From contig NZ_AP025483.1 of assembly GCF_024347455.1 (NCBI RefSeq), positions 1,426,001-1,490,000 of the forward strand: a DNA stretch of 64,000 nucleotides, written 5' to 3'. Origin of the DNA: Vibrio echinoideorum. GTDB lineage: Bacteria > Pseudomonadota > Gammaproteobacteria > Enterobacterales > Vibrionaceae. The notes under the pieces are model-generated. The model was not told the DNA's origin and did no database searches. It saw only the letters and a program-made list of their open reading frames with translations. Shown here one piece after another: positions 1 to 64,000 of this stretch. Each line of letters begins with the position of its first letter. The stretch's first letter is position 1. The translations under genes were made by a program, and so were the position numbers.

Positions 1-2
1 AT

Positions 3-3000
3 GGTGATATTCCAACCATCGATGCAGTGCCAAGTGTTACGCTCTCAGAAACAAACTTAGCGGATGGTTCTGCACCAAGTGCCGGCGCGGTAAGCTCAAC
101 ACAGACGATTACTTTCACCAACCAAAGTGACGATGTGGTTCGTTTCCGCCTAGAACCAACCGAGTTCAATACCAACGATGCACTTAAATCGAATGGCTTA
201 GCGGTCGAACTGCGTGAAGATCCTCAAGGTTCTGGTCAGTACATCGGTTTTACTACCAGTTCGTCTAATGTAGAGACAACGGTATTTACACTGGACTTCA
301 ACGCCGCAACCTTAGGCGAATACACCTTTACTTTAATCGAAGCTCTGGATCATCAAGACGCGCGTGGCAACAACGATTTAAGCTTTGATCTGCCAGTGTA
401 TGCGGTTGATAGTGATGGCGATGACTCGTTAGTTTCTCAGCTTGGCGTGACCATTGGTGATGACGTACAACTGATGCAAGGCGGTACAATAACTAGTCGT
501 GAGCCCGCTGCGAGTGTAGAAACGTCGAATGTTATTGATGTGATGCCGAAACAAAGCGCTGATGGGGCGAAAGTTACCTCATTCGTTTTTGAGGGGAACA
601 GCGCAGAAAACCTCAATCAAAATGTTAATGGTGAACAAGAGTTTGTCTTCACTGAGGGTTCAGTATTTATTACGACGGAAGGTGAGATACGTTTCGAACC
701 AGTACGTAATCAAAATCATGCTGGGGGTGATATTACCAAGTCTATTGAGGTGACGTCTGTTGACCTCGATGGCGATATTGTCTCATCGACTGTGACGCTG
801 AAGATTATCGATGGTGACCTTCCTACAATCGACCTTGTTCCCGGAATTACGTTATCTGAAGTGGATCTGGCTGATGGCTCTGTGCCAACGGGCAACCCAG
901 TAACGATGACACAAACCATTACTTACACAGTGGGTAGTGACGACGTAAGCCATTTCAGAATTGACCCTACGCAGTTCAATATTTCAGGAGCTTTGAAATC
1001 GAATGGTCTTGATGTTCAGATAAAAGAGCAACCAGCAGATTCCGGTAATTACATTGGTTTCGTGAAAGACGGTTCTAACGTAGAAACCAACGTCTTCACG
1101 ATCAGCTTCTCGACGAGCAATTTAGGGCAATATACGTTCACACTGCTTGAGGCATTAGATCATGTAGATGGATTACAAAACAATATACTAAGCTTCGATG
1201 TCCCTGTTTTGGCGGTTGATGCGGATGGTGATGATTCAGCAATGTCGCCTATGACGGTTGCGATCACCGATGACGTACAAGGTGTTCAAGATGGTACCTT
1301 GAGTATCACTGAGCCTTCATTAGCTGATTTGACATCGGGTACGCGACCTACGACGCCAATCATTGATGTTATGCCAACACAGAGTGCTGATGGCGCGAAA
1401 GTGACACAGTTTACTTACGATGGTGGCACAGCTGTTACGCTAGACCCAAGCATCGCCACAGAACAGGTCTTTACCGTAACCGATGGCTTATTGTATATCA
1501 CCATTGAAGGGGAGGTTCGTTTTGAACCGAGCCGAGATCTTGACCATTCATCCGGCGATATCGTAAGAACGATTGTCGTCACCACCAGTGATTTTGATAA
1601 CGATACAGATACTGCGGATGTCACTTTGACGATCAAAGACGGTATCGATCCAGTTATTAACGTGGTTCCAGATGTTAACTTATCGGAAGTCAACCTAGCG
1701 GATGGCTCGATGCCAAGTGGTTCTGCGGTAAGTTCGACTCACACAATCACTTATACCGAAGGAAGTGATGATTTTAGTCACTTTAGAATTGCTACCAACG
1801 AATTCAATCCTGGCGACCTGCTGAAATCAAGTGGTCTTGTCGTTCAACTTAAAGAAGATCCGGCTTCAGCAGGTGATTACATCGGTTTTACTGATGATGG
1901 CGCGGGCAACGTCACTGACGTATTCACAATTCGCTTTGATAGTGTCAACAAAGGTGAGTTTACTTTTACCTTGATTGAGGCGCTTGATCATCTTAATGGT
2001 GTACTGCATAACGATCTAACTTTCCGTCTACAGGTTTATGCCGTTGATACCGATGATTCTGAATCAACGAAGCGCGATGTGGTGGTTACGATAGAAGATG
2101 ACATCCAGCAAATGCAAGATGGCTTCTTAACCATTACCGAACCAAATACTGGATCACCTACAACGGCGACAGTCGATGTGATGCCAATACCAAGTGCAGA
2201 CGGCGCGAATATTACGCAGTTCACGTACGACGGTGGTTCTCCGATTACTCTGAATCAAAACAACAATGGCGAACAGGAATTTGTTTTCACTGAAGGTTCA
2301 TTGTTTGTCACGTTAGCGGGTGATGTAAGATTCGAACCAAACCGCAACCTAGATCATTCTGCAGGTAACATTGTTAAGTCAATTGTGTTCACCTCTTCAG
2401 ACTTTGATAACGATATCTTTTCCTCAACAGTCACGCTCACCATTATTGATGGCGATGGCCCAACGTTAAATGTTGTACCGAGTGTTAGCCTGTCGGAAAG
2501 CTTGCTTGCTGATGGTTCTACCCCTGGTACAGCCGCGGTCAGTGTGACTCAAACGATCACTTCACTTGCAAGCAGTGATGATATTGCTGAAATAGTGGTG
2601 GAAGTAGGGCTATTCAATACGAGCGGCGCGCTAAAGTCGGATGGTTTGTCACTGAGTTTGCGTGAAGACCCTGAAAATTCGGGCGACTATATTGCATTTA
2701 CTACTGACGGGATGGGTGTAGAAAAAACCATATTCACTCTAGATTTTAATGATGCTAATCCGAGTCAATATACATTCACCCTATTTGAGCGTTTGGATCA
2801 TGTTGATGGCTTAGGAAATAACGATCTGAGCTTTGATCTTTCTGTTTACGCAGAAGATACCGACGGTGATATCTCAGCGTCTAAACCATTGACTGTCACT
2901 ATTACCGATGATGTTCAGCTGATGCAGTCAGGTGCGCTCAACATCACTGAGCCAACTACGGGAACACCCACCACAACAGTCTTTGATGTAATGCCTGCGC

Positions 3001-6000
3001 AAAGTGCAGATGGCGCCACAATCACTAAGTTTACCTATGGTAGCCAACCAGAAGAGTCTCTGGTACAAACCGACACGGGTGAGCAAGAATTTGTGTTCAT
3101 TGAAGGTTCTCTGTTTATCAACCTCGAAGGTGATGTGCGTTTCGAACCTAACCGCAATCTGGATCATTCGAGTGGTAACATCGTTAAGACCATTACGGTG
3201 ACATCGGAAGATAAGGATGGTGATATTGTCACCTCGACAGTAACGCTAACTATTGCGGATGGTGCTCCACCAACTATCGATACAGTACCCACGGTTGCGT
3301 TGGCTGAAGCGAATTTGGTTGATGGTTCTTCACCGATCTTACCTGTGAGTCAGACTGAAACTATTACCTTCACGGAAGGCAGTGATGACTTGAGCTATTT
3401 CCGTATTGATACGGCCCAATTCAACACATCGGGCGACCTGAAAGCGGATGGTTTGGTTGTTCAGCTAAAAGAAGACCCTGCCAACAGCGGCACCTATATT
3501 GGTTTTGTGGAAAGCGGCGGTGTTCAAACGGACATCTTTACCATCACGTTTAGCAGCGTGGTTTTAGGCGAGTACACATTCACCTTGCTGGAAGAGTTAG
3601 ATCATCTGCCAGTACAAGGCAACAATAACCAAATCTTCACTTTGCCAGTAATCGCTGTCGATAAAGACAATACTGACTCAGCGATGAAACCTCTTACGGT
3701 GACCATTACCGATGATGTTCCAACCATCACTGACACCACTGCCGCGAGTACGTTTGTGGTTGATGAAGATGATCTGGGTGTTCTGGCACAAGCGACGGGT
3801 TCGTTTGTAACCACAGAAGGTGCAGACCAAGTTGAAGTTTACGAACTACGCGATATCGCAACTCTGGAAGCAACGCTATCGTCAGGCAATGAAGGTATTA
3901 AGATCACCGAAATCACCGGAGCGGCCAACACAACCACTTACCAAGGGGCAACTGACCCAAGTGGAACGCCAATTTTCACATTAGTGTTGACTGATGATGG
4001 TGCTTACACATTTACCTTACTTGGTCCTCTAGATCATGAGCCTAGCTCAGAGGCGAGAAATAAGCTGCCTATCTCCTTTGATGTAGTGGCTGTTGACAGT
4101 GATGGCGATGATTCCAACCAGTATAAATTACCCATCGAAGTTATTGATGATGTACCGGTAATGACGGCGCCGACTGGTGAAACGGTTGTTGATGAAGACG
4201 ATCTTACTGGCATTGGTTCCGATCAATCTGAAGATACCATTATCAATGGACTGTTCACCGTTGATGAAGGTGCCGATGGCGTTGTTAAATATGAACTGGT
4301 TGATGAAGATTTGGTTCTGACGGGCTTAACCTCCGATGGAGAAAGCTTAGAGTGGTTAGCTGTTTCACCGATTGGCACAACATTTACCTATACTGCTCAA
4401 ACGGTGACGAGTAATGAGGCGGTGTTCGAAATTGTTTTCGATACCTCAAACAACAGTTATCAGTTTGAACTGTTTAAACCTCTGAAACACCCTGATGGTG
4501 CCGATGAAAACAACATCGAACTTGATTTCTCGGTCGTGGCTGAAGATTTTGATCAAGACCAATCAAACGCAATCGACTTAAAAATTACGGTAACCGATGA
4601 TGTTCCGTTAGTGACAACTCAATCGATTACTCGTCTTGAAGGTCAGAATTACAATGGTTCTAAAGTCGATATGTTTGCTGATGCTACTGATATTGGTGCT
4701 GATGGGGCGGTTCTCAGTCGAATTGAAGGTATTACTAGCAACGGTGCAGATATTGTTTTCCGTACAGGAAATAGTGGTTCTTACAGTGATGGTTTCGATT
4801 TAAACAGTGGTACTCAACAGGTTCGTGTTTATGAGCAAACCGATGATGGTAGTGGCATAGTTACTAGAGAGCTTGGCCGATTACGTATTAACTCAAATGG
4901 TGAAGTGGAATTTAGAGCCAATGGCTACCTGGATCATGATGGTGACACTATCGACTTCTCTATTAACGTGATTGCGACAGATGGAGACTTAGACACCTCT
5001 GAAACACTGTTAGATATCACGATTACTGATAGGGACTCTACCAGAATAGCGCTGAAAGTGACTACTTTCGAGGACGCGGGTAGAGATTCAACGATACCTT
5101 ATGCAACGGGCGATGCGCCGACTCTTGAGAACGTTCAAGATAACCAGAGTGGTTTGCCTAATGCGCCAGCTCAAGTTGCGCTGCAAGTTAACCTGTATGA
5201 CCAAGATAACAACGAGTCTATCGGCCAACTGACGATTCAAAACAGCAACCACAGAGGCTCGTTCTATTACTTTGATGGCATGGAGTATCACAAGCTAGAT
5301 CCAGAACCTAACGGCGATATCATATTTGATGCCTCTGTGATGGACCAAAGTTTTGATCCAAACCCGAATGAAGCAAGACAAACCATTGCGACGATCGACA
5401 ACCTGTTCTTTGTCCCTGACCAAAACTTTGGGTCAAATAACAATGGTGTACGAATCAATTATGAACTTGAAATTGATAACAATGGCACTCCTGATCACAC
5501 CATTAATTCAAACTTTAGAATTGAGATTGAAGCTGTGGCTGATATCGCGACTTGGGATGACACCAATAGTACGTATCAGTATCAAGTGAACGAAGATGAA
5601 GACAATGTCACGTTACAGTTGAACGCAGAATCACAAGATAACAGCCGCACTGAAACTATCACCTATGAACTAGAAGCTGTGCAGGGCAGCGGTGAGTTTG
5701 AGTTGCTCGATCAAAGTGGCAACGTGCTTACGCCGACTGGTGGTGTTTATATTATCGCTGCTGGTGATATCAATAGCACCGTGGTCAACCCTATTGATAA
5801 CTTCTCTGGTCAAATTGAGTTTAAAGCAACAGCGATAACGGAAGAGACGCGTAACCCATACGATGATGCGGCCAACGGTGGAGCTAACGATAAGACGACA
5901 GCTCGCTCGGTAGAGCAAAACATTATTATTGATGTGACCGCAGATGCGGACCCTGGCACATTCAGTATCAGTCGAATTCAGATCAACGAAGACAATATTG

Positions 6001-9000
6001 ATGATCCTGATTATCTAGGTCCTTTGGACAATAAAGATGCGTTCACGCTAGACGAAGTCATTACCATGACAGGGTCGGTGGATACTGACGGCTCTGAAAA
6101 ACTATTTGTTCGTATTAACAATATTACTGAAGGCGCGGTGCTTAGCAGTACTGATAGCAATGTAATCATCAACACTGTGACTATCAATGGCATCGTTTAC
6201 CAAGAGATTGCTTATTCTGACTTAGCGAAAATTGAAGTTACTCCGACTAAACACAGCAATGTTGATTTTACCTTCGATGTAACGGGTGTAGTTAAAGACA
6301 CTGCGACCTTGTCTACTGGTTCGCAAGTCGATGAAGAAATTTTAGGGACTAAAACGGTTAATGTTGAGGTTAAAGGTGTCGCTGATGTTCCTTACGGTGG
6401 GACGAATGGTACAGATTGGACAACGTTTACAGATGGCTCGACAAACGGTGTTCAAACTACCATTGAAGAGAGTCAAAATGGCGATAGCTTTGCTCTGCTT
6501 GACTTCACTGTGTTGTCTGGAGAAAGAAGACCTGATACCGGTACTACGCCATTAGCTGATGATGGTTCAGAATCCATCACTGTGATTCTATCGGGCATAC
6601 CCGACGGAGTTATTCTCGAAGACGGCGACGGTACAGTGATTGATCTTAACTTTGTTGGTTACGAGACTGGACCGGGCGGCAGTCCTGACTTATCCAAACC
6701 TATCTACGAAGCGAACATTACTGAGGCGGGTAAAACTTCAGGTATTCGCATCAGACCTGTCGACTCTTCAACCGAGAATATTCACATTCAAGGTAAAGTG
6801 ATTGTGACTGAGAATGATGGTCATACACTGTCCTTCGATCAAGAGGTTCGAGTGCTTGTTATACCTCGAATCGACACATCAGCAACTTATGTCAATACGA
6901 CTAACGGTGATGAAGATACGGCTATCAACATTGATTGGCACCCCGAAGGTGCAGACTATATTGATTCTGATGAGCATTTCACTTCGATTACGATTTCCGG
7001 TATTCCATCGGGTGTCACACCTACCGTAAATGGTGATGTTACTGTTGTAAATGATGGTGCAGGTACGTTAACGATTACACCTAAAGACGCGAGTCAAACA
7101 CCGGAACAATTTACTCAAATTGCATTAGCGAATAACTTCATTCAAATGACGCCTCCGGCTGATTCTAGTGTAGATTTTACGTTGACCACCGAACTTAAAA
7201 TGGAAGAGCGAGATCATGAGTATACGTCTAGCGGCCTAGAGGATAAAGATGGTGGTTATGTCGAAGCCGATCCAGATATAACCGGAATCATTAACGTTCA
7301 AGTACGACCGGTGGTTGAACCAGGAGATGCCAATAACAGACTTGTTGTCGATGAGATTGCAGGTCTTACAGATCTAACAACAGCGGTTGCAGATGCTCTG
7401 ACCGGTGTCCTTAAATTTACAACCAATAGTGACAATACATCGGTAACGGATGAGTTCGTTATTCGTTACGAAGAAACTGATGCTTCGTCTGCTATCGAAG
7501 AAGTGGACCAGTTAGTTATTCAATTAACAAACGTGGACGACTCTGCGCTATCAGATGATGTGCTCAATCAGTTACTTGTTATTGGTGCTGCTTATGAAGG
7601 CAATGGTCGCTGGGTTGTTACCAATGAAGATCTGTTTAGTATCAGTGCACCGAACGGGCTTACTTTTCCTCCTGTCTCTAATCTCCCGAACGTTTTCAAT
7701 GACATTAAGATGACCATCTTTAGTACAGTGATTGATCGCGGTGATGGTTTCGAAACTGAGTCGTCACCAGCAGTTCAGAGGGAAGGTGAAGTGAACTTGT
7801 CGTTCCCAGAAGTGCTTGTTGGTGGAAATGAGGTTGCCGCAGATATTGCGATTGTAGAAGACAGCGTTATCGATGCTGTAGAAGATATTCAGCTTGATCT
7901 CGGTGCGGCGTTAAACGGTATTCTGAGCTTTACTGGTCGAGACGGTTCTACCGACCAAGTGACGGTAATCATCGATGGCACTCTGGTTATAGATTCTAAT
8001 ACATCATTCCCAATTAGCCTGTCGGGAACAAGTGATGTTGACTTTGTGAACGGAAAATATGTTTACGAGACTACAGTAGAAAAGGGTGTAACTGTTGATT
8101 CATCGGGCTTGTTACTGAACCTGCCACCAAACTACTCAGGTGACTTTAGGTTGCCGATGACCATAGTGACCAAAGATCTACAATCTGGTGATGAGAAAAC
8201 CTTAGTTACTGAAGTCGTCATCAAAGTTGCACCTGATGCAGAGACGGATCCAACGATCGATGTCACTGTCGTGGGATCTTTTGATGATGCCTTTAACCCT
8301 GTCGATACTGATGGTCAGAGTGGACAAGATCCAGTTGGTTACGAAGACACCTATATTCAGCTCGATTTCAACTCGACCATTTCGGATCAAGTTTCAGGCG
8401 TCGAGGGTGGTCAAGAAGAGTTTACGTCTATTACTTTAACGTTGGACGACCCTTCTATTGGTGCATTCTATGACAATACGGGTACCTCATTAGGTACATC
8501 TGTCACGTTTAATCAGGCTGAAATAGCGGCAGGTGCTCTAGATAATGTGCTCTTTAGAGCTGTAACAAACTACCCAACGAGTAATGATATTAACCAAGTG
8601 CAGGTTAATGTCAGCGGAACAGTCACAGATACAGCAACCTATAATGATCCTGCTTCACCTGCCGGCACTGCGACCGACAGCGATACTTTTAATACAAGCG
8701 TTAGCTTTGATGTTGTTCCTGTTGTCGATGATGTACTTGTTACAGGTCCGGGCAGTGATCCGGATGTTATCGAGATTACCGGTAACGAAGACCAGCTTAT
8801 TTCTTTGTCAGGAACGGGGCCTGTATCGATCGCACTGACTGACCTTGATGGATCAGAGCAGTTTGTTTCGATTAAGTTTACGGATGTTCCTGATGGCTTC
8901 CAGATGCGTGCGGATGCTGGCTCGACATACACCGTGAAAAATAACGGTAATGGAGAGTGGAGTGTTCAACTGCCTCAAACTTCAGGGCTTTCATTCGACC

Positions 9001-12000
9001 TGAGTGAGATTTCGATCTTACCGCCTAAAAACTTCAGTGGTACTGCCGAGTTTGGCGTTGAAGTATTCACTCAAGAATCTTTGCTGGGTGTACCTACAGC
9101 GGCGGCAAACTTACCAAGCTTCAAACTGCATGTGATACCTGTTGGTGACGATGTTGATACTAACCCGATCGATTCTGTTACAGGCAATGAAGGCCAAAAT
9201 ATTGATATCGAAATCAATGCGACCATTTTGGACAAAGAGCTGTCGGCAACAGGAAGTGGAACGTTTACCGAAAACGCACCAGAAACACTTCGGGTTGAAG
9301 TGGCGGGTGTGCCTCAAGATGCTTCTATTTTCTATCCAGACGGTACGACATTGGCTAGCTACGATCCGGCAACACAACTTTGGACATTGGATGTTCCGGC
9401 TCAGTCGCTCGATAAGATCGTATTTAATTCGGGTGAACACAACAGCGATGCGGGCAATGCGCTTGGCATCACTGGACCACTGCAGATTACGGTGCGTTCT
9501 GTGGATACAGACGCTGACAATACGGAATACTTGGGTACGCCAACCAGTTTCGATGTTGATTTGGTGATTGATCCTATCAACGATCAACCGACGTTTGTGA
9601 ATGTGACCAACATTGAAACGCCGGAAGACATCAGTATCGCTATCGACAACTTTAGTATCTACGACGTCGACGCTAACTTTGATAACCCAGATGCGCCTTA
9701 TATTCTTACGTTGCAAGTGGATCAAACATTGCCGGGAGCGCAAGGCGTGTTTGAGTTCACTAGCTCACTTGACGTGTCGTTTGTATTGCAGCCTGATGGT
9801 TCGCTTGTGATTACAGGTAAAGAAGCTGACATCAATACCGCTTTGACCAATGGGGCTGTGACATTCAAACCAGACCTTGACCAGAACTACCTTAATCAGA
9901 ATGGGTTGGTTACGATCAATGCAACGCTTGATGACGGTGGTAATAACGGCTTGATTGACGCGGGTGATCCGAATACCGCTCAAACCAATCAAACTACTTT
10001 CACTATTAAAGTGACAGAAGTGAATGACGCTCCGGTCGCTACCGATGTTGATTTGGGCTCGATTGCCGAGGAGGGTCAACTTGTGATTGTTGAAGGTGAT
10101 TTGATTACAGCAAGTTCTGATTTAGAAAATCATAACCTCACAGTAGCGGGCGTGACTCTTACTCAAGGTCAAGGTCAATTACAGCGCTTTGAGAACGCAG
10201 GTGGTGCTGACAACGCTACGGTTACAGGCCCATTCTGGATATTCACGGCAGCCAATGACTTCAATGGCGATGTTAAGCTTGGTTATTCGATTATTGATGA
10301 TGGTACCACCAACGGTGCGCCTGACTTCCTAACAGACAATGCGGAAATCAGCCTTGTAGTGACAGAAGTCAACGACCAACCAGTGGCAACCAATGTTGAT
10401 TTAGGCACCATGCCAGAAGAAGGCCAGTTGATCATTAAAGCGGAAGATCTAATTGCTGCGACGACAGACCCTGAAGGCGATGCGATTACAGTGACTGGGG
10501 TTGCTATCGACCAAGGTCAGGGACAGCTTCAGAAGTTTGAAAATGTTGGCGGTGTAGATGACAACTCGATCAATGGCCCATACTGGGTATTCACTGCAGC
10601 TGATGATTACAATGGTGACGTTAAATTCACTTATACCGTGGAAGATGATGGCACAACCAATGGCGCGAATGACTTCTTAACGGATACTGCTGAAATCAGT
10701 GTTGTGGTAACGGAAGTGAATGATCAGCCTATAGCAACGGATATCGACTTAGGAAACATCCTTGAAGAAGGCCAGCTGATCATTAAAGAGGGCGACTTAA
10801 TTGCTGCGACAAGCGATCCGGAAAATGACACGATTACCGTGACTAATCTGGTGCTCGATGAAGGCCAAGGCCAGTTACAGCGCTTCGAGAACGTAGGTGC
10901 TGATGACGCTATGATTTCTGGCCCGTACTGGATATTTACGGCGGCTGATGAATACAACGGTAACGTTAAGTTCACCTATACCGTTGAAGATGATGGTACA
11001 ACCAACGGTGCTAGTGACTTCCTAACGGATACTGCAGAGATTACCGCGACTGTCGATGGAGTGAATGATACACCTGTTGTCAATGGTGACAGTGTCACTA
11101 CGGTTATTGACGAGGATGTTGGTCAGCTATTGAGTGGCATCAATGTCAGTGACCCTGATTATGTTGATACATTTTCTGATGATCTCATGACCGTCACGCT
11201 GACTGTAGATTACGGTACATTGAATGTATCACTTCCGGCAGTGACGACGGTGATGGTCAACGGCAACAACACCGGTTCGGTTATCTTAGTTGGCACTTTG
11301 AGTGACCTAAATGCACTGATTGATACGCCAACCAGTCCAAACGGTGTCTACCTTGATGCGAGCCTGTCTCCAACCAATAGCATTGGCTTAGAAGTTGTCG
11401 CCAAAGACAGCGGAAACCCTTCGGGTATCGCGATAGAGACGACGCCTGTGGTTTACAATATCGCGGTGACGCCAGTCGCGAATGCACCAACCTTGTCGGT
11501 TGATACTGCGTCTAATTACGTGAGAAACATTACCGCGAGTCAGTCAGTCAGTGCGAGTGGCATTCCTTTGGTTGGAATTATCGCGGCCTTAACGGACATT
11601 ACTGAGGAGCTAACGCTGCATATCAGCGATGTGCCTGCTGGTGCTCAAATCACTAGTGACGTTGGTTCTGTGACCGATCTCGGTGGTGGTGTTTGGGTGG
11701 CAACGGCAGATGCGATCGATAGCTTGCAAGCAGTAGGGCTTTCTCAAACTCCGGGTAGTTACACGCTTAAAGTTGAGGCGGTTTCTGAAGAGACTGACAA
11801 CAACGATACGGCGACATCAGCTTCAATCGACCTTAACCTGAATATTGTGTCTGACGCGGTCGATATTAATCTGGCTTCGGAAACTGACGATATTCAACTA
11901 TTGGCTAGCGCGAATGCGACTGACCTAACTGCGGGTTCTGGAAATGATCGACTGGAAGGTGGCGCGGGTGACGATACGCTTGTTGGCGGTGATGGTAACG

Positions 12001-12377
12001 ACACACTGATTGGCGGCGGTGGTTCAGATATTCTAACCGGTGGCGATGGTATGGACTCGTTCGTATGGCTTAATATCGAAGATGGCGTTGAAGACACCAT
12101 TACCGATTTCAGCCTATCTGAAGGTGACCAGATCGACTTGCGCGAAGTATTGCCAGAGCTGAAGAACACATCTCCAGACATGACGGCGTTACTGCAACAG
12201 ATAGACGCGAAAGTGGAAGGGGATGATATTGAGCTTACGATCAAGTCTGATGGTTTAGGTACCACGGAACAGGTGATTGTGGTTGAAGATCTTGCTCCTC
12301 AGTTGACGCTAAGCAGCACCATGCCGTCAGACATTCTGGATGCGTTAGTACAGCAGAATGTCATAACTCACGGTTAA
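3..12377 (+). CDS. Giant RTX/cadherin-like repeat adhesin, type I-secreted (5' partial)
   Basis: The frame is open to the left window edge, so the N-terminus is missing; about 4,120 residues are visible. Five long repeats, each starting with a VPxVxLSExxLADGS-like motif, begin near nt 27, 838, 1666, 2476 and 3286 (period about 270-276 residues). They are followed by domains starting DDVPxxT (near 3709, 4147, 4600), a long variable stretch, and three cadherin-like repeats at 10020, 10368 and 10716 (348, 348, 345 bp). The C-terminus has GGxGxDxLx calcium-binding nonapeptides (about 11930-12065) and a DTITDFxLxEGDxIDL segment typical of the T1SS_VCA0849 secretion target. Acidic DxDGDD motifs throughout suggest calcium binding. 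By family this is an extracellular biofilm or surface adhesin exported by a LapBCE-type machine. A hairpin terminator follows. Attachment to algal or particle surfaces is inference. Confidence 0.9.
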   Translation, partial: GDIPTIDAVPSVTLSETNLADGSAPSAGAVSSTQTITFTNQSDDVVRFRLEPTEFNTNDALKSNGLAVELREDPQGSGQYIGFTTSSSNVETTVFTLDFNAATLGEYTFTLIEALDHQDARGNNDLSFDLPVYAVDSDGDDSLVSQLGVTIGDDVQLMQGGTITSREPAASVETSNVIDVMPKQSADGAKVTSFVFEGNSAENLNQNVNGEQEFVFTEGSVFITTEGEIRFEPVRNQNHAGGDITKSIEVTSVDLDGDIVSSTVTLKIIDGDLPTIDLVPGITLSEVDLADGSVPTGNPVTMTQTITYTVGSDDVSHFRIDPTQFNISGALKSNGLDVQIKEQPADSGNYIGFVKDGSNVETNVFTISFSTSNLGQYTFTLLEALDHVDGLQNNILSFDVPVLAVDADGDDSAMSPMTVAITDDVQGVQDGTLSITEPSLADLTSGTRPTTPIIDVMPTQSADGAKVTQFTYDGGTAVTLDPSIATEQVFTVTDGLLYITIEGEVRFEPSRDLDHSSGDIVRTIVVTTSDFDNDTDTADVTLTIKDGIDPVINVVPDVNLSEVNLADGSMPSGSAVSSTHTITYTEGSDDFSHFRIATNEFNPGDLLKSSGLVVQLKEDPASAGDYIGFTDDGAGNVTDVFTIRFDSVNKGEFTFTLIEALDHLNGVLHNDLTFRLQVYAVDTDDSESTKRDVVVTIEDDIQQMQDGFLTITEPNTGSPTTATVDVMPIPSADGANITQFTYDGGSPITLNQNNNGEQEFVFTEGSLFVTLAGDVRFEPNRNLDHSAGNIVKSIVFTSSDFDNDIFSSTVTLTIIDGDGPTLNVVPSVSLSESLLADGSTPGTAAVSVTQTITSLASSDDIAEIVVEVGLFNTSGALKSDGLSLSLREDPENSGDYIAFTTDGMGVEKTIFTLDFNDANPSQYTFTLFERLDHVDGLGNNDLSFDLSVYAEDTDGDISASKPLTVTITDDVQLMQSGALNITEPTTGTPTTTVFDVMPAQSADGATITKFTYGSQPEESLVQTDTGEQEFVFIEGSLFINLEGDVRFEPNRNLDHSSGNIVKTITVTSEDKDGDIVTSTVTLTIADGAPPTIDTVPTVALAEANLVDGSSPILPVSQTETITFTEGSDDLSYFRIDTAQFNTSGDLKADGLVVQLKEDPANSGTYIGFVESGGVQTDIFTITFSSVVLGEYTFTLLEELDHLPVQGNNNQIFTLPVIAVDKDNTDSAMKPLTVTITDDVPTITDTTAASTFVVDEDDLGVLAQATGSFVTTEGADQVEVYELRDIATLEATLSSGNEGIKITEITGAANTTTYQGATDPSGTPIFTLVLTDDGAYTFTLLGPLDHEPSSEARNKLPISFDVVAVDSDGDDSNQYKLPIEVIDDVPVMTAPTGETVVDEDDLTGIGSDQSEDTIINGLFTVDEGADGVVKYELVDEDLVLTGLTSDGESLEWLAVSPIGTTFTYTAQTVTSNEAVFEIVFDTSNNSYQFELFKPLKHPDGADENNIELDFSVVAEDFDQDQSNAIDLKITVTDDVPLVTTQSITRLEGQNYNGSKVDMFADATDIGADGAVLSRIEGITSNGADIVFRTGNSGSYSDGFDLNSGTQQVRVYEQTDDGSGIVTRELGRLRINSNGEVEFRANGYLDHDGDTIDFSINVIATDGDLDTSETLLDITITDRDSTRIALKVTTFEDAGRDSTIPYATGDAPTLENVQDNQSGLPNAPAQVALQVNLYDQDNNESIGQLTIQNSNHRGSFYYFDGMEYHKLDPEPNGDIIFDASVMDQSFDPNPNEARQTIATIDNLFFVPDQNFGSNNNGVRINYELEIDNNGTPDHTINSNFRIEIEAVADIATWDDTNSTYQYQVNEDEDNVTLQLNAESQDNSRTETITYELEAVQGSGEFELLDQSGNVLTPTGGVYIIAAGDINSTVVNPIDNFSGQIEFKATAITEETRNPYDDAANGGANDKTTARSVEQNIIIDVTADADPGTFSISRIQINEDNIDDPDYLGPLDNKDAFTLDEVITMTGSVDTDGSEKLFVRINNITEGAVLSSTDSNVIINTVTINGIVYQEIAYSDLAKIEVTPTKHSNVDFTFDVTGVVKDTATLSTGSQVDEEILGTKTVNVEVKGVADVPYGGTNGTDWTTFTDGSTNGVQTTIEESQNGDSFALLDFTVLSGERRPDTGTTPLADDGSESITVILSGIPDGVILEDGDGTVIDLNFVGYETGPGGSPDLSKPIYEANITEAGKTSGIRIRPVDSSTENIHIQGKVIVTENDGHTLSFDQEVRVLVIPRIDTSATYVNTTNGDEDTAINIDWHPEGADYIDSDEHFTSITISGIPSGVTPTVNGDVTVVNDGAGTLTITPKDASQTPEQFTQIALANNFIQMTPPADSSVDFTLTTELKMEERDHEYTSSGLEDKDGGYVEADPDITGIINVQVRPVVEPGDANNRLVVDEIAGLTDLTTAVADALTGVLKFTTNSDNTSVTDEFVIRYEETDASSAIEEVDQLVIQLTNVDDSALSDDVLNQLLVIGAAYEGNGRWVVTNEDLFSISAPNGLTFPPVSNLPNVFNDIKMTIFSTVIDRGDGFETESSPAVQREGEVNLSFPEVLVGGNEVAADIAIVEDSVIDAVEDIQLDLGAALNGILSFTGRDGSTDQVTVIIDGTLVIDSNTSFPISLSGTSDVDFVNGKYVYETTVEKGVTVDSSGLLLNLPPNYSGDFRLPMTIVTKDLQSGDEKTLVTEVVIKVAPDAETDPTIDVTVVGSFDDAFNPVDTDGQSGQDPVGYEDTYIQLDFNSTISDQVSGVEGGQEEFTSITLTLDDPSIGAFYDNTGTSLGTSVTFNQAEIAAGALDNVLFRAVTNYPTSNDINQVQVNVSGTVTDTATYNDPASPAGTATDSDTFNTSVSFDVVPVVDDVLVTGPGSDPDVIEITGNEDQLISLSGTGPVSIALTDLDGSEQFVSIKFTDVPDGFQMRADAGSTYTVKNNGNGEWSVQLPQTSGLSFDLSEISILPPKNFSGTAEFGVEVFTQESLLGVPTAAANLPSFKLHVIPVGDDVDTNPIDSVTGNEGQNIDIEINATILDKELSATGSGTFTENAPETLRVEVAGVPQDASIFYPDGTTLASYDPATQLWTLDVPAQSLDKIVFNSGEHNSDAGNALGITGPLQITVRSVDTDADNTEYLGTPTSFDVDLVIDPINDQPTFVNVTNIETPEDISIAIDNFSIYDVDANFDNPDAPYILTLQVDQTLPGAQGVFEFTSSLDVSFVLQPDGSLVITGKEADINTALTNGAVTFKPDLDQNYLNQNGLVTINATLDDGGNNGLIDAGDPNTAQTNQTTFTIKVTEVNDAPVATDVDLGSIAEEGQLVIVEGDLITASSDLENHNLTVAGVTLTQGQGQLQRFENAGGADNATVTGPFWIFTAANDFNGDVKLGYSIIDDGTTNGAPDFLTDNAEISLVVTEVNDQPVATNVDLGTMPEEGQLIIKAEDLIAATTDPEGDAITVTGVAIDQGQGQLQKFENVGGVDDNSINGPYWVFTAADDYNGDVKFTYTVEDDGTTNGANDFLTDTAEISVVVTEVNDQPIATDIDLGNILEEGQLIIKEGDLIAATSDPENDTITVTNLVLDEGQGQLQRFENVGADDAMISGPYWIFTAADEYNGNVKFTYTVEDDGTTNGASDFLTDTAEITATVDGVNDTPVVNGDSVTTVIDEDVGQLLSGINVSDPDYVDTFSDDLMTVTLTVDYGTLNVSLPAVTTVMVNGNNTGSVILVGTLSDLNALIDTPTSPNGVYLDASLSPTNSIGLEVVAKDSGNPSGIAIETTPVVYNIAVTPVANAPTLSVDTASNYVRNITASQSVSASGIPLVGIIAALTDITEELTLHISDVPAGAQITSDVGSVTDLGGGVWVATADAIDSLQAVGLSQTPGSYTLKVEAVSEETDNNDTATSASIDLNLNIVSDAVDINLASETDDIQLLASANATDLTAGSGNDRLEGGAGDDTLVGGDGNDTLIGGGGSDILTGGDGMDSFVWLNIEDGVEDTITDFSLSEGDQIDLREVLPELKNTSPDMTALLQQIDAKVEGDDIELTIKSDGLGTTEQVIVVEDLAPQLTLSSTMPSDILDALVQQNVITHG
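10020..11060 (+). repeat. Three tandem 345-348 bp cadherin-like repeats inside the adhesin
   Basis: Each unit starts at a VNDxPxAT motif, continues through EEGQL and GQGQLQ, and ends DGTTNGAxDFLTD. Starts are 10020, 10368 and 10716, and a fourth VNDTP at 11061 opens a different domain. The strict spacing and closeness of copies suggest recent duplication and a recombination-prone segment. Confidence 0.85.
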
Positions 12378-12459
12378 AGTTAAATAGGTGAGCGCTAGTT
12401 ACGTGTCCGATAGTTAAGGGCACGATAGTGATTAGAAGCGAACCATCAAACCATAACGA

Positions 12460-12488
12460 AATAGGCCAGCAATGCTGGCCTATTTTTT
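12460..12488 (+). terminator. Intrinsic terminator of the adhesin gene
   Basis: An 11-bp stem, AATAGGCCAGC / GCTGGCCTATT, with a 3-nt loop is followed by a T-run. It lies between the convergent adhesin and PheC-like genes and may serve both. Confidence 0.8.
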
Positions 12489-12513
12489 GGTCACTGTATA
12501 AATCGAAAAGAGG

Positions 12514-13278
12514 TTACTTAAGAGAGTTGTGGATCAGGAACTCTTCTTCAACGCCTTTTAGTTTCATTTCATCCATAATGAAATTCACCGTGTTCAACAA
12601 ACGTTGTTCACCTTTTGGAATCAGGTAGCCGAATTGGCTGTTGGTGAACGGTGTTTCACAGCGAGCAGCTTCAAGACGTTCATCAGTCACTTGATAGAAC
12701 AGACCTTCAGGGGTTTCTGTCACCATCACATCAACTTTACCTTCCGCAACGGCTTGCGGAACATCTAGGTTGTTCTCGTAACGTGTAAAGCTCGCATCTT
12801 GTAAGTTAGCATCCGCGAAAATCTCATTAGTCCCGCCGATATTGACGCCAACACGCACAGAAGAAAGGTTCACTTTCTCAATGCTGTTGTATTGTTCTGC
12901 TTTGCCTTTCGCAACTAAGAAACACTTACCAAAGGTCATGTAGCCTTGAGTTTGTTCTGCGTTTAACTGACGCTGCATTTTACGTGTGATACCGCCCATC
13001 GCGATGTCGTATTTATCGCTGTCGAGGTCGGTTAGCAGATCTTTCCATGTAGTACGGACAATCTGTAATTCGACGCCCAGCTGCTCTGCAACATGCTTAG
13101 CTACGTCAATGTCATAACCAGAATAGCTCTTGCCATCAAAGTAAGAGAAAGGTTTGTAGTCGCCAGTGGTGCCAACGCGAAGTGTGCCTGATTTTTGGAT
13201 GTCTTCTAATTGGTCAGCTTGTGCTACACCAGAGAGCGCCAGAGTAATGGAAGCAAGTAATAGTGATGTTTTTGTCAT
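12514..13278 (-). CDS. Periplasmic solute-binding protein / cyclohexadienyl dehydratase (PheC)-like
   Basis: 254 residues with a signal peptide ending near SGVAQA. The type 3 periplasmic-binding fold is shown by GTLRVGTTGDYKPFSY near the mature N-terminus and by DIAMGGIT and GGTNEIFADANL further on. The GGTNExFAxANL segment is what I associate with PheC-type arogenate/prephenate dehydratases, which are enzymes descended from amino-acid-binding proteins. No ABC permease or ATPase lies beside it, which favours an enzyme or orphan receptor over a transporter subunit. It stands alone, convergent with the adhesin, with no TTGTAnTACAA operator upstream, so it is probably not part of the alginate regulon. 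The activity (dehydratase or amino-acid binding) cannot be settled from sequence here. Confidence 0.7.
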   Translation of the reverse strand: MTKTSLLLASITLALSGVAQADQLEDIQKSGTLRVGTTGDYKPFSYFDGKSYSGYDIDVAKHVAEQLGVELQIVRTTWKDLLTDLDSDKYDIAMGGITRKMQRQLNAEQTQGYMTFGKCFLVAKGKAEQYNSIEKVNLSSVRVGVNIGGTNEIFADANLQDASFTRYENNLDVPQAVAEGKVDVMVTETPEGLFYQVTDERLEAARCETPFTNSQFGYLIPKGEQRLLNTVNFIMDEMKLKGVEEEFLIHNSLK

Positions 13279-13466
13279 TGTAATTATCTGTTGTGTTTGT
13301 GTTGTTGTTCAAAGTAACAGAAAGAAAAGCAGAAAGAGATCAAACCATTGGAAATGGTTGTCAAGGAGATGAACACCGAGGGAAGGTTGGGGGATTTGCA
13401 TAGAGTCTTGAAAATAGAGGCGTGTACGTACTAGTTCAATTTTGATAAACCGTAGACAAACAAAAA

Positions 13467-13491
13467 GCCCATGTTATCGAATAACATGGGC
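13467..13491 (-). terminator. Intrinsic terminator of SSS symporter no. 1
   Basis: An 11-bp stem, GCCCATGTTAT / ATAACATGGGC, with a 3-nt loop. On the minus strand it is followed by TTTTTG. It lies just downstream of the symporter stop. Confidence 0.8.
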
Positions 13492-13535
13492 TTCATTTTG
13501 GTTTAACTTGTTAGCTGCTTATTTTAGCTGTTTAG

Positions 13536-15302
13536 CTATTTAGCAACTGACTCGTTGTTCATCTTAGCCGGAGCTTTAGATGCGTTAACCAGTAGGATAC
13601 CAACGGTTAGTACCATCGAACCACATAGTAGGAACAACAAGCGTCCTGTTGGTTCGTTTGGAATTAGAGCCATTGCTAGAATACCGAAACCTGCTGTGCT
13701 GATAAGCTTACCAAGCATTGAACGCTGTTTAGTATCTAGGTTTTGTTGCTCTTCACCTTCAGCAACAAGTGGTGTATTCCAGTTAGTAAACAATGTATCA
13801 ACTTCTTTCTCACGCTCAGTTGATAGAGGTTTATAGAAGAATTGAGTTGCTAAGAAGAAGCCACCAGTAAAGATTACGTGTGCAGCTAAGCTTAAGCCAA
13901 CTTTAAGATCTGCCCACTCACGACCAGTCAATTGTTGCTCTAAACCAAATAGGTGTTCAATATCTTCTGCTTGTAGAGAAATACCAAAGATGTAAGAAAC
14001 AAAACCACCGACAATCAATGTAGTCCAAGCCGACCAATCTGGTGTTTTACGAATAATCATACCTAGGAAGATTGGAATAAGCATTGGGAAGCCGATTAAT
14101 GCACCCACGTTCATTACGATATCAAATAAGCTTAAGTGACGTAACGAGTTAATGTATAGGCCAATCGAGATAATGATTATACCCATCAGAATTGTCGTTA
14201 GCTTACTTACAATCACGAGTTCTTTTTGCTCTGCATTCTTGCGAAGAACAGGGCTATAGAAGTTCATTACAAAGATGCCAGCGTTACGGTTCAAACCTGA
14301 ATCCATAGAAGACATTGTTGCAGCGAACATCGCAGACATTAATAGACCAACCATACCTGCTGGCATTACGTTTTGTACGAATGCTAGGTAAGCAGCATCA
14401 CCCGCTTTATCACCCATTGAAGCGTACTCCAATGCGAAATCAGGCATGAATGCACTTACGTACCAAGGTGGTAGGAACCAGATAAGAGGGCCAACAACCA
14501 TTAGGATACATGCTAAGCCTGCCGCTTTACGCGCATTTTCACTGTCTTTAGCACATAAGTAACGATAAGCATTGATACTGTTATTCATTACACCGAACTG
14601 CTTCACAAAGATGAAAACAACCCATAGTACGAATACACTTACATAGTTGAGGTTATTCCCCAACATGAAGTCACCTTGGAAATTATCAACAATGTTCGTA
14701 ATGCCACCACCGTGGAAGTAAGCAGCAACCGCACAAGTGATCGTAACCGCCATGATAACTAGCATTTGCATGAAGTCAGATGCGACAACGGCCCAAGACC
14801 CACCAGTTACCGACATGATGACTAACACAGCACCGGTGAAGATGATGGTGGTTTCCATAGGGATATTAAATACAGCAGCAACAAAGATTGCTAGACCATT
14901 TAGCCAAATACCTGCAGAAATTAGGCTGTCCGGCATACCGAACCAAGTAAAGAATTGCTCTGAAGTTTTACCAAAACGCTGTCTGATTGCTTCAATCGCG
15001 GTTACAACACGAAGTTGACGGAACTTTGGGGCAAAGTACATGTAGTTCATGAAATAACCAAATGCATTGGCTAAGAACAGAATTACAATAACAAAACCAT
15101 CGGAGAATGCGCGTCCTGCGGCTCCAGTAAACGTCCATGCTGAAAACTGTGTCATGAAGGCGGTTGCACCAACCATCCACCACAACATTTTGCCGCCCCC
15201 TCTGAAGTAATCACTAGTCGACGTGGTGAACTTACGGAACATCCAACCAATAGCGATTAAAAAGAAGAAGTAGGCGAGAACAACAAAAGTATCAATAGTC
15301 AT
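13536..15302 (-). CDS. Sodium:solute symporter (SSS family), probable alginate mono/oligomer importer no. 1
   Basis: 588 residues, polytopic, opening with a membrane segment and then SDYFRGGGKMLWWMVGATAF, a stretch nearly shared with the two other SSS proteins in this window (33495 and 62194). The hydrophobicity pattern suggests about 13-14 membrane helices and a cytoplasmic tail ending with one more hydrophobic segment. SSS proteins (TC 2.A.21) couple substrate entry to sodium. Homologues beside alginate lyases in V. splendidus were described as Toa oligoalginate/DEH transporters (recalled, not checked). Two operator-like palindromes lie upstream (15364, 15512), and a strong terminator follows. 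It is the most diverged of the three paralogues and may take a different alginate product, such as DEH or a specific oligomer size; that is inference. Confidence 0.88.
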   Translation of the reverse strand: MTIDTFVVLAYFFFLIAIGWMFRKFTTSTSDYFRGGGKMLWWMVGATAFMTQFSAWTFTGAAGRAFSDGFVIVILFLANAFGYFMNYMYFAPKFRQLRVVTAIEAIRQRFGKTSEQFFTWFGMPDSLISAGIWLNGLAIFVAAVFNIPMETTIIFTGAVLVIMSVTGGSWAVVASDFMQMLVIMAVTITCAVAAYFHGGGITNIVDNFQGDFMLGNNLNYVSVFVLWVVFIFVKQFGVMNNSINAYRYLCAKDSENARKAAGLACILMVVGPLIWFLPPWYVSAFMPDFALEYASMGDKAGDAAYLAFVQNVMPAGMVGLLMSAMFAATMSSMDSGLNRNAGIFVMNFYSPVLRKNAEQKELVIVSKLTTILMGIIIISIGLYINSLRHLSLFDIVMNVGALIGFPMLIPIFLGMIIRKTPDWSAWTTLIVGGFVSYIFGISLQAEDIEHLFGLEQQLTGREWADLKVGLSLAAHVIFTGGFFLATQFFYKPLSTEREKEVDTLFTNWNTPLVAEGEEQQNLDTKQRSMLGKLISTAGFGILAMALIPNEPTGRLLFLLCGSMVLTVGILLVNASKAPAKMNNESVAK

Positions 15303-15363
15303 CTTTTCAGCCTTTTAAATATCATAATTAACTGGGCTTAGATTAACGCGTCCAAAGGTTTAT

Positions 15364-15374
15364 TTGTACTACAA
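15364..15374. promoter_or_regulatory. Putative FadR/GntR operator TTGTACTACAA upstream of SSS no. 1
   Basis: Palindrome 62 bp upstream of the symporter start (minus strand). It fits the TTGTAnTACAA pattern found before many alginate genes here and the tnGTnnnACna consensus known for FadR-type GntR regulators. Confidence 0.6.
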
Positions 15375-15511
15375 TATGTCTTTAGTATGATCTAGGTCGC
15401 ATTGATTTTTGAGCGCACACGACAAGCTAGCTTAACTTGCTGTTTTTATTGTCTTTAATTGTTTTTATGAATTGCTCTAGATCCAAGATAAATTGAAGCT
15501 CAAATGTTTAT

Positions 15512-15522
15512 ATGTATTACAA
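15512..15522. promoter_or_regulatory. Second operator-like site ATGTATTACAA
   Basis: One mismatch to the operator pattern, 138 bp upstream of the first site. It could be an auxiliary site for the same promoter. Confidence 0.4.
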
Positions 15523-16282
15523 TATAAGTAATAAGGCTTTAGTTTGCCTTATTTATAAGATTTTAATTATAACCGTAACAAATGTGCTACAACTGAACGT
15601 GGTTGTGCGACGGGATTCACGTTAAATCTCCGTACTAAATCGCAAAATATTGTTTCTAGCATTTAAGTGTAGCTTATTGTTTTTATGTCGCTATTTTCTA
15701 TTTCACGCCCTGAATTGCTCATTATTTATCCGTACTATTTATCTACGCGATTTATCCGCTCAATTTTTCTGCTGTTCTTGTGTTTAGAGTCTTGGTTTGT
15801 CCAACCGCTCGAAATTGGAGTAGGCGCTAGCGAGAATTATACCCAATACCCAATATCCGATATCCGATATCCGATATCCGATAAGCGATAATCATAGCCA
15901 TAAGCCTTGTATTGCTTCATGGCGATTTCTAACCATATGTAAGAGGTTTGTATGCTTAATAGTGAGTAAGGGCGGATGCGTCGATACAGGGCTCAAGACA
16001 CGGTATGAGTCGAGTGAGTTAGATTACATAAGTGAGTGCTTAGAGTGTTTGCCAGGTCGTGTAAGGCGTTTTAGCACAGTGAAATAGCACGTGCACAAAA
16101 TTACAAATTACCAGTCACAAAGCTGGTGGATGGCCTGATAAACGGGAATGTATTGTAGAGGTCTTAACTTGTTTGAGCGTCGTGCTCTTCAGGTAACAGC
16201 CTCAAACTATCAACGATCAAACTTCAGTTACCCAAAAGATTTAGATAACAAAATCCAGTTATTGAAAAACCTCAGATAACAA
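15523..16282. other. Intergenic region with no recognised gene
   Basis: About 760 bp between the symporter promoter and the eda terminator. I see a short heptamer repeat array (15853-15880) and no ORF with recognisable protein content. The 68-codon frame at 15685 has no convincing ribosome site and ends inside the repeat. Confidence 0.5.
15853..15880. repeat. Heptanucleotide tandem repeat, 4 exact copies of ATATCCG
   Basis: Four exact ATATCCG copies followed by a partial copy, in non-coding DNA. Confidence 0.85.
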
Positions 16283-16306
16283 AAAGCCCCACCGAAGTGA
16301 GGCTTT
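16283..16306 (-). terminator. Intrinsic terminator of the kdgF-kdgK-eda operon
   Basis: Stem AAAGCCTCAC / GTGGGGCTTT (minus strand, one mismatch) with a TTCG loop and trailing T-run, 20 bp after the eda stop. Confidence 0.8.
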
Positions 16307-16326
16307 ATCACGAAATCTAAAACAGA

Positions 16327-16953
16327 TTAAGCGTTAACGTGAGCAACAGCATCACGAACAAGCTTACCTAGTTCGTCCCATTTACCTTCGTCGATAAGGT
16401 TAGTTGGAACCATCCAAGTACCGCCACACGCAAGTACAGAAGGGATAGATAGATATTCATCTACATTCTTTAAGCTTACGCCGCCAGTAGGCATGAATTT
16501 AACAGGGTAAACCGCTGTTAGTGCTTTAAGCATACCAGTACCGCCAGAAGGCTCAGCAGGGAAGAACTTCAACGTGCGAAGACCCATTTCCATTGCTTGC
16601 TCAACTAGGCTTGGGTTGTTTACGCCCGGTACGATAGCAACACCTTTATCGATACAGTATTGAACAGTACGTGGGTTAAAACCTGGGCTTACGATGAAAT
16701 CAACACCCGCTTCGATAGATGCGTCAACTTGCTCGTTAGTCAGTACTGTACCTGAACCGATTAGCATGTCAGGGAACTCTTTACGCATGATGCGAATCGC
16801 TTCGATTGCACATTCTGTACGTAGTGTGATTTCTGCACATGGCATGCCGTTTTCAACAAGTGCTTTACCTAGAGGGATAGCGTCTTCAGCACGGTTGATA
16901 GCGATTACAGGAATTACTTTTAGGTTTGCTAGTTGTTCATTTAATGTAGTCAT
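16327..16953 (-). CDS. eda: KDPG aldolase
   Basis: 208 residues, full length for 2-keto-3-deoxy-6-phosphogluconate aldolase, a cytoplasmic (beta/alpha)8 class I aldolase that splits KDPG into pyruvate and glyceraldehyde-3-phosphate. The general-base glutamate is E41 in AEITLRT, and the Schiff-base lysine is K129 in LKFFPAE. Both are offset by four from E45/K133 of the E. coli enzyme. The GSGT and SPGF motifs of the family are present. It is the last gene of the kdgF-kdgK-eda operon, 73 bp after kdgK, and is followed by a terminator. It provides the final step of uronate catabolism from alginate. A GAGAAAG ribosome site precedes the ATG. Confidence 0.96.
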   Translation of the reverse strand: MTTLNEQLANLKVIPVIAINRAEDAIPLGKALVENGMPCAEITLRTECAIEAIRIMRKEFPDMLIGSGTVLTNEQVDASIEAGVDFIVSPGFNPRTVQYCIDKGVAIVPGVNNPSLVEQAMEMGLRTLKFFPAEPSGGTGMLKALTAVYPVKFMPTGGVSLKNVDEYLSIPSVLACGGTWMVPTNLIDEGKWDELGKLVRDAVAHVNA

Positions 16954-17026
16954 GAATTCTTTCTCACGTTAATTATGGGCTTGCTTTTAACTAAGCAAAC
17001 CCTTGATTAATATATAAAGTGCGTAA

Positions 17027-17959
17027 TTATAGAGACAGATCAGGCGTCGCATCTACAGGAATGATAGCACCTGGATGCTGAATCACGGTTCCTGCCACAA
17101 TATGACCTGCAAATGCTGCGTCACGAGCATTACCGCCGCTCAAACGCTTAGCCAAGAAGCCAGCACTGAACGAGTCGCCAGCAGCCGTAGTATCTACGAT
17201 GTTGTCAACTGGGTTTGGAGCTACATATTGAGCACTTTGGCTTTCGACGACTAAGCAGTCTTTCGCGCCACGTTTGATCACGATCTCTTTCACACCAGAC
17301 TCAGACGTACGAGCAATACATTGTTCAATGCTTTCGTCGCCGTATAACTCTTGTTCATCATCAAACGTTAGTAGAGCCGTGTCGGTGTACTTAAGCATTT
17401 TCAAGTACCAAGAAATTGCTTCTTGTTGGCTTTCCCAAAGTTTAGGACGGTAGTTATTGTCGAAGAATACTTGACCGCCTTGAGCTTTAAATTTGTCTAA
17501 GAAGTTAAACAGCTGTGTGCGACCATTTTCTGTCAAGATAGCAAGCGTAATGCCACTTAGGTAAACCGCATCAAAAGAGAACAGCTTATCAAGTAGAGCA
17601 GGCGTGTCTTGCTGATCAAACATGAACTTCGCTGCAGCATCACTACGCCAGTAGTGGAAGCTACGCTCACCAGTTTCATCGGTCTCGATGTAATAAAGCC
17701 CTGGTTGTTTGTGATCGAGCTGAGCCACCAAGCTTGTGTCGATACCTTCAGCTTGCCACTTTTCTAACATGTCAGTACTGAATGGGTCAGTGCCAAGTGC
17801 TGTTACATAGCTTGTTTGGATGCCATGTTCTTTTGTTAAGCGTGACAGGTAAAGTGCAGTATTTAGCGTATCGCCACCAAAACTTTGCTTAAGCCCATCT
17901 TGTTTCTTTTGTAGCTCAACCATGCACTCGCCAATGACCGCGATGTTTAATGATTTCAT
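17027..17959 (-). CDS. kdgK: 2-keto-3-deoxygluconate kinase (PfkB family)
   Basis: 310 residues. The N-terminus IAVIGECMVEL and the glycine-rich SFGGDTLNTALYLSRL match ribokinase/PfkB sugar kinases of the KDG kinase branch. The C-terminal signature DTTAAGDSFSAGF contains the catalytic aspartate of the AAGD motif. It phosphorylates KDG to KDPG with ATP in the cytoplasm. It sits 34 bp after kdgF and 73 bp before eda in one operon, so substrate and product are handled by its neighbours. No internal promoter or operator was seen, so expression probably depends on the site upstream of kdgF. Confidence 0.94.
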   Translation of the reverse strand: MKSLNIAVIGECMVELQKKQDGLKQSFGGDTLNTALYLSRLTKEHGIQTSYVTALGTDPFSTDMLEKWQAEGIDTSLVAQLDHKQPGLYYIETDETGERSFHYWRSDAAAKFMFDQQDTPALLDKLFSFDAVYLSGITLAILTENGRTQLFNFLDKFKAQGGQVFFDNNYRPKLWESQQEAISWYLKMLKYTDTALLTFDDEQELYGDESIEQCIARTSESGVKEIVIKRGAKDCLVVESQSAQYVAPNPVDNIVDTTAAGDSFSAGFLAKRLSGGNARDAAFAGHIVAGTVIQHPGAIIPVDATPDLSL

Positions 17960-17993
17960 ATGCTTACCTTAGCAACTGAGGTTGCGCTATTCA

Positions 17994-18329
17994 TTATTTT
18001 AAAAAGTCTTCACGCGCAGGGTTGAAGATATCAAGAAGGATGCTGTCTTGCTCTAGTGCAACAGCACCGTGCATCATGTGTTTACGAGCGAAGTAAGCGT
18101 CGCCTTCTTTAAGTACTCTCTTCTCGCCTTCGATCTCAGCTTCAAAGCTACCACGAACAACATAACCGATTTGGTCATGAATTTCGTGTGTGTGAGGATG
18201 GCCAATGGCACCCTTATCAAAACACAGGTGTACAGCCATTAGATCGTCAGTGTAAGCAACGATTTTACGTTTAATACCGCCACCAAGTTCTTCCCATGGA
18301 TTTTCATCTAGCATAAAGAAAGAGTTCAT
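17994..18329 (-). CDS. kdgF: KdgF-type cupin: linearises unsaturated uronate
   Basis: 111-residue single-domain cupin. The metal ligands H46, H48, Q53 and H87 fall at the same numbers as those I recall for Yersinia KdgF. D100 and R106 match its catalytic Asp/Arg pair with a shift of two. KdgF opens 4,5-unsaturated monouronates, from pectin or alginate, into the keto form that the downstream pathway uses (DEH for alginate). It acts in the cytoplasm on the product of the PL15/PL17 exolyases. It is the first gene of the operon with kdgK and eda, has a GGAG ribosome site, and lies divergent from the PL17 genes with its own operator at 18402. Confidence 0.92.
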   Translation of the reverse strand: MNSFFMLDENPWEELGGGIKRKIVAYTDDLMAVHLCFDKGAIGHPHTHEIHDQIGYVVRGSFEAEIEGEKRVLKEGDAYFARKHMMHGAVALEQDSILLDIFNPAREDFLK

Positions 18330-18401
18330 TGTGTATCTCCTAATCTGTTTAAATCTTTTAAGTGTAACTAGCTTGCATTCATAATAAGGGAATGAGCCTA
18401 A

Positions 18402-18412
18402 TTGTAATACAA
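18402..18412. promoter_or_regulatory. Putative operator TTGTAATACAA of the kdgF operon
   Basis: Perfect palindromic halves, 73 bp upstream of the kdgF ATG. On the minus strand TTACAA at its edge is followed about 16 nt later by TATTAT, so the site would overlap the -35 region of a sigma70 promoter. Confidence 0.65.
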
Positions 18413-18583
18413 TATATCTAAAATTGTGTGATATTGATCAAGTGATACTTTATATAGCGTAAATAAATCAACAACTTAACAAATGCTCGATATTTGTCAT
18501 TATTTAACTACATCAATGACTTATGGTGATTTATGTGATTCTACTCATCATTTAGCACCGAATAGGTATGATTAAAGCTCATA

Positions 18584-18594
18584 TTGTATTACTT
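18584..18594. promoter_or_regulatory. Putative operator TTGTATTACTT of the PL17 lyase operon
   Basis: Left half perfect and right half degenerate, 68 bp upstream of the first PL17 start. It is the partner of the 18402 site in the divergent control region. A weak CRP-like sequence (TGTGA-N6-TCAAG) lies between them at 18427-18442. Confidence 0.5.
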
Positions 18595-18661
18595 TATATG
18601 GAGTTTGAAAATTTAATCAAAGTTTAAACAGATAAACTCTTTATTGAGGGTGACAAAGAAT

Positions 18662-20860
18662 ATGACTACCAAACCAGTATTGTTGACTGAAGCAGAAATT
18701 GAGCAACTTCACCTTGAAGTGGGCCGTTCTAGCTTAATGGGCAAAACCATTGCAGCGAACGCGAAAGACTTAGAAGCGTTTATGCGTTTACCTATTGATG
18801 TTCCAGGTCACGGTGAAGCAGGGGGTTACGAGCATAACCGCCATAAGCAAAATTACACGTACATGAACTTAGCTGGTCGCATGTTCTTGATCACTAAAGA
18901 GCAAAAATACGCTGACTTCGTTACAAAATTATTAGAAGTGTACGCAGACAAATATCTAACGTTTGATTACCACGTACAGAAAAACACTAACCCAACAGGT
19001 CGTTTGTTCCACCAAATCCTGAACGAGCACTGTTGGTTAATGTTCTCAAGCTTAGCTTACTCTTGTGTTGCTTCAACAATGACACAAGAACAACGTGACA
19101 ACATTGAGTCTCGCATTTTCGAACCAATGTTAGAAATGTTCACGGTTAAATACGCACACGACTTCGACCGCATTCATAACCACGGAATTTGGGCAGTAGC
19201 CGCTGTGGGTATCTGTGGTCTTGCTCTAGGCAAGCGCGAGTACCTTGAAATGTCAGTGTACGGCATCGATCGTAACGATACTGGCGGTTTCCTAGCGCAA
19301 ATTTCTCAACTGTTTGCACCTTCTGGTTACTACATGGAAGGTCCTTACTACCACCGTTACGCGATTCGTCCAACGTGTGTATTTGCTGAAGTTATTCACC
19401 GTCACATGCCTGAAGTTGATATCTACAACTACAAAGGCGGCGTGATTGGTAACACAGTACAAGCAATGCTCTCTACGGCTTACCCGAACGGTGAATTCCC
19501 AGCATTAAACGATGCGTCTCGTACTATGGGCATCACTGATATGGGTGTTCAGGTTGCCGTAAGTGTTTACAGCAAGCATTACTCTTCTGAAAGTGGCGTT
19601 GACCAAAACATTCTTGGTATGGCGAAGATTCAAGACGCAGTATGGATGCACCCATGTGGTCTTGAGCTATCTAAAGCCTACGAAGAGGCTTCAGCTAAAC
19701 AAGAAATCGGCATGCCTTTCTGGCCAAGTGTTGAATTGAGCGAGGGTCCTGAAGGCCACAACGGCGCACAAGGCTTTCTCCGTATGCAGGATAAGAAAGG
19801 CGACGTTTCTCAACTTGTTATGAACTACGGCCAACACGGCATGGGCCACGGCAACTTTGATACGTTGGGTATTTCTTTCTTCAACCGCGGTCAAGAAGTG
19901 TTACGTGAATACGGCTTCTGTCGTTGGGTTAACGTTGAGCCAAAATTCGGTGGTCGTTACCTAGACGAAAACAAATCTTACGCTCGTCAAACGATTGCTC
20001 ATAACGCAGTAACGATTGATGAAAAATGTCAGAACAACTTTGACGTTGAACGTGCAGACGCGGTACACGGTTTACCTCACTTCTTCAAAGTTGAAGACGA
20101 GAAAATCACTGGCATGAGCGCATTTGCTAACGATCACTACGAAGGTTTTGACATGCAACGCAGCGTGTTCATGCTAGACCTTGAAGAGTTTGAGTCTCCG
20201 CTATTGCTAGACTTGTACCGCTTAGGTTCTACAAAAGGCGGCGAAGGCGATCACCAATTTGACTACTCTCATCAATATCAAGGTCAAATTGTTCGCACTA
20301 ACTTCGAATACCAAGCAAACAAAGAGCTAAATACACTAGGTAGTGACTTCGGTTACCAACACCTATGGAATGTAGCAAGTGGTGAAGTGAATGGCACTGC
20401 GTTAGTTAGCTGGTTACAAAACAACACGTACTACACTTGGTTGGGTACAAGTTCAAACGAGAACGGAGAAATCATCTTCACTCGTACTGGTGCTAACGAT
20501 CCAAGCTTTAACCTACGTTCAGAGCCTGCATTCATTCTACGTAGCAAAGGCGAAACAACATTGTTTGCTTCTGTTCTAGAAACACACGGTTACTTTAACG
20601 AAGAATTCGAGCAATCAGTAAACGCCCGTGGTGTTGTGAAAAACATCAATGTTGTTGCTCACACGAATGTAGGTTCAGTAGTAGAGATTACGACAGAGAA
20701 ATCAAACGTGACAGTGATGATCAGTAACCAACTTGGCGCAACTGACAGCACTGAACACAAAGTAGAACTGAACGGCAAAGTATACAGCTGGACAGGCTTC
20801 TACTCAGTAGAAACAATTTTAAATCCAGAATTAGCAAGCACAGCAGAGCAGGGGAAATAA
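18662..20860 (+). CDS. PL17 oligoalginate exolyase no. 1, cytoplasmic, altered zinc site
   Basis: 732 residues from ATG 18662; GAGGG 12 nt upstream supports it over an in-frame TTG at 18644. Alignment by eye with Alg17C of Saccharophagus (from memory) runs the full length: an alpha/alpha toroid, then a heparinase II/III-like beta domain. N173/H174 (IHNHG), Y230 (EGPYY) and Y433 (GGRY) match its catalytic N201/H202/Y258/Y450. At the zinc positions only H447 is kept; the others are N398 and E416 where Alg17C has H415 and D433. Unlike Alg17C there is no signal peptide, so it acts in the cytoplasm, releasing unsaturated monouronate from imported oligomers. The next PL17 gene starts 2 bp after its stop, so the two are co-transcribed. 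Confidence 0.92.
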   Translation: MTTKPVLLTEAEIEQLHLEVGRSSLMGKTIAANAKDLEAFMRLPIDVPGHGEAGGYEHNRHKQNYTYMNLAGRMFLITKEQKYADFVTKLLEVYADKYLTFDYHVQKNTNPTGRLFHQILNEHCWLMFSSLAYSCVASTMTQEQRDNIESRIFEPMLEMFTVKYAHDFDRIHNHGIWAVAAVGICGLALGKREYLEMSVYGIDRNDTGGFLAQISQLFAPSGYYMEGPYYHRYAIRPTCVFAEVIHRHMPEVDIYNYKGGVIGNTVQAMLSTAYPNGEFPALNDASRTMGITDMGVQVAVSVYSKHYSSESGVDQNILGMAKIQDAVWMHPCGLELSKAYEEASAKQEIGMPFWPSVELSEGPEGHNGAQGFLRMQDKKGDVSQLVMNYGQHGMGHGNFDTLGISFFNRGQEVLREYGFCRWVNVEPKFGGRYLDENKSYARQTIAHNAVTIDEKCQNNFDVERADAVHGLPHFFKVEDEKITGMSAFANDHYEGFDMQRSVFMLDLEEFESPLLLDLYRLGSTKGGEGDHQFDYSHQYQGQIVRTNFEYQANKELNTLGSDFGYQHLWNVASGEVNGTALVSWLQNNTYYTWLGTSSNENGEIIFTRTGANDPSFNLRSEPAFILRSKGETTLFASVLETHGYFNEEFEQSVNARGVVKNINVVAHTNVGSVVEITTEKSNVTVMISNQLGATDSTEHKVELNGKVYSWTGFYSVETILNPELASTAEQGK

Positions 20861-20862
20861 TA

Positions 20863-23016
20863 ATGAGCTATCAACCACTTTTACTTAACTTTGAAGAAGC
20901 AGCAGAGCTTCGTAAAGAACTTGGCAAGGATAGCCTATTAGGTAATGCACTGACTCGCGACATTAAACAAACTGACGCTTACATGGCTGAAGTTGGCATT
21001 GAAGTACCAGGTCACGGTGAAGGCGGCGGTTACGAGCACAACCGCCACAAGCAAAACTACATCCACATGGATCTAGCAGGTCGTTTGTTCCTTATCACTG
21101 AGGAAACAAAGTACCGTGATTACATCGTTGATATGCTAACAGCGTACGCGACGGTGTACCCAACACTTGAAAGTAACGTAAGCCGTGACTCTAATCCTCC
21201 GGGTAAGCTGTTCCACCAAACGTTGAACGAGAACATGTGGATGCTTTACGCTTCTTGCGCGTACAGCTGTATTTACCACACAATCTCTGAAGAGCAGAAG
21301 CGCCTGATCGAAGACGATCTTCTTAAGCAAATGATCGAAATGTTCGTTGTTACTTACGCACACGACTTCGATATCGTACACAACCACGGCCTATGGGCAG
21401 TGGCAGCAGTAGGTATCTGTGGCTACGCGATCAACGACCAAGAATCTGTAGACAAAGCACTATATGGCCTGAAACTAGACAAAGTAAGCGGCGGTTTCTT
21501 AGCGCAACTTGACCAACTGTTTTCGCCAGACGGCTACTACATGGAAGGTCCTTACTACCACCGTTTCTCTCTACGTCCAATCTACCTGTTCGCAGAAGCG
21601 ATTGAACGTCGTCAGCCTGAAGTTGGTATCTATGAATTCAACGATTCAGTGATCAAGACAACGTCTTACTCTGTATTCAAAACGGCATTCCCAGACGGTA
21701 CATTGCCAGCTCTGAACGATTCATCGAAGACAATCTCTATCAACGATGAAGGCGTTATCATGGCAACATCTGTGTGTTACCACCGTTACGAGCAGACTGA
21801 AACTCTGCTTGGTATGGCTAACCACCAACAAAACGTTTGGGTTCATGCTTCAGGTAAAACATTGTCTGACGCGGTTGATTCAGCAGACGACATCAAAGCA
21901 TTCAACTGGGGCAGCCTGTTTGTAACCGACGGCCCTGAAGGTGAAAAAGGCGGCGTAAGCATCCTTCGTCACCGTGACGAGAAAGACGACGATACGATGG
22001 CGTTGATCTGGTTTGGTCAACACGGCAGCGATCACCAGTACCACTCTGCTCTAGACCACGGTCACTACGATGGATTGCACCTAAGCGTATTCAACCGTGG
22101 CCACGAAGTACTGCACGATTACGGCTTCGGTCGCTGGGTAAACGTTGAGCCTAAATTTGGCGGTCGTTACATTCCAGAGAACAAGTCTTACTGTAAGCAG
22201 ACGGTTGCTCACAACACAGTAACGGTTGATCAGAAAACGCAGAACAACTTCAACACAGCATTGGCTGAGTCTAAGTTTGGTCAGAAGCACTTCTTCGTAG
22301 CAGACGACCAGTCTCTGCAAGGCATGAGTGGCACAATTTCTGAGTACTACACAGGCATAGACATGCAACGCAGCGTGATTCTTGCTGAACTTCCTGAGTT
22401 CGAGAAGCCACTAGTTATCGATGTATACCGCATTGAAGCTGACGCTGAGCACCAGTACGACCTACCCGTTCACCACTCTGGGCAGATCATCCGTACTGAC
22501 TTTGATTACAACATGGAAAAAACGCTTAAGCCATTAGGTGAAGATAACGGTTACCAACATCTATGGAACGTTGCTTCAGGTAAAGTGAACGAAGAAGGTT
22601 CTTTAGTTAGCTGGCTACATGACAGCAGCTACTACAGCCTAGTAACCAGCGCGAATGCGGGCAGCGAAGTTATTTTTGCTCGCACTGGTGCTAACGATCC
22701 AGACTTCAACCTTAAGAGTGAGCCTGCGTTCATCTTACGTCAGTCTGGTCAAAACCACGTGTTTGCTTCTGTACTAGAAACGCATGGTTACTTTAACGAG
22801 TCGATCGAAGCCTCTGTAGGCGCTCGTGGTCTAGTTAAATCAGTATCTGTTGTGGGCGATAACAGTGTCGGGACTGTTGTTCGCATTCAGACTACTTCTG
22901 GCAACACTTACCACTACGGTATCTCAAACCAAGCTGAAGACACGCAGCAAGCAACTCACACTGTTGAGTTCGCGGGTGAGACATACTCGTGGGAAGGATC
23001 ATTTGCTCAACTGTAA
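20863..23016 (+). CDS. PL17 oligoalginate exolyase no. 2, cytoplasmic, canonical zinc site
   Basis: 717 residues, no signal peptide. It starts at ATG 20863 with AGGGG shortly upstream, overlapping the end of the preceding gene. It is similar along its whole length to PL17 no. 1. Predicted catalytic residues are N174/H175 (VHNHG), Y232 (EGPYY) and Y436 (GGRY). The predicted zinc ligands H401 (GHYD), D419 (HDYG) and H450 (VAHN) are all present, each offset by 14 from Alg17C numbering. Two tandem paralogues that differ at the metal site suggest a split of labour, for example over oligomer length or M/G composition. The 3' untranslated region folds into several hairpins before the terminator. Confidence 0.93.
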   Translation: MSYQPLLLNFEEAAELRKELGKDSLLGNALTRDIKQTDAYMAEVGIEVPGHGEGGGYEHNRHKQNYIHMDLAGRLFLITEETKYRDYIVDMLTAYATVYPTLESNVSRDSNPPGKLFHQTLNENMWMLYASCAYSCIYHTISEEQKRLIEDDLLKQMIEMFVVTYAHDFDIVHNHGLWAVAAVGICGYAINDQESVDKALYGLKLDKVSGGFLAQLDQLFSPDGYYMEGPYYHRFSLRPIYLFAEAIERRQPEVGIYEFNDSVIKTTSYSVFKTAFPDGTLPALNDSSKTISINDEGVIMATSVCYHRYEQTETLLGMANHQQNVWVHASGKTLSDAVDSADDIKAFNWGSLFVTDGPEGEKGGVSILRHRDEKDDDTMALIWFGQHGSDHQYHSALDHGHYDGLHLSVFNRGHEVLHDYGFGRWVNVEPKFGGRYIPENKSYCKQTVAHNTVTVDQKTQNNFNTALAESKFGQKHFFVADDQSLQGMSGTISEYYTGIDMQRSVILAELPEFEKPLVIDVYRIEADAEHQYDLPVHHSGQIIRTDFDYNMEKTLKPLGEDNGYQHLWNVASGKVNEEGSLVSWLHDSSYYSLVTSANAGSEVIFARTGANDPDFNLKSEPAFILRQSGQNHVFASVLETHGYFNESIEASVGARGLVKSVSVVGDNSVGTVVRIQTTSGNTYHYGISNQAEDTQQATHTVEFAGETYSWEGSFAQL

Positions 23017-23025
23017 ATGATTAAC

Positions 23026-23138
23026 ATACATGTCGTTTAACGATGACATGTATTGATGTGGTGCTTTGCGGGAACGAAGCATCACATTGAATTCAGTCGT
23101 GATTGCAAAATCGTTCGTTGAAACCAACAACGACTGAA
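23026..23138 (+). other. Three consecutive stem-loops in the PL17 operon 3' UTR
   Basis: Stem 1 is ATACATGTC/GACATGTAT (23026-23053). Stem 2 is TGTGGTGCTT/AAGCATCACA (23057-23086, one G-U). Stem 3 is TTCAGTCGT/ACGACTGAA (23092-23138). They lie between the stop codon and the terminator. They could protect the 3' end or form a 3'-derived small RNA; no ORF is visible. Confidence 0.6.
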
Positions 23139-23156
23139 AACATCGGGAATAAGTCA

Positions 23157-23189
23157 AACCGAGTAACTCTCACGAGTTGCTCGGTTTTT
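23157..23189 (+). terminator. Intrinsic terminator of the PL17 operon
   Basis: Stem AACCGAGTAACTC / GAGTTGCTCGGTT (one mismatch) followed by seven T. Confidence 0.85.
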
Positions 23190-23317
23190 TTATGTCTGTA
23201 GAAAAGGGAATAATGTGAGCAGAGAAGGAGAACGTATTAAATAATTGATAACAGTCAATGTGGTGTCGATGTGTAGGCTACAGTATGTGTTAGAAATGAA
23301 ATAATTAATGATAAATC

Positions 23318-24154
23318 ATGAAGTTAATTGAAGGGTTGGCGATAATACTTACTGCTTCTTGTTCCGCCTATGCTGTTGCGGATAGCACGCAAAACAATGT
23401 AAATACAGAGCAATTCGTGCGTTACCATTATCAAGACAAAAACAGCTACGGAAAGTTGGTTAAAGACGCTATTTTTCCAATCAATGGTGACATCTTTAGC
23501 AAATATTCAATTGAAAAAACCTCGATTCCACTTGAATCAGTTGAACTGTTGCTTCCTACTGAGCCAGAGAAAGTCTTTGCCGTTGGTATGAACTACGTGA
23601 GTCATGCTGCTTCTCATCCTGATTTACCGCCTCCTTTATTCTTGAAACTGCCGTCTTCTTTGATTTTATCGGGTGAAACCATTCATGCCCCTTTTGATGC
23701 TCAGAATGTGCATTTTGAAGGTGAACTCGTGGTCGTGATTGGCAAAGAAATCAGTAAAGCCAGTCAAGAAGAAGCAGAAGATGCAATTTTCGGTGTCACG
23801 GTGGGTAATGATATAACGGAAAGAAGTTGGCAGAACAGTGATTTACAATGGTTGCGAGCCAAGGCATCGGATGGGTTTGGACCGATTGGTCACACTATTG
23901 TGAAAGGCATTGATTATAACAATGTCGAACTTACAACGCGTGTTAACGGCGATATCGTTCAGCAAGAGAACACCTCGTTTATGATCCACAAGCCGCGCAA
24001 AGTCGTCAGTTATTTGAGCCACTATTTTACCTTAAAGCCGGGTGACCTAGTGTTCATGGGTACGCCGGGGAGAACCCATGCATTGTCTGATAAAGATGAA
24101 GTGTCGGTGACGATCGAAGGCGTAGGGACGGTCACTAATGAAGTGCGGTTTTAA
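23318..24154 (+). CDS. Fumarylacetoacetate hydrolase-family protein with apparent signal peptide
   Basis: 278 residues. The FAH/COG0179 fold is clear from about residue 85: VFAVGMNYVSHA, then FEGELVVVIGKEIS (metal-binding glutamates), VGNDITERSWQ (metal-binding aspartate), GPIGHT and LVFMGTPGRTHAL. Family members are cytoplasmic hydrolases, hydratases or decarboxylases acting on 2-keto acids. Oddly, the first 22 residues, MKLIEGLAIILTASCSAYA plus VAD, look like a cleavable signal peptide, which would place it in the periplasm. The start codon lacks a strong ribosome site, and no better downstream start precedes the conserved core. It follows the PL17 terminator and has no operator-like site upstream, so a role in uronate catabolism is only suggested by position. 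Confidence 0.8.
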   Translation: MKLIEGLAIILTASCSAYAVADSTQNNVNTEQFVRYHYQDKNSYGKLVKDAIFPINGDIFSKYSIEKTSIPLESVELLLPTEPEKVFAVGMNYVSHAASHPDLPPPLFLKLPSSLILSGETIHAPFDAQNVHFEGELVVVIGKEISKASQEEAEDAIFGVTVGNDITERSWQNSDLQWLRAKASDGFGPIGHTIVKGIDYNNVELTTRVNGDIVQQENTSFMIHKPRKVVSYLSHYFTLKPGDLVFMGTPGRTHALSDKDEVSVTIEGVGTVTNEVRF

Positions 24155-24190
24155 TTGTGGGACTAATTTATAGGGTTTCCATTAAACAAA

Positions 24191-24213
24191 AAGCCTACTC
24201 AGTGAGTAGGCTT
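24191..24213 (-). terminator. Intrinsic terminator of the phn transporter operon
   Basis: Stem AAGCCTACTCA / TGAGTAGGCTT with a T-run on the minus strand. It lies between the convergent FAH and phnE genes. Confidence 0.8.
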
Positions 24214-24229
24214 CGAGATGCTCTATTAT

Positions 24230-25060
24230 CTAGATAAAAGCTTTTCTTGCTTTGGCAGCTAACCATTCAGAGAAGACTACTGTCACTAGAATCGCAAAGA
24301 AAATCACCGTTACTTGAGGCCATGCCAACATCGCCATTGACTCTTGCAGTTTCAATCCAATACCGCCAGCACCAACTAAACCTAACACTGTTGACTCTCG
24401 AATATTGATATCCCAACGGAACAAGCTCGTGCCGATGAAACTTGGCATTACTTGCGGAAGAATGCCGTAGTTCAACACTTGCAGTGGAGACGCCCCCGTC
24501 GATTGAATCGCCGACATCTGGGTGACGTTCACTTCTTCAATCGCTTCGTACATCAACTTAGCCACGAAACCAATCGAGCGCAGCGCAATCGCGATAATAC
24601 CGGCTAGTAGCCCTGGGCCGATGATCGCCACTAATAATAAAGCCCAAATCAATGAGTTAATCGAACGACTTGCCGCAATGATGAACAGTGCGATAGGCCT
24701 AATAAACGTCGTGCTTGGTGTTGTGTTGCGTGCGGCTAAGAACGCAACTGGAAACGCGAGTACGATCCCTAATAGGGTGCCAAGTGTTGCGATATTAATC
24801 GTGTCCCACAGCGGGCTCCAAAGTGACTCTAAGTAGCTCCATCTTGGTGGCCACATGCGTGAAGAAATATCAGCAAGTTGATTAGGTGAATCCGTTACAA
24901 AATACCAGATTGTCTCTTTGTTCATGACCTGCCAGGCAAAAACGGTTAAAGCAACAAAGCAAAGCCAACCGAGCCAAAGCATTAGGCTCTGTTTGCTGTC
25001 GTAACGCTGCCATTGGGTACGATTCATGGCGCTTGAAGGTGTGTCATTTAGCGTGCTCAT
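24230..25060 (-). CDS. phnE: Phosphonate-type ABC transporter permease (PhnE) no. 2
   Basis: 276 residues with about six membrane helices. The segment RESTVLGLVGAGGIGLKLQE is the PhnE version of the cytoplasmic coupling loop that touches the ATPase. It starts 11 bp after the other permease gene with an AAGGA ribosome site and ends the operon phnD-phnC-phnE-phnE. The two permeases would form a heterodimeric channel in the inner membrane importing phosphonates or related phosphorus oxyanions. No phosphonate-degrading gene (phnX, phnW, phnG-M) is in the window. Confidence 0.88.
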   Translation of the reverse strand: MSTLNDTPSSAMNRTQWQRYDSKQSLMLWLGWLCFVALTVFAWQVMNKETIWYFVTDSPNQLADISSRMWPPRWSYLESLWSPLWDTINIATLGTLLGIVLAFPVAFLAARNTTPSTTFIRPIALFIIAASRSINSLIWALLLVAIIGPGLLAGIIAIALRSIGFVAKLMYEAIEEVNVTQMSAIQSTGASPLQVLNYGILPQVMPSFIGTSLFRWDINIRESTVLGLVGAGGIGLKLQESMAMLAWPQVTVIFFAILVTVVFSEWLAAKARKAFI

Positions 25061-25071
25061 TTAGTCGTTCC

Positions 25072-25935
25072 TTACTGCACATGCTTACGGATGATGGTCG
25101 ATAGGTATTCACACAACATCACGATCACGATAATAATCAATAGAATAGCGGCGGCTGCACTGTACTCATAACGGTCCATCGCGGTGTTCAATGTTGCGCC
25201 GATACCCCCTGCGCCAACAATGCCAATCACGGCAGATTCACGAAAGTTGATGTCGAGTCGGTACATCGAAAGCCCGATAAAGCGTGGCATCACCTGTGCT
25301 TGGATCGCGTAGTTCACCTGTTGTAGCCAGCTAGCGCCTGTTGCACGCATTGCGGTCAGAGGTGCAGGATCTATTGCTTCAATCTCATCGGCGAACAGTT
25401 TTGCGAGAAAGCCGATGGTAGCGAATGTTAGCGTGACAAAACCCGCAAACGTACCAAAGCCAAACAGAGCTACACACAAAATCGCAACAATGATCTCTTG
25501 TAAGCTGCGAGCGACAGAGATATACGATCGGCAGAATAGGTAAACAGGAGTCGGAGCTAGGTTTTTGGCCGCACCTAATCCAAACGGAATGGACAGAATG
25601 ACGCCTGCCACGGTTGACGTGAGTGTCATGGTTAAACTTTCAATCAAACCTTGCGAGATGTTGTCCCAACGTCCACCGAAATCTGGATTCATGAAGGCCA
25701 AAATGAACTGCCAGCCACGTTCGCTGCCTTCGTAAATTCGAGTCCAGTTGACGTGTACCGATTGCGTCGCGAGATATAAGTAAACCGCAACAATGATAAC
25801 TAAGCTCCAACGTAACCATGGATTTGAAATCAGTGGTGGCTTTGTCCACTGTGTTGGGTATTGCTGAGCTAACTTGGGATCTTGCTGAGCTGATTTTGAA
25901 TGATGTTGAGCTTGCTTTGGATATGGCTGAATCAT
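25072..25935 (-). CDS. phnE: Phosphonate-type ABC transporter permease (PhnE) no. 1
   Basis: 287 residues. A hydrophilic, Gln/Lys-rich N-terminal tail of about 35 residues with repeated AQQ/AQ motifs precedes the membrane segments. The [19 protein letters not shown] coupling motif identifies the PhnE family. Its start overlaps the phnC stop by 4 bp, showing translational coupling. It pairs with the second permease immediately downstream. The N-terminal tail is longer than usual and low in complexity; the true start could be internal, but no better ribosome site was seen. Confidence 0.87.
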
Positions 25936-26750
25936 ATTGTCGCCTCAGACAAAAGAGGATGAGTGATGATCAGGTTGTCTTCCTCTTCTTCTACTTGTTG
26001 GCTCCAATCTTCTTCACCGTAGATCTGTGTTAATACATCTTCAGTCAAAAGGTTTGGTGTGTCATCAAACACCACACAGCCTGCATTTAGGCCAACAACT
26101 CGGTCAACAAACTGTTTTGCCAACTGAACGTCGTGAATATTGATGATGGCAGGGAGCTGTTGCTCAGAACAAACCTCGCTGATCAATCGCATGATTTGAC
26201 GTGCCGTACGCGGATCGAGCGCGGCCGTTGGTTCATCGATCAATAGTAGTTTCGGTTTTTGAGCTAACGCACGTGCAATACCAACACGTTGGCGTTGTCC
26301 GCCCGACAGTGCATCGGCTCTTTTATTTGCGTGCTCTAATAAGCCAACTCGGTCGAGTAGGGCATAAGCCGCCTGAATATCCGACTCTGGGAAACGGCGA
26401 GTAAAACTTTGCCAGAAATTCACGTAACCCAAACGGCCCGAAAGCACGTTTTCCATGACGGTTAAGCGCTCAATCAGTGCGTATTCTTGGAAAATCATCC
26501 CAATTTCGCGTCTTGATTGTCTGAGTTGTCGTTTAGAGAGGCTCTCAAGATTAGTATTTGAAAAAATGACTTCGCCGCTGGTGGGCTCAGTTAAACGGTT
26601 AATACAACGGATAAGCGTTGATTTACCTGCACCAGATGGGCCGATCAATCCTACAACTTCGCCGGCATTCACCGACAAACTAACATTAGTTAGGGCCTTG
26701 TCAGAGCTGGAGTAATGCTTGGTAAGTCCTTTAAGGGTAAGAGTAGACAT
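25932..26750 (-). CDS. phnC: Phosphonate-type ABC transporter ATPase
   Basis: 272 residues from the ATG at 26750, chosen because AGGA lies 7 nt upstream; an in-frame upstream ATG (26807) has no support. Walker [11 protein letters not shown]-loop MIFQEYALI, signature [15 protein letters not shown], Walker [14 protein letters not shown] and the H-loop NIHDV are all intact. It powers the two PhnE permeases from the cytoplasmic side. It lies about 140 bp after phnD and overlaps the following permease by 4 bp. Confidence 0.93.
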
Positions 26751-26893
26751 AGAATTCCTATAGCGATGGTTTACTAAGAGTTCGCGTGAGGTTGACATGG
26801 GAAGCAAACCGCTGAGAGTGGTGAGTAACTGCAGGCGCGTAAGCCTGCAGTTAGTTTCATCAATGTGTGATTGGCTTTTTAGTTCGGTTGAAC

Positions 26894-27850
26894 TTAGCTA
26901 CACGTGTAAGACACTTTGTTTGCTGTATCGATAGTACGGATCACTTCCCAATGCTCTTGGTAAGTAATAGGAACAAACTTCGCTTCGCCGTTGCGCTCGA
27001 ACTCTTCTTGTAACTTGGTGCCTTCCCAATCAAACGTGAAGAATGCTTGTTGAATCTTCTCTTGTAGTTCTGGCGTTAAGTTGTGAGCCGTGCCGTATGC
27101 GGTAGTTGGGAAAGTTTGTGATTTATAGATGCTCTTGATTTGCTCTTCTTTTACGACATCGCGTGAAAGCATGCGGTTCAAGACAGAGTTAGCGACAGCT
27201 GCTGCGTCGTAATCTTTGTGCGCCACGCCTAAGATAGAGTTGTCGTGTGCGCCAGAGAACGCCGGTTTGAAATCACGCTCCGGTTGAAGTTGGTATTCAG
27301 CATCTAGAATCGCAGAAGGTGCTTTGAAGCCAGAGTTAGAGGTTTGCGCTGTAAATGCTAGGTTTTTGCCTTTTAGGTCTTCAACCTTTTCAATACCAGA
27401 GCCTGGGTGAGTGATAATTTCCATTTCGTAACCGAAAGAGCCATCTTCAGCCGCCATCATGGTGAAAGGTGCAAAGCCTGCACAGTTAACGGCTAGAGGG
27501 GTTGAACCTGTGTTAAAGCCGGCAATATGAAGGCGACCTGAACGCATGGCTTCAATTTGAGCTGCGTTATTCTGTACTGGGAAGAAACGAACCGTTTTTT
27601 CCGTTGTTTTTTCAAGGTGGCTCAAAAACTCACTCCACACATCAGCGTATACTGCGGGGTCTTCAACTGGTGTGTAAGCAAAAATTAGTGTGTTTGGATC
27701 AACCCATTGTGATTCATCTTGGGGTACATCGGCCACTAAGTTTCCTGAACGGTCTTCATATCGCGTGTCCATTGCTAATGCAGAACCAGAAAAAATCAGC
27801 GCAGCAGTCATAGCGGTTTTAAGCGTGAGATTTGTTTTTGTCGGTTTCAT
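26894..27850 (-). CDS. phnD: Phosphonate-type periplasmic binding protein
   Basis: 318 residues with a signal peptide ending near SGSALA. The body matches PhnD-type binding proteins: a first lobe with the segment [20 protein letters not shown] and later motifs [15 protein letters not shown] and [11 protein letters not shown]. It would capture phosphonate, phosphite or phosphate-like anions in the periplasm and deliver them to the PhnE channel. It is first in the operon, divergent from GntR regulator A, and has no TTGTAnTACAA site upstream. That suggests control by phosphorus status rather than alginate. The exact ligand cannot be read from sequence. Confidence 0.87.
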
Positions 27851-28115
27851 GATTTCAGTCCAATTGAGTTATCTGTTGGGGATGGAGTATAGAAATCGAG
27901 GATGACAGAACCGATGCATTTTGATGACGGATTTATGAATGGTGTAACATAGTGTTTCTAGCTAAGTGGAATTAGATATTTTCTAAGCATTTGATTAGTT
28001 GAGTAAATTAATCGGGCACTATCCGCGTTGATTTTACTCAATTGGATGTAGGTTGAAATACTGTTATAGTACTCCTTAAATAATACATAAACATAACATA
28101 TAAATAAGCGAACTT

Positions 28116-28832
28116 ATGGCTAGCACTTTTAATTCAATTTCGGGCTCGAAGCGTAGCCTACACGTGCAAGTAGCACGCGAAATCGCTCGTGGAATTTTGT
28201 CTGGCAATTTGCCACAAGGTTCTATTATCCCTGGTGAAATGGCGTTGTGTGAACAGTTTGGTATCAGCCGAACGGCACTTCGTGAAGCAGTTAAACTGCT
28301 AACTTCTAAAGGTTTGCTAGAGTCCCGCCCGAAAATCGGTACTCGTGTAGTGGACCGTGCATACTGGAACTTCCTTGATCCTCAACTGATTGAGTGGATG
28401 GACGGCTTAACCGACGTCGATCAGTTTTGTTCACAGTTTTTGGGTCTTCGCCGCGCGATTGAACCTGAAGCGTGTGCATTGGCGGCAAAATTTGCGACTG
28501 CTGAACAACGTATCGAGCTTTCAGAGATCTTCCAAAAGATGGTAGAAGTGGATGAAGCTGAAGTGTTTGACCAAGAGCGTTGGACAGACATTGATACTCG
28601 TTTCCATAGCTTGATCTTTAATGCGACAGGAAACGATTTTTACCTGCCATTTGGTAACATTCTGACTACGATGTTCATCAACTTCATCGTGCACTCTTCT
28701 GAAGAAGGAAGTACGTGTATCAATGAACACCGTAGAATCTATGAAGCTATCATGGCCGGTGATTGTGACAAGGCGAGAATTGCTTCTGCCGTTCACTTGC
28801 AAGATGCTAACCACCGTTTGGTGACTGCGTAG
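28116..28832 (+). CDS. FadR-subfamily GntR regulator A (probable uronate/alginate regulator)
   Basis: 238 residues. The N-terminal winged helix-turn-helix (about 15-80) has the recognition region QFGISRTALREAVKLL, and the wing ends in RPKIGTRV. The C-terminal all-helical FCD ligand domain (about 95-230) has family metal-ligand positions in DTRFHSL and NEHRRIYEAI. It is a near-copy of regulator B at 55445, with identical recognition helices and similar promoters (TGTTATAGT and TTAAATAATACATA in both). Such proteins usually repress until a sugar acid binds. It is the natural candidate to read the TTGTAnTACAA sites; that assignment, and the ligand (DEH, KDG or oligomer), is inference. Confidence 0.9.
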   Translation: MASTFNSISGSKRSLHVQVAREIARGILSGNLPQGSIIPGEMALCEQFGISRTALREAVKLLTSKGLLESRPKIGTRVVDRAYWNFLDPQLIEWMDGLTDVDQFCSQFLGLRRAIEPEACALAAKFATAEQRIELSEIFQKMVEVDEAEVFDQERWTDIDTRFHSLIFNATGNDFYLPFGNILTTMFINFIVHSSEEGSTCINEHRRIYEAIMAGDCDKARIASAVHLQDANHRLVTA

Positions 28833-28914
28833 TAGATGCGTAATAGAAATGGTTTAAAGTACGTCTGAGCCATTTCAGATTGAAATGACAGCTTTGTTCA
28901 AAATAACGACTCAG

Positions 28915-28942
28915 AAAGGTATGCCAAGCGCATGCCTTTTTT
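28915..28942 (+). terminator. Intrinsic terminator of GntR regulator A
   Basis: Stem AAAGGTATGC / GCATGCCTTT (one G-U) with a T-run. Confidence 0.75.
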
Positions 28943-28987
28943 GTTGTCTGTCGTTTACGAAAATTATTGCTTTGTGTACGAAAAAAA

Positions 28988-29007
28988 CCAGAGACTCGTG
29001 TCTCTGG
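28988..29007 (-). terminator. Intrinsic terminator of the TTT transporter operon
   Basis: Stem CCAGAGAC / GTCTCTGG, loop of 4 nt, T-run on the minus strand. Confidence 0.8.
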
Positions 29008-29048
29008 CTTTGACTTATTTGAACGTTATAGGTTAAACGAGCGGCTCA

Positions 29049-30548
29049 TTATGGATGCTCTTCAGCTTGCTTTCGTTTCTGCTTCTTCTTCATCTTTAAC
29101 GTTGAGTAAACAGAGAATACAGCCAACACGATAAACGCTAGAGCAATAGGGCGCTCATAAAGGAAAGACCAACTGCCGTCGTACATCAATAATGATTTTC
29201 TTAAGTTGGTTTCGGCCATTGGCCCTAAGATGATCGCAAGCAAAATCGGTGAAGAAGGTATATCCAGTTTAGTTAAGACAAACCCAAGTAAGCCAAAACC
29301 GATCGCAATCCCTATATCAAACATCGAGTTATTAATCGCGTAAGCACCAACAATCGATAGGAAGACAATAATTGGGGTCATGATGATCTTTGGCACTTCA
29401 ATAATGCGGCAAAAGAATCGGATACCCAGTAAACCAATCACCAGCATCACAAGGTTAGCGACTAGCATTGAGCTGAAAACGCCGTAAACCACTTCTGGAT
29501 TTTGTGCAAATAGAAGAGGGCCGGGTGTTAGGCCTTGTACAATTAGAGCGCCTAATAGAACCGCTGCGACGGCATCTCCAGGAACGCCAAGTGTTAACAA
29601 TGGAACTAATGAACCACCCGTTACACCGTTGTTGCCTGATTCAGCAGCCGCTAGGCCACGAACTGAACCGTTGCCAAACTCTTCTGGGTTTTTCGACGAA
29701 CGTTTTGCTTCGTTGTAACAAACAAATGCAGAAATATCAGCACCAGCGCCTGGTACAGATCCGATTGTTGTTCCCATCAAACCACTTTTTATGGCTGTTG
29801 GTAGCATTTCTTTTAGATCGCTTTTGCTCAATAGTTTGTGATCAAATTTCGGCGCAACGACTTTCTTTTCAGAGAACAGCTTTTCTAGTTGGTTTAACGC
29901 TTCAGAAAGAGCGAACAAACCGATCAAAACAGGGATGACATTGATTCCGCTGTAGAGATCCATAATGTCGAAAGTAAATCTTGGTACGCTGCTGATTGGA
30001 TCGAGTCCAACGGTAGAAACCAACAACCCAATCGTGCCAGCTAATAATCCTTTGAAAATGTTGTTTGAAGAAACACTCGCAATAATAGTTAAACCAAACA
30101 GAGCGAGTGCAAAATATTCTGGTGCATTAAAACGCAGTGCGAACGTCGCCAATTTGGGAGCAATTGCGATAAGAACGATAGTGCTTAATAATCCGCCAAT
30201 AAATGAAGCCACAGCAGAAATACTTAATGCTCTGGCAGCTTGCCCTCTAACAGCCATTGTGTGACCGTCGAGTACACTTGCTGCCGAAGCTGGTGTCCCT
30301 GGTGTTTTAAGCAGTATTGCGGCAATCGAACCACCGTAAATACCACCAATGTACACACCGATTAACATCACAAGGGCTGAAGTTGGTTCCATGCCAAATG
30401 TAAACGGAAGGAGTATCGCAACGCCCATTGTTGCGGTTAGTCCTGGTAATGCACCTAAAATAACCCCACCTAGCACACCAAAAACAAGGACAGGAAGTAC
30501 AGCAAAGCTCACAGCTGTCGCGAGACCATCAATTAGATATTCAAACAT
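29049..30548 (-). CDS. Tripartite tricarboxylate transporter large membrane subunit (TctA family)
   Basis: 499 residues with about 11-12 membrane helices. Characteristic TctA motifs are present: GVLGGVILGALPGLTATMGVA near the N-terminus and GSVPGAGADISAF in the middle. It is the channel subunit of a TTT secondary transporter, working with the small TctB-like subunit and a periplasmic TctC-like receptor to import an organic acid with cations. An AGGAGG ribosome site overlaps the stop region of the tctB-like gene, so translation is coupled. The substrate is unknown. An operator before the operon's first gene places it in the alginate regulon and suggests a uronate-derived acid. Confidence 0.92.
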   Translation of the reverse strand: MFEYLIDGLATAVSFAVLPVLVFGVLGGVILGALPGLTATMGVAILLPFTFGMEPTSALVMLIGVYIGGIYGGSIAAILLKTPGTPASAASVLDGHTMAVRGQAARALSISAVASFIGGLLSTIVLIAIAPKLATFALRFNAPEYFALALFGLTIIASVSSNNIFKGLLAGTIGLLVSTVGLDPISSVPRFTFDIMDLYSGINVIPVLIGLFALSEALNQLEKLFSEKKVVAPKFDHKLLSKSDLKEMLPTAIKSGLMGTTIGSVPGAGADISAFVCYNEAKRSSKNPEEFGNGSVRGLAAAESGNNGVTGGSLVPLLTLGVPGDAVAAVLLGALIVQGLTPGPLLFAQNPEVVYGVFSSMLVANLVMLVIGLLGIRFFCRIIEVPKIIMTPIIVFLSIVGAYAINNSMFDIGIAIGFGLLGFVLTKLDIPSSPILLAIILGPMAETNLRKSLLMYDGSWSFLYERPIALAFIVLAVFSVYSTLKMKKKQKRKQAEEHP

Positions 30549-30557
30549 TATGACCTC

Positions 30558-31013
30558 CTATGACCACATTGCTTCAGGAAGCGCGATGTAGAACACCTCG
30601 CCAAATAAATAGTAAACCGCAAACACAAAAACAACGGCGACAACGTAATAAATTGGCTTCTTAACTTTGAAATAAACAAGGTAAAATATAAATGCAATCA
30701 AGCTAGCGTAAAGGTAACCAACGACACTGATGAGCAATGCGTAGCCGATCAGATAAGCAACGCCGAAGATGGACATTTTACTTACCATCGCTTCTTGTTG
30801 TTCTGATACACCTTTAAGTTTGTGTTGAACAATGAGAACAATGCAGATAGCAATTTGAGCAATCACAATCATCATTGGAAAAAATTTTGCATCGACACTG
30901 GCATCTTGATACATGGGACGATCAAACTGAGTAATCAACACGAGTGCTATTGCGCTAAGAATGATGATTATGGAAGGGAAGACGACATTTCGATTTAAGT
31001 TGGCGTTAGACAT
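30558..31013 (-). CDS. Tripartite tricarboxylate transporter small membrane subunit (TctB family)
   Basis: 151 residues from ATG 31013, preferred because AGGGG lies 8 nt upstream; an in-frame start 27 nt earlier has no such site. There are four predicted membrane helices and little conserved polar sequence, as usual for TctB. It is translated just before the TctA-like gene (9 bp gap). A terminator-like hairpin separates it from the upstream receptor gene, which probably lets the receptor be made in excess over the membrane subunits. Confidence 0.85.
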   Translation of the reverse strand: MSNANLNRNVVFPSIIIILSAIALVLITQFDRPMYQDASVDAKFFPMMIVIAQIAICIVLIVQHKLKGVSEQQEAMVSKMSIFGVAYLIGYALLISVVGYLYASLIAFIFYLVYFKVKKPIYYVVAVVFVFAVYYLFGEVFYIALPEAMWS

Positions 31014-31063
31014 AGAATTTACCCCTAAAAAGTAAAGCAAGGGAAAGATACAAACTGATAAAA

Positions 31064-31086
31064 AGGCACAACTTGTCGTTGTGCCT
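31064..31086 (-). terminator. Internal terminator between TctC-like and TctB-like genes
   Basis: Perfect 9-bp stem AGGCACAAC / GTTGTGCCT followed by TTTTT on the minus strand, 12 nt before the receptor stop codon's downstream neighbour. Partial read-through would feed the membrane-subunit genes. Confidence 0.7.
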
Positions 31087-31097
31087 ATGAGTTGAGA

Positions 31098-32024
31098 TTA
31101 TTGAATTAATTCAGTAAGTGACTTTGTATCTTCTGCAACGAATGCAGTGAATGCTTTATCATCAAGATTGTGAATAGTCATCGCACCTTTCGCCATGAAA
31201 GATTTGAACTCCTCACTTGCCATTGCTTCATCAAATGCAGCACCTAGTTTCTCAATTACCGCATCAGGCGTATCTTTTGGAGCGCCAATACCACGCCATG
31301 TACCTGTTACAACATCAATACCTTGTTCTTTCAAAGTAGGAACATCAGGAATGTACTGAATACGTTCTTCTGACATCACCCCCAATGCTTTTAACTGGCC
31401 TGAACGAAGTTGAGCGATAGCTTCACCCGGTGTAACCATTGTTACGTCTGTGTGATGGCCTAATACGGCAGGAATTGCTTCAGACGCACCGTTGTAAGGG
31501 ATAGCGTTTAATTTAATGCCTTGGTCTTTTTCTAAAGACATGAGGTAGAAGTTTGGCGCAGCAGTTGAAGCAAATTTTACGCTGCCTGGGTTTTCTTTGG
31601 CTTCTTTGATTAGGTCATTGATGGTGTTGTATGGGCTATCTGCTGCAACCAATACTACTGCTGGGTCTAAGTTGACTAAACGAATCAATCTAAAGTCGTC
31701 TGCTGTATGGCGCATCAAACCCATTTGAGGAAGCGAAGCGATTTCACGAGTTACTACTGTTAATGTATAACCGTCAGCTCGCTGCTGGGCACCAAAACTC
31801 ATACCAACGGCGCCAGCGCCACCAGTACGGTTCATGATTGAAATATTTTGTCCCAGAATGTCTTTGGCGCTATTGGCAAGAGTACGCCCAACAGCATCTG
31901 TACCACCGCCGGCACCGAATGGCACAACCAAGCGAATGTTTTTGCTAGGGTAGTCTGCTGCAATCGATGTTGCAGAAACAAGAATACCAGCTGCTAGCAT
32001 GATTGATTTTAATAGTTTACTCAT
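31098..32024 (-). CDS. Tripartite tricarboxylate transporter periplasmic receptor (TctC/Bug family)
   Basis: 308 residues with a signal peptide ending near SATSIAA. The mature start DYPSKNIRLVVPFGAGGGTD is the hallmark of Bug/TctC receptors, whose loops bind the carboxylates of the ligand. It would capture an organic acid in the periplasm and hand it to the TctA/TctB pair encoded next. It follows a small unrecognised gene by 25 bp and is followed by a terminator-like hairpin. The substrate is unknown; a uronate or keto acid is likely only from context. Confidence 0.92.
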   Translation of the reverse strand: MSKLLKSIMLAAGILVSATSIAADYPSKNIRLVVPFGAGGGTDAVGRTLANSAKDILGQNISIMNRTGGAGAVGMSFGAQQRADGYTLTVVTREIASLPQMGLMRHTADDFRLIRLVNLDPAVVLVAADSPYNTINDLIKEAKENPGSVKFASTAAPNFYLMSLEKDQGIKLNAIPYNGASEAIPAVLGHHTDVTMVTPGEAIAQLRSGQLKALGVMSEERIQYIPDVPTLKEQGIDVVTGTWRGIGAPKDTPDAVIEKLGAAFDEAMASEEFKSFMAKGAMTIHNLDDKAFTAFVAEDTKSLTELIQ

Positions 32025-32049
32025 AATAAGTACCTTCTGTTTCTAATTA

Positions 32050-32520
32050 TTAGCGATATGTTTTTGTAGGGTTTTCAGCTTTTTCGGTTTGGTATTCGTG
32101 CATTGTTAACTGTTCAATAGCCACCGCTATCCAGCCACTGATTAGCATGTCATACCATTGTTGAACGCCACTGCAGGCAACAACAACATTTCCGTAAACA
32201 AATGAGCCGTAGAACAATAAGTCTTCGTCACGTAGTGAGGATGGGTGTTGTGAGTGCAGTGTTAGATTACTTGTAGATTCTCGCCATGCTTGTTGAGCTT
32301 TCTTACGAGCAAGGTGATCAAATTTGATAGTCCAATTACCAGGGTCTCCTAAAGATTCCTCATAAAGAATGGCGTCTTCGAAAGAGGCTTCCCAAGGTTT
32401 GAGGTGGGGATTCATAACGACAATATGCAGTTCTTTTCTATTGGTTCTTTCAAAAAGCTTGTCGATAGAGGGTTTTACGATGTCGATAGCGTCTTGAGTG
32501 ATGTCTTTCATTGATCGCAT
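32050..32520 (-). CDS. Unrecognised protein leading the TTT operon; weak resemblance to GlcG/HbpS fold
   Basis: 156 residues, no signal peptide or membrane segment. I do not recognise it firmly. The second half, with DHLARKKAQQAWRES, then FYGSFVYGNVVVACSGVQQW and a final helix ISGWIAVAIEQL, has a layout reminiscent of GlcG/HbpS (DUF336) proteins. The usual glycine-rich GVSGG motif is replaced by ACSGVQQ. The start is supported by AAGGA 8 nt upstream. It is first in the operon with the TctC, TctB and TctA-like genes, and an operator (32560) lies 40 bp before it. It may therefore process or sense the imported acid; that is inference. Confidence 0.6.
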   Translation of the reverse strand: MRSMKDITQDAIDIVKPSIDKLFERTNRKELHIVVMNPHLKPWEASFEDAILYEESLGDPGNWTIKFDHLARKKAQQAWRESTSNLTLHSQHPSSLRDEDLLFYGSFVYGNVVVACSGVQQWYDMLISGWIAVAIEQLTMHEYQTEKAENPTKTYR

Positions 32521-32559
32521 GCTACATGTCCTTACGTTTCATTAGATGTATATAGAATA

Positions 32560-32570
32560 TTGTATGACAA
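32560..32570. promoter_or_regulatory. Putative operator TTGTATGACAA of the TTT operon
   Basis: Palindromic halves TTGT/ACAA, 40 bp upstream of the first gene of the leftward operon. The centre differs slightly from the commonest form. Confidence 0.55.
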
Positions 32571-33424
32571 TAATTCTTCAATTCATGAAGGCTTGGAAGT
32601 GGGGAGCGATCACAAGCGGAAGTCTACTAACTAGACTCCGATCTTGTTTTAACCATATTGTGTCGAAAATAGTGTGATTCTGGTCTTTTATTAAACTGGA
32701 TATAAATGCACTCAGCTCCAGTTTATTTTGGCTTATTTATTAGGTACAAACTCACCATCATATGGCCACCGTTCTGTTAATTCATAAGGGCGAAAATTTT
32801 GGCGTGATAATAGAGCACCCTATAAAACAATGGATACATACGGACATGCTAGCGAGCTAACCTGTTTGTTTTTAGGAAGCGTGTTGCACTGTTTTGGTTC
32901 AATCATTTTCCATCTTTCTTAAACTATTCGGGTTGCTCAATACCCCTAGTCTTTGCATGTTCTCTTTATCAATCCCAGAGACAGCATCTTAAATTCCCTC
33001 TCTTAACTCATCAGGAAATGGTCTAAATAGAGGTGATTTCACATCCATTTTTATTTAGATCTAAAGATAAGAGCACTACACAAGTTTGAATTGAATTCTA
33101 ATGATATTACCCGCTCGATTTCGATAAAAAACACTGGTTTATTGTGTGATGAATGATGCGAATTTGGTCACGAATTCTCTTTTATTATTTTTTAGGTCTT
33201 TGTGTTTATATGTGTTTGGTTGTATTTGTTAATAAGTGTGCAAAGTCTCACTTTTATTTTAAGTTGTTGTTTTTAAGATTGAATTTATTTTAAGTGTTTG
33301 ATGTTTTGGGTTTTTACCTAAAACCCTAACAATTTCCTTAATGGATTAGCCATATTCCATCCTATGTCATATATATAATTAACTTAATCAATCAAAATAA
33401 GATCACCATCACTTATTTGGATTA
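32571..33424. other. Intergenic region with a possible degraded gene fragment
   Basis: About 850 bp, AT-rich. The minus strand at 32733-32819 encodes the conserved-looking tail RPYELTERWPYDGEF followed by a stop, preceded in another frame by more open sequence. It looks like the end of a decayed gene, possibly of a mobile element, that I cannot name. The rest (32830-33420) holds nothing I recognise. Confidence 0.35.
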
Positions 33425-33435
33425 TTGTACTACAA
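33425..33435. promoter_or_regulatory. Putative operator TTGTACTACAA of SSS no. 2
   Basis: Perfect palindromic halves, 60 bp upstream of the symporter start. Confidence 0.65.
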
Positions 33436-33494
33436 ATAAAGAGTCGAATTTCCTATAGTCCTCGTAACAAATTAAAACGGACAAAGGATACACG

Positions 33495-35273
33495 ATGGAA
33501 CTCAACACGATTATTGTCGGCATTTATTTCCTATTCTTGATTGCGATAGGTTGGATGTTTAGAACATTTACAAGTACCACCAGTGACTACTTCCGCGGGG
33601 GCGGTAATATGTTGTGGTGGATGGTTGGTGCAACCGCTTTTATGACCCAGTTTAGTGCATGGACATTCACCGGTGCGGCAGGTAAAGCGTATAACGATGG
33701 TTTTGCAGTAGCGGTCATCTTCGTAGCTAACGCTTTTGGTTACTTCATGAACTATGCGTACTTCGCGCCGAAATTCCGTCAACTTCGCGTTGTTACGGTA
33801 ATCGAAGCGATTCGTATGCGTTTTGGTGCAACGAATGAGCAAGTATTCACTTGGTCTTCAATGCCGAACTCAGTGGTATCTGCGGGTGTGTGGTTAAACG
33901 CATTAGCAATCATCGCTTCGGGTATCTTCGGTTTCGACATGAACATGACTATCTGGGTGACTGGCCTAGTGGTATTGGCGATGTCGGTAACAGGTGGTTC
34001 ATGGGCGGTAATCGCATCTGACTTCATGCAGATGGTTATCATCATGGCGGTAACGGTAACTTGCGCGGTTGTAGCGGTTGTTCAAGGTGGTGGTGTTGGT
34101 GAGATTGTTAACAACTTCCCAGTACAAGATGGTGGTTCGTTCCTTTGGGGCAACAACATCAACTACCTAAGCATCTTTACGATTTGGGCATTCTTCATCT
34201 TCGTTAAGCAGTTCTCAATCACGAACAACATGCTTAACTCATACCGTTACCTAGCAGCAAAAGATTCAAAGAATGCAAAGAAAGCCGCACTGCTTGCTTG
34301 TGTGTTGATGTTGTGTGGTGTGTTTATTTGGTTCATGCCTTCTTGGTTCATTGCAGGTCAAGGTGTCGATTTATCAGCGGCTTACCCGAATGCAGGTAAA
34401 AAAGCGGGTGATTTTGCTTACCTATACTTTGTACAAGAGTACATGCCAGCAGGTATGGTTGGTCTATTAGTTGCCGCGATGTTTGCAGCGACAATGTCTT
34501 CAATGGACTCAGGTCTAAACCGTAACTCAGGTATCTTTGTTAAGAACTTCTACGAAACAATCGTTCGTAAAGGTCAAGCATCAGAGAAAGAGTTAGTAAC
34601 CGTATCTAAAATTACTTCAGCGGTATTTGGTTTCGCTATTATCCTAATCGCACAGTTCATCAACTCATTAAAAGGTTTGAGCCTGTTTGATACGATGATG
34701 TACGTAGGTGCGTTAATCGGCTTCCCTATGACGATTCCTGCATTCCTTGGTTTCTTCATCAAGAAGACTCCGGACTGGGCTGGTTGGGGCACGCTAGTTG
34801 TTGGTGGTATCGTATCTTATGTGGTTGGTTTTGTTATCGACGCAGAGATGGTAGCAGCGGCGTTTGGTCTTGATACTCTAACAGGACGTGAATGGTCTGA
34901 TGTTAAAGTTGCGATTGGTCTGATTGCTCACATCACGCTAACTGGTGGCTTCTTCGTACTATCTACGATGTTCTACAAGCCTCTATCAAAAGAACGTCAA
35001 GCGGATGTTGATAAGTTCTTTGGCAACTTAGATACACCATTAGTAGCTGAATCGGCAGAGCAAAAAGTGTTGGATAACAAACAACGTCAAATGCTTGGTA
35101 AACTGATTGCGGTAGCGGGTGTTGGTATCATGTTGATGGCTCTTCTGACTAACCCAATGTGGGGACGCCTAGTCTTCATCTTATGTGGTGTGATAGTTGG
35201 TGGTGTCGGTGTTCTACTTGTGAAAGCGGTCGATGACGGCGGCAAGCAAGCTAAAGCTGTAACTGAAAGCTAA
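33495..35273 (+). CDS. Sodium:solute symporter (SSS family), probable alginate oligomer importer no. 2
   Basis: 592 residues, polytopic, with an AAAGGA ribosome site. It is very close to SSS no. 3 at 62194 along its whole length, including the identical first ten residues MELNTIIVGI/MELNTLIVGI apart from one, and less close to no. 1. The family imports sugars, uronates and related solutes with sodium. It lies just upstream of the PL15 lyase with its own operator and terminator, so it is probably a single-gene unit delivering substrate to the cytoplasmic exolyases. The last 60 residues form an extra hydrophobic segment plus a charged tail. Confidence 0.9.
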   Translation: MELNTIIVGIYFLFLIAIGWMFRTFTSTTSDYFRGGGNMLWWMVGATAFMTQFSAWTFTGAAGKAYNDGFAVAVIFVANAFGYFMNYAYFAPKFRQLRVVTVIEAIRMRFGATNEQVFTWSSMPNSVVSAGVWLNALAIIASGIFGFDMNMTIWVTGLVVLAMSVTGGSWAVIASDFMQMVIIMAVTVTCAVVAVVQGGGVGEIVNNFPVQDGGSFLWGNNINYLSIFTIWAFFIFVKQFSITNNMLNSYRYLAAKDSKNAKKAALLACVLMLCGVFIWFMPSWFIAGQGVDLSAAYPNAGKKAGDFAYLYFVQEYMPAGMVGLLVAAMFAATMSSMDSGLNRNSGIFVKNFYETIVRKGQASEKELVTVSKITSAVFGFAIILIAQFINSLKGLSLFDTMMYVGALIGFPMTIPAFLGFFIKKTPDWAGWGTLVVGGIVSYVVGFVIDAEMVAAAFGLDTLTGREWSDVKVAIGLIAHITLTGGFFVLSTMFYKPLSKERQADVDKFFGNLDTPLVAESAEQKVLDNKQRQMLGKLIAVAGVGIMLMALLTNPMWGRLVFILCGVIVGGVGVLLVKAVDDGGKQAKAVTES

Positions 35274-35293
35274 TAGCTAGCGAACGTTTAGAC

Positions 35294-35327
35294 AAAATGC
35301 GACGACTCGAAAGGGCGTCGCATTTTT
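35294..35327 (+). terminator. Intrinsic terminator of SSS no. 2
   Basis: Stem AAAATGCGACG / CGTCGCATTTT, 11-nt loop, T-run. Confidence 0.85.
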
Positions 35328-35423
35328 TGTTTTGCGAAGTGAGTAAACGCGCCTGGTTTACAACATCAGACCTAAATCACGAAAACTGTAAAAAATTGTA
35401 CGATCGAATCGAAACACATTCAA

Positions 35424-35434
35424 TTGTCCTACAA
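35424..35434. promoter_or_regulatory. Putative operator TTGTCCTACAA of the PL15 lyase
   Basis: Palindromic halves TTGT/ACAA, 58 bp upstream of the PL15 start; TTGTTAC follows at about 35446. Confidence 0.55.
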
Positions 35435-35491
35435 TAAGACGTATATTGTTACTAATTCCTTTCAATCAACTTGAAAAATAAGTGAGTTAGA

Positions 35492-37570
35492 ATGAGCGAC
35501 CAAAAATCTCTTGATGCAATCAGGAAGATGAAGCTGGAGAATGATACTTCAGCAGGTAATCTTGTAGACCTACTCCCTATCGAAGTACAGACTCGTGACT
35601 TCGACTTATCATTCCTAGACACCTTGAGCGAAGCACGTCCGCGTCTTCTTGTTCAAGCTGATCAGCTAGAAGAATTCAAAGCAAAAGTGAAAGCTGATGA
35701 AGCTCATTGCATGTTTGATGACTTCTACAATAACTCTACCGTTAAGTTTCTTGAGACTGCGCCTTTTGAAGAGCCTCAAGCGTACCCAGCTGAGACGGTA
35801 GGTAAAGCTTCTCTGTGGCGTCCTTATTGGCGTCAAATGTACGTTGATTGCCAAATGGCACTGAACGCGACACGTAACCTAGCGATTGCTGGTGTTGTAA
35901 AAGAAGACGAAGCGCTCATTGCTAAAGCAAAAGCTTGGACTCTAAAACTGTCTACGTACGATCCAGAAGGCGTGACTTCTCGTGGCTACAACGACGAAGC
36001 GGCTTTCCGTGTCATCGCTGCAATGGCTTGGGGTTACGACTGGCTACACGGCTACTTCACAGATGAAGAACGTCAGCAAGTTCAAGATGCTTTGATTGAG
36101 CGTCTAGACGAAATCATGCACCACTTGAAAGTGACGGTTGATCTATTGAACAACCCGCTAAACAGCCACGGTGTTCGTTCTATTTCTTCTGCTATCATCC
36201 CAACGTGTATCGCGCTTTACCACGATCACCCGAAAGCAGGCGAGTACATCGCTTACGCTCTAGAATACTACGCAGTACACTACCCACCATGGGGCGGTGT
36301 AGACGGCGGTTGGGCTGAAGGCCCTGATTACTGGAACACGCAAACGGCATTCCTAGGCGAAGCATTTGACCTGTTGAAAGCATACTGTGGTGTAGACATG
36401 TTTAACAAAACATTCTACGAAAACACCGGTGACTTCCCACTTTATTGTATGCCTGTTCACTCTAAGCGCGCGAGCTTCTGTGACCAGTCTTCAATCGGCG
36501 ATTTCCCAGGTTTAAAATTGGCTTACAACATCAAGCACTACGCAGGTGTTAACCAGAAGCCTGAGTACGTTTGGTACTACAACCAACTGAAAGGCCGTGA
36601 TACTGAAGCACACACCAAATTCTACAACTTTGGTTGGTGGGATTTCGGCTACGACGATCTTCGTTTTAACTTCCTTTGGGATGCACCTGAAGAGAAAGCA
36701 CCATCAAACGATCCACTGTTGAAAGTATTCCCAATCACGGGTTGGGCTGCATTCCACAACAAGATGACTGAGCGTGATCACCATATTCACATGGTATTCA
36801 AATGTTCTCCGTTTGGCTCAATCAGCCACTCTCACGGTGACCAAAATGCATTTACGCTTCACGCATTTGGTGAAACGCTAGCGTCAGTAACAGGTTACTA
36901 CGGTGGTTTCGGTGTAGACATGCACACGAAATGGCGTCGTCAAACGTTCTCTAAAAACCTTCCACTATTTGGCGGTAAAGGTCAGTACGGCGAGAACAAG
37001 AACACAGGCTACGAAAACCACCAAGATCGCTTCTGTATCGAAGCGGGCGGCACTATCTCTGACTTCGACACTGAATCTGATGTGAAGATGGTTGAAGGTG
37101 ATGCAACGGCATCTTACAAGTACTTCGTTCCTGAAATCGAATCTTACAAACGTAAGGTCTGGTTTGTTCAAGGTAAAGTATTCGTAATGCAAGACAAGGC
37201 AATACTTTCTGAAGAGAAAGACATGACTTGGCTAATGCACACGACTTTCGCAAACGAAGTAGCTGATAAGTCTTTCACTATCCGCGGCGAAGTTGCGCAC
37301 TTAGACGTAAATTTCATTAACGAGTCTGCTGAGAACATCACTTCAGTTAAGAACGTTGAAGGCTTCGGCGAAGTTGACCCGTACGAGTTCAAAGATCTTG
37401 AAATCCACCGTCACGTTGAAGTGGAATTCAAGCCCTCTAAAGAGCACAACATCTTGACGCTTCTCGTTCCTAATAAGAACGAAGGCGAGCAAGTTGAAGT
37501 GTCACATAAGCTTGTAGGCAACACGCTAGAGCTAACTGTTGACGGCGAAACGGTTTCAATCGAACTGTAA
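35492..37570 (+). CDS. PL15 oligoalginate exolyase, cytoplasmic
   Basis: 692 residues, no signal peptide. The residues I recall as catalytic in the PL15 enzyme Atu3025 all have counterparts: H226 and R229 in NSHGVR (spacing three, as H311/R314), Y280 in EGPDYW (as Y365), and H446/H448 in SHSHGDQ (as H531). The N-terminal half is an alpha/alpha toroid and the C-terminal half a heparinase II/III-like beta-sandwich. It removes unsaturated monouronate from the end of alginate oligomers inside the cell, complementing the two PL17 enzymes. It is a single-gene unit with an operator and a strong terminator, next to SSS no. 2. Confidence 0.92.
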   Translation: MSDQKSLDAIRKMKLENDTSAGNLVDLLPIEVQTRDFDLSFLDTLSEARPRLLVQADQLEEFKAKVKADEAHCMFDDFYNNSTVKFLETAPFEEPQAYPAETVGKASLWRPYWRQMYVDCQMALNATRNLAIAGVVKEDEALIAKAKAWTLKLSTYDPEGVTSRGYNDEAAFRVIAAMAWGYDWLHGYFTDEERQQVQDALIERLDEIMHHLKVTVDLLNNPLNSHGVRSISSAIIPTCIALYHDHPKAGEYIAYALEYYAVHYPPWGGVDGGWAEGPDYWNTQTAFLGEAFDLLKAYCGVDMFNKTFYENTGDFPLYCMPVHSKRASFCDQSSIGDFPGLKLAYNIKHYAGVNQKPEYVWYYNQLKGRDTEAHTKFYNFGWWDFGYDDLRFNFLWDAPEEKAPSNDPLLKVFPITGWAAFHNKMTERDHHIHMVFKCSPFGSISHSHGDQNAFTLHAFGETLASVTGYYGGFGVDMHTKWRRQTFSKNLPLFGGKGQYGENKNTGYENHQDRFCIEAGGTISDFDTESDVKMVEGDATASYKYFVPEIESYKRKVWFVQGKVFVMQDKAILSEEKDMTWLMHTTFANEVADKSFTIRGEVAHLDVNFINESAENITSVKNVEGFGEVDPYEFKDLEIHRHVEVEFKPSKEHNILTLLVPNKNEGEQVEVSHKLVGNTLELTVDGETVSIEL

Positions 37571-37600
37571 TTCGTTGAAATAACAGAAGCTAGATATTAA

Positions 37601-37630
37601 AAACTCCGGGCGAAAGCTCGGAGTTTTTTT
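37601..37630 (+). terminator. Intrinsic terminator of the PL15 lyase
   Basis: AAACTCCGGGC / GCTCGGAGTTT stem with a GAAA loop and an eight-T tail. Confidence 0.85.
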
Positions 37631-37639
37631 TGCCTAGCG

Positions 37640-38140
37640 AAAATGGGAGACGCGGTGCAAATGTACCTTCATGTAAGTTGGAATCGTGCCAGAAGTCCAC
37701 TTATTGGCCTCTCGATGTCAAATCAATAGTGCAGAGCAGAGCCTGATTAATCTGATGTAGGCCGAGACAGGACATGTGTTCAACAATTATGTTGAATGAA
37801 AATGTACAGGAGTCGTATACGAGCTCCGTAAGTATGGCTTTGTAGTTTCCAAGAGCTTTTTATCACTTATTTACAGTGAACAATCTCAGTCACAGGCTGA
37901 AAAGAGAATAGTGAACTTAAAGTAGGTTGAGGCGTAGTTTGTTCATATTAATCGCATGAGCTATAGCGTGCGGCATTTCGTAAATAAACGGCTTTTTAAG
38001 GGTGATATAGTTCCGGTAAATATAAAACGTAAGCCATATTTTCTCGTAAATTGTATCGCCGTCACAACTTACGCTTAACCATCGAATGAATGCCCTAAAA
38101 CTATTGCGAAACGAGAAAGACGTAGTTATTATAATGAGCA
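37640..38140. other. Intergenic region with no recognised gene
   Basis: About 500 bp. A 78-codon minus-strand frame (37917-38153) and a short plus-strand open stretch near 37800-37920 match nothing I know and lack good ribosome sites. They may be remnants of a decayed element. Confidence 0.4.
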
Positions 38141-38142
38141 TA

Positions 38143-38153
38143 TAATCATACAA
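38143..38153. promoter_or_regulatory. Half operator TAATCATACAA before the dehydrogenase
   Basis: Right half CATACAA matches the inverted form of the 32560 site; left half degenerate. It lies 22 bp upstream of the ATG. Confidence 0.35.
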
Positions 38154-38174
38154 TACTATATTTGGAGTTTGAAC

Positions 38175-39056
38175 ATGACTAAACCTGTAATTGGTTTCAT
38201 TGGCCTAGGTCTTATGGGCGGCAACATGGTTGAAAACCTGCAAAAGCGCGGCTACCACGTAAACGTAATGGATCTAAGCGCTGAAGCTGTTGCTCGCGTT
38301 ACTGACCGTGGCAATGCGACTGCATTCACTTCTGCTAAAGAACTCGCTGCGGCAAGTGACATTGTTCAGTTTTGTCTTACAACTTCAGCTGTTGTTGAAA
38401 AAATCGTATACGGCGAAGACGGCGTTCTAGCGGGCATCAAAGAAGGCGCAGTACTAGTAGACTTCGGTACTTCTATCCCTGCTTCTACTAAGAAAATCGG
38501 CGCAGCTCTTGCTGAAAAAGGTGCGGGCATGATCGACGCTCCTCTAGGCCGTACTCCTGCACACGCTAAAGATGGTCTTCTGAACATCATGGCTGCTGGT
38601 GACATGGAAACTTTCAACAAAGTTAAACCTGTTCTTGAAGAGCAAGGCGAAAACGTATTCCACCTAGGTGCTCTAGGTTCAGGTCACGTTACTAAGCTTG
38701 TGAACAACTTCATGGGTATGACAACTGTTGCGACTATGTCTCAAGCTTTCGCTGTTGCTCAACGCGCTGGCGTTGATGGCCAACAACTGTTTGATATCAT
38801 GTCTGCAGGTCCATCTAACTCTCCGTTCATGCAATTCTGTAAGTTCTACGCAGTAGACGGCGAAGAGAAGCTAGGTTTCTCTGTTGCAAACGCAAACAAA
38901 GACCTTGGTTACTTCCTTGCTCTTTGTGACGAGCTAGGTACTGAGTCTCTAATCGCTCAAGGTACTGCAACAAGCCTACAAGCTGCTGTTGATGCAGGCA
39001 TGGGTAACAACGACGTACCAGTAATCTTCGACTACTTCGCTAAACTAGAGAAGTAA
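38175..39056 (+). CDS. Beta-hydroxyacid dehydrogenase family, candidate DEH reductase
   Basis: 293 residues from ATG 38175, chosen for GGAG 7 nt upstream; an in-frame TTG lies 6 nt earlier. The N-terminal Rossmann motif GFIGLGLMGGNM, the substrate-binding segment DAPLGRTPAHAKDG and the catalytic lysine K174 in GHVTKLVNNF place it with 3-hydroxyisobutyrate / tartronate semialdehyde reductases. In this setting the likely substrate is DEH, reduced with NAD(P)H to KDG, which KdgK then phosphorylates. A DEH reductase of this family in V. splendidus 12B01 is recalled but not checked. The SDR at 54326 is a second candidate for the same step. Confidence 0.85.
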   Translation: MTKPVIGFIGLGLMGGNMVENLQKRGYHVNVMDLSAEAVARVTDRGNATAFTSAKELAAASDIVQFCLTTSAVVEKIVYGEDGVLAGIKEGAVLVDFGTSIPASTKKIGAALAEKGAGMIDAPLGRTPAHAKDGLLNIMAAGDMETFNKVKPVLEEQGENVFHLGALGSGHVTKLVNNFMGMTTVATMSQAFAVAQRAGVDGQQLFDIMSAGPSNSPFMQFCKFYAVDGEEKLGFSVANANKDLGYFLALCDELGTESLIAQGTATSLQAAVDAGMGNNDVPVIFDYFAKLEK

Positions 39057-39103
39057 TCGACGTACGACCTCGCTAGGGTATTGCTTGTCTTCTAGGCGGC
39101 GAT

Positions 39104-39125
39104 ACCTCGGCGAGGTTCGTTTTTA
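39104..39125 (+). terminator. Probable terminator of the dehydrogenase gene
   Basis: ACCTC-GGC-GAGGT hairpin followed by TCGTTTTTAT. A longer pairing of ACCTCGC (39067) with GCGAGGT is also possible. Confidence 0.6.
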
Positions 39126-39474
39126 TCTGCAGTTCTGCTTTTTCGTAAATCCATTCATAACCGTTTCTTGCGTTCGTCCTTTCTTCCTTTCAAGCTCGCT
39201 TTGTTTCTTCCTTTTTGTGCCTCATTTCCTTTGCGTTACCCAAGCAAAGCTCTATTTATTTCTGTTCTTACTTTTACCTTTGTTCTAGTTAGTTCTACTT
39301 TGATTTCAACTTTCAACTTCATAAATCTTCAAGCAACTCTCCCTTCAGTAAGCCAATCGCCAATCTTTTGGTAAACAGAACCTTTAGTAAACTAAGCTAC
39401 TAGCATATCCGTCTCAAACGTTTAAAACCTACACTGACGTTGCATTACTCATCGATCGAATACTTAAAAAGAAA

Positions 39475-39685
39475 GCAAAAAAAAGCCCACACAGCTGGTG
39501 ACTATGTGGGCGTGCTCGGACGAGCCGTCTGAAAAAAAGGATGAACAATTTAAAGTGAAATAACGATTAACGAGATCCCCCGACAGTCTCTACGTTAAAA
39601 GTGTTCAATGACCTCAAAGCAAATTGCTTCAATTACCACTTTGAATTGAACAAAAGTATCCAGAAAGAACTTAAGTTTTGATTCA
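39475..39685 (-). ncRNA. Candidate structured small RNA of the alginate regulon
   Basis: On the minus strand, a sigma70-like promoter (TTGTAA, 17 nt, TATGGT at 39691-39696) overlaps a perfect TTGTAnTACAA operator (39709-39719). Transcription would start near 39685. The transcript folds into a long imperfect hairpin (about 39602-39652): TGTTCAAT with ATTGAACA, TCAAAG with CTTTGA, and inner AATTG-AAG-CAATT. A GAGA/TCTC hairpin then exposes a run of five G. It ends at a strong terminator, GCCCACA/TGTGGGC (39485-39511), followed by eight T. No ORF with a ribosome site is seen. Length would be about 200 nt. Strand is set by the T-run, which exists only on the minus side. Confidence 0.55.
39485..39511 (-). 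terminator. Intrinsic terminator of the candidate small RNA
   Basis: GCCCACA / TGTGGGC stem with trailing TTTTTTTT on the minus strand. No minus-strand protein gene lies upstream of it. Confidence 0.8.
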
Positions 39686-39708
39686 AATACACCATACCTT
39701 AGGGGTTA

Positions 39709-39719
39709 TTGTATTACAA
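39709..39719. promoter_or_regulatory. Putative operator TTGTATTACAA of the candidate small RNA
   Basis: Perfect palindromic halves. It lies about 450 bp from the chemoreceptor start but at promoter distance from the minus-strand transcript. Confidence 0.6.
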
Positions 39720-40015
39720 ATAAATGTTAAAACTTAATGCCTTTAGTGAATGGTTGGTTTGCGAAAGTGTGAGTTGTTCCTCACTTTTCTACGCAAACAG
39801 ATAACGCAGAAAAATTGATTTTAGTGAGGTGGATTATCGACGAAAATACCAACTTATCGCAGTGGATTCGATTTAATTACAAGTTTTTGCCTTTTTACTA
39901 TAGGTTGATAAAAGTTAAGACTAATAACTGATACCTATGTCACAGAGTGTTTTTAGTCATTTTAAATATATCAAAGTCGCTCACAGAAAGGATGGTTAAT
40001 TAAACATACAATATT

Positions 40016-40056
40016 AGTTGAAGTTGAAGTTGAAGTTGAAGTTGAAGTTGAAGTTG
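40016..40056. repeat. Hexanucleotide tandem repeat (AGTTGA, nearly 7 copies) upstream of the chemoreceptor
   Basis: Six exact AGTTGA units plus AGTTG, 106 bp before the chemoreceptor start. Such arrays change length by slippage and could alter promoter spacing. Confidence 0.9.
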
Positions 40057-40161
40057 TACGGATGTGTCGACATGAATACGCTGCGTTTCACCGTATCTAC
40101 GATAATGCAAAAAATAACCACTTTGTTCGGATGAAAATAATAGATATAGGTTGTACGGATA

Positions 40162-42087
40162 ATGAGTTTTATGAATTCAAAACTGTCTCTAGGGTTCAAA
40201 GGTAAGCTGATTTTGATGGTGGCGATCGTCAGTTCCAGTGCTCTGGTATTTACGAACTGGTTTACGCTCGACTTGGCCACAGATCAGGTCAACCAAACGA
40301 TATACAACGAGATCGACCACTCGCTAACGATAGAAATTAATCACATTGAAAATACCGTTCAGAGAACCATCGATACCGTAAATTCAGTTGCACAAGAGTT
40401 CATGAAGTCACCATACCAGGTACCTAACGAAGCGCTTATGCATTATGCCGCTAAGCTAGGGGGCATTGACAAAATTGTGGTGGGTTTCGACGATGGACGT
40501 TCTTATACATCTCGGCCTTCTGAGTCTTTCCCTAACGGTGTTGGGCTAAAAGAAAAATACAACCCAACGACTCGCCCTTGGTATCAACAAGCGAAACTGA
40601 AGTCAGGTTTATCTTTTAGTGACTTATTTTTCACTAAGAGTACTCAAGTACCTATGATAGGTGTGACGTATTCGTATCAAGACCGCGTAATCATGGCAGA
40701 CATTCGATTTGATGACTTAAAAGCGCAACTCGAACAGTTGGATGGCATTTACGAAGCGAAAGGCATCATTGTTGATGAAAGAGGGATGGTTGTTGCTTCA
40801 ACAATAGAGAACGTTCTTCCGCAAACCAATGTATCTTCTGCGGATACTCGTATGAAATTAAACAGCGCGATAGAACTGCCTGATCAGTTTATTGAAGGCG
40901 TGATTAATGGTTACTCAAGAATCTTGATGGCTAAAAAGGTTGATATCGGTAACCAAAAAGAGTGGTACATGATATCCAGTATCGACCCCGAGTTAGCTCT
41001 TGATCAATTGAATGGTGTGATGTCGAGTACTCGAATTCTGATTGTAGCTTGTGTATTTGGTTCGGTGATATTGATGATATTGCTTCTGAATCGTTTCTAC
41101 CGCCCAATCGTATCACTTCGTAAGATTGTTCATGATTTGTCTCAAGGTAATGGTGATTTAACTCAAAGATTGGTAGAGAAGGGTAATGATGACTTGGGGC
41201 ATATCGCTAAAGACATCAACTTGTTCATCATTGGCTTGCAAGAAATGGTTAAAGACGTGAAATTCAAGAACTCAGATTTGGATACCAAAGTCTTAAGTAT
41301 TCGAGAAGGTTGTAAAGAAACCAGCGATGTATTGAAAGTTCATACAGACGAAACCGTTCAAGTTGTCTCTGCGATTAATGGGCTTTCAGAAGCGTCAAAC
41401 GAAGTTGAAAAGAGCTCTCAATCGGCGGCAGACGCAGCGCGAGATGCGGCTGCGTTCAGTGATGAGACCAAGCAAATCAATACGGTGACTGAAACGTATA
41501 TCAGTGACCTTGAAAAGCAAGTGTGTACGACTTCCGACGACATTCGCTCTATGGCCAACGAAACGCAAAGTATACAGTCGATTGTCTCTGTGATTGGCGG
41601 TATTGCTGAACAAACCAACTTGCTGGCATTGAATGCGTCGATCGAAGCAGCGCGTGCCGGCGAACACGGCCGAGGTTTTGCTGTGGTGGCTGATGAAGTT
41701 CGTGCACTGGCTAATCGTACACAAATCAGCACCTCGGAAATAGAAGAAGCGCTGTTGGGTTTACAGTCGAAGTCGGATGGTCTAGTTAAATCGATTGAAC
41801 TGACCAAGAGTAATTGTGAGATGACTCGTGCTCAAGTTATCCAAGCGGTAAACATGCTGGCTAAGCTAACTGAGCAGATGGAAACCGTGAGCCGTTTCAA
41901 TAACGATATTTCTGGGTCGTCTGTGGAGCAAAATGCATTGATTCAGAGTATTGCTAAGAACATGCACAAGATTGAAAGCTTCGTTGAGGAGCTGAACAAG
42001 TTAAGCCAAGATCAACTGACAGAGTCGGCAGAAATCAAAACACTTAATGGTAGCGTCAGTGAGCTTATGAGCAGCTTTAAAGTTTAG
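40162..42087 (+). CDS. Methyl-accepting chemotaxis protein with periplasmic Cache-type sensor
   Basis: 641 residues. A membrane helix at about 14-35 is followed by a periplasmic double-Cache-like domain (about 40-285) with the [10 protein letters not shown] motif. A second membrane helix (about 290-312, ending LLLNRFYRP), a HAMP domain (about 313-365) and the cytoplasmic signalling domain follow. The signalling domain has the near-invariant hairpin tip in [20 protein letters not shown]. It relays ligand binding to CheA/CheW. Its place between the dehydrogenase and the PL7 lyases suggests it senses alginate or its oligomers; that is inference. A hexamer repeat sits in its upstream region. ATG 40171 is an alternative start. 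Confidence 0.92.
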
Positions 42088-42163
42088 TGTACTTACAACT
42101 AACATCTAATAGTTGTTAATTAGCCTTAATTTTCAATGATTTAAAATTATTCATCAAAATGAA

Positions 42164-42202
42164 AGCCACTCAATAACGTTCGCGTTTAGAGTGGCCTTTT
42201 TG
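42164..42202 (+). terminator. Intrinsic terminator of the chemoreceptor gene
   Basis: AGCCACTC / GAGTGGCC with inner AACG-TTCG-CGTT and a T-run. Confidence 0.8.
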
Positions 42203-42290
42203 CGTCCCTATCATATGAAAACGCCGTATTCATTGCTCATTTCACTTGATTTGTCGCATCTCACATTCTGATAATTACTCAATTGACATA

Positions 42291-42301
42291 AAATAGTACA
42301 A
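42291..42301. promoter_or_regulatory. Half operator AAATAGTACAA before the tandem PL7 lyase
   Basis: Right half GTACAA fits the operator; left half is degenerate. 43 bp upstream of the start. Confidence 0.3.
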
Positions 42302-42343
42302 ATATACATTATCACTTAACTCTTATGGATAAGTGAGATAAAT

Positions 42344-44095
42344 GTGAATAAGCCAATTTTTGTCGTCGTGCTCGCTTCGCTTACGTATGGCTGCGGTGGA
42401 AGCAGTTCAAATAGTTCAAGTGACAGCAATGACCCTTCTGATAACAGCAATCCAGGGATGTCTTATGGCGTTGTCGCACCTTACGATATCGCTAAGTATC
42501 AAAACATCCTTTCTAGTTCCGATCTTCAGGTATCTGATCCTAATGGAGAAGAAGGCAATAAAACCTCTGAAGTTAAAGATGGCGATTTCGATGGCTACAT
42601 CAGCGATTATTTTTACGCTGATGAAGAGACTGAGAATCTTATATTTAAAATGGCTAACTATAAGATGCGATCTGAAGTTCGCGAAGGAGGAAACTTCGAT
42701 GTTAATGAATCCGGTGTGAGGCGAAGCCTGTATGCAGAAATAAGCCTACCAGATATCGAACATTCAATGGCAAGTTCACCTGCTGATCACGATGAAGTGA
42801 CGCTGTTACAGATACATAATAAAGGTACGGACGAGAGTGGAACGGGTTATATTCCTCATCCGTTATTACGTGTGGTTTGGGAGCAAGAGCGAGATGGCAT
42901 TACAGGCCACTATTGGGCGGTAATGAAAAATAACGCCATTGATTGTAGCAGTGCTTCAGACTCTTCAAATTGTTATGCCACTTCTTATGATCGGTACGAT
43001 TTAGGAGAGGCGGATCTTGATAGCTTTACTAAGTTTGATCTTTCTATTTACCAGAATACATTGGCGATCAAAGTGAATGATGAAGTAAAAGTGAACCAAG
43101 ATATCGCCTATTGGGAACATCTCCTGAGCTATTTCAAAGCCGGTATCTATAACCAGTTTGAAAATGGTGAAGCCACGGCCTATTTCCAAGCGCTGAGATA
43201 TACCACAACTCAAATCAATGGCTCAAACGATTGGGATATTAGTGATTGGAAGTTGACGATTCCTGCTAGCAAAGACACTTGGTATGGAAGTGGCGGCGAT
43301 AGTGCTGCTGAATTAGAACCTGAGCGTTGCGAGTCGAGCAAAGACCTTCTCGCAAATGACCGTGATGTCTACCACAGCGATATTAACCTGTCTTATTTCA
43401 ATACTGATGAAGGGAGGATGCATTTTAGAACCGATATGGGGTATGGAACCTCAACTCAAAACTCTAGCTATATTCGTTCTGAATTAAGGGAGTTGTATCA
43501 AAGCAATACACAACCCGATTGCAGCACCAGTGATGAAGACACAAGCTGGTATTTGAATGACACCAGAACCAATAAAACCAGCCATGAGCTAACGGCAACT
43601 TTACGCATCGAAGACTACCCGAATATCAATAACCAAGATCCAAAAGTGGTACTTGGGCAAATTCATGGTTGGAAGATTAATCAAGCATTGGTGAAACTTC
43701 TTTGGGAAGGAGAGGATAAGCCAGTACGAGTAATACTGAACTCCGATTTTGAGCGCAATAATCAAGATTGCAGCGGTTGCGAACCATTCAGTGTTGAATT
43801 GGGTACATATACAGCCAGTGAAGAGTGGCGATATACGATTCGTGCTGACGAAGACGGTGTTTACCTGGCGACCCATGATTCAGATGGAACCAATACTGTT
43901 TCGCACTTGATTCCTTGGGTTGAGGATTACCAAGACAAAGATGGCGATACTGTTTCGCTAACGTCAGATTGGACATCCACAGATATCGCCTTCTATTTCA
44001 AGGCGGGTATTTATCCCCAATTTAAGCCAGATAGTGACTATGTAGGTGAGGTGTTTGATGTGAGCTTTAGTTCTTTACGAGCTGTGCATTTTTGA
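42344..44095 (+). CDS. Lipoprotein alginate lyase with two PL7 domains
   Basis: 583 residues starting with GTG (the overlapping ATG at 42342 stops at once). A short signal sequence ends at YGC-GGSSS, a lipobox-like site, followed by a Ser/Asn-rich tether. Two PL7 jelly-roll domains follow. The first (about 45-285) has MRSEVREG, LLQIHNKG and YFKAGIYNQ; the second (about 300-583) has IRSELREL, LGQIHGWK and YFKAGIYPQ. The catalytic R, Q, H and Y of PL7 are present in both. It is probably anchored to the outer membrane and makes the first endolytic cuts in alginate. Two PL7 domains in one chain are uncommon and may act on different block types. Confidence 0.9.
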   Translation: MNKPIFVVVLASLTYGCGGSSSNSSSDSNDPSDNSNPGMSYGVVAPYDIAKYQNILSSSDLQVSDPNGEEGNKTSEVKDGDFDGYISDYFYADEETENLIFKMANYKMRSEVREGGNFDVNESGVRRSLYAEISLPDIEHSMASSPADHDEVTLLQIHNKGTDESGTGYIPHPLLRVVWEQERDGITGHYWAVMKNNAIDCSSASDSSNCYATSYDRYDLGEADLDSFTKFDLSIYQNTLAIKVNDEVKVNQDIAYWEHLLSYFKAGIYNQFENGEATAYFQALRYTTTQINGSNDWDISDWKLTIPASKDTWYGSGGDSAAELEPERCESSKDLLANDRDVYHSDINLSYFNTDEGRMHFRTDMGYGTSTQNSSYIRSELRELYQSNTQPDCSTSDEDTSWYLNDTRTNKTSHELTATLRIEDYPNINNQDPKVVLGQIHGWKINQALVKLLWEGEDKPVRVILNSDFERNNQDCSGCEPFSVELGTYTASEEWRYTIRADEDGVYLATHDSDGTNTVSHLIPWVEDYQDKDGDTVSLTSDWTSTDIAFYFKAGIYPQFKPDSDYVGEVFDVSFSSLRAVHF

Positions 44096-44135
44096 CCGAG
44101 CCGATGCTTGAATAGCGATAACTGATACTAAAAAA

Positions 44136-44170
44136 AGGCCACATTAGATCCTAATCATGTGGTCTTTTTT
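44136..44170 (+). terminator. Intrinsic terminator of the tandem PL7 lyase
   Basis: GGCCACAT / ATGTGGTC stem (one G-U) followed by six T. Confidence 0.8.
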
Positions 44171-44464
44171 CTCTGAAAAATTGATCAACTTAACTAAAAA
44201 ATCGTCATTTTAAACGGATGATTTCTTTCCGTTTATCTACCGATATTGCATTCCTATTTTTTATACATTGTCTTTTATCAATAAGAAATGTGATCCAGTT
44301 AAAGTATGGTAAAACGGAAAGTGTCCTCAGTCTCATTTATTCAATGAAATGTTTTATTTGTATTATAAGATTACGTAATATTTCCATGTTATCGCAAATA
44401 TTGAGGTAGGAATTGCCTTATAGCTCGTGTTTGCTGATTTTTATGTCACCTACAAATACTGCCT

Positions 44465-44475
44465 TTGTATTATAA
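44465..44475. promoter_or_regulatory. Operator-like site TTGTATTATAA before the CBM32-PL7 lyase
   Basis: One mismatch to TTGTAnTACAA. It lies only 14 bp before the ATG, so bound regulator could block both transcription and the ribosome site. Confidence 0.45.
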
Positions 44476-44488
44476 TAATGGATTTAAT

Positions 44489-46057
44489 ATGAAAAAAATC
44501 ATTCTAAAAAGCTTACTTGCCTCTTCTATTATACTTGCGGTTGGTTGTGCGAGTACTAGCACGCCTAGCGTTGATTTCCCGAATAACAAAGAAACCGGTG
44601 AAGCTCTCCTAACGCCGGTTGCTATGACGGCTAGCAGCCATGATGGTAACGGCCCAGATCGCCTGTTTGACCAAGATCTAACAACACGTTGGTCTTCAGC
44701 GGGTGACGGCGAGTGGGCAATGTTGGACTATGGTTCAGTTCAAGAATTTGACGCTGTTCAAGCATCATTTAGCAAAGGTAACGAGCGTCAATCTAAATTT
44801 GATATTCAAGTTAGTGTTGATGGCGAAAGCTGGACGACAGTGCTTGAGAACCAAATGAGTTCTGGCAAAGCGATCGGTTTAGAGCGATTCCAATTTGAGC
44901 CTGCGGTTAAAGCCCGTTACGTACGATATGTTGGTCACGGTAACACCAAAAACGGTTGGAACAGTGTGACTGAACTAGCCGCTGTTAACTGTAATGTTAA
45001 CGCTTGTCCTACTAGCCACATTATTACTCCAGCAGTAGTAGCAGCAGAACAAGCAATGATCGCTGAAATGAAAGCAGCGGATAAAGCGCGTAAAGCAGCA
45101 CGTAAAGACCTACGTTCTGGTAATTTCGGTGTCGCAGCGGTTTACCCTTGTGAGACAACAGTGAAATGTGAAACACGCACTGCGCTACCTCTACCAACGG
45201 GCTTACCTGAGACACCTCTAGCAGGTAATGCACCTAGCGAAAACTTTGATATGACTCATTGGTACCTATCTCAGCCTTTCGATCATGATAAAAATGGCAA
45301 GCCTGATGATGTTTCTGAGTGGAACCTTGCAAACGGTTACCAACACCCTGAAATCTTCTATACCGCTGACGATGGCGGTCTAGTATTCAAGGCTTACGTG
45401 AAGGGTGTACGTACATCTAAAAACACTAAGTACGCACGTACTGAGCTTCGTGAAATGATGCGCCGTGGTGACCAATCTATTAGCACTAAAGGTGTTAACA
45501 AGAACAACTGGGTATTTTCAAGCGCGCCTGAATCAGATTTAGAAGCGGCAGCGGGTATCGATGGTGTTCTAGAAGCTACCTTGAAAATCGATCACGCAAC
45601 AACGACAGGTAATGCTAACGAAGTAGGCCGCTTTATCATTGGTCAGATTCACGATCAAAACGATGAGCCAATTCGTTTGTACTACCGTAAACTGCCAAAC
45701 CAAGCAACGGGTGCGGTTTACTTTGCACATGAGAGTCAAGATGCGACTAAAGAGGACTTCTACCCTCTAGTTGGTGGCATGACTGCTGAAGTGGGTGAAG
45801 ATGGTATCGCGCTTGGCGAAGTGTTCAGCTACCGCATCGCAGTTAAGGGTAACACGATGACTGTCACTCTAATGCGTGAAGGCAAAGACGACGTAATGCA
45901 AGTGGTTGATATGAGCGAAAGCGGCTACGACGCAGGTGGTAAGTACATGTACTTCAAAGCGGGTGTTTACAACCAAAACATCAGCGGCGACCTAGACGAT
46001 TACTCACAAGCGACTTTCTACCAGCTAGACGTATCGCACGATCAATACCAAAAGTAA
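44489..46057 (+). CDS. Lipoprotein alginate lyase, CBM32 plus PL7
   Basis: 522 residues from ATG 44489. The signal peptide ends at a lipobox (LAVGC-AS). A discoidin-like CBM32 follows (about 28-170, with ASSHDGNGPDRLFDQDLTTRW and ARYVRYVGHG). An Ala/Lys-rich helical linker (about 177-205) leads to a PL7 catalytic domain (about 230-520) with ARTELREMM, IGQIHDQN and YFKAGVYNQ. The architecture equals that of the V. splendidus AlyB I recall, in which CBM32 and a helix precede PL7. It is an endolyase at the cell surface, with the CBM32 helping bind alginate. The operator-like site sits unusually close to the start. Confidence 0.92.
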   Translation: MKKIILKSLLASSIILAVGCASTSTPSVDFPNNKETGEALLTPVAMTASSHDGNGPDRLFDQDLTTRWSSAGDGEWAMLDYGSVQEFDAVQASFSKGNERQSKFDIQVSVDGESWTTVLENQMSSGKAIGLERFQFEPAVKARYVRYVGHGNTKNGWNSVTELAAVNCNVNACPTSHIITPAVVAAEQAMIAEMKAADKARKAARKDLRSGNFGVAAVYPCETTVKCETRTALPLPTGLPETPLAGNAPSENFDMTHWYLSQPFDHDKNGKPDDVSEWNLANGYQHPEIFYTADDGGLVFKAYVKGVRTSKNTKYARTELREMMRRGDQSISTKGVNKNNWVFSSAPESDLEAAAGIDGVLEATLKIDHATTTGNANEVGRFIIGQIHDQNDEPIRLYYRKLPNQATGAVYFAHESQDATKEDFYPLVGGMTAEVGEDGIALGEVFSYRIAVKGNTMTVTLMREGKDDVMQVVDMSESGYDAGGKYMYFKAGVYNQNISGDLDDYSQATFYQLDVSHDQYQK

Positions 46058-46076
46058 TCTAACCGAATAAGCAATA

Positions 46077-46106
46077 GCCTCCAACTCCTAGAGCTCGGAG
46101 GTTTTT
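46077..46106 (+). terminator. Intrinsic terminator of the CBM32-PL7 lyase
   Basis: GCCTCC ... GGAGGT hairpin with an inner GAGCTC and a seven-T tail. Confidence 0.75.
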
Positions 46107-46605
46107 TTGTGTCTGTTATTTGGGCAGAAACCATCAGTTGTTAAAGGTAAACATATAGATTAAAAGCTGGTGGCTGACCTTAACTTCTGTTTTGAACATC
46201 CTCTTTCCGATCCCTAATCTAATATCCAACGCATAGCCTTTCATTCGTTCATAGACCTGCATCAATAAGCCATAGATTAACAATCTAGGGTGAGTGTTAA
46301 ACATTGGCTTAGGTTGCTTTTGGTTTGTTCAAACTGATCGCCATATCGCTATCAATACTTATATTTAACACTAGATACTAAGGGCAATTTATTGGCTGAT
46401 AATACCTTGCACCTAGGATGATTAGTTCTGGAAGTCATTGAATAAACAACGGGGTTTGTATTGGTAAACTGAAATTGAGTTGGCTATTAAAAGCCCAAAT
46501 AACAGGATGGAGAGGTTAGGAGATTACTACTTTTGAAGTTAAGGAGATTTTAGAGATTTAGGTGAGTAGGTTCGAGGTATATATTGGAATACCGATTACA
46601 AAAAA
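46107..46605. other. Intergenic region with no recognised gene
   Basis: About 500 bp between two converging terminators. I see no ORF, repeat or operator in it. Confidence 0.5.
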
Positions 46606-46626
46606 GCCTCTAGTAGAACTAGAGGC
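46606..46626 (-). terminator. Intrinsic terminator of the LamG lipoprotein gene
   Basis: Perfect stem GCCTCTAGT / ACTAGAGGC with a TTTTTT tail on the minus strand. Confidence 0.85.
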
Positions 46627-46648
46627 TATTGACGTAATCAAAGAGTTA

Positions 46649-48643
46649 TTACTCAGCAGTAAATTGAGTTACACGTTCTTGGATCTGGTCGTCAGTAAGT
46701 ACTTCATTCCAAACTGCAATATTGTCGACTAAACCATTGAAATTTTTATCGTCTCCTGTCGAACCTCCCAATAGGACAAGTTTGTCGGTTGTATCAGCAT
46801 TTGGTAATACTTCGATATCAACATTTTTCGAAGCCACTTGTGTTCCGTCAATATAAATACGCATCTCTCCATAAACACCCGCATCTGCAGCTTCGGCATC
46901 ATATATAGCCATAATATGGTGCCACTCGTTATTTAAGATAGAGGTGTCTGATTTAGCTTCTGTACTGGTGGAAATGCCGCCATAAAGTTTGAGTTTTATT
47001 TTGTTTAAGTTGTTTTCTGAGATATCGTCACCTTCGATATACAATTTAAAACCGGTTTCAAAATTACTATTTGAAGAGTCTTTATCGTAAAAATCGAATA
47101 TAGCTACGTCATCACCATAGAAAGTACCGTCTAGGCGGGCCTGTTGATTTATGACAGCTTCGATTGAGAATGAACTATCAATCAATTCAACCCCTGTAGG
47201 TACATCTGAATTACGATTGTAATATAGGTAGGTATACTCGTCACCCTCATTAGCTAGGTTTTGGCTAATCGATATTGCAGTATTCTCAGCGCCTTTTGCT
47301 CCAGTAGCAGCTGAATAATTCTTACCGCCAGTAATCCCAATTTGGTTGTTTGAAGAGCCAGAATCAGTTTCTAATTCGGATTCGCTTGATCCTGTAAATG
47401 TGTACTCATTTAACGCAACCGGGAAGTCGCCTACTGGTGGTTCTGGGTTTTCTGGGTCAACAGGTTCATCGCCACTTAAACTAATAACTGTTGCTTCAGA
47501 AGTGCTGCTGTTATACGGACTGTTATTTAAGTCATACCCGACAGAGTAGTCGTTAAAGTTGTCTTTGAACTCTTCAACATACTCTCCAGTAGATTCGTTA
47601 AGTGAGTATACTTTAAGGTTGTCAGCAATTAGCTCATAGGGTGTTACACCACTGTTTGTACCTAGACGAAGCGCAATAACTTGAACTTCTTTAAAGCTAC
47701 CTGGATCTGAAGAAACTGCACCAGTGTATGTTTCGCCATTGATTGTAAAGGTATGTGACGTTGGCGTCCAAACCACTTCGACAGTTGCATCAAATGTACT
47801 GTTTGCGTCAAAGGTACCGCCAGTCGAAGTTAGTGAACCAGAAGCATCGCGGAATTGAATAATACCGTCACCGATAGCTATATCACCATGATGATAAGCG
47901 TTACTTACTTTATCGTCTTCATCATTTGTTGAGTAAAGCGAAATATAAGAGTTGTTCTGACCTTCATCAACCTGTTCGCTGTCAGGGTTGAGTTGATAAG
48001 TCAAATCAACAGTCAATTTACCCGAAGAGATCGTTTTTCCAACTGTGGAGCTGGTGTTCAAGATCTTTAGTCTTAGCTCACCGGTGTCATCGGTTAATGT
48101 ATCTAAAATTTGAGCCGCGTTATCTACACCTGAAGCTTCATCAGCTGTGTCTGCAGGGCCAGTAACTTCAGCATTATCGCTGTGGTCGGTACCTGAAACA
48201 GGAATGTTACCGCTAATAGCAAGACCACCGTCAGCAGCGGAGTAATCGCCATCTACAGATACCGTACTTACCGTACCGTCATCATTGAATAGCGTGAACG
48301 CGACTTGACCTGAAGTTTCATCTTCAATTGTCTCTTCATAAGTGGTTTCAAATCGTTCATATTCACCAAGTACGGTATCAGCTGAATTGTCAGTATAGTA
48401 ATAAAGTGTCTCACCATCTGCAGAGAAGCGATATACGTTGGGTAAATCATCACTACTCGATGATGAATAGGCTGCTGAAAATGCTGCGGTATCAGAAAAT
48501 TCCCAATAACCATTTAGTAATGCTGAGGTTGGTGTATTTGGATCGGTAGAACCATCCGTCGGAATAGGTAAACCATCACTGTTACAACCAAATAATAAAC
48601 CTGTCGAAAGAGCGACAGCAGTAGCGACTTTAGAAATCTGCAT
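46649..48643 (-). CDS. Large surface lipoprotein with C-terminal LamG-like domain, function unknown
   Basis: 664 residues. The signal peptide ends at LLFGC-NSDG, a good lipobox. The first domain (about 40-140, NGYWEFSD to VDGDYSA) is small and beta-rich. A middle domain (about 165-380) contains LRLKILNTSS and EVVWTPTSHTFTINGETY and looks like a concanavalin-type sandwich. A Pro-rich hinge (PENPEPPVG) precedes a LamG-like jelly roll (about 425-664) with FSIEAVINQQ, NNEWHHIMAIYD and GLVDNIAVWNEVL. I know no enzyme with this layout and see no lyase motifs. Placed after a KdgM-type porin on the same strand (202 bp gap), it may bind alginate at the cell surface and feed the porin; that is inference. 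Confidence 0.7.
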   Translation of the reverse strand: MQISKVATAVALSTGLLFGCNSDGLPIPTDGSTDPNTPTSALLNGYWEFSDTAAFSAAYSSSSSDDLPNVYRFSADGETLYYYTDNSADTVLGEYERFETTYEETIEDETSGQVAFTLFNDDGTVSTVSVDGDYSAADGGLAISGNIPVSGTDHSDNAEVTGPADTADEASGVDNAAQILDTLTDDTGELRLKILNTSSTVGKTISSGKLTVDLTYQLNPDSEQVDEGQNNSYISLYSTNDEDDKVSNAYHHGDIAIGDGIIQFRDASGSLTSTGGTFDANSTFDATVEVVWTPTSHTFTINGETYTGAVSSDPGSFKEVQVIALRLGTNSGVTPYELIADNLKVYSLNESTGEYVEEFKDNFNDYSVGYDLNNSPYNSSTSEATVISLSGDEPVDPENPEPPVGDFPVALNEYTFTGSSESELETDSGSSNNQIGITGGKNYSAATGAKGAENTAISISQNLANEGDEYTYLYYNRNSDVPTGVELIDSSFSIEAVINQQARLDGTFYGDDVAIFDFYDKDSSNSNFETGFKLYIEGDDISENNLNKIKLKLYGGISTSTEAKSDTSILNNEWHHIMAIYDAEAADAGVYGEMRIYIDGTQVASKNVDIEVLPNADTTDKLVLLGGSTGDDKNFNGLVDNIAVWNEVLTDDQIQERVTQFTAE

Positions 48644-48758
48644 AAAAAATTCTCTTTATGATATTAAATCCATATGTAAATCACATAAGAAATAGATAAT
48701 GAATAGCCGTTAAATATTTATTAGGATGAAACTAATCTAAATTAGAACATCCTATTAA

Positions 48759-48778
48759 TTAAATTAAATTAAATTAAA
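48759..48778. repeat. Pentanucleotide repeat, 4 copies of TTAAA
   Basis: Exact TTAAA units in the AT-rich gap between the porin and lipoprotein genes. Confidence 0.7.
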
Positions 48779-48845
48779 GTAATTAAAATATGCCCCAGAA
48801 AATTACAAGAGGAGAGGGGGTATTTAATAAATTGACTATTTCTAA

Positions 48846-49706
48846 TTAGAATGAGTAAGCAACACCAACACGGTATTTTGCTTCGCGGTCTTTAGAAGAT
48901 GAACTGATATCTGACGACCAAATCTCAGCAAACGGTTTCCAAGAACCAAACTTGTAGTTTACTTTTACGCCAGCATCCCATTCCCAATCATCACTATTAT
49001 AAAGAAGTACGTTGTCCAAAGATTTTACATAGTTTGCTTCGTAAGAAAGGCCAAGTTTAGGTAGAGACTCTATTTTGTAGGCACCGGTTAGTGTAATTTT
49101 TGATTTTTGAGCTGACTCTAAACGTTCGCCAGTTTCTGAATCCTTATCACCAAATTGCGTATGGTTACGGAAGTCAGCATATTCATGACGGTAACGAATC
49201 GCGGTTGTTAAACCCATGTCTGCTTTATAGCCAACGCGGAACTGAGGTTTAAACGTAACCTTCTTCATCTTCCAGTCGCCATCGTTAGCATTAGGCTCAT
49301 CCCAATCCCAAGCAATAGGCATACCCATTTGTAGATACCAATTGTTGTCTATTTTGTATGTCGCAGTGTTATCTATCTCCATACCATAGATGTACCAGTT
49401 GCCATCGTAGAAGCTCTGGCTGTTCGCTGACTTAACAGAACCTGAATCTTCATCGTAGTAAGAATCATCAGTGTGGAACTTAAGTTCCAGGCCAGTAGAG
49501 TGTTTCCACTTGTCTGACAGCTTAAAGCTTTCACCTAGCTTAACTCGATGTTGATGGCGAGCGTCTACGTGAGCAGTATCGCCATTTGTCTTTGTATAAT
49601 CCGTCGCAGCACGATACTCGTAACGATAATCAAGAGTTGCACCAGTAGCTGTGCCCGCTAAAAGAGTACATGCAACAGCTGCAGCAATTTTTGTAACAGA
49701 ATTCAT
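48846..49706 (-). CDS. KdgM-family outer-membrane oligouronate porin no. 1
   Basis: 286 residues with a signal peptide ending near GTATGA. The mature chain has alternating aromatic beta strands (LDYRYEYRAATDY, HQHRVKLGESF, VGYKADMGLTTAIRYRHEY) and ends in a C-terminal phenylalanine (YRVGVAYSF), the mark of an outer-membrane barrel. KdgM-type porins are small monomeric barrels that pass acidic oligosaccharides. Here the cargo is most likely alginate oligomers made by the PL7 enzymes. It is divergent from the PL7 gene at 50245, with an operator-like site 88 bp upstream. Confidence 0.88.
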   Translation of the reverse strand: MNSVTKIAAAVACTLLAGTATGATLDYRYEYRAATDYTKTNGDTAHVDARHQHRVKLGESFKLSDKWKHSTGLELKFHTDDSYYDEDSGSVKSANSQSFYDGNWYIYGMEIDNTATYKIDNNWYLQMGMPIAWDWDEPNANDGDWKMKKVTFKPQFRVGYKADMGLTTAIRYRHEYADFRNHTQFGDKDSETGERLESAQKSKITLTGAYKIESLPKLGLSYEANYVKSLDNVLLYNSDDWEWDAGVKVNYKFGSWKPFAEIWSSDISSSSKDREAKYRVGVAYSF

Positions 49707-49793
49707 ACCTTTGTCTCACTATTATTTTTTTATTTTGGATACATCCAATGTACCCATGGCTCACAAATCAACACCTTACGTGGTATTAAATTA

Positions 49794-49804
49794 ATGTATG
49801 ACAA
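49794..49804. promoter_or_regulatory. Operator-like site ATGTATGACAA
   Basis: One mismatch to the TTGTATGACAA form at 32560, upstream of the KdgM-type porin. A CRP-like TGTGA-N6-TCAAA lies at 49834-49849 in the same divergent region. Confidence 0.4.
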
Positions 49805-49833
49805 ATATGATATTTATTACCGGGTCAAATTTC

Positions 49834-49849
49834 TGTGAGATCTATCAAA
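49834..49849. promoter_or_regulatory. Possible CRP site in the porin/PL7 divergent region
   Basis: TGTGA GATCTA TCAAA: left half perfect, right half four of five. Catabolite control would be expected for this pathway, but the match is modest. Confidence 0.3.
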
Positions 49850-50244
49850 AACTTCTGAATAATCGCCTGAATATATAGCTAAATGCTATGAATATCTCAA
49901 TTATCACTCTGTTTTTTAAATCGATAATGACTTGGATCTCATATTTATAAACGTCGTAAATCAACTGATGTCAATGTGTTAAAATAAGACAAATAATTCA
50001 ATTTATAACTATTAATGGCATACAAGTAACAGAGCTGGTTGATGGGTATGATCACTTGCACGGTAAATTCAAGGTTAGCTATTTTAAAGTTGGCGTTAGA
50101 GAAGTGTTAATCAGTCGTTTTTGTGTTGTTGCTTTTTAGGTGGTGTTTAAGTCGGAATAAATAGTCATTATTACGAATTGGTGTTTAACGTAGTTTTTAT
50201 ACTGAGAGTGTTACTTGGTATTGGTTAACGATAAAGGATAAGTC

Positions 50245-51282
50245 ATGTTTAAGAAAAACATATTAGCAGTGGCGTTATTAGCGACTGTGCCAATGGTTAC
50301 TTTTGCAAATAACGGTGTTTCTGATCCAGTGCCTGCTGATAAGTTTGATATGCGTAATTGGAAAATAACGATTCCTTCGGATATTAATGAAGATGGTCGT
50401 GTTGATGAAATAGAAGGGGTAGCGATGATGAGCTACTCACATAGTGACTTCTTTCATCTGGATAAAGACGGCCACCTTGTATTTGAAGTACAGAATCAAG
50501 CTATTACGACTAAAAACTCGAAAAATGCACGCTCTGAATTGCGTCAGATGCCACGTGGTGCAGATTTCTCGATTGATACTGCTGATAAGGGAAACCAATG
50601 GGCACTGTCTAGCCACCCATCTGCCACTGAATACAGTGCGGTAGGTGGAACGTTGGAAGCGACATTAAAAGTCAATCATGTCTCTGTAAACGCTAAATTC
50701 CCAGAGAGATATCCAGCTCATTCAGTGGTTGTTGGTCAAATACACGCTAAGAAACACAACGAGCTTATTAAAGCGGGAACTGGGTATGGACATGGCAATG
50801 AACCACTGAAGATCTTCTATAAGAAGTTTCCTGATCAAGAGATGGGGTCAGTATTTTGGAACTATGAACGTAACCTAGAGAAGAAAGATCCTAACCGTGC
50901 TGATATTGCTTACCCTGTTTGGGGTAATACATGGGAAAATCCAGCAGAGCCGGGTAAAGCGGGCATTGCACTAGGTGAAGAGTTTAGTTACAAAGTGGAA
51001 GTGAAAGGCACCATGATGTACCTGACATTTGAAACGGCTCGTCACGATACGGTTAAGTACGAAATCGACTTGAGTAAAGGTATCGATGAACTTGACTCCC
51101 CAACGGGCTATGCTGAAGATGATTTTTATTACAAAGCTGGCGCATACGGCCAATGTAGCGTAAATGATACTCACCCTGTTTGGGGGCCGGGTTGTGCAGG
51201 CACTGGCGATTTCGCTGTTGATAAAAAGAATGGTGATTACAACAGTGTGACCTTCTCTGCACTTAAGCTTAACGGTAAATAG
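50245..51282 (+). CDS. Secreted PL7 alginate lyase
   Basis: 345 residues with a classical signal peptide (cleavage near VTFA-NN) and no lipobox, so it is periplasmic or released rather than anchored. One PL7 domain fills the mature chain. It has ARSELRQM, VGQIHAKK and, in place of the usual YFKAGxYNQ, FYYKAGAYGQ. Four cysteines or fewer are present, with two in a C-terminal insert (QCSVN to PGCAG) that may pair. The retained R, Q, H and Y argue for activity. An AAAGGA ribosome site precedes the ATG, and a strong terminator follows. It shares a 540 bp control region with the divergent KdgM-type porin. Confidence 0.92.
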   Translation: MFKKNILAVALLATVPMVTFANNGVSDPVPADKFDMRNWKITIPSDINEDGRVDEIEGVAMMSYSHSDFFHLDKDGHLVFEVQNQAITTKNSKNARSELRQMPRGADFSIDTADKGNQWALSSHPSATEYSAVGGTLEATLKVNHVSVNAKFPERYPAHSVVVGQIHAKKHNELIKAGTGYGHGNEPLKIFYKKFPDQEMGSVFWNYERNLEKKDPNRADIAYPVWGNTWENPAEPGKAGIALGEEFSYKVEVKGTMMYLTFETARHDTVKYEIDLSKGIDELDSPTGYAEDDFYYKAGAYGQCSVNDTHPVWGPGCAGTGDFAVDKKNGDYNSVTFSALKLNGK

Positions 51283-51327
51283 ATACGAAATAGAGCAAGC
51301 AATAAGCTAGCTCAATCAAGCATTTTT

Positions 51328-51363
51328 AAAGGCCACTTAACTCAATGTTAAGTGGCCTTTTTT
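51328..51363 (+). terminator. Intrinsic terminator of the secreted PL7 lyase
   Basis: Perfect 13-bp stem AAAGGCCACTTAA / TTAAGTGGCCTTT followed by further T. Confidence 0.9.
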
Positions 51364-51564
51364 TATTTGAGCCTTTTATATATGGCGTTTGTGTTTATTA
51401 ATGCATCCAACACATCAAGACGGTTTGCTGGTCTTGATTAATGTCATATGCAGTCTGCTTATTGAGGTATATGAATAGAGCTCACTCTTGCTGTCGAGAA
51501 TTAGTTAACCAAGAGGGTTGATTAACCCAAACTAGAAACCAATCAAATATGAAATCTAAAACAA

Positions 51565-51592
51565 AACAGCCTTGTCAAAGGACAAGGCTGTT
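51565..51592 (-). terminator. Intrinsic terminator of the MATE gene
   Basis: Perfect 12-bp stem AACAGCCTTGTC / GACAAGGCTGTT with a T-rich tail on the minus strand. Confidence 0.85.
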
Positions 51593-51601
51593 AATCAAAC
51601 T

Positions 51602-51664
51602 GCTTAGAGCTTAGAGCTTAGAGCTTAGAGCTTAGAGCTTAGAGCTTAGAGCTTAGAGCTTAGA
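51602..51664. repeat. Heptanucleotide tandem repeat, 9 exact copies of GCTTAGA
   Basis: Nine perfect units lie between the MATE stop codon and its terminator, so the array would be transcribed as 3' UTR. Perfect identity points to recent slippage growth. Confidence 0.95.
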
Positions 51665-51684
51665 GCTAAAGGGAACGACTACTT

Positions 51685-53043
51685 CTAGTCATACATCAAT
51701 TCATTGGCTTTGTTTGCATCAAACTCTTTCAAAGATTTACGCGCTAAGTGTCTAAACGGGAACGCTTTGACTATCTCTTCGAAGGGTTGAACTGCAAATG
51801 CCCAAAAAATAGAGCCATCTAAGCCAAAGATAATCAATGTGCACAAAGGGATTGAAACTATCCATTGGCCTGTAAAGTTTATTTTAAATACGTCTGTGGT
51901 TTTACCTAGCGCTCTCAAGACATGTCCGTGCACGGTGTTGTAGCCCCGAACGATCGGCAAGAAGATGTAGAGTGGGGCAATAACAGCCAGCGCTTGATAG
52001 GTTGAAGGATCTAAGTCTGGGTATACGTCGCCAATCACCACACTTAAACCGGCAAACATAACGGCACAAATGACAGAAATACCTACCGCGACATCGATAC
52101 TGGTATCAACATTTTTAGTTAGGTCTCCCATTTTCTTGGAGCCGATCGCTTGGCTAATCGTAATAGCGGAAGAGTGCGCCCAAGCGGTAATGAACTGAGT
52201 CCCAGCTCGTAACCACGGCATAACCAAGGTAATCGCAACGTACGCGTTGATATTGAGTTGCGAGTACAATAATTGATAAATCGTCGCGCCAATCGACAGC
52301 ATGGTTACATTCGCTGCTACTGGGAATATCTCAATAAAGTGGCGGCGGATGTTGGTGATGAATTCTGACTTTTGAGTATCCAATTTCAGTGAAACGGATG
52401 AATCGTAGTGCACACACAGAATTAAATACACTAAACGGATGGTGATCGCGATAACACTGCCAAGTGCTGCACCTTGTACGCCGATGCCTTCAAAATTAGT
52501 GAAGCCATGAATAAGTACATAAGAGAGCACAGCGTTGATCGGTAATTCGATCAAGTAACCCTTAAAGGGGACTTTGGTTCTTCCTAATCCATTAAACAGC
52601 GCGATGATGACTTGCGTTAATGCCGTGAAAATCACGATATACTTGGAAATATCCAGATAGTGGCTGATTTCAAGATGAAGCGTTTTGTCGTCGGTTAAGG
52701 CTTGAATCAAAGGTTGTTCGAAAAAGGTAAGTAGAAGCCAAAATATCGATGCAACGCCGAGGTTGATGAATAAACCTGCCCAAAATGCTTTGGAAAGGGA
52801 AGAGGTTACACCAGACCCTACAGCACGACTGAGAACAAGTTGTGTACCATTCGCCAATGCCATTTGAATACCCAACACAAAGGCGATGATGGTCGTGGCA
52901 ATACCCATTGCGGCGAGAGGAATTTCACCGAGCGGAGATACGAGCAAGGTATCGATCATTAACATCGACTGCATCAGTAATGCGTTTAAGGCTAGGGGCC
53001 AGGCGAGAGAGAAATTTTTCCTTACGTACGATTGCGAAGACAC
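51685..53043 (-). CDS. MATE-family multidrug/metabolite exporter
   Basis: About 452 residues from GTG 53043, supported by AAGG 8 nt upstream; an in-frame TTG at 53097 would add 18 residues that look untypical of the family. Twelve membrane helices fall in two similar halves, the first starting LAWPLALNALLMQSMLMIDT and carrying LGEIPLAAMGIA, as in MATE/DinF exporters. These export cationic compounds or metabolites using sodium or proton gradients. It has no operator-like site upstream and a heptamer repeat in its 3' UTR. Its presence within the alginate island has no obvious pathway role. Confidence 0.88.
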   Translation of the reverse strand: MSSQSYVRKNFSLAWPLALNALLMQSMLMIDTLLVSPLGEIPLAAMGIATTIIAFVLGIQMALANGTQLVLSRAVGSGVTSSLSKAFWAGLFINLGVASIFWLLLTFFEQPLIQALTDDKTLHLEISHYLDISKYIVIFTALTQVIIALFNGLGRTKVPFKGYLIELPINAVLSYVLIHGFTNFEGIGVQGAALGSVIAITIRLVYLILCVHYDSSVSLKLDTQKSEFITNIRRHFIEIFPVAANVTMLSIGATIYQLLYSQLNINAYVAITLVMPWLRAGTQFITAWAHSSAITISQAIGSKKMGDLTKNVDTSIDVAVGISVICAVMFAGLSVVIGDVYPDLDPSTYQALAVIAPLYIFLPIVRGYNTVHGHVLRALGKTTDVFKINFTGQWIVSIPLCTLIIFGLDGSIFWAFAVQPFEEIVKAFPFRHLARKSLKEFDANKANELMYD

Positions 53044-53244
53044 AAACAACACCTTATGTGTGTAACCGTAAGCTTCACTGAGATGACCTGAGTTCAACGT
53101 TTAAAGATGAAACACTACGGTAATTGATGGTTAAGACAAGATTGATAACTAAAACAAAATTGGCGGCTAAAGAAAGCTAACGATTAAGGTAAAACTGACC
53201 ATTAGAGTAAGCTGACAGTTAAAGCTGAGACATTAACAACAGGA

Positions 53245-53291
53245 CTGATTCGTGCTTAAGAAAGCACTCATTTTGATCAACACGAATCAGT
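53245..53291. repeat. Long inverted repeat between GntR regulator C and MATE genes
   Basis: ACTGATTCGTG pairs with CACGAATCAGT across 25 nt, and a competing inner hairpin GTGCTT-AAGA-AAGCAC shares one arm. It lies just after the GntR C stop codon and may end or stabilise that transcript. Confidence 0.55.
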
Positions 53292-53306
53292 TCCAGTCAG
53301 TCTTGG

Positions 53307-54029
53307 TTATGCGAACGCTAATTCAACCTTAGATAATTTTTGATTTTCATCATCAAGCAATAATTGAGAAGCGACTCGCGCCTGCTTTGCATTGCCGGAC
53401 ATGATCGCATCGTATATTGCTTTGTGTTCTTCTAGACAGAAGCGTCCGCCTTCTGCGGAATGATCGATAAACTGCTTGAAGATCGTCGACAAGATATTTG
53501 CGAACGGGATGTAAAACTGGTTACCAGTCGACAGAAAAATCGTTTGGTGAAACAAATGGTCGTGCGTTGTCCATTCTTCATAGTCAAAGCTGTTAGCTGC
53601 GAGTGTCATTTTTTGGAAAAGAATAGAAAGCTCTTTACGCTGCTCGACAGTTGCGTTGGTTGCCGCCAGAGCACATGCTTCTGGATCTATTGCTTTTCTT
53701 AAACCCAAGAATTGGGATAAGAAGGGTTTAGTGTCTTCTAAATCTTGAATCCAATAGAGTAATTGCGGGTCTAAAAAGTGCCATTGTGTTCTCGGTTTTA
53801 TACGAGTGCCGACTTTAGGCTTTGACTCAATGAGCCCTTTTGCAGAAAGCAGCTTTGTTGACTCTCGAAGTGCAGTTCTGCTTACTCCAAAGATCTCGCA
53901 GAGCTCCATTTCGCTGGGTAACTTCTGATTTTCTTCTAACTCGCCAGACAAGATTTTGCGAGCAATTTGCCTTGCTACTTGAACGTGAATTCGGCGGCTT
54001 GAATCTTCCACCAATGTAAATATTGACAT
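53307..54029 (-). CDS. FadR-subfamily GntR regulator C
   Basis: 240 residues with AGGTGG 6 nt before the ATG. The winged helix (about 12-78) has IFGVSRTALRESTKLL and ends KPKIGTRI; the C-terminal FCD ligand domain spans about 95-225. It is clearly related to regulators A and B but more distant, with changes inside the recognition helix region (V for I, ST for AV). It may bind a related but not identical operator. It lies downstream of the SDR gene on the same strand, and an intrinsic terminator sits only 34 bp before its start codon. It is therefore either expressed by read-through or controlled by attenuation. Confidence 0.9.
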   Translation of the reverse strand: MSIFTLVEDSSRRIHVQVARQIARKILSGELEENQKLPSEMELCEIFGVSRTALRESTKLLSAKGLIESKPKVGTRIKPRTQWHFLDPQLLYWIQDLEDTKPFLSQFLGLRKAIDPEACALAATNATVEQRKELSILFQKMTLAANSFDYEEWTTHDHLFHQTIFLSTGNQFYIPFANILSTIFKQFIDHSAEGGRFCLEEHKAIYDAIMSGNAKQARVASQLLLDDENQKLSKVELAFA

Positions 54030-54062
54030 TTAAACCACCTGAAATTGAAATTTAAAAACAAA

Positions 54063-54085
54063 AAAACCAGACGAATCTGGCTTTT
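54063..54085 (-). terminator. Intrinsic terminator in the leader of GntR regulator C
   Basis: AAAAGCCAGA-TTCG-TCTGGTTTT on the minus strand followed by more T. It ends the SDR transcript and lies just before the next start codon. Confidence 0.8.
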
Positions 54086-54204
54086 GGTGTCAGTGTATAC
54101 GTCTATGTTGCGTGAGGTTTTCCCTCATCTACTACGGTCTATTGACCAAATGTAATGCGCTTTTATAGCTCTGTGAGCAGATTAGCTTCGCGACTTTATT
54201 CTTA

Positions 54205-54289
54205 TTAACTTAGAGACCTTGTTAACTTCGCGACCCTGTTAACTTTCCGGCCATGCTAACTTTCCTAATTTGTTAACTTTGAGACCATG
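54205..54289. repeat. Degenerate 17-bp tandem repeat, 5 units
   Basis: Units start at 54205, 54222, 54239, 54256 and 54273 with consensus TTAACTTnnnGACCnTG. They lie between the SDR stop and the terminator, so they are transcribed as 3' UTR. Confidence 0.8.
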
Positions 54290-54325
54290 CTGAATATAAC
54301 TTAGCTCGCCTTTTTAATTAGGAAG

Positions 54326-55102
54326 CTAGGGCGCTATTTGTCCGCCGTTTACATCCAGAATTTGTCCTGTGACGTAACCGCTACAAGCGTGCGATGCGAA
54401 GAAAGCAAAAGTAGGAGCCACTTCTTCAATATTGCCAAAGCGTCCCATAGGAATATTGCTAGCAATGGTCGATTTCAGTTCATCACTTTTGCCATCGTGA
54501 AATGCGGTGTCGATAGTACCCGGTGAAACAATGTTGAAACGGATATTGTCTTTAGCAAACTCTTTCACCCAGTTGCGGTGGATATCGTGTAGCCACGCTT
54601 TTGATGCGGCATATACGCCAGCACCCACACCACCACCTTCACGAGCAGCAATCGAGCCTGTGCTGATAACACACGATGTTTGCCCAGACTTAATGGCAGA
54701 TGCGCGTAAATGAGGGATAGAAAACTTGGTTGTCATCAATGCAGAGCGAACGTTAAGATTCATTACACGCTCATAAAATTCGTCATCGATATTTTCTAGG
54801 TTTGCACGACCGCCAAGGCCACCTGCGTTATTAATCAACACATCCATACCACCGAAATGATCGGTGAATTCTTTGACTAATTTTTCGCAATCTGATGTTT
54901 CCATCAAGTTTGCTGGAAAAAACGCAACATCACCGCCAAGTGCTGTGAGCTCAGATAGAACACCATCAACTTTTGGGCTGAAAGCTCGACTATTGATACC
55001 AATCTTTGCACCGTACTTTGCGAAAACACGTGCGGTAGCTAAGCCCATACCAGCGGTAGAGCCAGTAATTAGAATGCGTTTGCCCTTTAAGTCATTAAAC
55101 AT
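54326..55102 (-). CDS. Short-chain dehydrogenase/reductase, candidate DEH reductase
   Basis: 258 residues, a classical SDR. The cofactor motif TGSTAGMG lies at about 13-20, NNAG at 91-94, serine near 147-150, and Y164/K168 in YAASK form the catalytic set. The C-terminus GYVTGQILDVNGG is typical. It resembles in style the SDR-type DEH reductase described from Sphingomonas A1 (from memory). With the beta-hydroxyacid dehydrogenase at 38175 it gives two candidates for reducing DEH to KDG, perhaps differing in NADH/NADPH use. A half operator lies 36 bp upstream, and GntR regulator B is divergent from it. Confidence 0.85.
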   Translation of the reverse strand: MFNDLKGKRILITGSTAGMGLATARVFAKYGAKIGINSRAFSPKVDGVLSELTALGGDVAFFPANLMETSDCEKLVKEFTDHFGGMDVLINNAGGLGGRANLENIDDEFYERVMNLNVRSALMTTKFSIPHLRASAIKSGQTSCVISTGSIAAREGGGVGAGVYAASKAWLHDIHRNWVKEFAKDNIRFNIVSPGTIDTAFHDGKSDELKSTIASNIPMGRFGNIEEVAPTFAFFASHACSGYVTGQILDVNGGQIAP

Positions 55103-55137
55103 CAGCGTCGCCTATATTGTAGATTATTTGCGTTAAT

Positions 55138-55148
55138 AAATCATACAA
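55138..55148. promoter_or_regulatory. Half operator AAATCATACAA before the SDR gene
   Basis: Right half CATACAA, in the same AATCATACAATA context as the site before the 38175 dehydrogenase. An opposed TTGTA lies about 20 bp away (55118). Confidence 0.35.
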
Positions 55149-55444
55149 TAACACTTGCTATATTCAAGTGTGGCTATCTCAAAACTGATCATTAACGAGA
55201 TTAATAGTCGGGGTAAAGGTGGTTTTGTGAGTTTGCGCATACAAAATCAGTGTAAATAAGAACTATTTGTATGAATTAATGGCTTGGTTATGGTTTGTGT
55301 GGTCAATCTTTATAAGATTAACAAAATATTGCCTTAGACTATATTAGGCTTGACCTCACGTTATTCTTATACTGAGTTGGTGCAGGTATAAATCAGTGTT
55401 ATAGTCCGCGTTAAATAATACATATCTAATAAGTAAGTAGACAC

Positions 55445-56164
55445 ATGGCTGGCTCTTTCAATTCGATTTCAGGCTCTAAGCGAAGCCTTCATGTGCAAGT
55501 TGCACGTGAAATCGCTCGTGGTGTTTTGTCGGGCAAATTGCCCCAAGGTTCCATTATCCCTGGTGAAATGGCGTTGTGTCAGCAATTTGGGATAAGTAGA
55601 ACGGCATTAAGAGAAGCCGTTAAGCTTCTGACTTCAAAAGGCCTACTAGAATCTCGTCCAAAAATAGGTACTCGCGTTGTTGACCGCGCATTCTGGAACT
55701 TTTTAGATCCGCAATTGATTGAATGGATGGATGGATTAGCAGACACCGATCAATTCTGCCATCAGTTCTTGGGTTTACGTCGTGCGATTGAACCTGAAGC
55801 GTGTGCGCTAGCAGCTCAGTTCGCTAGCGCTGATCAACGTATTGAATTGTCGGGTATTTTTCAACAAATGGTAGAAATATCGGGTGCTGAAGAGTTTAAC
55901 CAAGAAAGTTGGTTAGATATCGATATGAAATTCCATAGCCTTATCTTCAATGCAACGGGTAACGACTTTTACCTGCCATTTGGTAATATCTTAACGACTA
56001 TGTTTGTTAACTTTATTTCTCACTCTTCTGAAGAGGGAAGTACGTGTATTAACGAGCATCGCCAAATTTATGAAGCAATCATGGCTGGCAACAGTGATAA
56101 GGCGCGCCAAGCGTCGGCAAGCCACCTATTAGATACCAATCATAGATTGCCAATAGCTAGCTAA
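55445..56164 (+). CDS. FadR-subfamily GntR regulator B, near-copy of regulator A
   Basis: 239 residues. From QFGISRTALREA to the end of the wing (GTRVVDRA) it is identical to regulator A at 28116. The FCD domain differs at scattered positions, which could change ligand preference while keeping the operator. The two genes also share promoter sequence (TGTTATAGT, then TTAAATAATACATA), so the duplication included control DNA. It is divergent from the SDR gene and followed by a strong terminator. It probably acts on the TTGTAnTACAA sites together with A; that is inference. Confidence 0.91.
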   Translation: MAGSFNSISGSKRSLHVQVAREIARGVLSGKLPQGSIIPGEMALCQQFGISRTALREAVKLLTSKGLLESRPKIGTRVVDRAFWNFLDPQLIEWMDGLADTDQFCHQFLGLRRAIEPEACALAAQFASADQRIELSGIFQQMVEISGAEEFNQESWLDIDMKFHSLIFNATGNDFYLPFGNILTTMFVNFISHSSEEGSTCINEHRQIYEAIMAGNSDKARQASASHLLDTNHRLPIAS

Positions 56165-56271
56165 CTGTTTTTAAAAGGTTTTAAATCTGAAGTTCTAATC
56201 GTTTTTGTCTATAGATTTGAAGAACTAGGGCAACCAAGATTAAAATCATTGTCCAAATAAGATACACATTT

Positions 56272-56300
56272 AAAAAAGCACGTTTGATACGTGCTTTTTT
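56272..56300 (+). terminator. Intrinsic terminator of GntR regulator B
   Basis: Perfect 11-bp stem AAAAAAGCACG / CGTGCTTTTTT with a 7-nt loop. Confidence 0.85.
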
Positions 56301-56431
56301 TACATCCAAAATTGATGAAAACCTGACCAATGTCCAATATTTAACCTATTGTTTGTTGTTTTGTTAAAAGCACTAGCAACTGACATTGTTGGTTATATAA
56401 TAATACTAATTAAATTATTGCGAGTGTGATT

Positions 56432-58294
56432 ATGCCTCAGTCTCTTTTGCCAAATATTCTTCAATTTATCGGTCAGATAGACCCTTTCGATAAGATCCCT
56501 AAAGAAGCGCTTCGTGAACTTGCCTCTAATGTTCAGATCACTTATCTCGGCAAAGGGGATGTGGTTGATCTGTGTGAGTCGGGTAAAGAAAAGTCGCTCT
56601 ACATCATTCGAACCGGTTCTATGGAACAAAGAAAGTCAGACGGTGTACTTCGTGCGCGTTTAGGCAGTGAAGATTTGTTCGGCTTTACGTTCTTAGATTC
56701 TGAAGTTAACGACGAGAAAGGCTACAGAGCGATCGCAATCGAAAACACCTTACTTTATGTGATTCCACACTCGGCACTTCAAGCGCTGTTCAAGGCATTT
56801 CCAAGCTGCGCTGAACATTTTGCGTCACAGGCTCAGGTTCGCTTGAAGTCGGCACTCGATGTGGTGTGGTCAAACAAAGAGAAAGGCTTGTTCATTCGTA
56901 AGGTTGAAGAAGTCGCAAGCGGACAGGTTGCAATCGTTAAGTCTGAACAAACCATTCAATCGGTCGCGGTTGAAATGTTGCACCAACGTTCGCCCTGTGC
57001 GGTGATCTATGAAGGTGAAACCATTGTTGGCTTGATTACCGATCGAGATATGACCAAGCGAGTCATCGCGCATGGTGTCAGTACCGATAGCTTGATTTCT
57101 GAGGTGATGACGCACTCTCCACTGACGGTTAAACCGGATGATCTCGTGTTGCATGCCGCATCTATCATGATGCAATTCAACATTCGTAACCTTCCAGTAG
57201 TAAAAGAAAACAAAGTTGTTGGCCTTCTTACTACGTCTCACTTGGTTCAAAACCACCGTGTTCAAGCGATCTTCTTAATCGAGAAAATTAAATACGCGGG
57301 CAGCGTGAAAACCATGTCTTCATTTACTTCCGAAAGACAGGCTATTTTTGAAGCGCTGGTGGAAGGTAAAGTGGCACCTGAAACGGTGGGTAAGGTAATG
57401 ACCATGATTATGGATGCCTACACGCGCAGACTCATTCAGATAGCGATTGATAAGTTAGGCCCACCACCTTGCGATTTCTCTTGGATCGTGGCGGGTTCGC
57501 ACGCGCGTAACGAAGTTCATATGTTGTCGGACCAAGACAGTGCGATTGTACTCGCTGACGATGCAACCGACAGTGACCGTATTTATTTTAAACACCTAGC
57601 AATGATGGTGACCAACGGGTTAGCGAGCTGTGATTACCCATTGTGTCCGGGTAAATTCATGGCGGCGACGCCAAAATGGTGTCAACCATTGGGCGTTTGG
57701 AAGCACTATTACAAGAAATGGGTAGCAAACCCTGAATACGAGCGCTTACTCAACATCAGTGTTTTCTTAGAGATACGTACTATCTATGGTAACAGCGAGT
57801 TCGAAGGTATTCTTCGTGATGAGCTGCATTCAAATATTCGCGGCAACCGTGAGTTTTTAAGCACACTAGTGAAAGATGCGGTGAACACCAACCCACCACT
57901 GGGTATCTTCAACAGTTTGGTTCTAGAGAAATCGGGTGAGAATAAGAAAACACTCAATGTGAAGAAGTACGCCATCAACTTGATTATCGATCTTGCGCGT
58001 ATTTACGGATTAGCGGTGGAATGTGATTTGTCGGCAACCGATGAACGCTTTGCTGCAGCCAATGAAAAAGGCATGCTGAGTGATGACGCGTTCAAGAACA
58101 TCCTTGGTGCGTATCAGTTCATTCTGTCTTTCCGTTTCGGTCATCAGCTCGAAGCCCTAAAGAATGGGGAAGTGCCAGATAACAACATCAACCCAGACAG
58201 TTTTGGTAGCTTTGAACGTAAGCACTTGAAAGATGCTTTTAGGATCATTGCCGATCTTCAAGAAGCAGCGAAAATTCGTTTCGGAGCGCGTTAA
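56432..58294 (+). CDS. cNMP-binding/CBS-domain putative nucleotidyltransferase (DUF294)
   Basis: 620 residues from ATG 56432 (GAG 7 nt upstream); an in-frame GTG lies 6 nt earlier. Domains in order: a cyclic-nucleotide-binding-like barrel (about 15-130), a pair of CBS domains (about 155-285, with VGLITDRDMTKRV and VVGLLTTSHLV), a DUF294 nucleotidyltransferase domain with GSHARNEVHMLSDQDSAIV (about 345-365), and a DUF294 C-terminal helical domain. It is predicted to be a cytoplasmic sensor of nucleotides that modifies a protein or nucleotide target. Its stop overlaps the next gene's ATG by one base, so the two are coupled. It is not an alginate gene by content; similar pairs occur near acetate genes in other gamma-proteobacteria (recalled). 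Confidence 0.87.
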   Translation: MPQSLLPNILQFIGQIDPFDKIPKEALRELASNVQITYLGKGDVVDLCESGKEKSLYIIRTGSMEQRKSDGVLRARLGSEDLFGFTFLDSEVNDEKGYRAIAIENTLLYVIPHSALQALFKAFPSCAEHFASQAQVRLKSALDVVWSNKEKGLFIRKVEEVASGQVAIVKSEQTIQSVAVEMLHQRSPCAVIYEGETIVGLITDRDMTKRVIAHGVSTDSLISEVMTHSPLTVKPDDLVLHAASIMMQFNIRNLPVVKENKVVGLLTTSHLVQNHRVQAIFLIEKIKYAGSVKTMSSFTSERQAIFEALVEGKVAPETVGKVMTMIMDAYTRRLIQIAIDKLGPPPCDFSWIVAGSHARNEVHMLSDQDSAIVLADDATDSDRIYFKHLAMMVTNGLASCDYPLCPGKFMAATPKWCQPLGVWKHYYKKWVANPEYERLLNISVFLEIRTIYGNSEFEGILRDELHSNIRGNREFLSTLVKDAVNTNPPLGIFNSLVLEKSGENKKTLNVKKYAINLIIDLARIYGLAVECDLSATDERFAAANEKGMLSDDAFKNILGAYQFILSFRFGHQLEALKNGEVPDNNINPDSFGSFERKHLKDAFRIIADLQEAAKIRFGAR

Positions 58295-59010
58295 TGAAAG
58301 CCTTGTTGAACTACTTTCACCCGCTTGAACGAATTAAACGCAAGCGTAAGCAATATCTGGGTACGGTTAAGTTGCCAGAAGCGTTACACGATCTTGTTGA
58401 ACAACCTTGTCCAGAGATGACGGATAAAGCTAAAGACAGCGATTACATTGTGTTGGATCTTGAAACGACCGGCTTAGATAGCGAACAAGATCTTATTTTG
58501 TCCATGGGATGGGTTGATGTGGTTAAGGGGAGAATTGACTTAGCATCAGCCAAGCATATTTACCTTAATAACGATTCTCAGATCAATGCAGAAACCGCAG
58601 TCATTAACCACATCACACCACAAATGTTGGAAGAGGGTGCATCGATTCATGATGCAATGCTGACTTTTTTTGAAGCAGCAAAAGGTAAAATTATTGTGGC
58701 GCACGCTTGTGTCGTAGAAGAGACCTTTATTAACCAATATTTACTTAGATGTTATGGATTGAGGGCGGTGCCTTTACTTTGGTTAGATACATTGCGTATT
58801 GAAAAGACGATGGAAAAAGCGATCAGTAATCATGAAGAAGTGGATTTAACTCTAGCAGGAACACGTGGAAGATATGGGCTTCCTGAGTACAACAGCCACA
58901 ATGCCTTAGCCGATGCGGTTTCAACGGCTGAGCTACTTTTGGCTGAACAAAAACGAGTGGTTCCGAACGATGAAGTGACACTTTCATTTTTGTATCGGAT
59001 CAGTCACTAA
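58294..59010 (+). CDS. DEDDh 3'-5' exonuclease (DnaQ-like)
   Basis: 238 residues. Exo I motif VLDLETTGLD supplies the first Asp and Glu, a central AHACVVEETF segment supplies Exo II, and HNALADAVSTAELL supplies the Exo III His and Asp of the DEDDh superfamily. It resembles stand-alone DNA polymerase III epsilon-like nucleases and acts on single-stranded 3' ends of DNA or RNA. It overlaps the DUF294 gene by one base, so it is translated with it. The biological role of the pair is not known to me. Confidence 0.88.
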   Translation: MKALLNYFHPLERIKRKRKQYLGTVKLPEALHDLVEQPCPEMTDKAKDSDYIVLDLETTGLDSEQDLILSMGWVDVVKGRIDLASAKHIYLNNDSQINAETAVINHITPQMLEEGASIHDAMLTFFEAAKGKIIVAHACVVEETFINQYLLRCYGLRAVPLLWLDTLRIEKTMEKAISNHEEVDLTLAGTRGRYGLPEYNSHNALADAVSTAELLLAEQKRVVPNDEVTLSFLYRISH

Positions 59011-59090
59011 AGTTAGAGCTAGAATTAGAGTAAGCGCTAGAAAGTTTTCTGCTCGTTCATTTACGAACGCATAGATTTGAAGGTACAAAA

Positions 59091-59115
59091 AAGCCAGCGA
59101 TTGCGCTTGCTTTTG
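59091..59115 (-). terminator. Intrinsic terminator of the second KdgM-type porin
   Basis: AAGCAAGCG-CAAT-CGCTGGCTT stem (one mismatch) with a six-T tail on the minus strand; may also stop the convergent exonuclease transcript. Confidence 0.7.
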
Positions 59116-59173
59116 TTTAGGTCTTAGAAAATTAGGACAGTAATTATCTTAGATTCTTCATATTGGGTGCAGT

Positions 59174-59923
59174 TTAGAAGCTGTAAGTAAGACCTACACG
59201 GCTACGTAATTCACGAGTTGCTTTTGTTGAAGAAGTGCTCACATCACCAAATTCTACATACGGTGCCCATTGACCCATAATGTGGCGAATACTTGCGTTC
59301 AACTCGTAGTTGGTATCATCGTTATCGTAGATGTCGTAATCGTCAGCTTTGTAGTAGTTACCTTCAAAACCGAAACGCCAGTTTTCTATTGAGTAGTTAA
59401 CGTTTGCCGTTAGACGATGACGACGCTGATTAGAAACGTTTTTATCAACCGTGATTGGTACACCGTCACTATCAACGATAACGTCGCCATTACTATCGAA
59501 CTGGTACTCTGAGCTGCTCGTGTTCTGTCTCATATCGTAACGGTAACGAGCACTTAGGCTTAAACCGTCAATGCTATCCACTTTGTATGTTGCACGAACT
59601 TGAGGTTTATACGTAACGCCAGATTCGCGACCTTCAATCGGCATACCGTAAGTCATCGTCCAATTGTCGTTAAGTACGTGACGGTAGTTTAGACCAAGCT
59701 CCCAGCCATTATTCTTCAAGTCTTCCATGAATTTACCGTCTTCTCCCTTGAATTTTGCTTCGATATCTACAAGGAAGTTGCCAATGCTATCGCCCAGTTT
59801 TACACGAGTAGCGTGTTGATCTGTGTGACTCTTGTATTCGTGTCTCATATCGAAAGACGCCGCAGATACAGAGCCAGCAGCGAGTACAGATGCCACAGCA
59901 ATCACGATTTTAGTTTTATTCAT
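59174..59923 (-). CDS. KdgM-family outer-membrane oligouronate porin no. 2
   Basis: 249 residues with a signal peptide ending near GSVSA. Beta-barrel strands (FDMRHEYKSHTDQHATRVKLG, LSARYRYDMRQ, RRHRLTANVNY) end in a C-terminal phenylalanine (LRSRVGLTYSF). It is shorter than porin no. 1 but has the same pattern of Arg/His-rich inward strands that suits acidic oligosaccharides. It likely passes alginate oligomers into the periplasm. A half operator (AAATAATACAA, ending 60059) and a near-perfect site (60271) lie upstream. Confidence 0.87.
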   Translation of the reverse strand: MNKTKIVIAVASVLAAGSVSAASFDMRHEYKSHTDQHATRVKLGDSIGNFLVDIEAKFKGEDGKFMEDLKNNGWELGLNYRHVLNDNWTMTYGMPIEGRESGVTYKPQVRATYKVDSIDGLSLSARYRYDMRQNTSSSEYQFDSNGDVIVDSDGVPITVDKNVSNQRRHRLTANVNYSIENWRFGFEGNYYKADDYDIYDNDDTNYELNASIRHIMGQWAPYVEFGDVSTSSTKATRELRSRVGLTYSF

Positions 59924-60774
59924 GGTATTAGTTCCATATTTATAGGTTGAGTATTGGCCCTAATTTCGAGCCAAATAGAGTAGTTCTTGTCTTTAATGCA
60001 TTTGGTTGTAGAGATAATCGTTTAATTACCAAACATTTATTTGCATTTAAATAATACAAATATGCTAACGATTAGAGTGCTGTGGTTCTGTGAATTAGAT
60101 CGTGTTGTCATGATAAACCCCCTATTTACAAAGGGTTACAAAGTAAGGGTTATAATATAACTCATTGTTTTAAAGTGACTTGTCAAATCAGTCTCGTCGA
60201 TTTATAGAGTTTTCTCTGTCAATAAATGTGCGCTACAGCAAAAATTCGAATCTTTAATTACCATTTTTATTTGTAATACATTATTATTTACTAACTTTCA
60301 GCGGCGATACATATGTTTGACATGTTGAATGTATGCTCATGTAGAGCGTGGATAGGTGAACTGATGGTTCATCTCTGAATTTCCAAGAGTGGATTACAAG
60401 TTAAAACGCTTTAAAAGCGAACATGGTTTAAAGGCTCTAAGCGGTTGAGAGGTTATGAAAGGTTATAAAGGTGCAAAAGCTAAACGTGGTTTAAAAGCTG
60501 TAGTGATTTAAAACCTACGGCACTTGAAAACCTACGACATTTTGAAACTTAAAGTAGCTTAAAAGCATTCGGCATTTGCTTGAGGTGATTGAAAGCCTCA
60601 AACAGAGAAGGATTGAAGTGTAGTAGGCAAGTCAGTGACATAGCCTGCTATATAGGTCTGACTTTGGTGCGATTGGGAACCGTCGCTCTAAACTGATGAC
60701 AAAAGAAGAAATCGTTGAAATGCTCGTAAGAGCATTTTGATTATTGCTCCTAACTATTCTAATTATAACTTCTG
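59924..60774. other. Intergenic region with operator-like sites and degenerate repeats
   Basis: About 850 bp without a recognisable gene. It holds a half operator at 60049-60059 and TTGTAATACAT at 60271-60281. From about 60400 to 60570 there are degenerate repeats built on GGTTTAAAAGCT and GAAAACCTACG. AAATGCTC-GTAA-GAGCATTTT at about 60718-60740 is a possible terminator. Confidence 0.5.
60271..60281. promoter_or_regulatory. Operator-like site TTGTAATACAT
   Basis: One mismatch to the consensus, 348 bp upstream of the porin start. It could control a long leader or a separate transcript. Confidence 0.4.
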
Positions 60775-60857
60775 CTTTCCTTTAGAGAGGTAGGAGATGA
60801 CAGTGAAGATCTGTCTTTGCGCTCATGTTGATACAGGCAACATGGGCGTTTTTTTTG
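60774..60857 (+). ncRNA. Possible short non-coding transcript
   Basis: TTGATT (60738) and TAATTA (17 nt later) make a sigma70-like promoter. Downstream is a hairpin GACAG-TGAAGAT-CTGTC, then a strong terminator CGCTCATGTTG/CAACATGGGCG with eight T (60820-60856). An unpaired GAGAGGTAGGAG precedes the first hairpin. The result would be an 80-85 nt RNA. A 29-codon ORF (ATG 60797) overlaps the terminator and is probably not coding. Confidence 0.4.
60820..60856 (+). terminator. Strong intrinsic terminator not attached to any protein gene
   Basis: 11-bp stem CGCTCATGTTG / CAACATGGGCG (one G-U) followed by eight T. Confidence 0.85.
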
Positions 60858-61053
60858 CTTTGAATTCATGGGTTAGTAGGTGGTAGGACTGAGGCGGGAT
60901 GTTCTTTTAAATTTCCAGAATCATTGGAGTTGATATCGTTGTATTAATATCGATGATTTTGTGTGCTTATTAAACTCTATTGAACTAACCGACAAGAAGC
61001 ACTCATGCATGATGACATGAATGCGTCTTGGAGTAGGTCTAGTCTATAAAAGG

Positions 61054-61665
61054 TTAACTTTGCGTCGGCATCCATACTTGTTTGGACGTAATTTTGTGGC
61101 CTTTAAAGGTTAGCTCCTCAACCTTATCTCCGTTCTGATTCCAACGAGTTAATGTACCATTGGCAATTTCACCGTCATCAAACTTGGTCTCACTGGCCTT
61201 GTGACCGTTCGGGTAATAATCCGTTACCAACCCATCTTTTTGCCCTTTGCTGTATTGAGCAGTAAGGCTCTGTTCGCCGTTTGGATACCATCGAGAGGCA
61301 ACGCCTGACAATTCATTATCTTCATAATTGAGCTGTGCTTTTTTCTGCCCATTGGGATACCAGGCTTCGGCTTTGCCCTGCAATTCACCTTTTTCGTAAT
61401 TCACTTTAGAAGCGATCTGACCATTCGGATACCAGTTGGTTTCTAGTCCAAGCTGTAGGCCGTCAGCGAATTGCGCTTGAGTTGCTATTTGGCCGTTATC
61501 GAATGCCTCTTCAAATTGACCAGTAAATGGTTTTGAGTGGTTGACTTGATAAGCGACACCTTTTCGCATTTGTAGATAATCAACAGCGTCTTCACGCGGT
61601 GTAGCTGCGTAACTCATAGAAGACATCGTACTAAGAGCAATCAATATTGGGATGTATTTCTTCAT
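61054..61665 (-). CDS. Secreted MORN-like repeat protein (YwqK-type)
   Basis: 203 residues with a signal peptide ending near SMSYA and an AAGGTG ribosome site. At least six repeats of about 23 residues centre on WYPNGQ/YYPNGH motifs followed by KAxxxYxxGxxxG, the pattern of the toxin-antitoxin YwqK / MORN_2 family. The export signal suggests a periplasmic or surface role. Its function is unknown; despite the family name there is no toxin gene next to it. A perfect TTGTAATACAA site lies 166 bp upstream, which could place it in the alginate regulon, though that site might instead serve SSS no. 3. Confidence 0.82.
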   Translation of the reverse strand: MKKYIPILIALSTMSSMSYAATPREDAVDYLQMRKGVAYQVNHSKPFTGQFEEAFDNGQIATQAQFADGLQLGLETNWYPNGQIASKVNYEKGELQGKAEAWYPNGQKKAQLNYEDNELSGVASRWYPNGEQSLTAQYSKGQKDGLVTDYYPNGHKASETKFDDGEIANGTLTRWNQNGDKVEELTFKGHKITSKQVWMPTQS

Positions 61666-61830
61666 AATGACACCTTTTCATTGGACGGGGGAAAGTGTAG
61701 TCGGTGTGTTAAAAGCATTTCACTTCCGAGAATAACTGTCAGCACCTATTACTGGTTTTCAAGTTTTCATTATTAACGGTCTAATAAAGGGAACTTTTTA
61801 AAGCGAAATTGGACGTTAAGATTGTCATAT

Positions 61831-61841
61831 TTGTAATACAA
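61831..61841. promoter_or_regulatory. Putative operator TTGTAATACAA between MORN gene and SSS no. 3
   Basis: The most symmetric copy in the window: ATTTGTAATACAAAT is an inverted repeat over 15 bp. Confidence 0.6.
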
Positions 61842-61952
61842 ATGAGTTGGGTTGAATCATCTTTATAAATTATATGAAATGCTTGTTATGATGTCTGGTC
61901 GTGGATTTTCTAGTTACGATTAAAATTTTCTAATGATGATTTAATCTTTTTT

Positions 61953-61968
61953 TGAGATTTAATTCACA
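61953..61968. promoter_or_regulatory. Possible CRP site upstream of SSS no. 3
   Basis: TGAGA TTTAAT TCACA: right half perfect, left half four of five against TGTGA-N6-TCACA. Confidence 0.35.
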
Positions 61969-62122
61969 TTTAGAGGGATTTTGCCTCAATATAAAGACTT
62001 TGGTTGCCAGAGACTGCACTGGCTTGATGAATTACGCTCCCGAACGGTGCAACTTTGAACTCGATCACTTGTATGATTATTAGTGTGTAATAGTCTAAGA
62101 TCGTCGTCACGCATTTAAGTTA

Positions 62123-62133
62123 TTGTAGTACAA
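62123..62133. promoter_or_regulatory. Putative operator TTGTAGTACAA of SSS no. 3
   Basis: Perfect palindromic halves, 61 bp before the start: the same distance as in the paralogue at 33495. Confidence 0.65.
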
Positions 62134-62193
62134 ATGTACTTGTCATCTATCTATAGTGAACCTAACAAAAAAACATAAATAAAAGGTCTCAAG

Positions 62194-63966
62194 ATGGAAC
62201 TCAATACCCTGATAGTTGGCATCTACTTCCTATTCTTAATTGCAATAGGGTGGATGTTCAGAACGTTTACAAGTACGACAAGTGATTACTTCCGTGGAGG
62301 AGGTAACATGCTTTGGTGGATGGTAGGTGCAACCGCATTTATGACCCAGTTCAGCGCATGGACATTTACCGGTGCAGCAGGTAAAGCCTTTACTGATGGC
62401 TTTGCAGTAGCGATTATCTTCATCGCTAACGCATTTGGTTACTTGATGAACTACCTATACTTTGCTCCTAAGTTCCGCCAACTGCGTGTTGTGACGGTAA
62501 TTGAAGCGATTCGTATGCGTTTTGGTAAGGTTAATGAGCAAGTGTTTACTTGGTCGGGCATGCCAAACAGTGTTATCTCTGCGGGTATCTGGCTGAACGG
62601 CCTTGCGATCATCGCATCGGGTATCTTCGGCTTTGACATGACGACAACGATTATCCTAACGGGTTTGGTTGTATTGGTAATGTCAGTAACAGGCGGCTCA
62701 TGGGCAGTAATCGCATCTGACTTTATGCAGATGGTGATTATCATGGCTGTGACAGTAACGTGTGCAGTGGTTGCGGTTTACCACGGTGGCGGCGTTACAC
62801 AAATCATTAACGACTTCCCAACTGATTCATTTATCACGGGTGATAACCTTAATTACCTAAGCATCTTCAGCATCTGGGCAGTGTTCATCTTCTTGAAGCA
62901 GTTCAGCATCACGAACAATATGCTGAACTCTTACCGTTACCTTGCGGCTAAAGACTCAAACAACGCGCGTAAAGCGGCACTACTTGCCTGTGTACTGATG
63001 ACACTGGGTCCAATCATTTGGTTCATGCCTTCATGGTTCATGGCAGGTCAAGGTGTTGATTTAGCCGCTGCTTACCCTGAAGCCGGCAGCAAAGCCGCTG
63101 ATTTCGCTTACCTTTACTTTGTTCAAGAGTACATGCCGGTTGGTATGGTTGGTCTTCTGATTGCCGCGATGTTTGCAGCAACTATGTCTTCAATGGACTC
63201 TGGTCTAAACCGCAACTCAGGTATTTTTGTTAAGAACTTCTACGAGCCGATTCTTCGCCCTAAAGCGACAGAGAAAGAGCTAATGGTCGTTTCTAAAATA
63301 ACGTCTACTTTCTTCGGCATCGCGATCATCTTGGTTGCTCTGTTCATTAACTCTCTTAAAGGTCTGAGCCTTTTCGACACCATGATGTACGTGGGCGCGT
63401 TGATCGGCTTCCCAATGACGATTCCAGCATTCTGTGGCTTCTTTATCCGTAAAACACCGGATTGGGCTGGCTGGGGCACGCTAGTAGTCGGTGGTGTGGT
63501 TTCTTACTTCGTTGGTTTCGTTATCACAGCGGACATGATCCAAAACTGGTTCGGTTTGAATGAACTGACAGGCCGTGAATGGTCTGACCTAAAAGTGGCT
63601 ATCGGTCTTATCGGTCACATCATATTTACTGCTGGCTTCTTTGTTCTTTCAACGCTGTTCTACAAGCCATTACCGGCGCACCGTGAGAAAGACGTAGACA
63701 AGTTCTTCAACAACTTAGCGACACCATTAGTTGCTGAAAGTAATGAACAGAAGAAACTGGATAACAAGCAACGTCGTATGTTGGGTTCACTTATCGCGGT
63801 AGCGGGTGTGGGCGTAATGACTATGTTTGTACTGCCAAACCCAATGTGGGGACGCATGGTATTCGTTCTGTGTGGCTTGATTGTGTTCTCTGTTGGTCTG
63901 TTACTTGTTAAAGCAGTCGATGACAAAGTCGAGCAACAAGACGAAGTGACTCCAGCCGAAGGCTAA
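62194..63966 (+). CDS. Sodium:solute symporter (SSS family), probable alginate oligomer importer no. 3
   Basis: 590 residues, polytopic, with an AAAGG ribosome site. It is nearly the same as SSS no. 2 throughout, including SDYFRGGGNMLWWMVGATAF and the EYMPxGMVGLL and SSMDSGLNRNSGIF segments of the core. Differences cluster in a periplasmic loop (about 205-220) and in the C-terminal tail. Operator position is also conserved between the two, so a duplication included the promoter. It probably imports alginate oligomers or DEH with sodium. The gene ends 34 bp before the window edge. Confidence 0.9.
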   Translation: MELNTLIVGIYFLFLIAIGWMFRTFTSTTSDYFRGGGNMLWWMVGATAFMTQFSAWTFTGAAGKAFTDGFAVAIIFIANAFGYLMNYLYFAPKFRQLRVVTVIEAIRMRFGKVNEQVFTWSGMPNSVISAGIWLNGLAIIASGIFGFDMTTTIILTGLVVLVMSVTGGSWAVIASDFMQMVIIMAVTVTCAVVAVYHGGGVTQIINDFPTDSFITGDNLNYLSIFSIWAVFIFLKQFSITNNMLNSYRYLAAKDSNNARKAALLACVLMTLGPIIWFMPSWFMAGQGVDLAAAYPEAGSKAADFAYLYFVQEYMPVGMVGLLIAAMFAATMSSMDSGLNRNSGIFVKNFYEPILRPKATEKELMVVSKITSTFFGIAIILVALFINSLKGLSLFDTMMYVGALIGFPMTIPAFCGFFIRKTPDWAGWGTLVVGGVVSYFVGFVITADMIQNWFGLNELTGREWSDLKVAIGLIGHIIFTAGFFVLSTLFYKPLPAHREKDVDKFFNNLATPLVAESNEQKKLDNKQRRMLGSLIAVAGVGVMTMFVLPNPMWGRMVFVLCGLIVFSVGLLLVKAVDDKVEQQDEVTPAEG

Positions 63967-64000
63967 TTTAATACGCATCCTAAATAACATCACGGCCACC

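Follow-up and report, generated by a model that had tools for sequence, protein, structure and literature searches.

This study revealed that the minus strand at 39477-39719 of a 64,000-nucleotide stretch of the Vibrio echinoideorum genome (the window) has the sequence anatomy of a self-contained transcription unit, composed of an operator, about 224 nt and an intrinsic terminator. Judged by comparative sequence, the locus is a real, conserved small RNA gene, which we refer to as sRNA1. The original prediction, which placed a small RNA gene under an operator of the alginate island, is thereby strongly supported. We consider it probable, at roughly two chances in three (about 0.68), that sRNA1 is a stand-alone, GntR-repressed and alginate-induced small RNA of the alginate regulon, acting in trans by base pairing.

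The sRNA1 unit and its operator

Read downward from 39720 on the minus strand, the unit consists of TTTGTAATACAATAACC, about 224 nt, a stem-loop and TTTTTTTT (Table 1). The perfect TTGTAnTACAA operator that had been predicted is present without a mismatch. It is also found in the 20 aligned sRNA1 copies, but these copies were located by that string. The overlapping sigma70-like promoter was borne out in part: the TACAAT hexamer lies within the operator, but a sigma-70 scan of 39000-40200 returned no promoter or consensus site, and the -35 box of sRNA1 is consequently regarded as weak. The conserved block farther upstream, with its inverted repeat, may contain candidate activator sites. The strong terminator with eight T was recovered as described, and it is one-way: only on the minus strand does the T-run lie 3' of the hairpin, where it gives sRNA1 a U-rich 3' end. 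No gene follows on the same strand, as a cis-acting leader or riboswitch would require, and the GarR-like gene lies on the opposite strand in 20/20 genomes. With an intrinsic terminator and a promoter of its own, recognized by sequence only and with a weak -35 box, the unit has the composition of a stand-alone gene.

Table 1. Features of the sRNA1 locus and related elements, in positions of the window.
Feature	Position	Strand	Basis
sRNA1, predicted transcript of ~224 nt; start placed from the -10 box, +/- a few bases	39477..39701	-	covariance model R1, 20/227 genomes; conservation profile
Operator TTGTAATACAA, over the -10 box TACAAT (39713-39708)	39709..39719	-	exact match to TTGTAnTACAA
Conserved upstream block with inverted repeat GTGAG-N6-CTCAC	39734..39783	-	alignment; bin frequency 0.82-0.89 for 39780-39721
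Intrinsic terminator: stem 39511-39485, then eight T at 39484-39477 (TTTTTTTT)	39477..39511	-	11-pair stem with 6 G-C pairs
Hairpin with G-rich end (GUCGGGGGAU)	39569..39596	-	mean pair probability ~0.9 over 19 copies
Near-invariant 5' segment TTTGAATCA(A/T)AACTTAAGTTCTTTCTG, putative pairing segment	39661..39687	-	alignment A1; bin frequency 0.99 for 39680-39661
GntR-A regulator (GntR + FCD domains), candidate repressor	28116..28832	+	Pfam
GarR-like hydroxyacid dehydrogenase gene, convergent neighbour	38169..39056	+	Pfam and NCBIfam (under NCBIfam cut-offs); 20/20 genomes
Methyl-accepting chemotaxis protein (MCP) gene, divergent neighbour	40162..42087	+	Pfam, synteny
sRNA2, candidate RNA unit; operator-like TTGTAATACAT, terminator of its own	60271..60857	+	divergent from the KdgM porin gene 59174-59923

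The operator is shared with the surrounding island. The window contains 16 TTGTAnTACAA sites with at most one mismatch vs 3.86 expected, a number reached in none of 100 shuffles. Ten exact palindromic sites exist in the whole genome (5.74 Mb), six of which are located within the 64-kb window, where 0.11 would be expected. Given that a reversed control pattern has 18 sites genome-wide vs 10 for the operator, the motif is clustered rather than enriched across the genome. Exact operators precede the SSS genes 13536, 33495 and 62194, and another is found between kdgF and PL17. The promoter of sRNA1 bears the operator of this regulon, the putative binder being GntR, and we take TTGTAnTACAA to be a FadR-type consensus, appropriate to a candidate GntR/FadR-type repressor. 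Outside the island, one exact operator is located 137 nt upstream of a chromosomal gene, read as a TRAP binding protein (without a family search), and three are located on contig C2, none of them in front of a gene recognized as an alginate gene. SSS gene 62194 is preceded by two exact operators (61831-61841 and 62123-62133), about 290 nt apart, and its matching gene is likewise preceded by two sites in L076, L077, L078 and L079.

The island comprises PL17 and PL7 lyases, a kdgF-like cupin, a PfkB kinase and a KDPG aldolase. It also has three transporters of the SSS type, a binding protein of the TctC type (whose neighbours are named TctA and TctB from their position), two porins of the KdgM type, one MCP, one GntR regulator and two further GntR relatives. 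The divergent neighbour of sRNA1 is an MCP gene in 17/20 genomes and a PL7 alginate-lyase gene in 3/20, the 20 being the window itself and 19 relatives. Orthologues of GntR-A (at least 92% identity) occur in 22 of 227 genomes; in 20 of these, sRNA1 is found 6-11 kb from GntR-A within the same contig. In one of the two others (G232), GarR leads directly to PL7_50245 on one contig, and the other (G196) is rearranged at GntR-A. A PL17 lyase is present in 92/227 genomes vs 20/227 for sRNA1, which indicates that alginate use does not generally require sRNA1; by its distribution, sRNA1 belongs to the GntR-A block and not to alginate use as such. Elsewhere in the window, a short tandem run of GTTGAA units is found at 40017-40056, about 100 nt before the MCP start, and a very long open reading frame (4116 aa) occupies 27-12377 (+), at the start of the window.

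Conservation and folding of sRNA1

DNA matching sRNA1 was found in 22 of the 227 genomes of the genus, the match being near full length at 81% identity or more in 20 of them and 25 bp long in the remaining two. These 20 genomes are Splendidus-type Vibrio, each with a single copy, and the covariance model R1 (built from 19 of the 20 copies; stricter filters, more than 40 genomes searched) retrieved the same 20 of 227 and none besides, with 260 bits for the window copy at 39704-39477. The copy L023, which is absent from A1, A2 and R1, matches R1 and is included in the 20-copy conservation profile. One of the 25-bp matches (G175) lies in an unrelated setting and was read as chance; the other (G245) corresponds to the promoter of a unit adjoining a KdgM-type porin gene. 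No sRNA1 DNA was detected in 24 genomes of the order that belong to other families. The G-rich core, used as an exact pattern, matched nine stretches in a named genome collection, six of them in Vibrio, including V. splendidus, V. crassostreae and V. lentus, in line with the Splendidus clade that had been guessed at the outset. The three others were in distant metagenome-assembled genomes and were taken as chance.

The distance from operator to T-run is 238-244 nt in all 19 copies measured. Over the 20 copies, the mean frequency of the commonest base per 20-nt bin is 0.84-0.99 from operator to terminator vs 0.24-0.74 outside; farther upstream it is 0.61-0.74 at 39920-39781 and rises again to 0.77-0.87 toward the MCP gene. 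No Rfam family matched the window at its gathering score, and the best weak matches in 39440-39740, with 18.2 and 17 bits, are far under the cut-offs.

The window copy is predicted to fold with a minimum free energy of -56.7 kcal/mol (z -2.88), a stability that none of 200 shuffles equalled, and the z-score is negative in 19/19 homologues, ranging from -1.45 to -6.85 (60 shuffles each). The consensus fold begins with a 5' hairpin, followed by a long broken stem that encloses two hairpins (one with the G-rich end), then by a hairpin of three pairs and by the terminator. Of the long nested hairpin with a G-rich loop that had been noticed in the sequence, the G-rich stretch stands at the end of a conserved hairpin. 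When folded alone, 4/19 copies (L007, which is the window copy, and L008, L024 and L026) do not form the long outer stem, and L026, the most divergent copy, does not form the G-rich hairpin either. Predicted pairs form in 99.0% of 1176 cells vs 29-44% when the partner is slid. Changes on both sides affect 3/62 pairs and 11 cells; no shuffle out of 500 reaches 11 cells, the three compensatory pairs are equalled by 100/500 shuffles and the number of pair types by 188/500, all of these counts being inflated by the relatedness of the copies. As most pairs never vary, compensatory support is modest, so that conservation of the hairpin with compensatory change, proposed as a check on the RNA, came out positive to that modest degree. 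The two arms of the predicted 5' hairpin differ, the 5' arm being variable and the 3' arm near-invariant, an asymmetry that would be expected of a target-pairing segment.

Proposed mode of action and alternatives

Beyond the anatomy, conservation, kept structure, synteny and shared operator, we infer transcription, the repressor, the inducer and base pairing in the following way. sRNA1 would be kept off by a GntR/FadR-type repressor that occupies the TTGTAnTACAA site over the -10 box. Alginate breakdown products would release the repressor from sRNA1 and from the transporter and catabolic promoters bearing the same site, and the upstream element would probably assist the weak -35 box. About 224 nt would be transcribed up to the intrinsic terminator, and the folded RNA would expose its near-invariant 5' segment, which could then pair with mRNAs, most likely outside the island.

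Target searches covered a complement of the 5' seed and gene leaders within the island. The 24-nt complement of the 5' seed (G-U allowed, at most three mismatches), searched for in 16 of the 20 genomes with sRNA1, gave matches not above a reversed control in 16/16. A recurring match with two mismatches (G000, G018 and G234) falls, in G000, well within a coding frame and was discarded; one further two-mismatch match was found in G018 only. Pairing with the island leaders was scored by a crude energy method combining duplex and opening cost, and 35 leaders of the window were first scanned without controls. In a controlled test, ten genes with leaders from at least eight genomes were compared with 24 column-shuffled controls, 14 further genes, SSS among them, being dropped for having too few leaders. 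None of the ten, which include the KdgM porin 48846 and PL7 lyases, surpassed the controls; the best score, for PL7_42344, was matched by 5/24. A pairing at the start codon of KdgM 48846, seen in the window, did not hold, with 21/24 controls as good. The proposal that the RNA represses competing pathways or tunes porins accordingly received no support from these ten island genes.

The absence of an mRNA target from these searches and the invariant G-rich hairpin would both suit an RNA that is made but has a mode of action other than mRNA pairing, such as binding to a protein or to a different RNA. We regard this as unlikely, although it is the best placed of the alternatives. The window copy contains only two GGA motifs, and not the many GGA in hairpin loops of a CsrB-type RNA, while pairing between sRNA1 and sRNA2 was equalled by 57/60 controls. 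The near-invariant and single-stranded-looking 5' segment is better suited to pairing.

There is very little chance that the transcript encodes a small protein, either as a short mRNA or as a dual-function RNA. In favour of coding, small ORFs (20 and 21 codons) occur in the window copy, 14/20 copies have in common one start-stop pair spanning 12 codons or more, and a 43-aa hydrophobic frame exists in a unit with the same promoter core in two other genomes. Nevertheless, no ORF of at least 12 codons is common to all 20 copies; the 20-codon ORF is kept in 6/20, with an internal stop in several copies, and the 21-codon frame contains a one-base gap in 5/19. No conserved coding capacity is apparent in sRNA1, in agreement with the view that no protein gene accounts for the unit. 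Equally improbable is that there is no RNA gene at all, the operator serving the divergent MCP or PL7 genes, between which and sRNA1 it sits in 20/20 genomes, and the hairpin terminating GarR transcription, given that the terminator is one-way, that a terminator-like site lies closer to GarR (39104-39116, +), that about 440 nt separate the operator from the start of MCP and that the whole body is conserved, not just its ends.

A second candidate unit and known systems

We also identified a second candidate RNA unit, sRNA2, with the promoter core TTTATTTGTAATACATTA near 60271 and a terminator with eight T at 60819-60857. Its DNA was matched in 44/227 genomes, in 35 of them with E no higher than 4.7e-16; every one of the 20 sRNA1 genomes belongs to these 35. 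The core TTTGTAATACATTA is identical in 27 aligned copies, which were chosen by part of that core (L104, L107 and L108 being excluded); L108 has no operator by the search string. The 5' part of sRNA2 is variable, and its last 125 nt show a mean conservation of 0.958 with 78 invariant columns in a 28-copy set that excludes L098 and L107. No Rfam family matched sRNA2 at its cut-off. A relative of its 3' part (L107) is present in G211, where GntR and PL17 gave no match at the thresholds used, which argues against a strict tie of sRNA2 to alginate.

The terminators (2/500 shuffles) and the promoters (1/500) of sRNA1 and sRNA2 are more alike than shuffled sequences. A shared seed was rejected: without terminators, the bodies align no better than shuffles, 465/500 of which score as high, or 302/500 under gentler scoring. 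Two genomes, G245 and G016 (L076:14284-14415 and the matching place in L077), have a porin-side unit with the same promoter core and a hydrophobic 43-aa ORF; the protein is identical in both though the DNA differs, which suggests coding.

We tentatively propose, with somewhat less than even confidence, that in Splendidus-type Vibrio two small RNAs form an RNA arm of the alginate regulon, both co-induced with the alginate genes and re-tuning functions elsewhere in the genome. The two would share a near-identical promoter core without detectable kinship of their bodies, sRNA2 being more widespread and located beside KdgM, and sRNA1 being linked to the GntR-A/PL7 block. It would be unusual for one sugar island to carry two such RNAs.

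Among the matches listed for the V. splendidus small RNA and alginate-regulation literature, no title or abstract start describes sRNA1; the LGP32 catalogue may hold it. This small-RNA catalogue of V. splendidus LGP32, a strain of the same clade, was reportedly established by Toffano-Nioche et al. in 2012 and may list sRNA1 under a number. Alginate breakdown by Vibrio serves as a model for the marine carbon cycle, and the texts available explain its control in terms of proteins. If the proposed reading is correct, a dedicated, conserved small RNA would provide a handle on the genome-wide re-tuning that occurs when cells meet alginate.

The alginate locus of Vibrio sp. C42 is, from the portion of the report available, of the same kind as this island: it comprises lyases, SSS, TTT, a porin, an MCP and three gntR genes, and most of it is induced by alginate, two of the three gntR genes being up (PMC13390454). 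In the passages available, control is discussed through proteins, and the term 'sRNA' appears 0 times in the main text (PMC13390454). Vsr217 of Vibrio tasmaniensis LGP32, as presented in the available part of its description, is a small RNA of the MalT maltose regulon, made from the malK 5' UTR under activation by MalT, that lowers fbp mRNA expression in trans (PMC8265627). In contrast to Vsr217 as described there, sRNA1 has a predicted promoter of its own, a repressor-type operator and no downstream gene on its strand. Like Vsr217, it would be a Vibrio small RNA tied to a sugar-use regulon, in this case through its operator.
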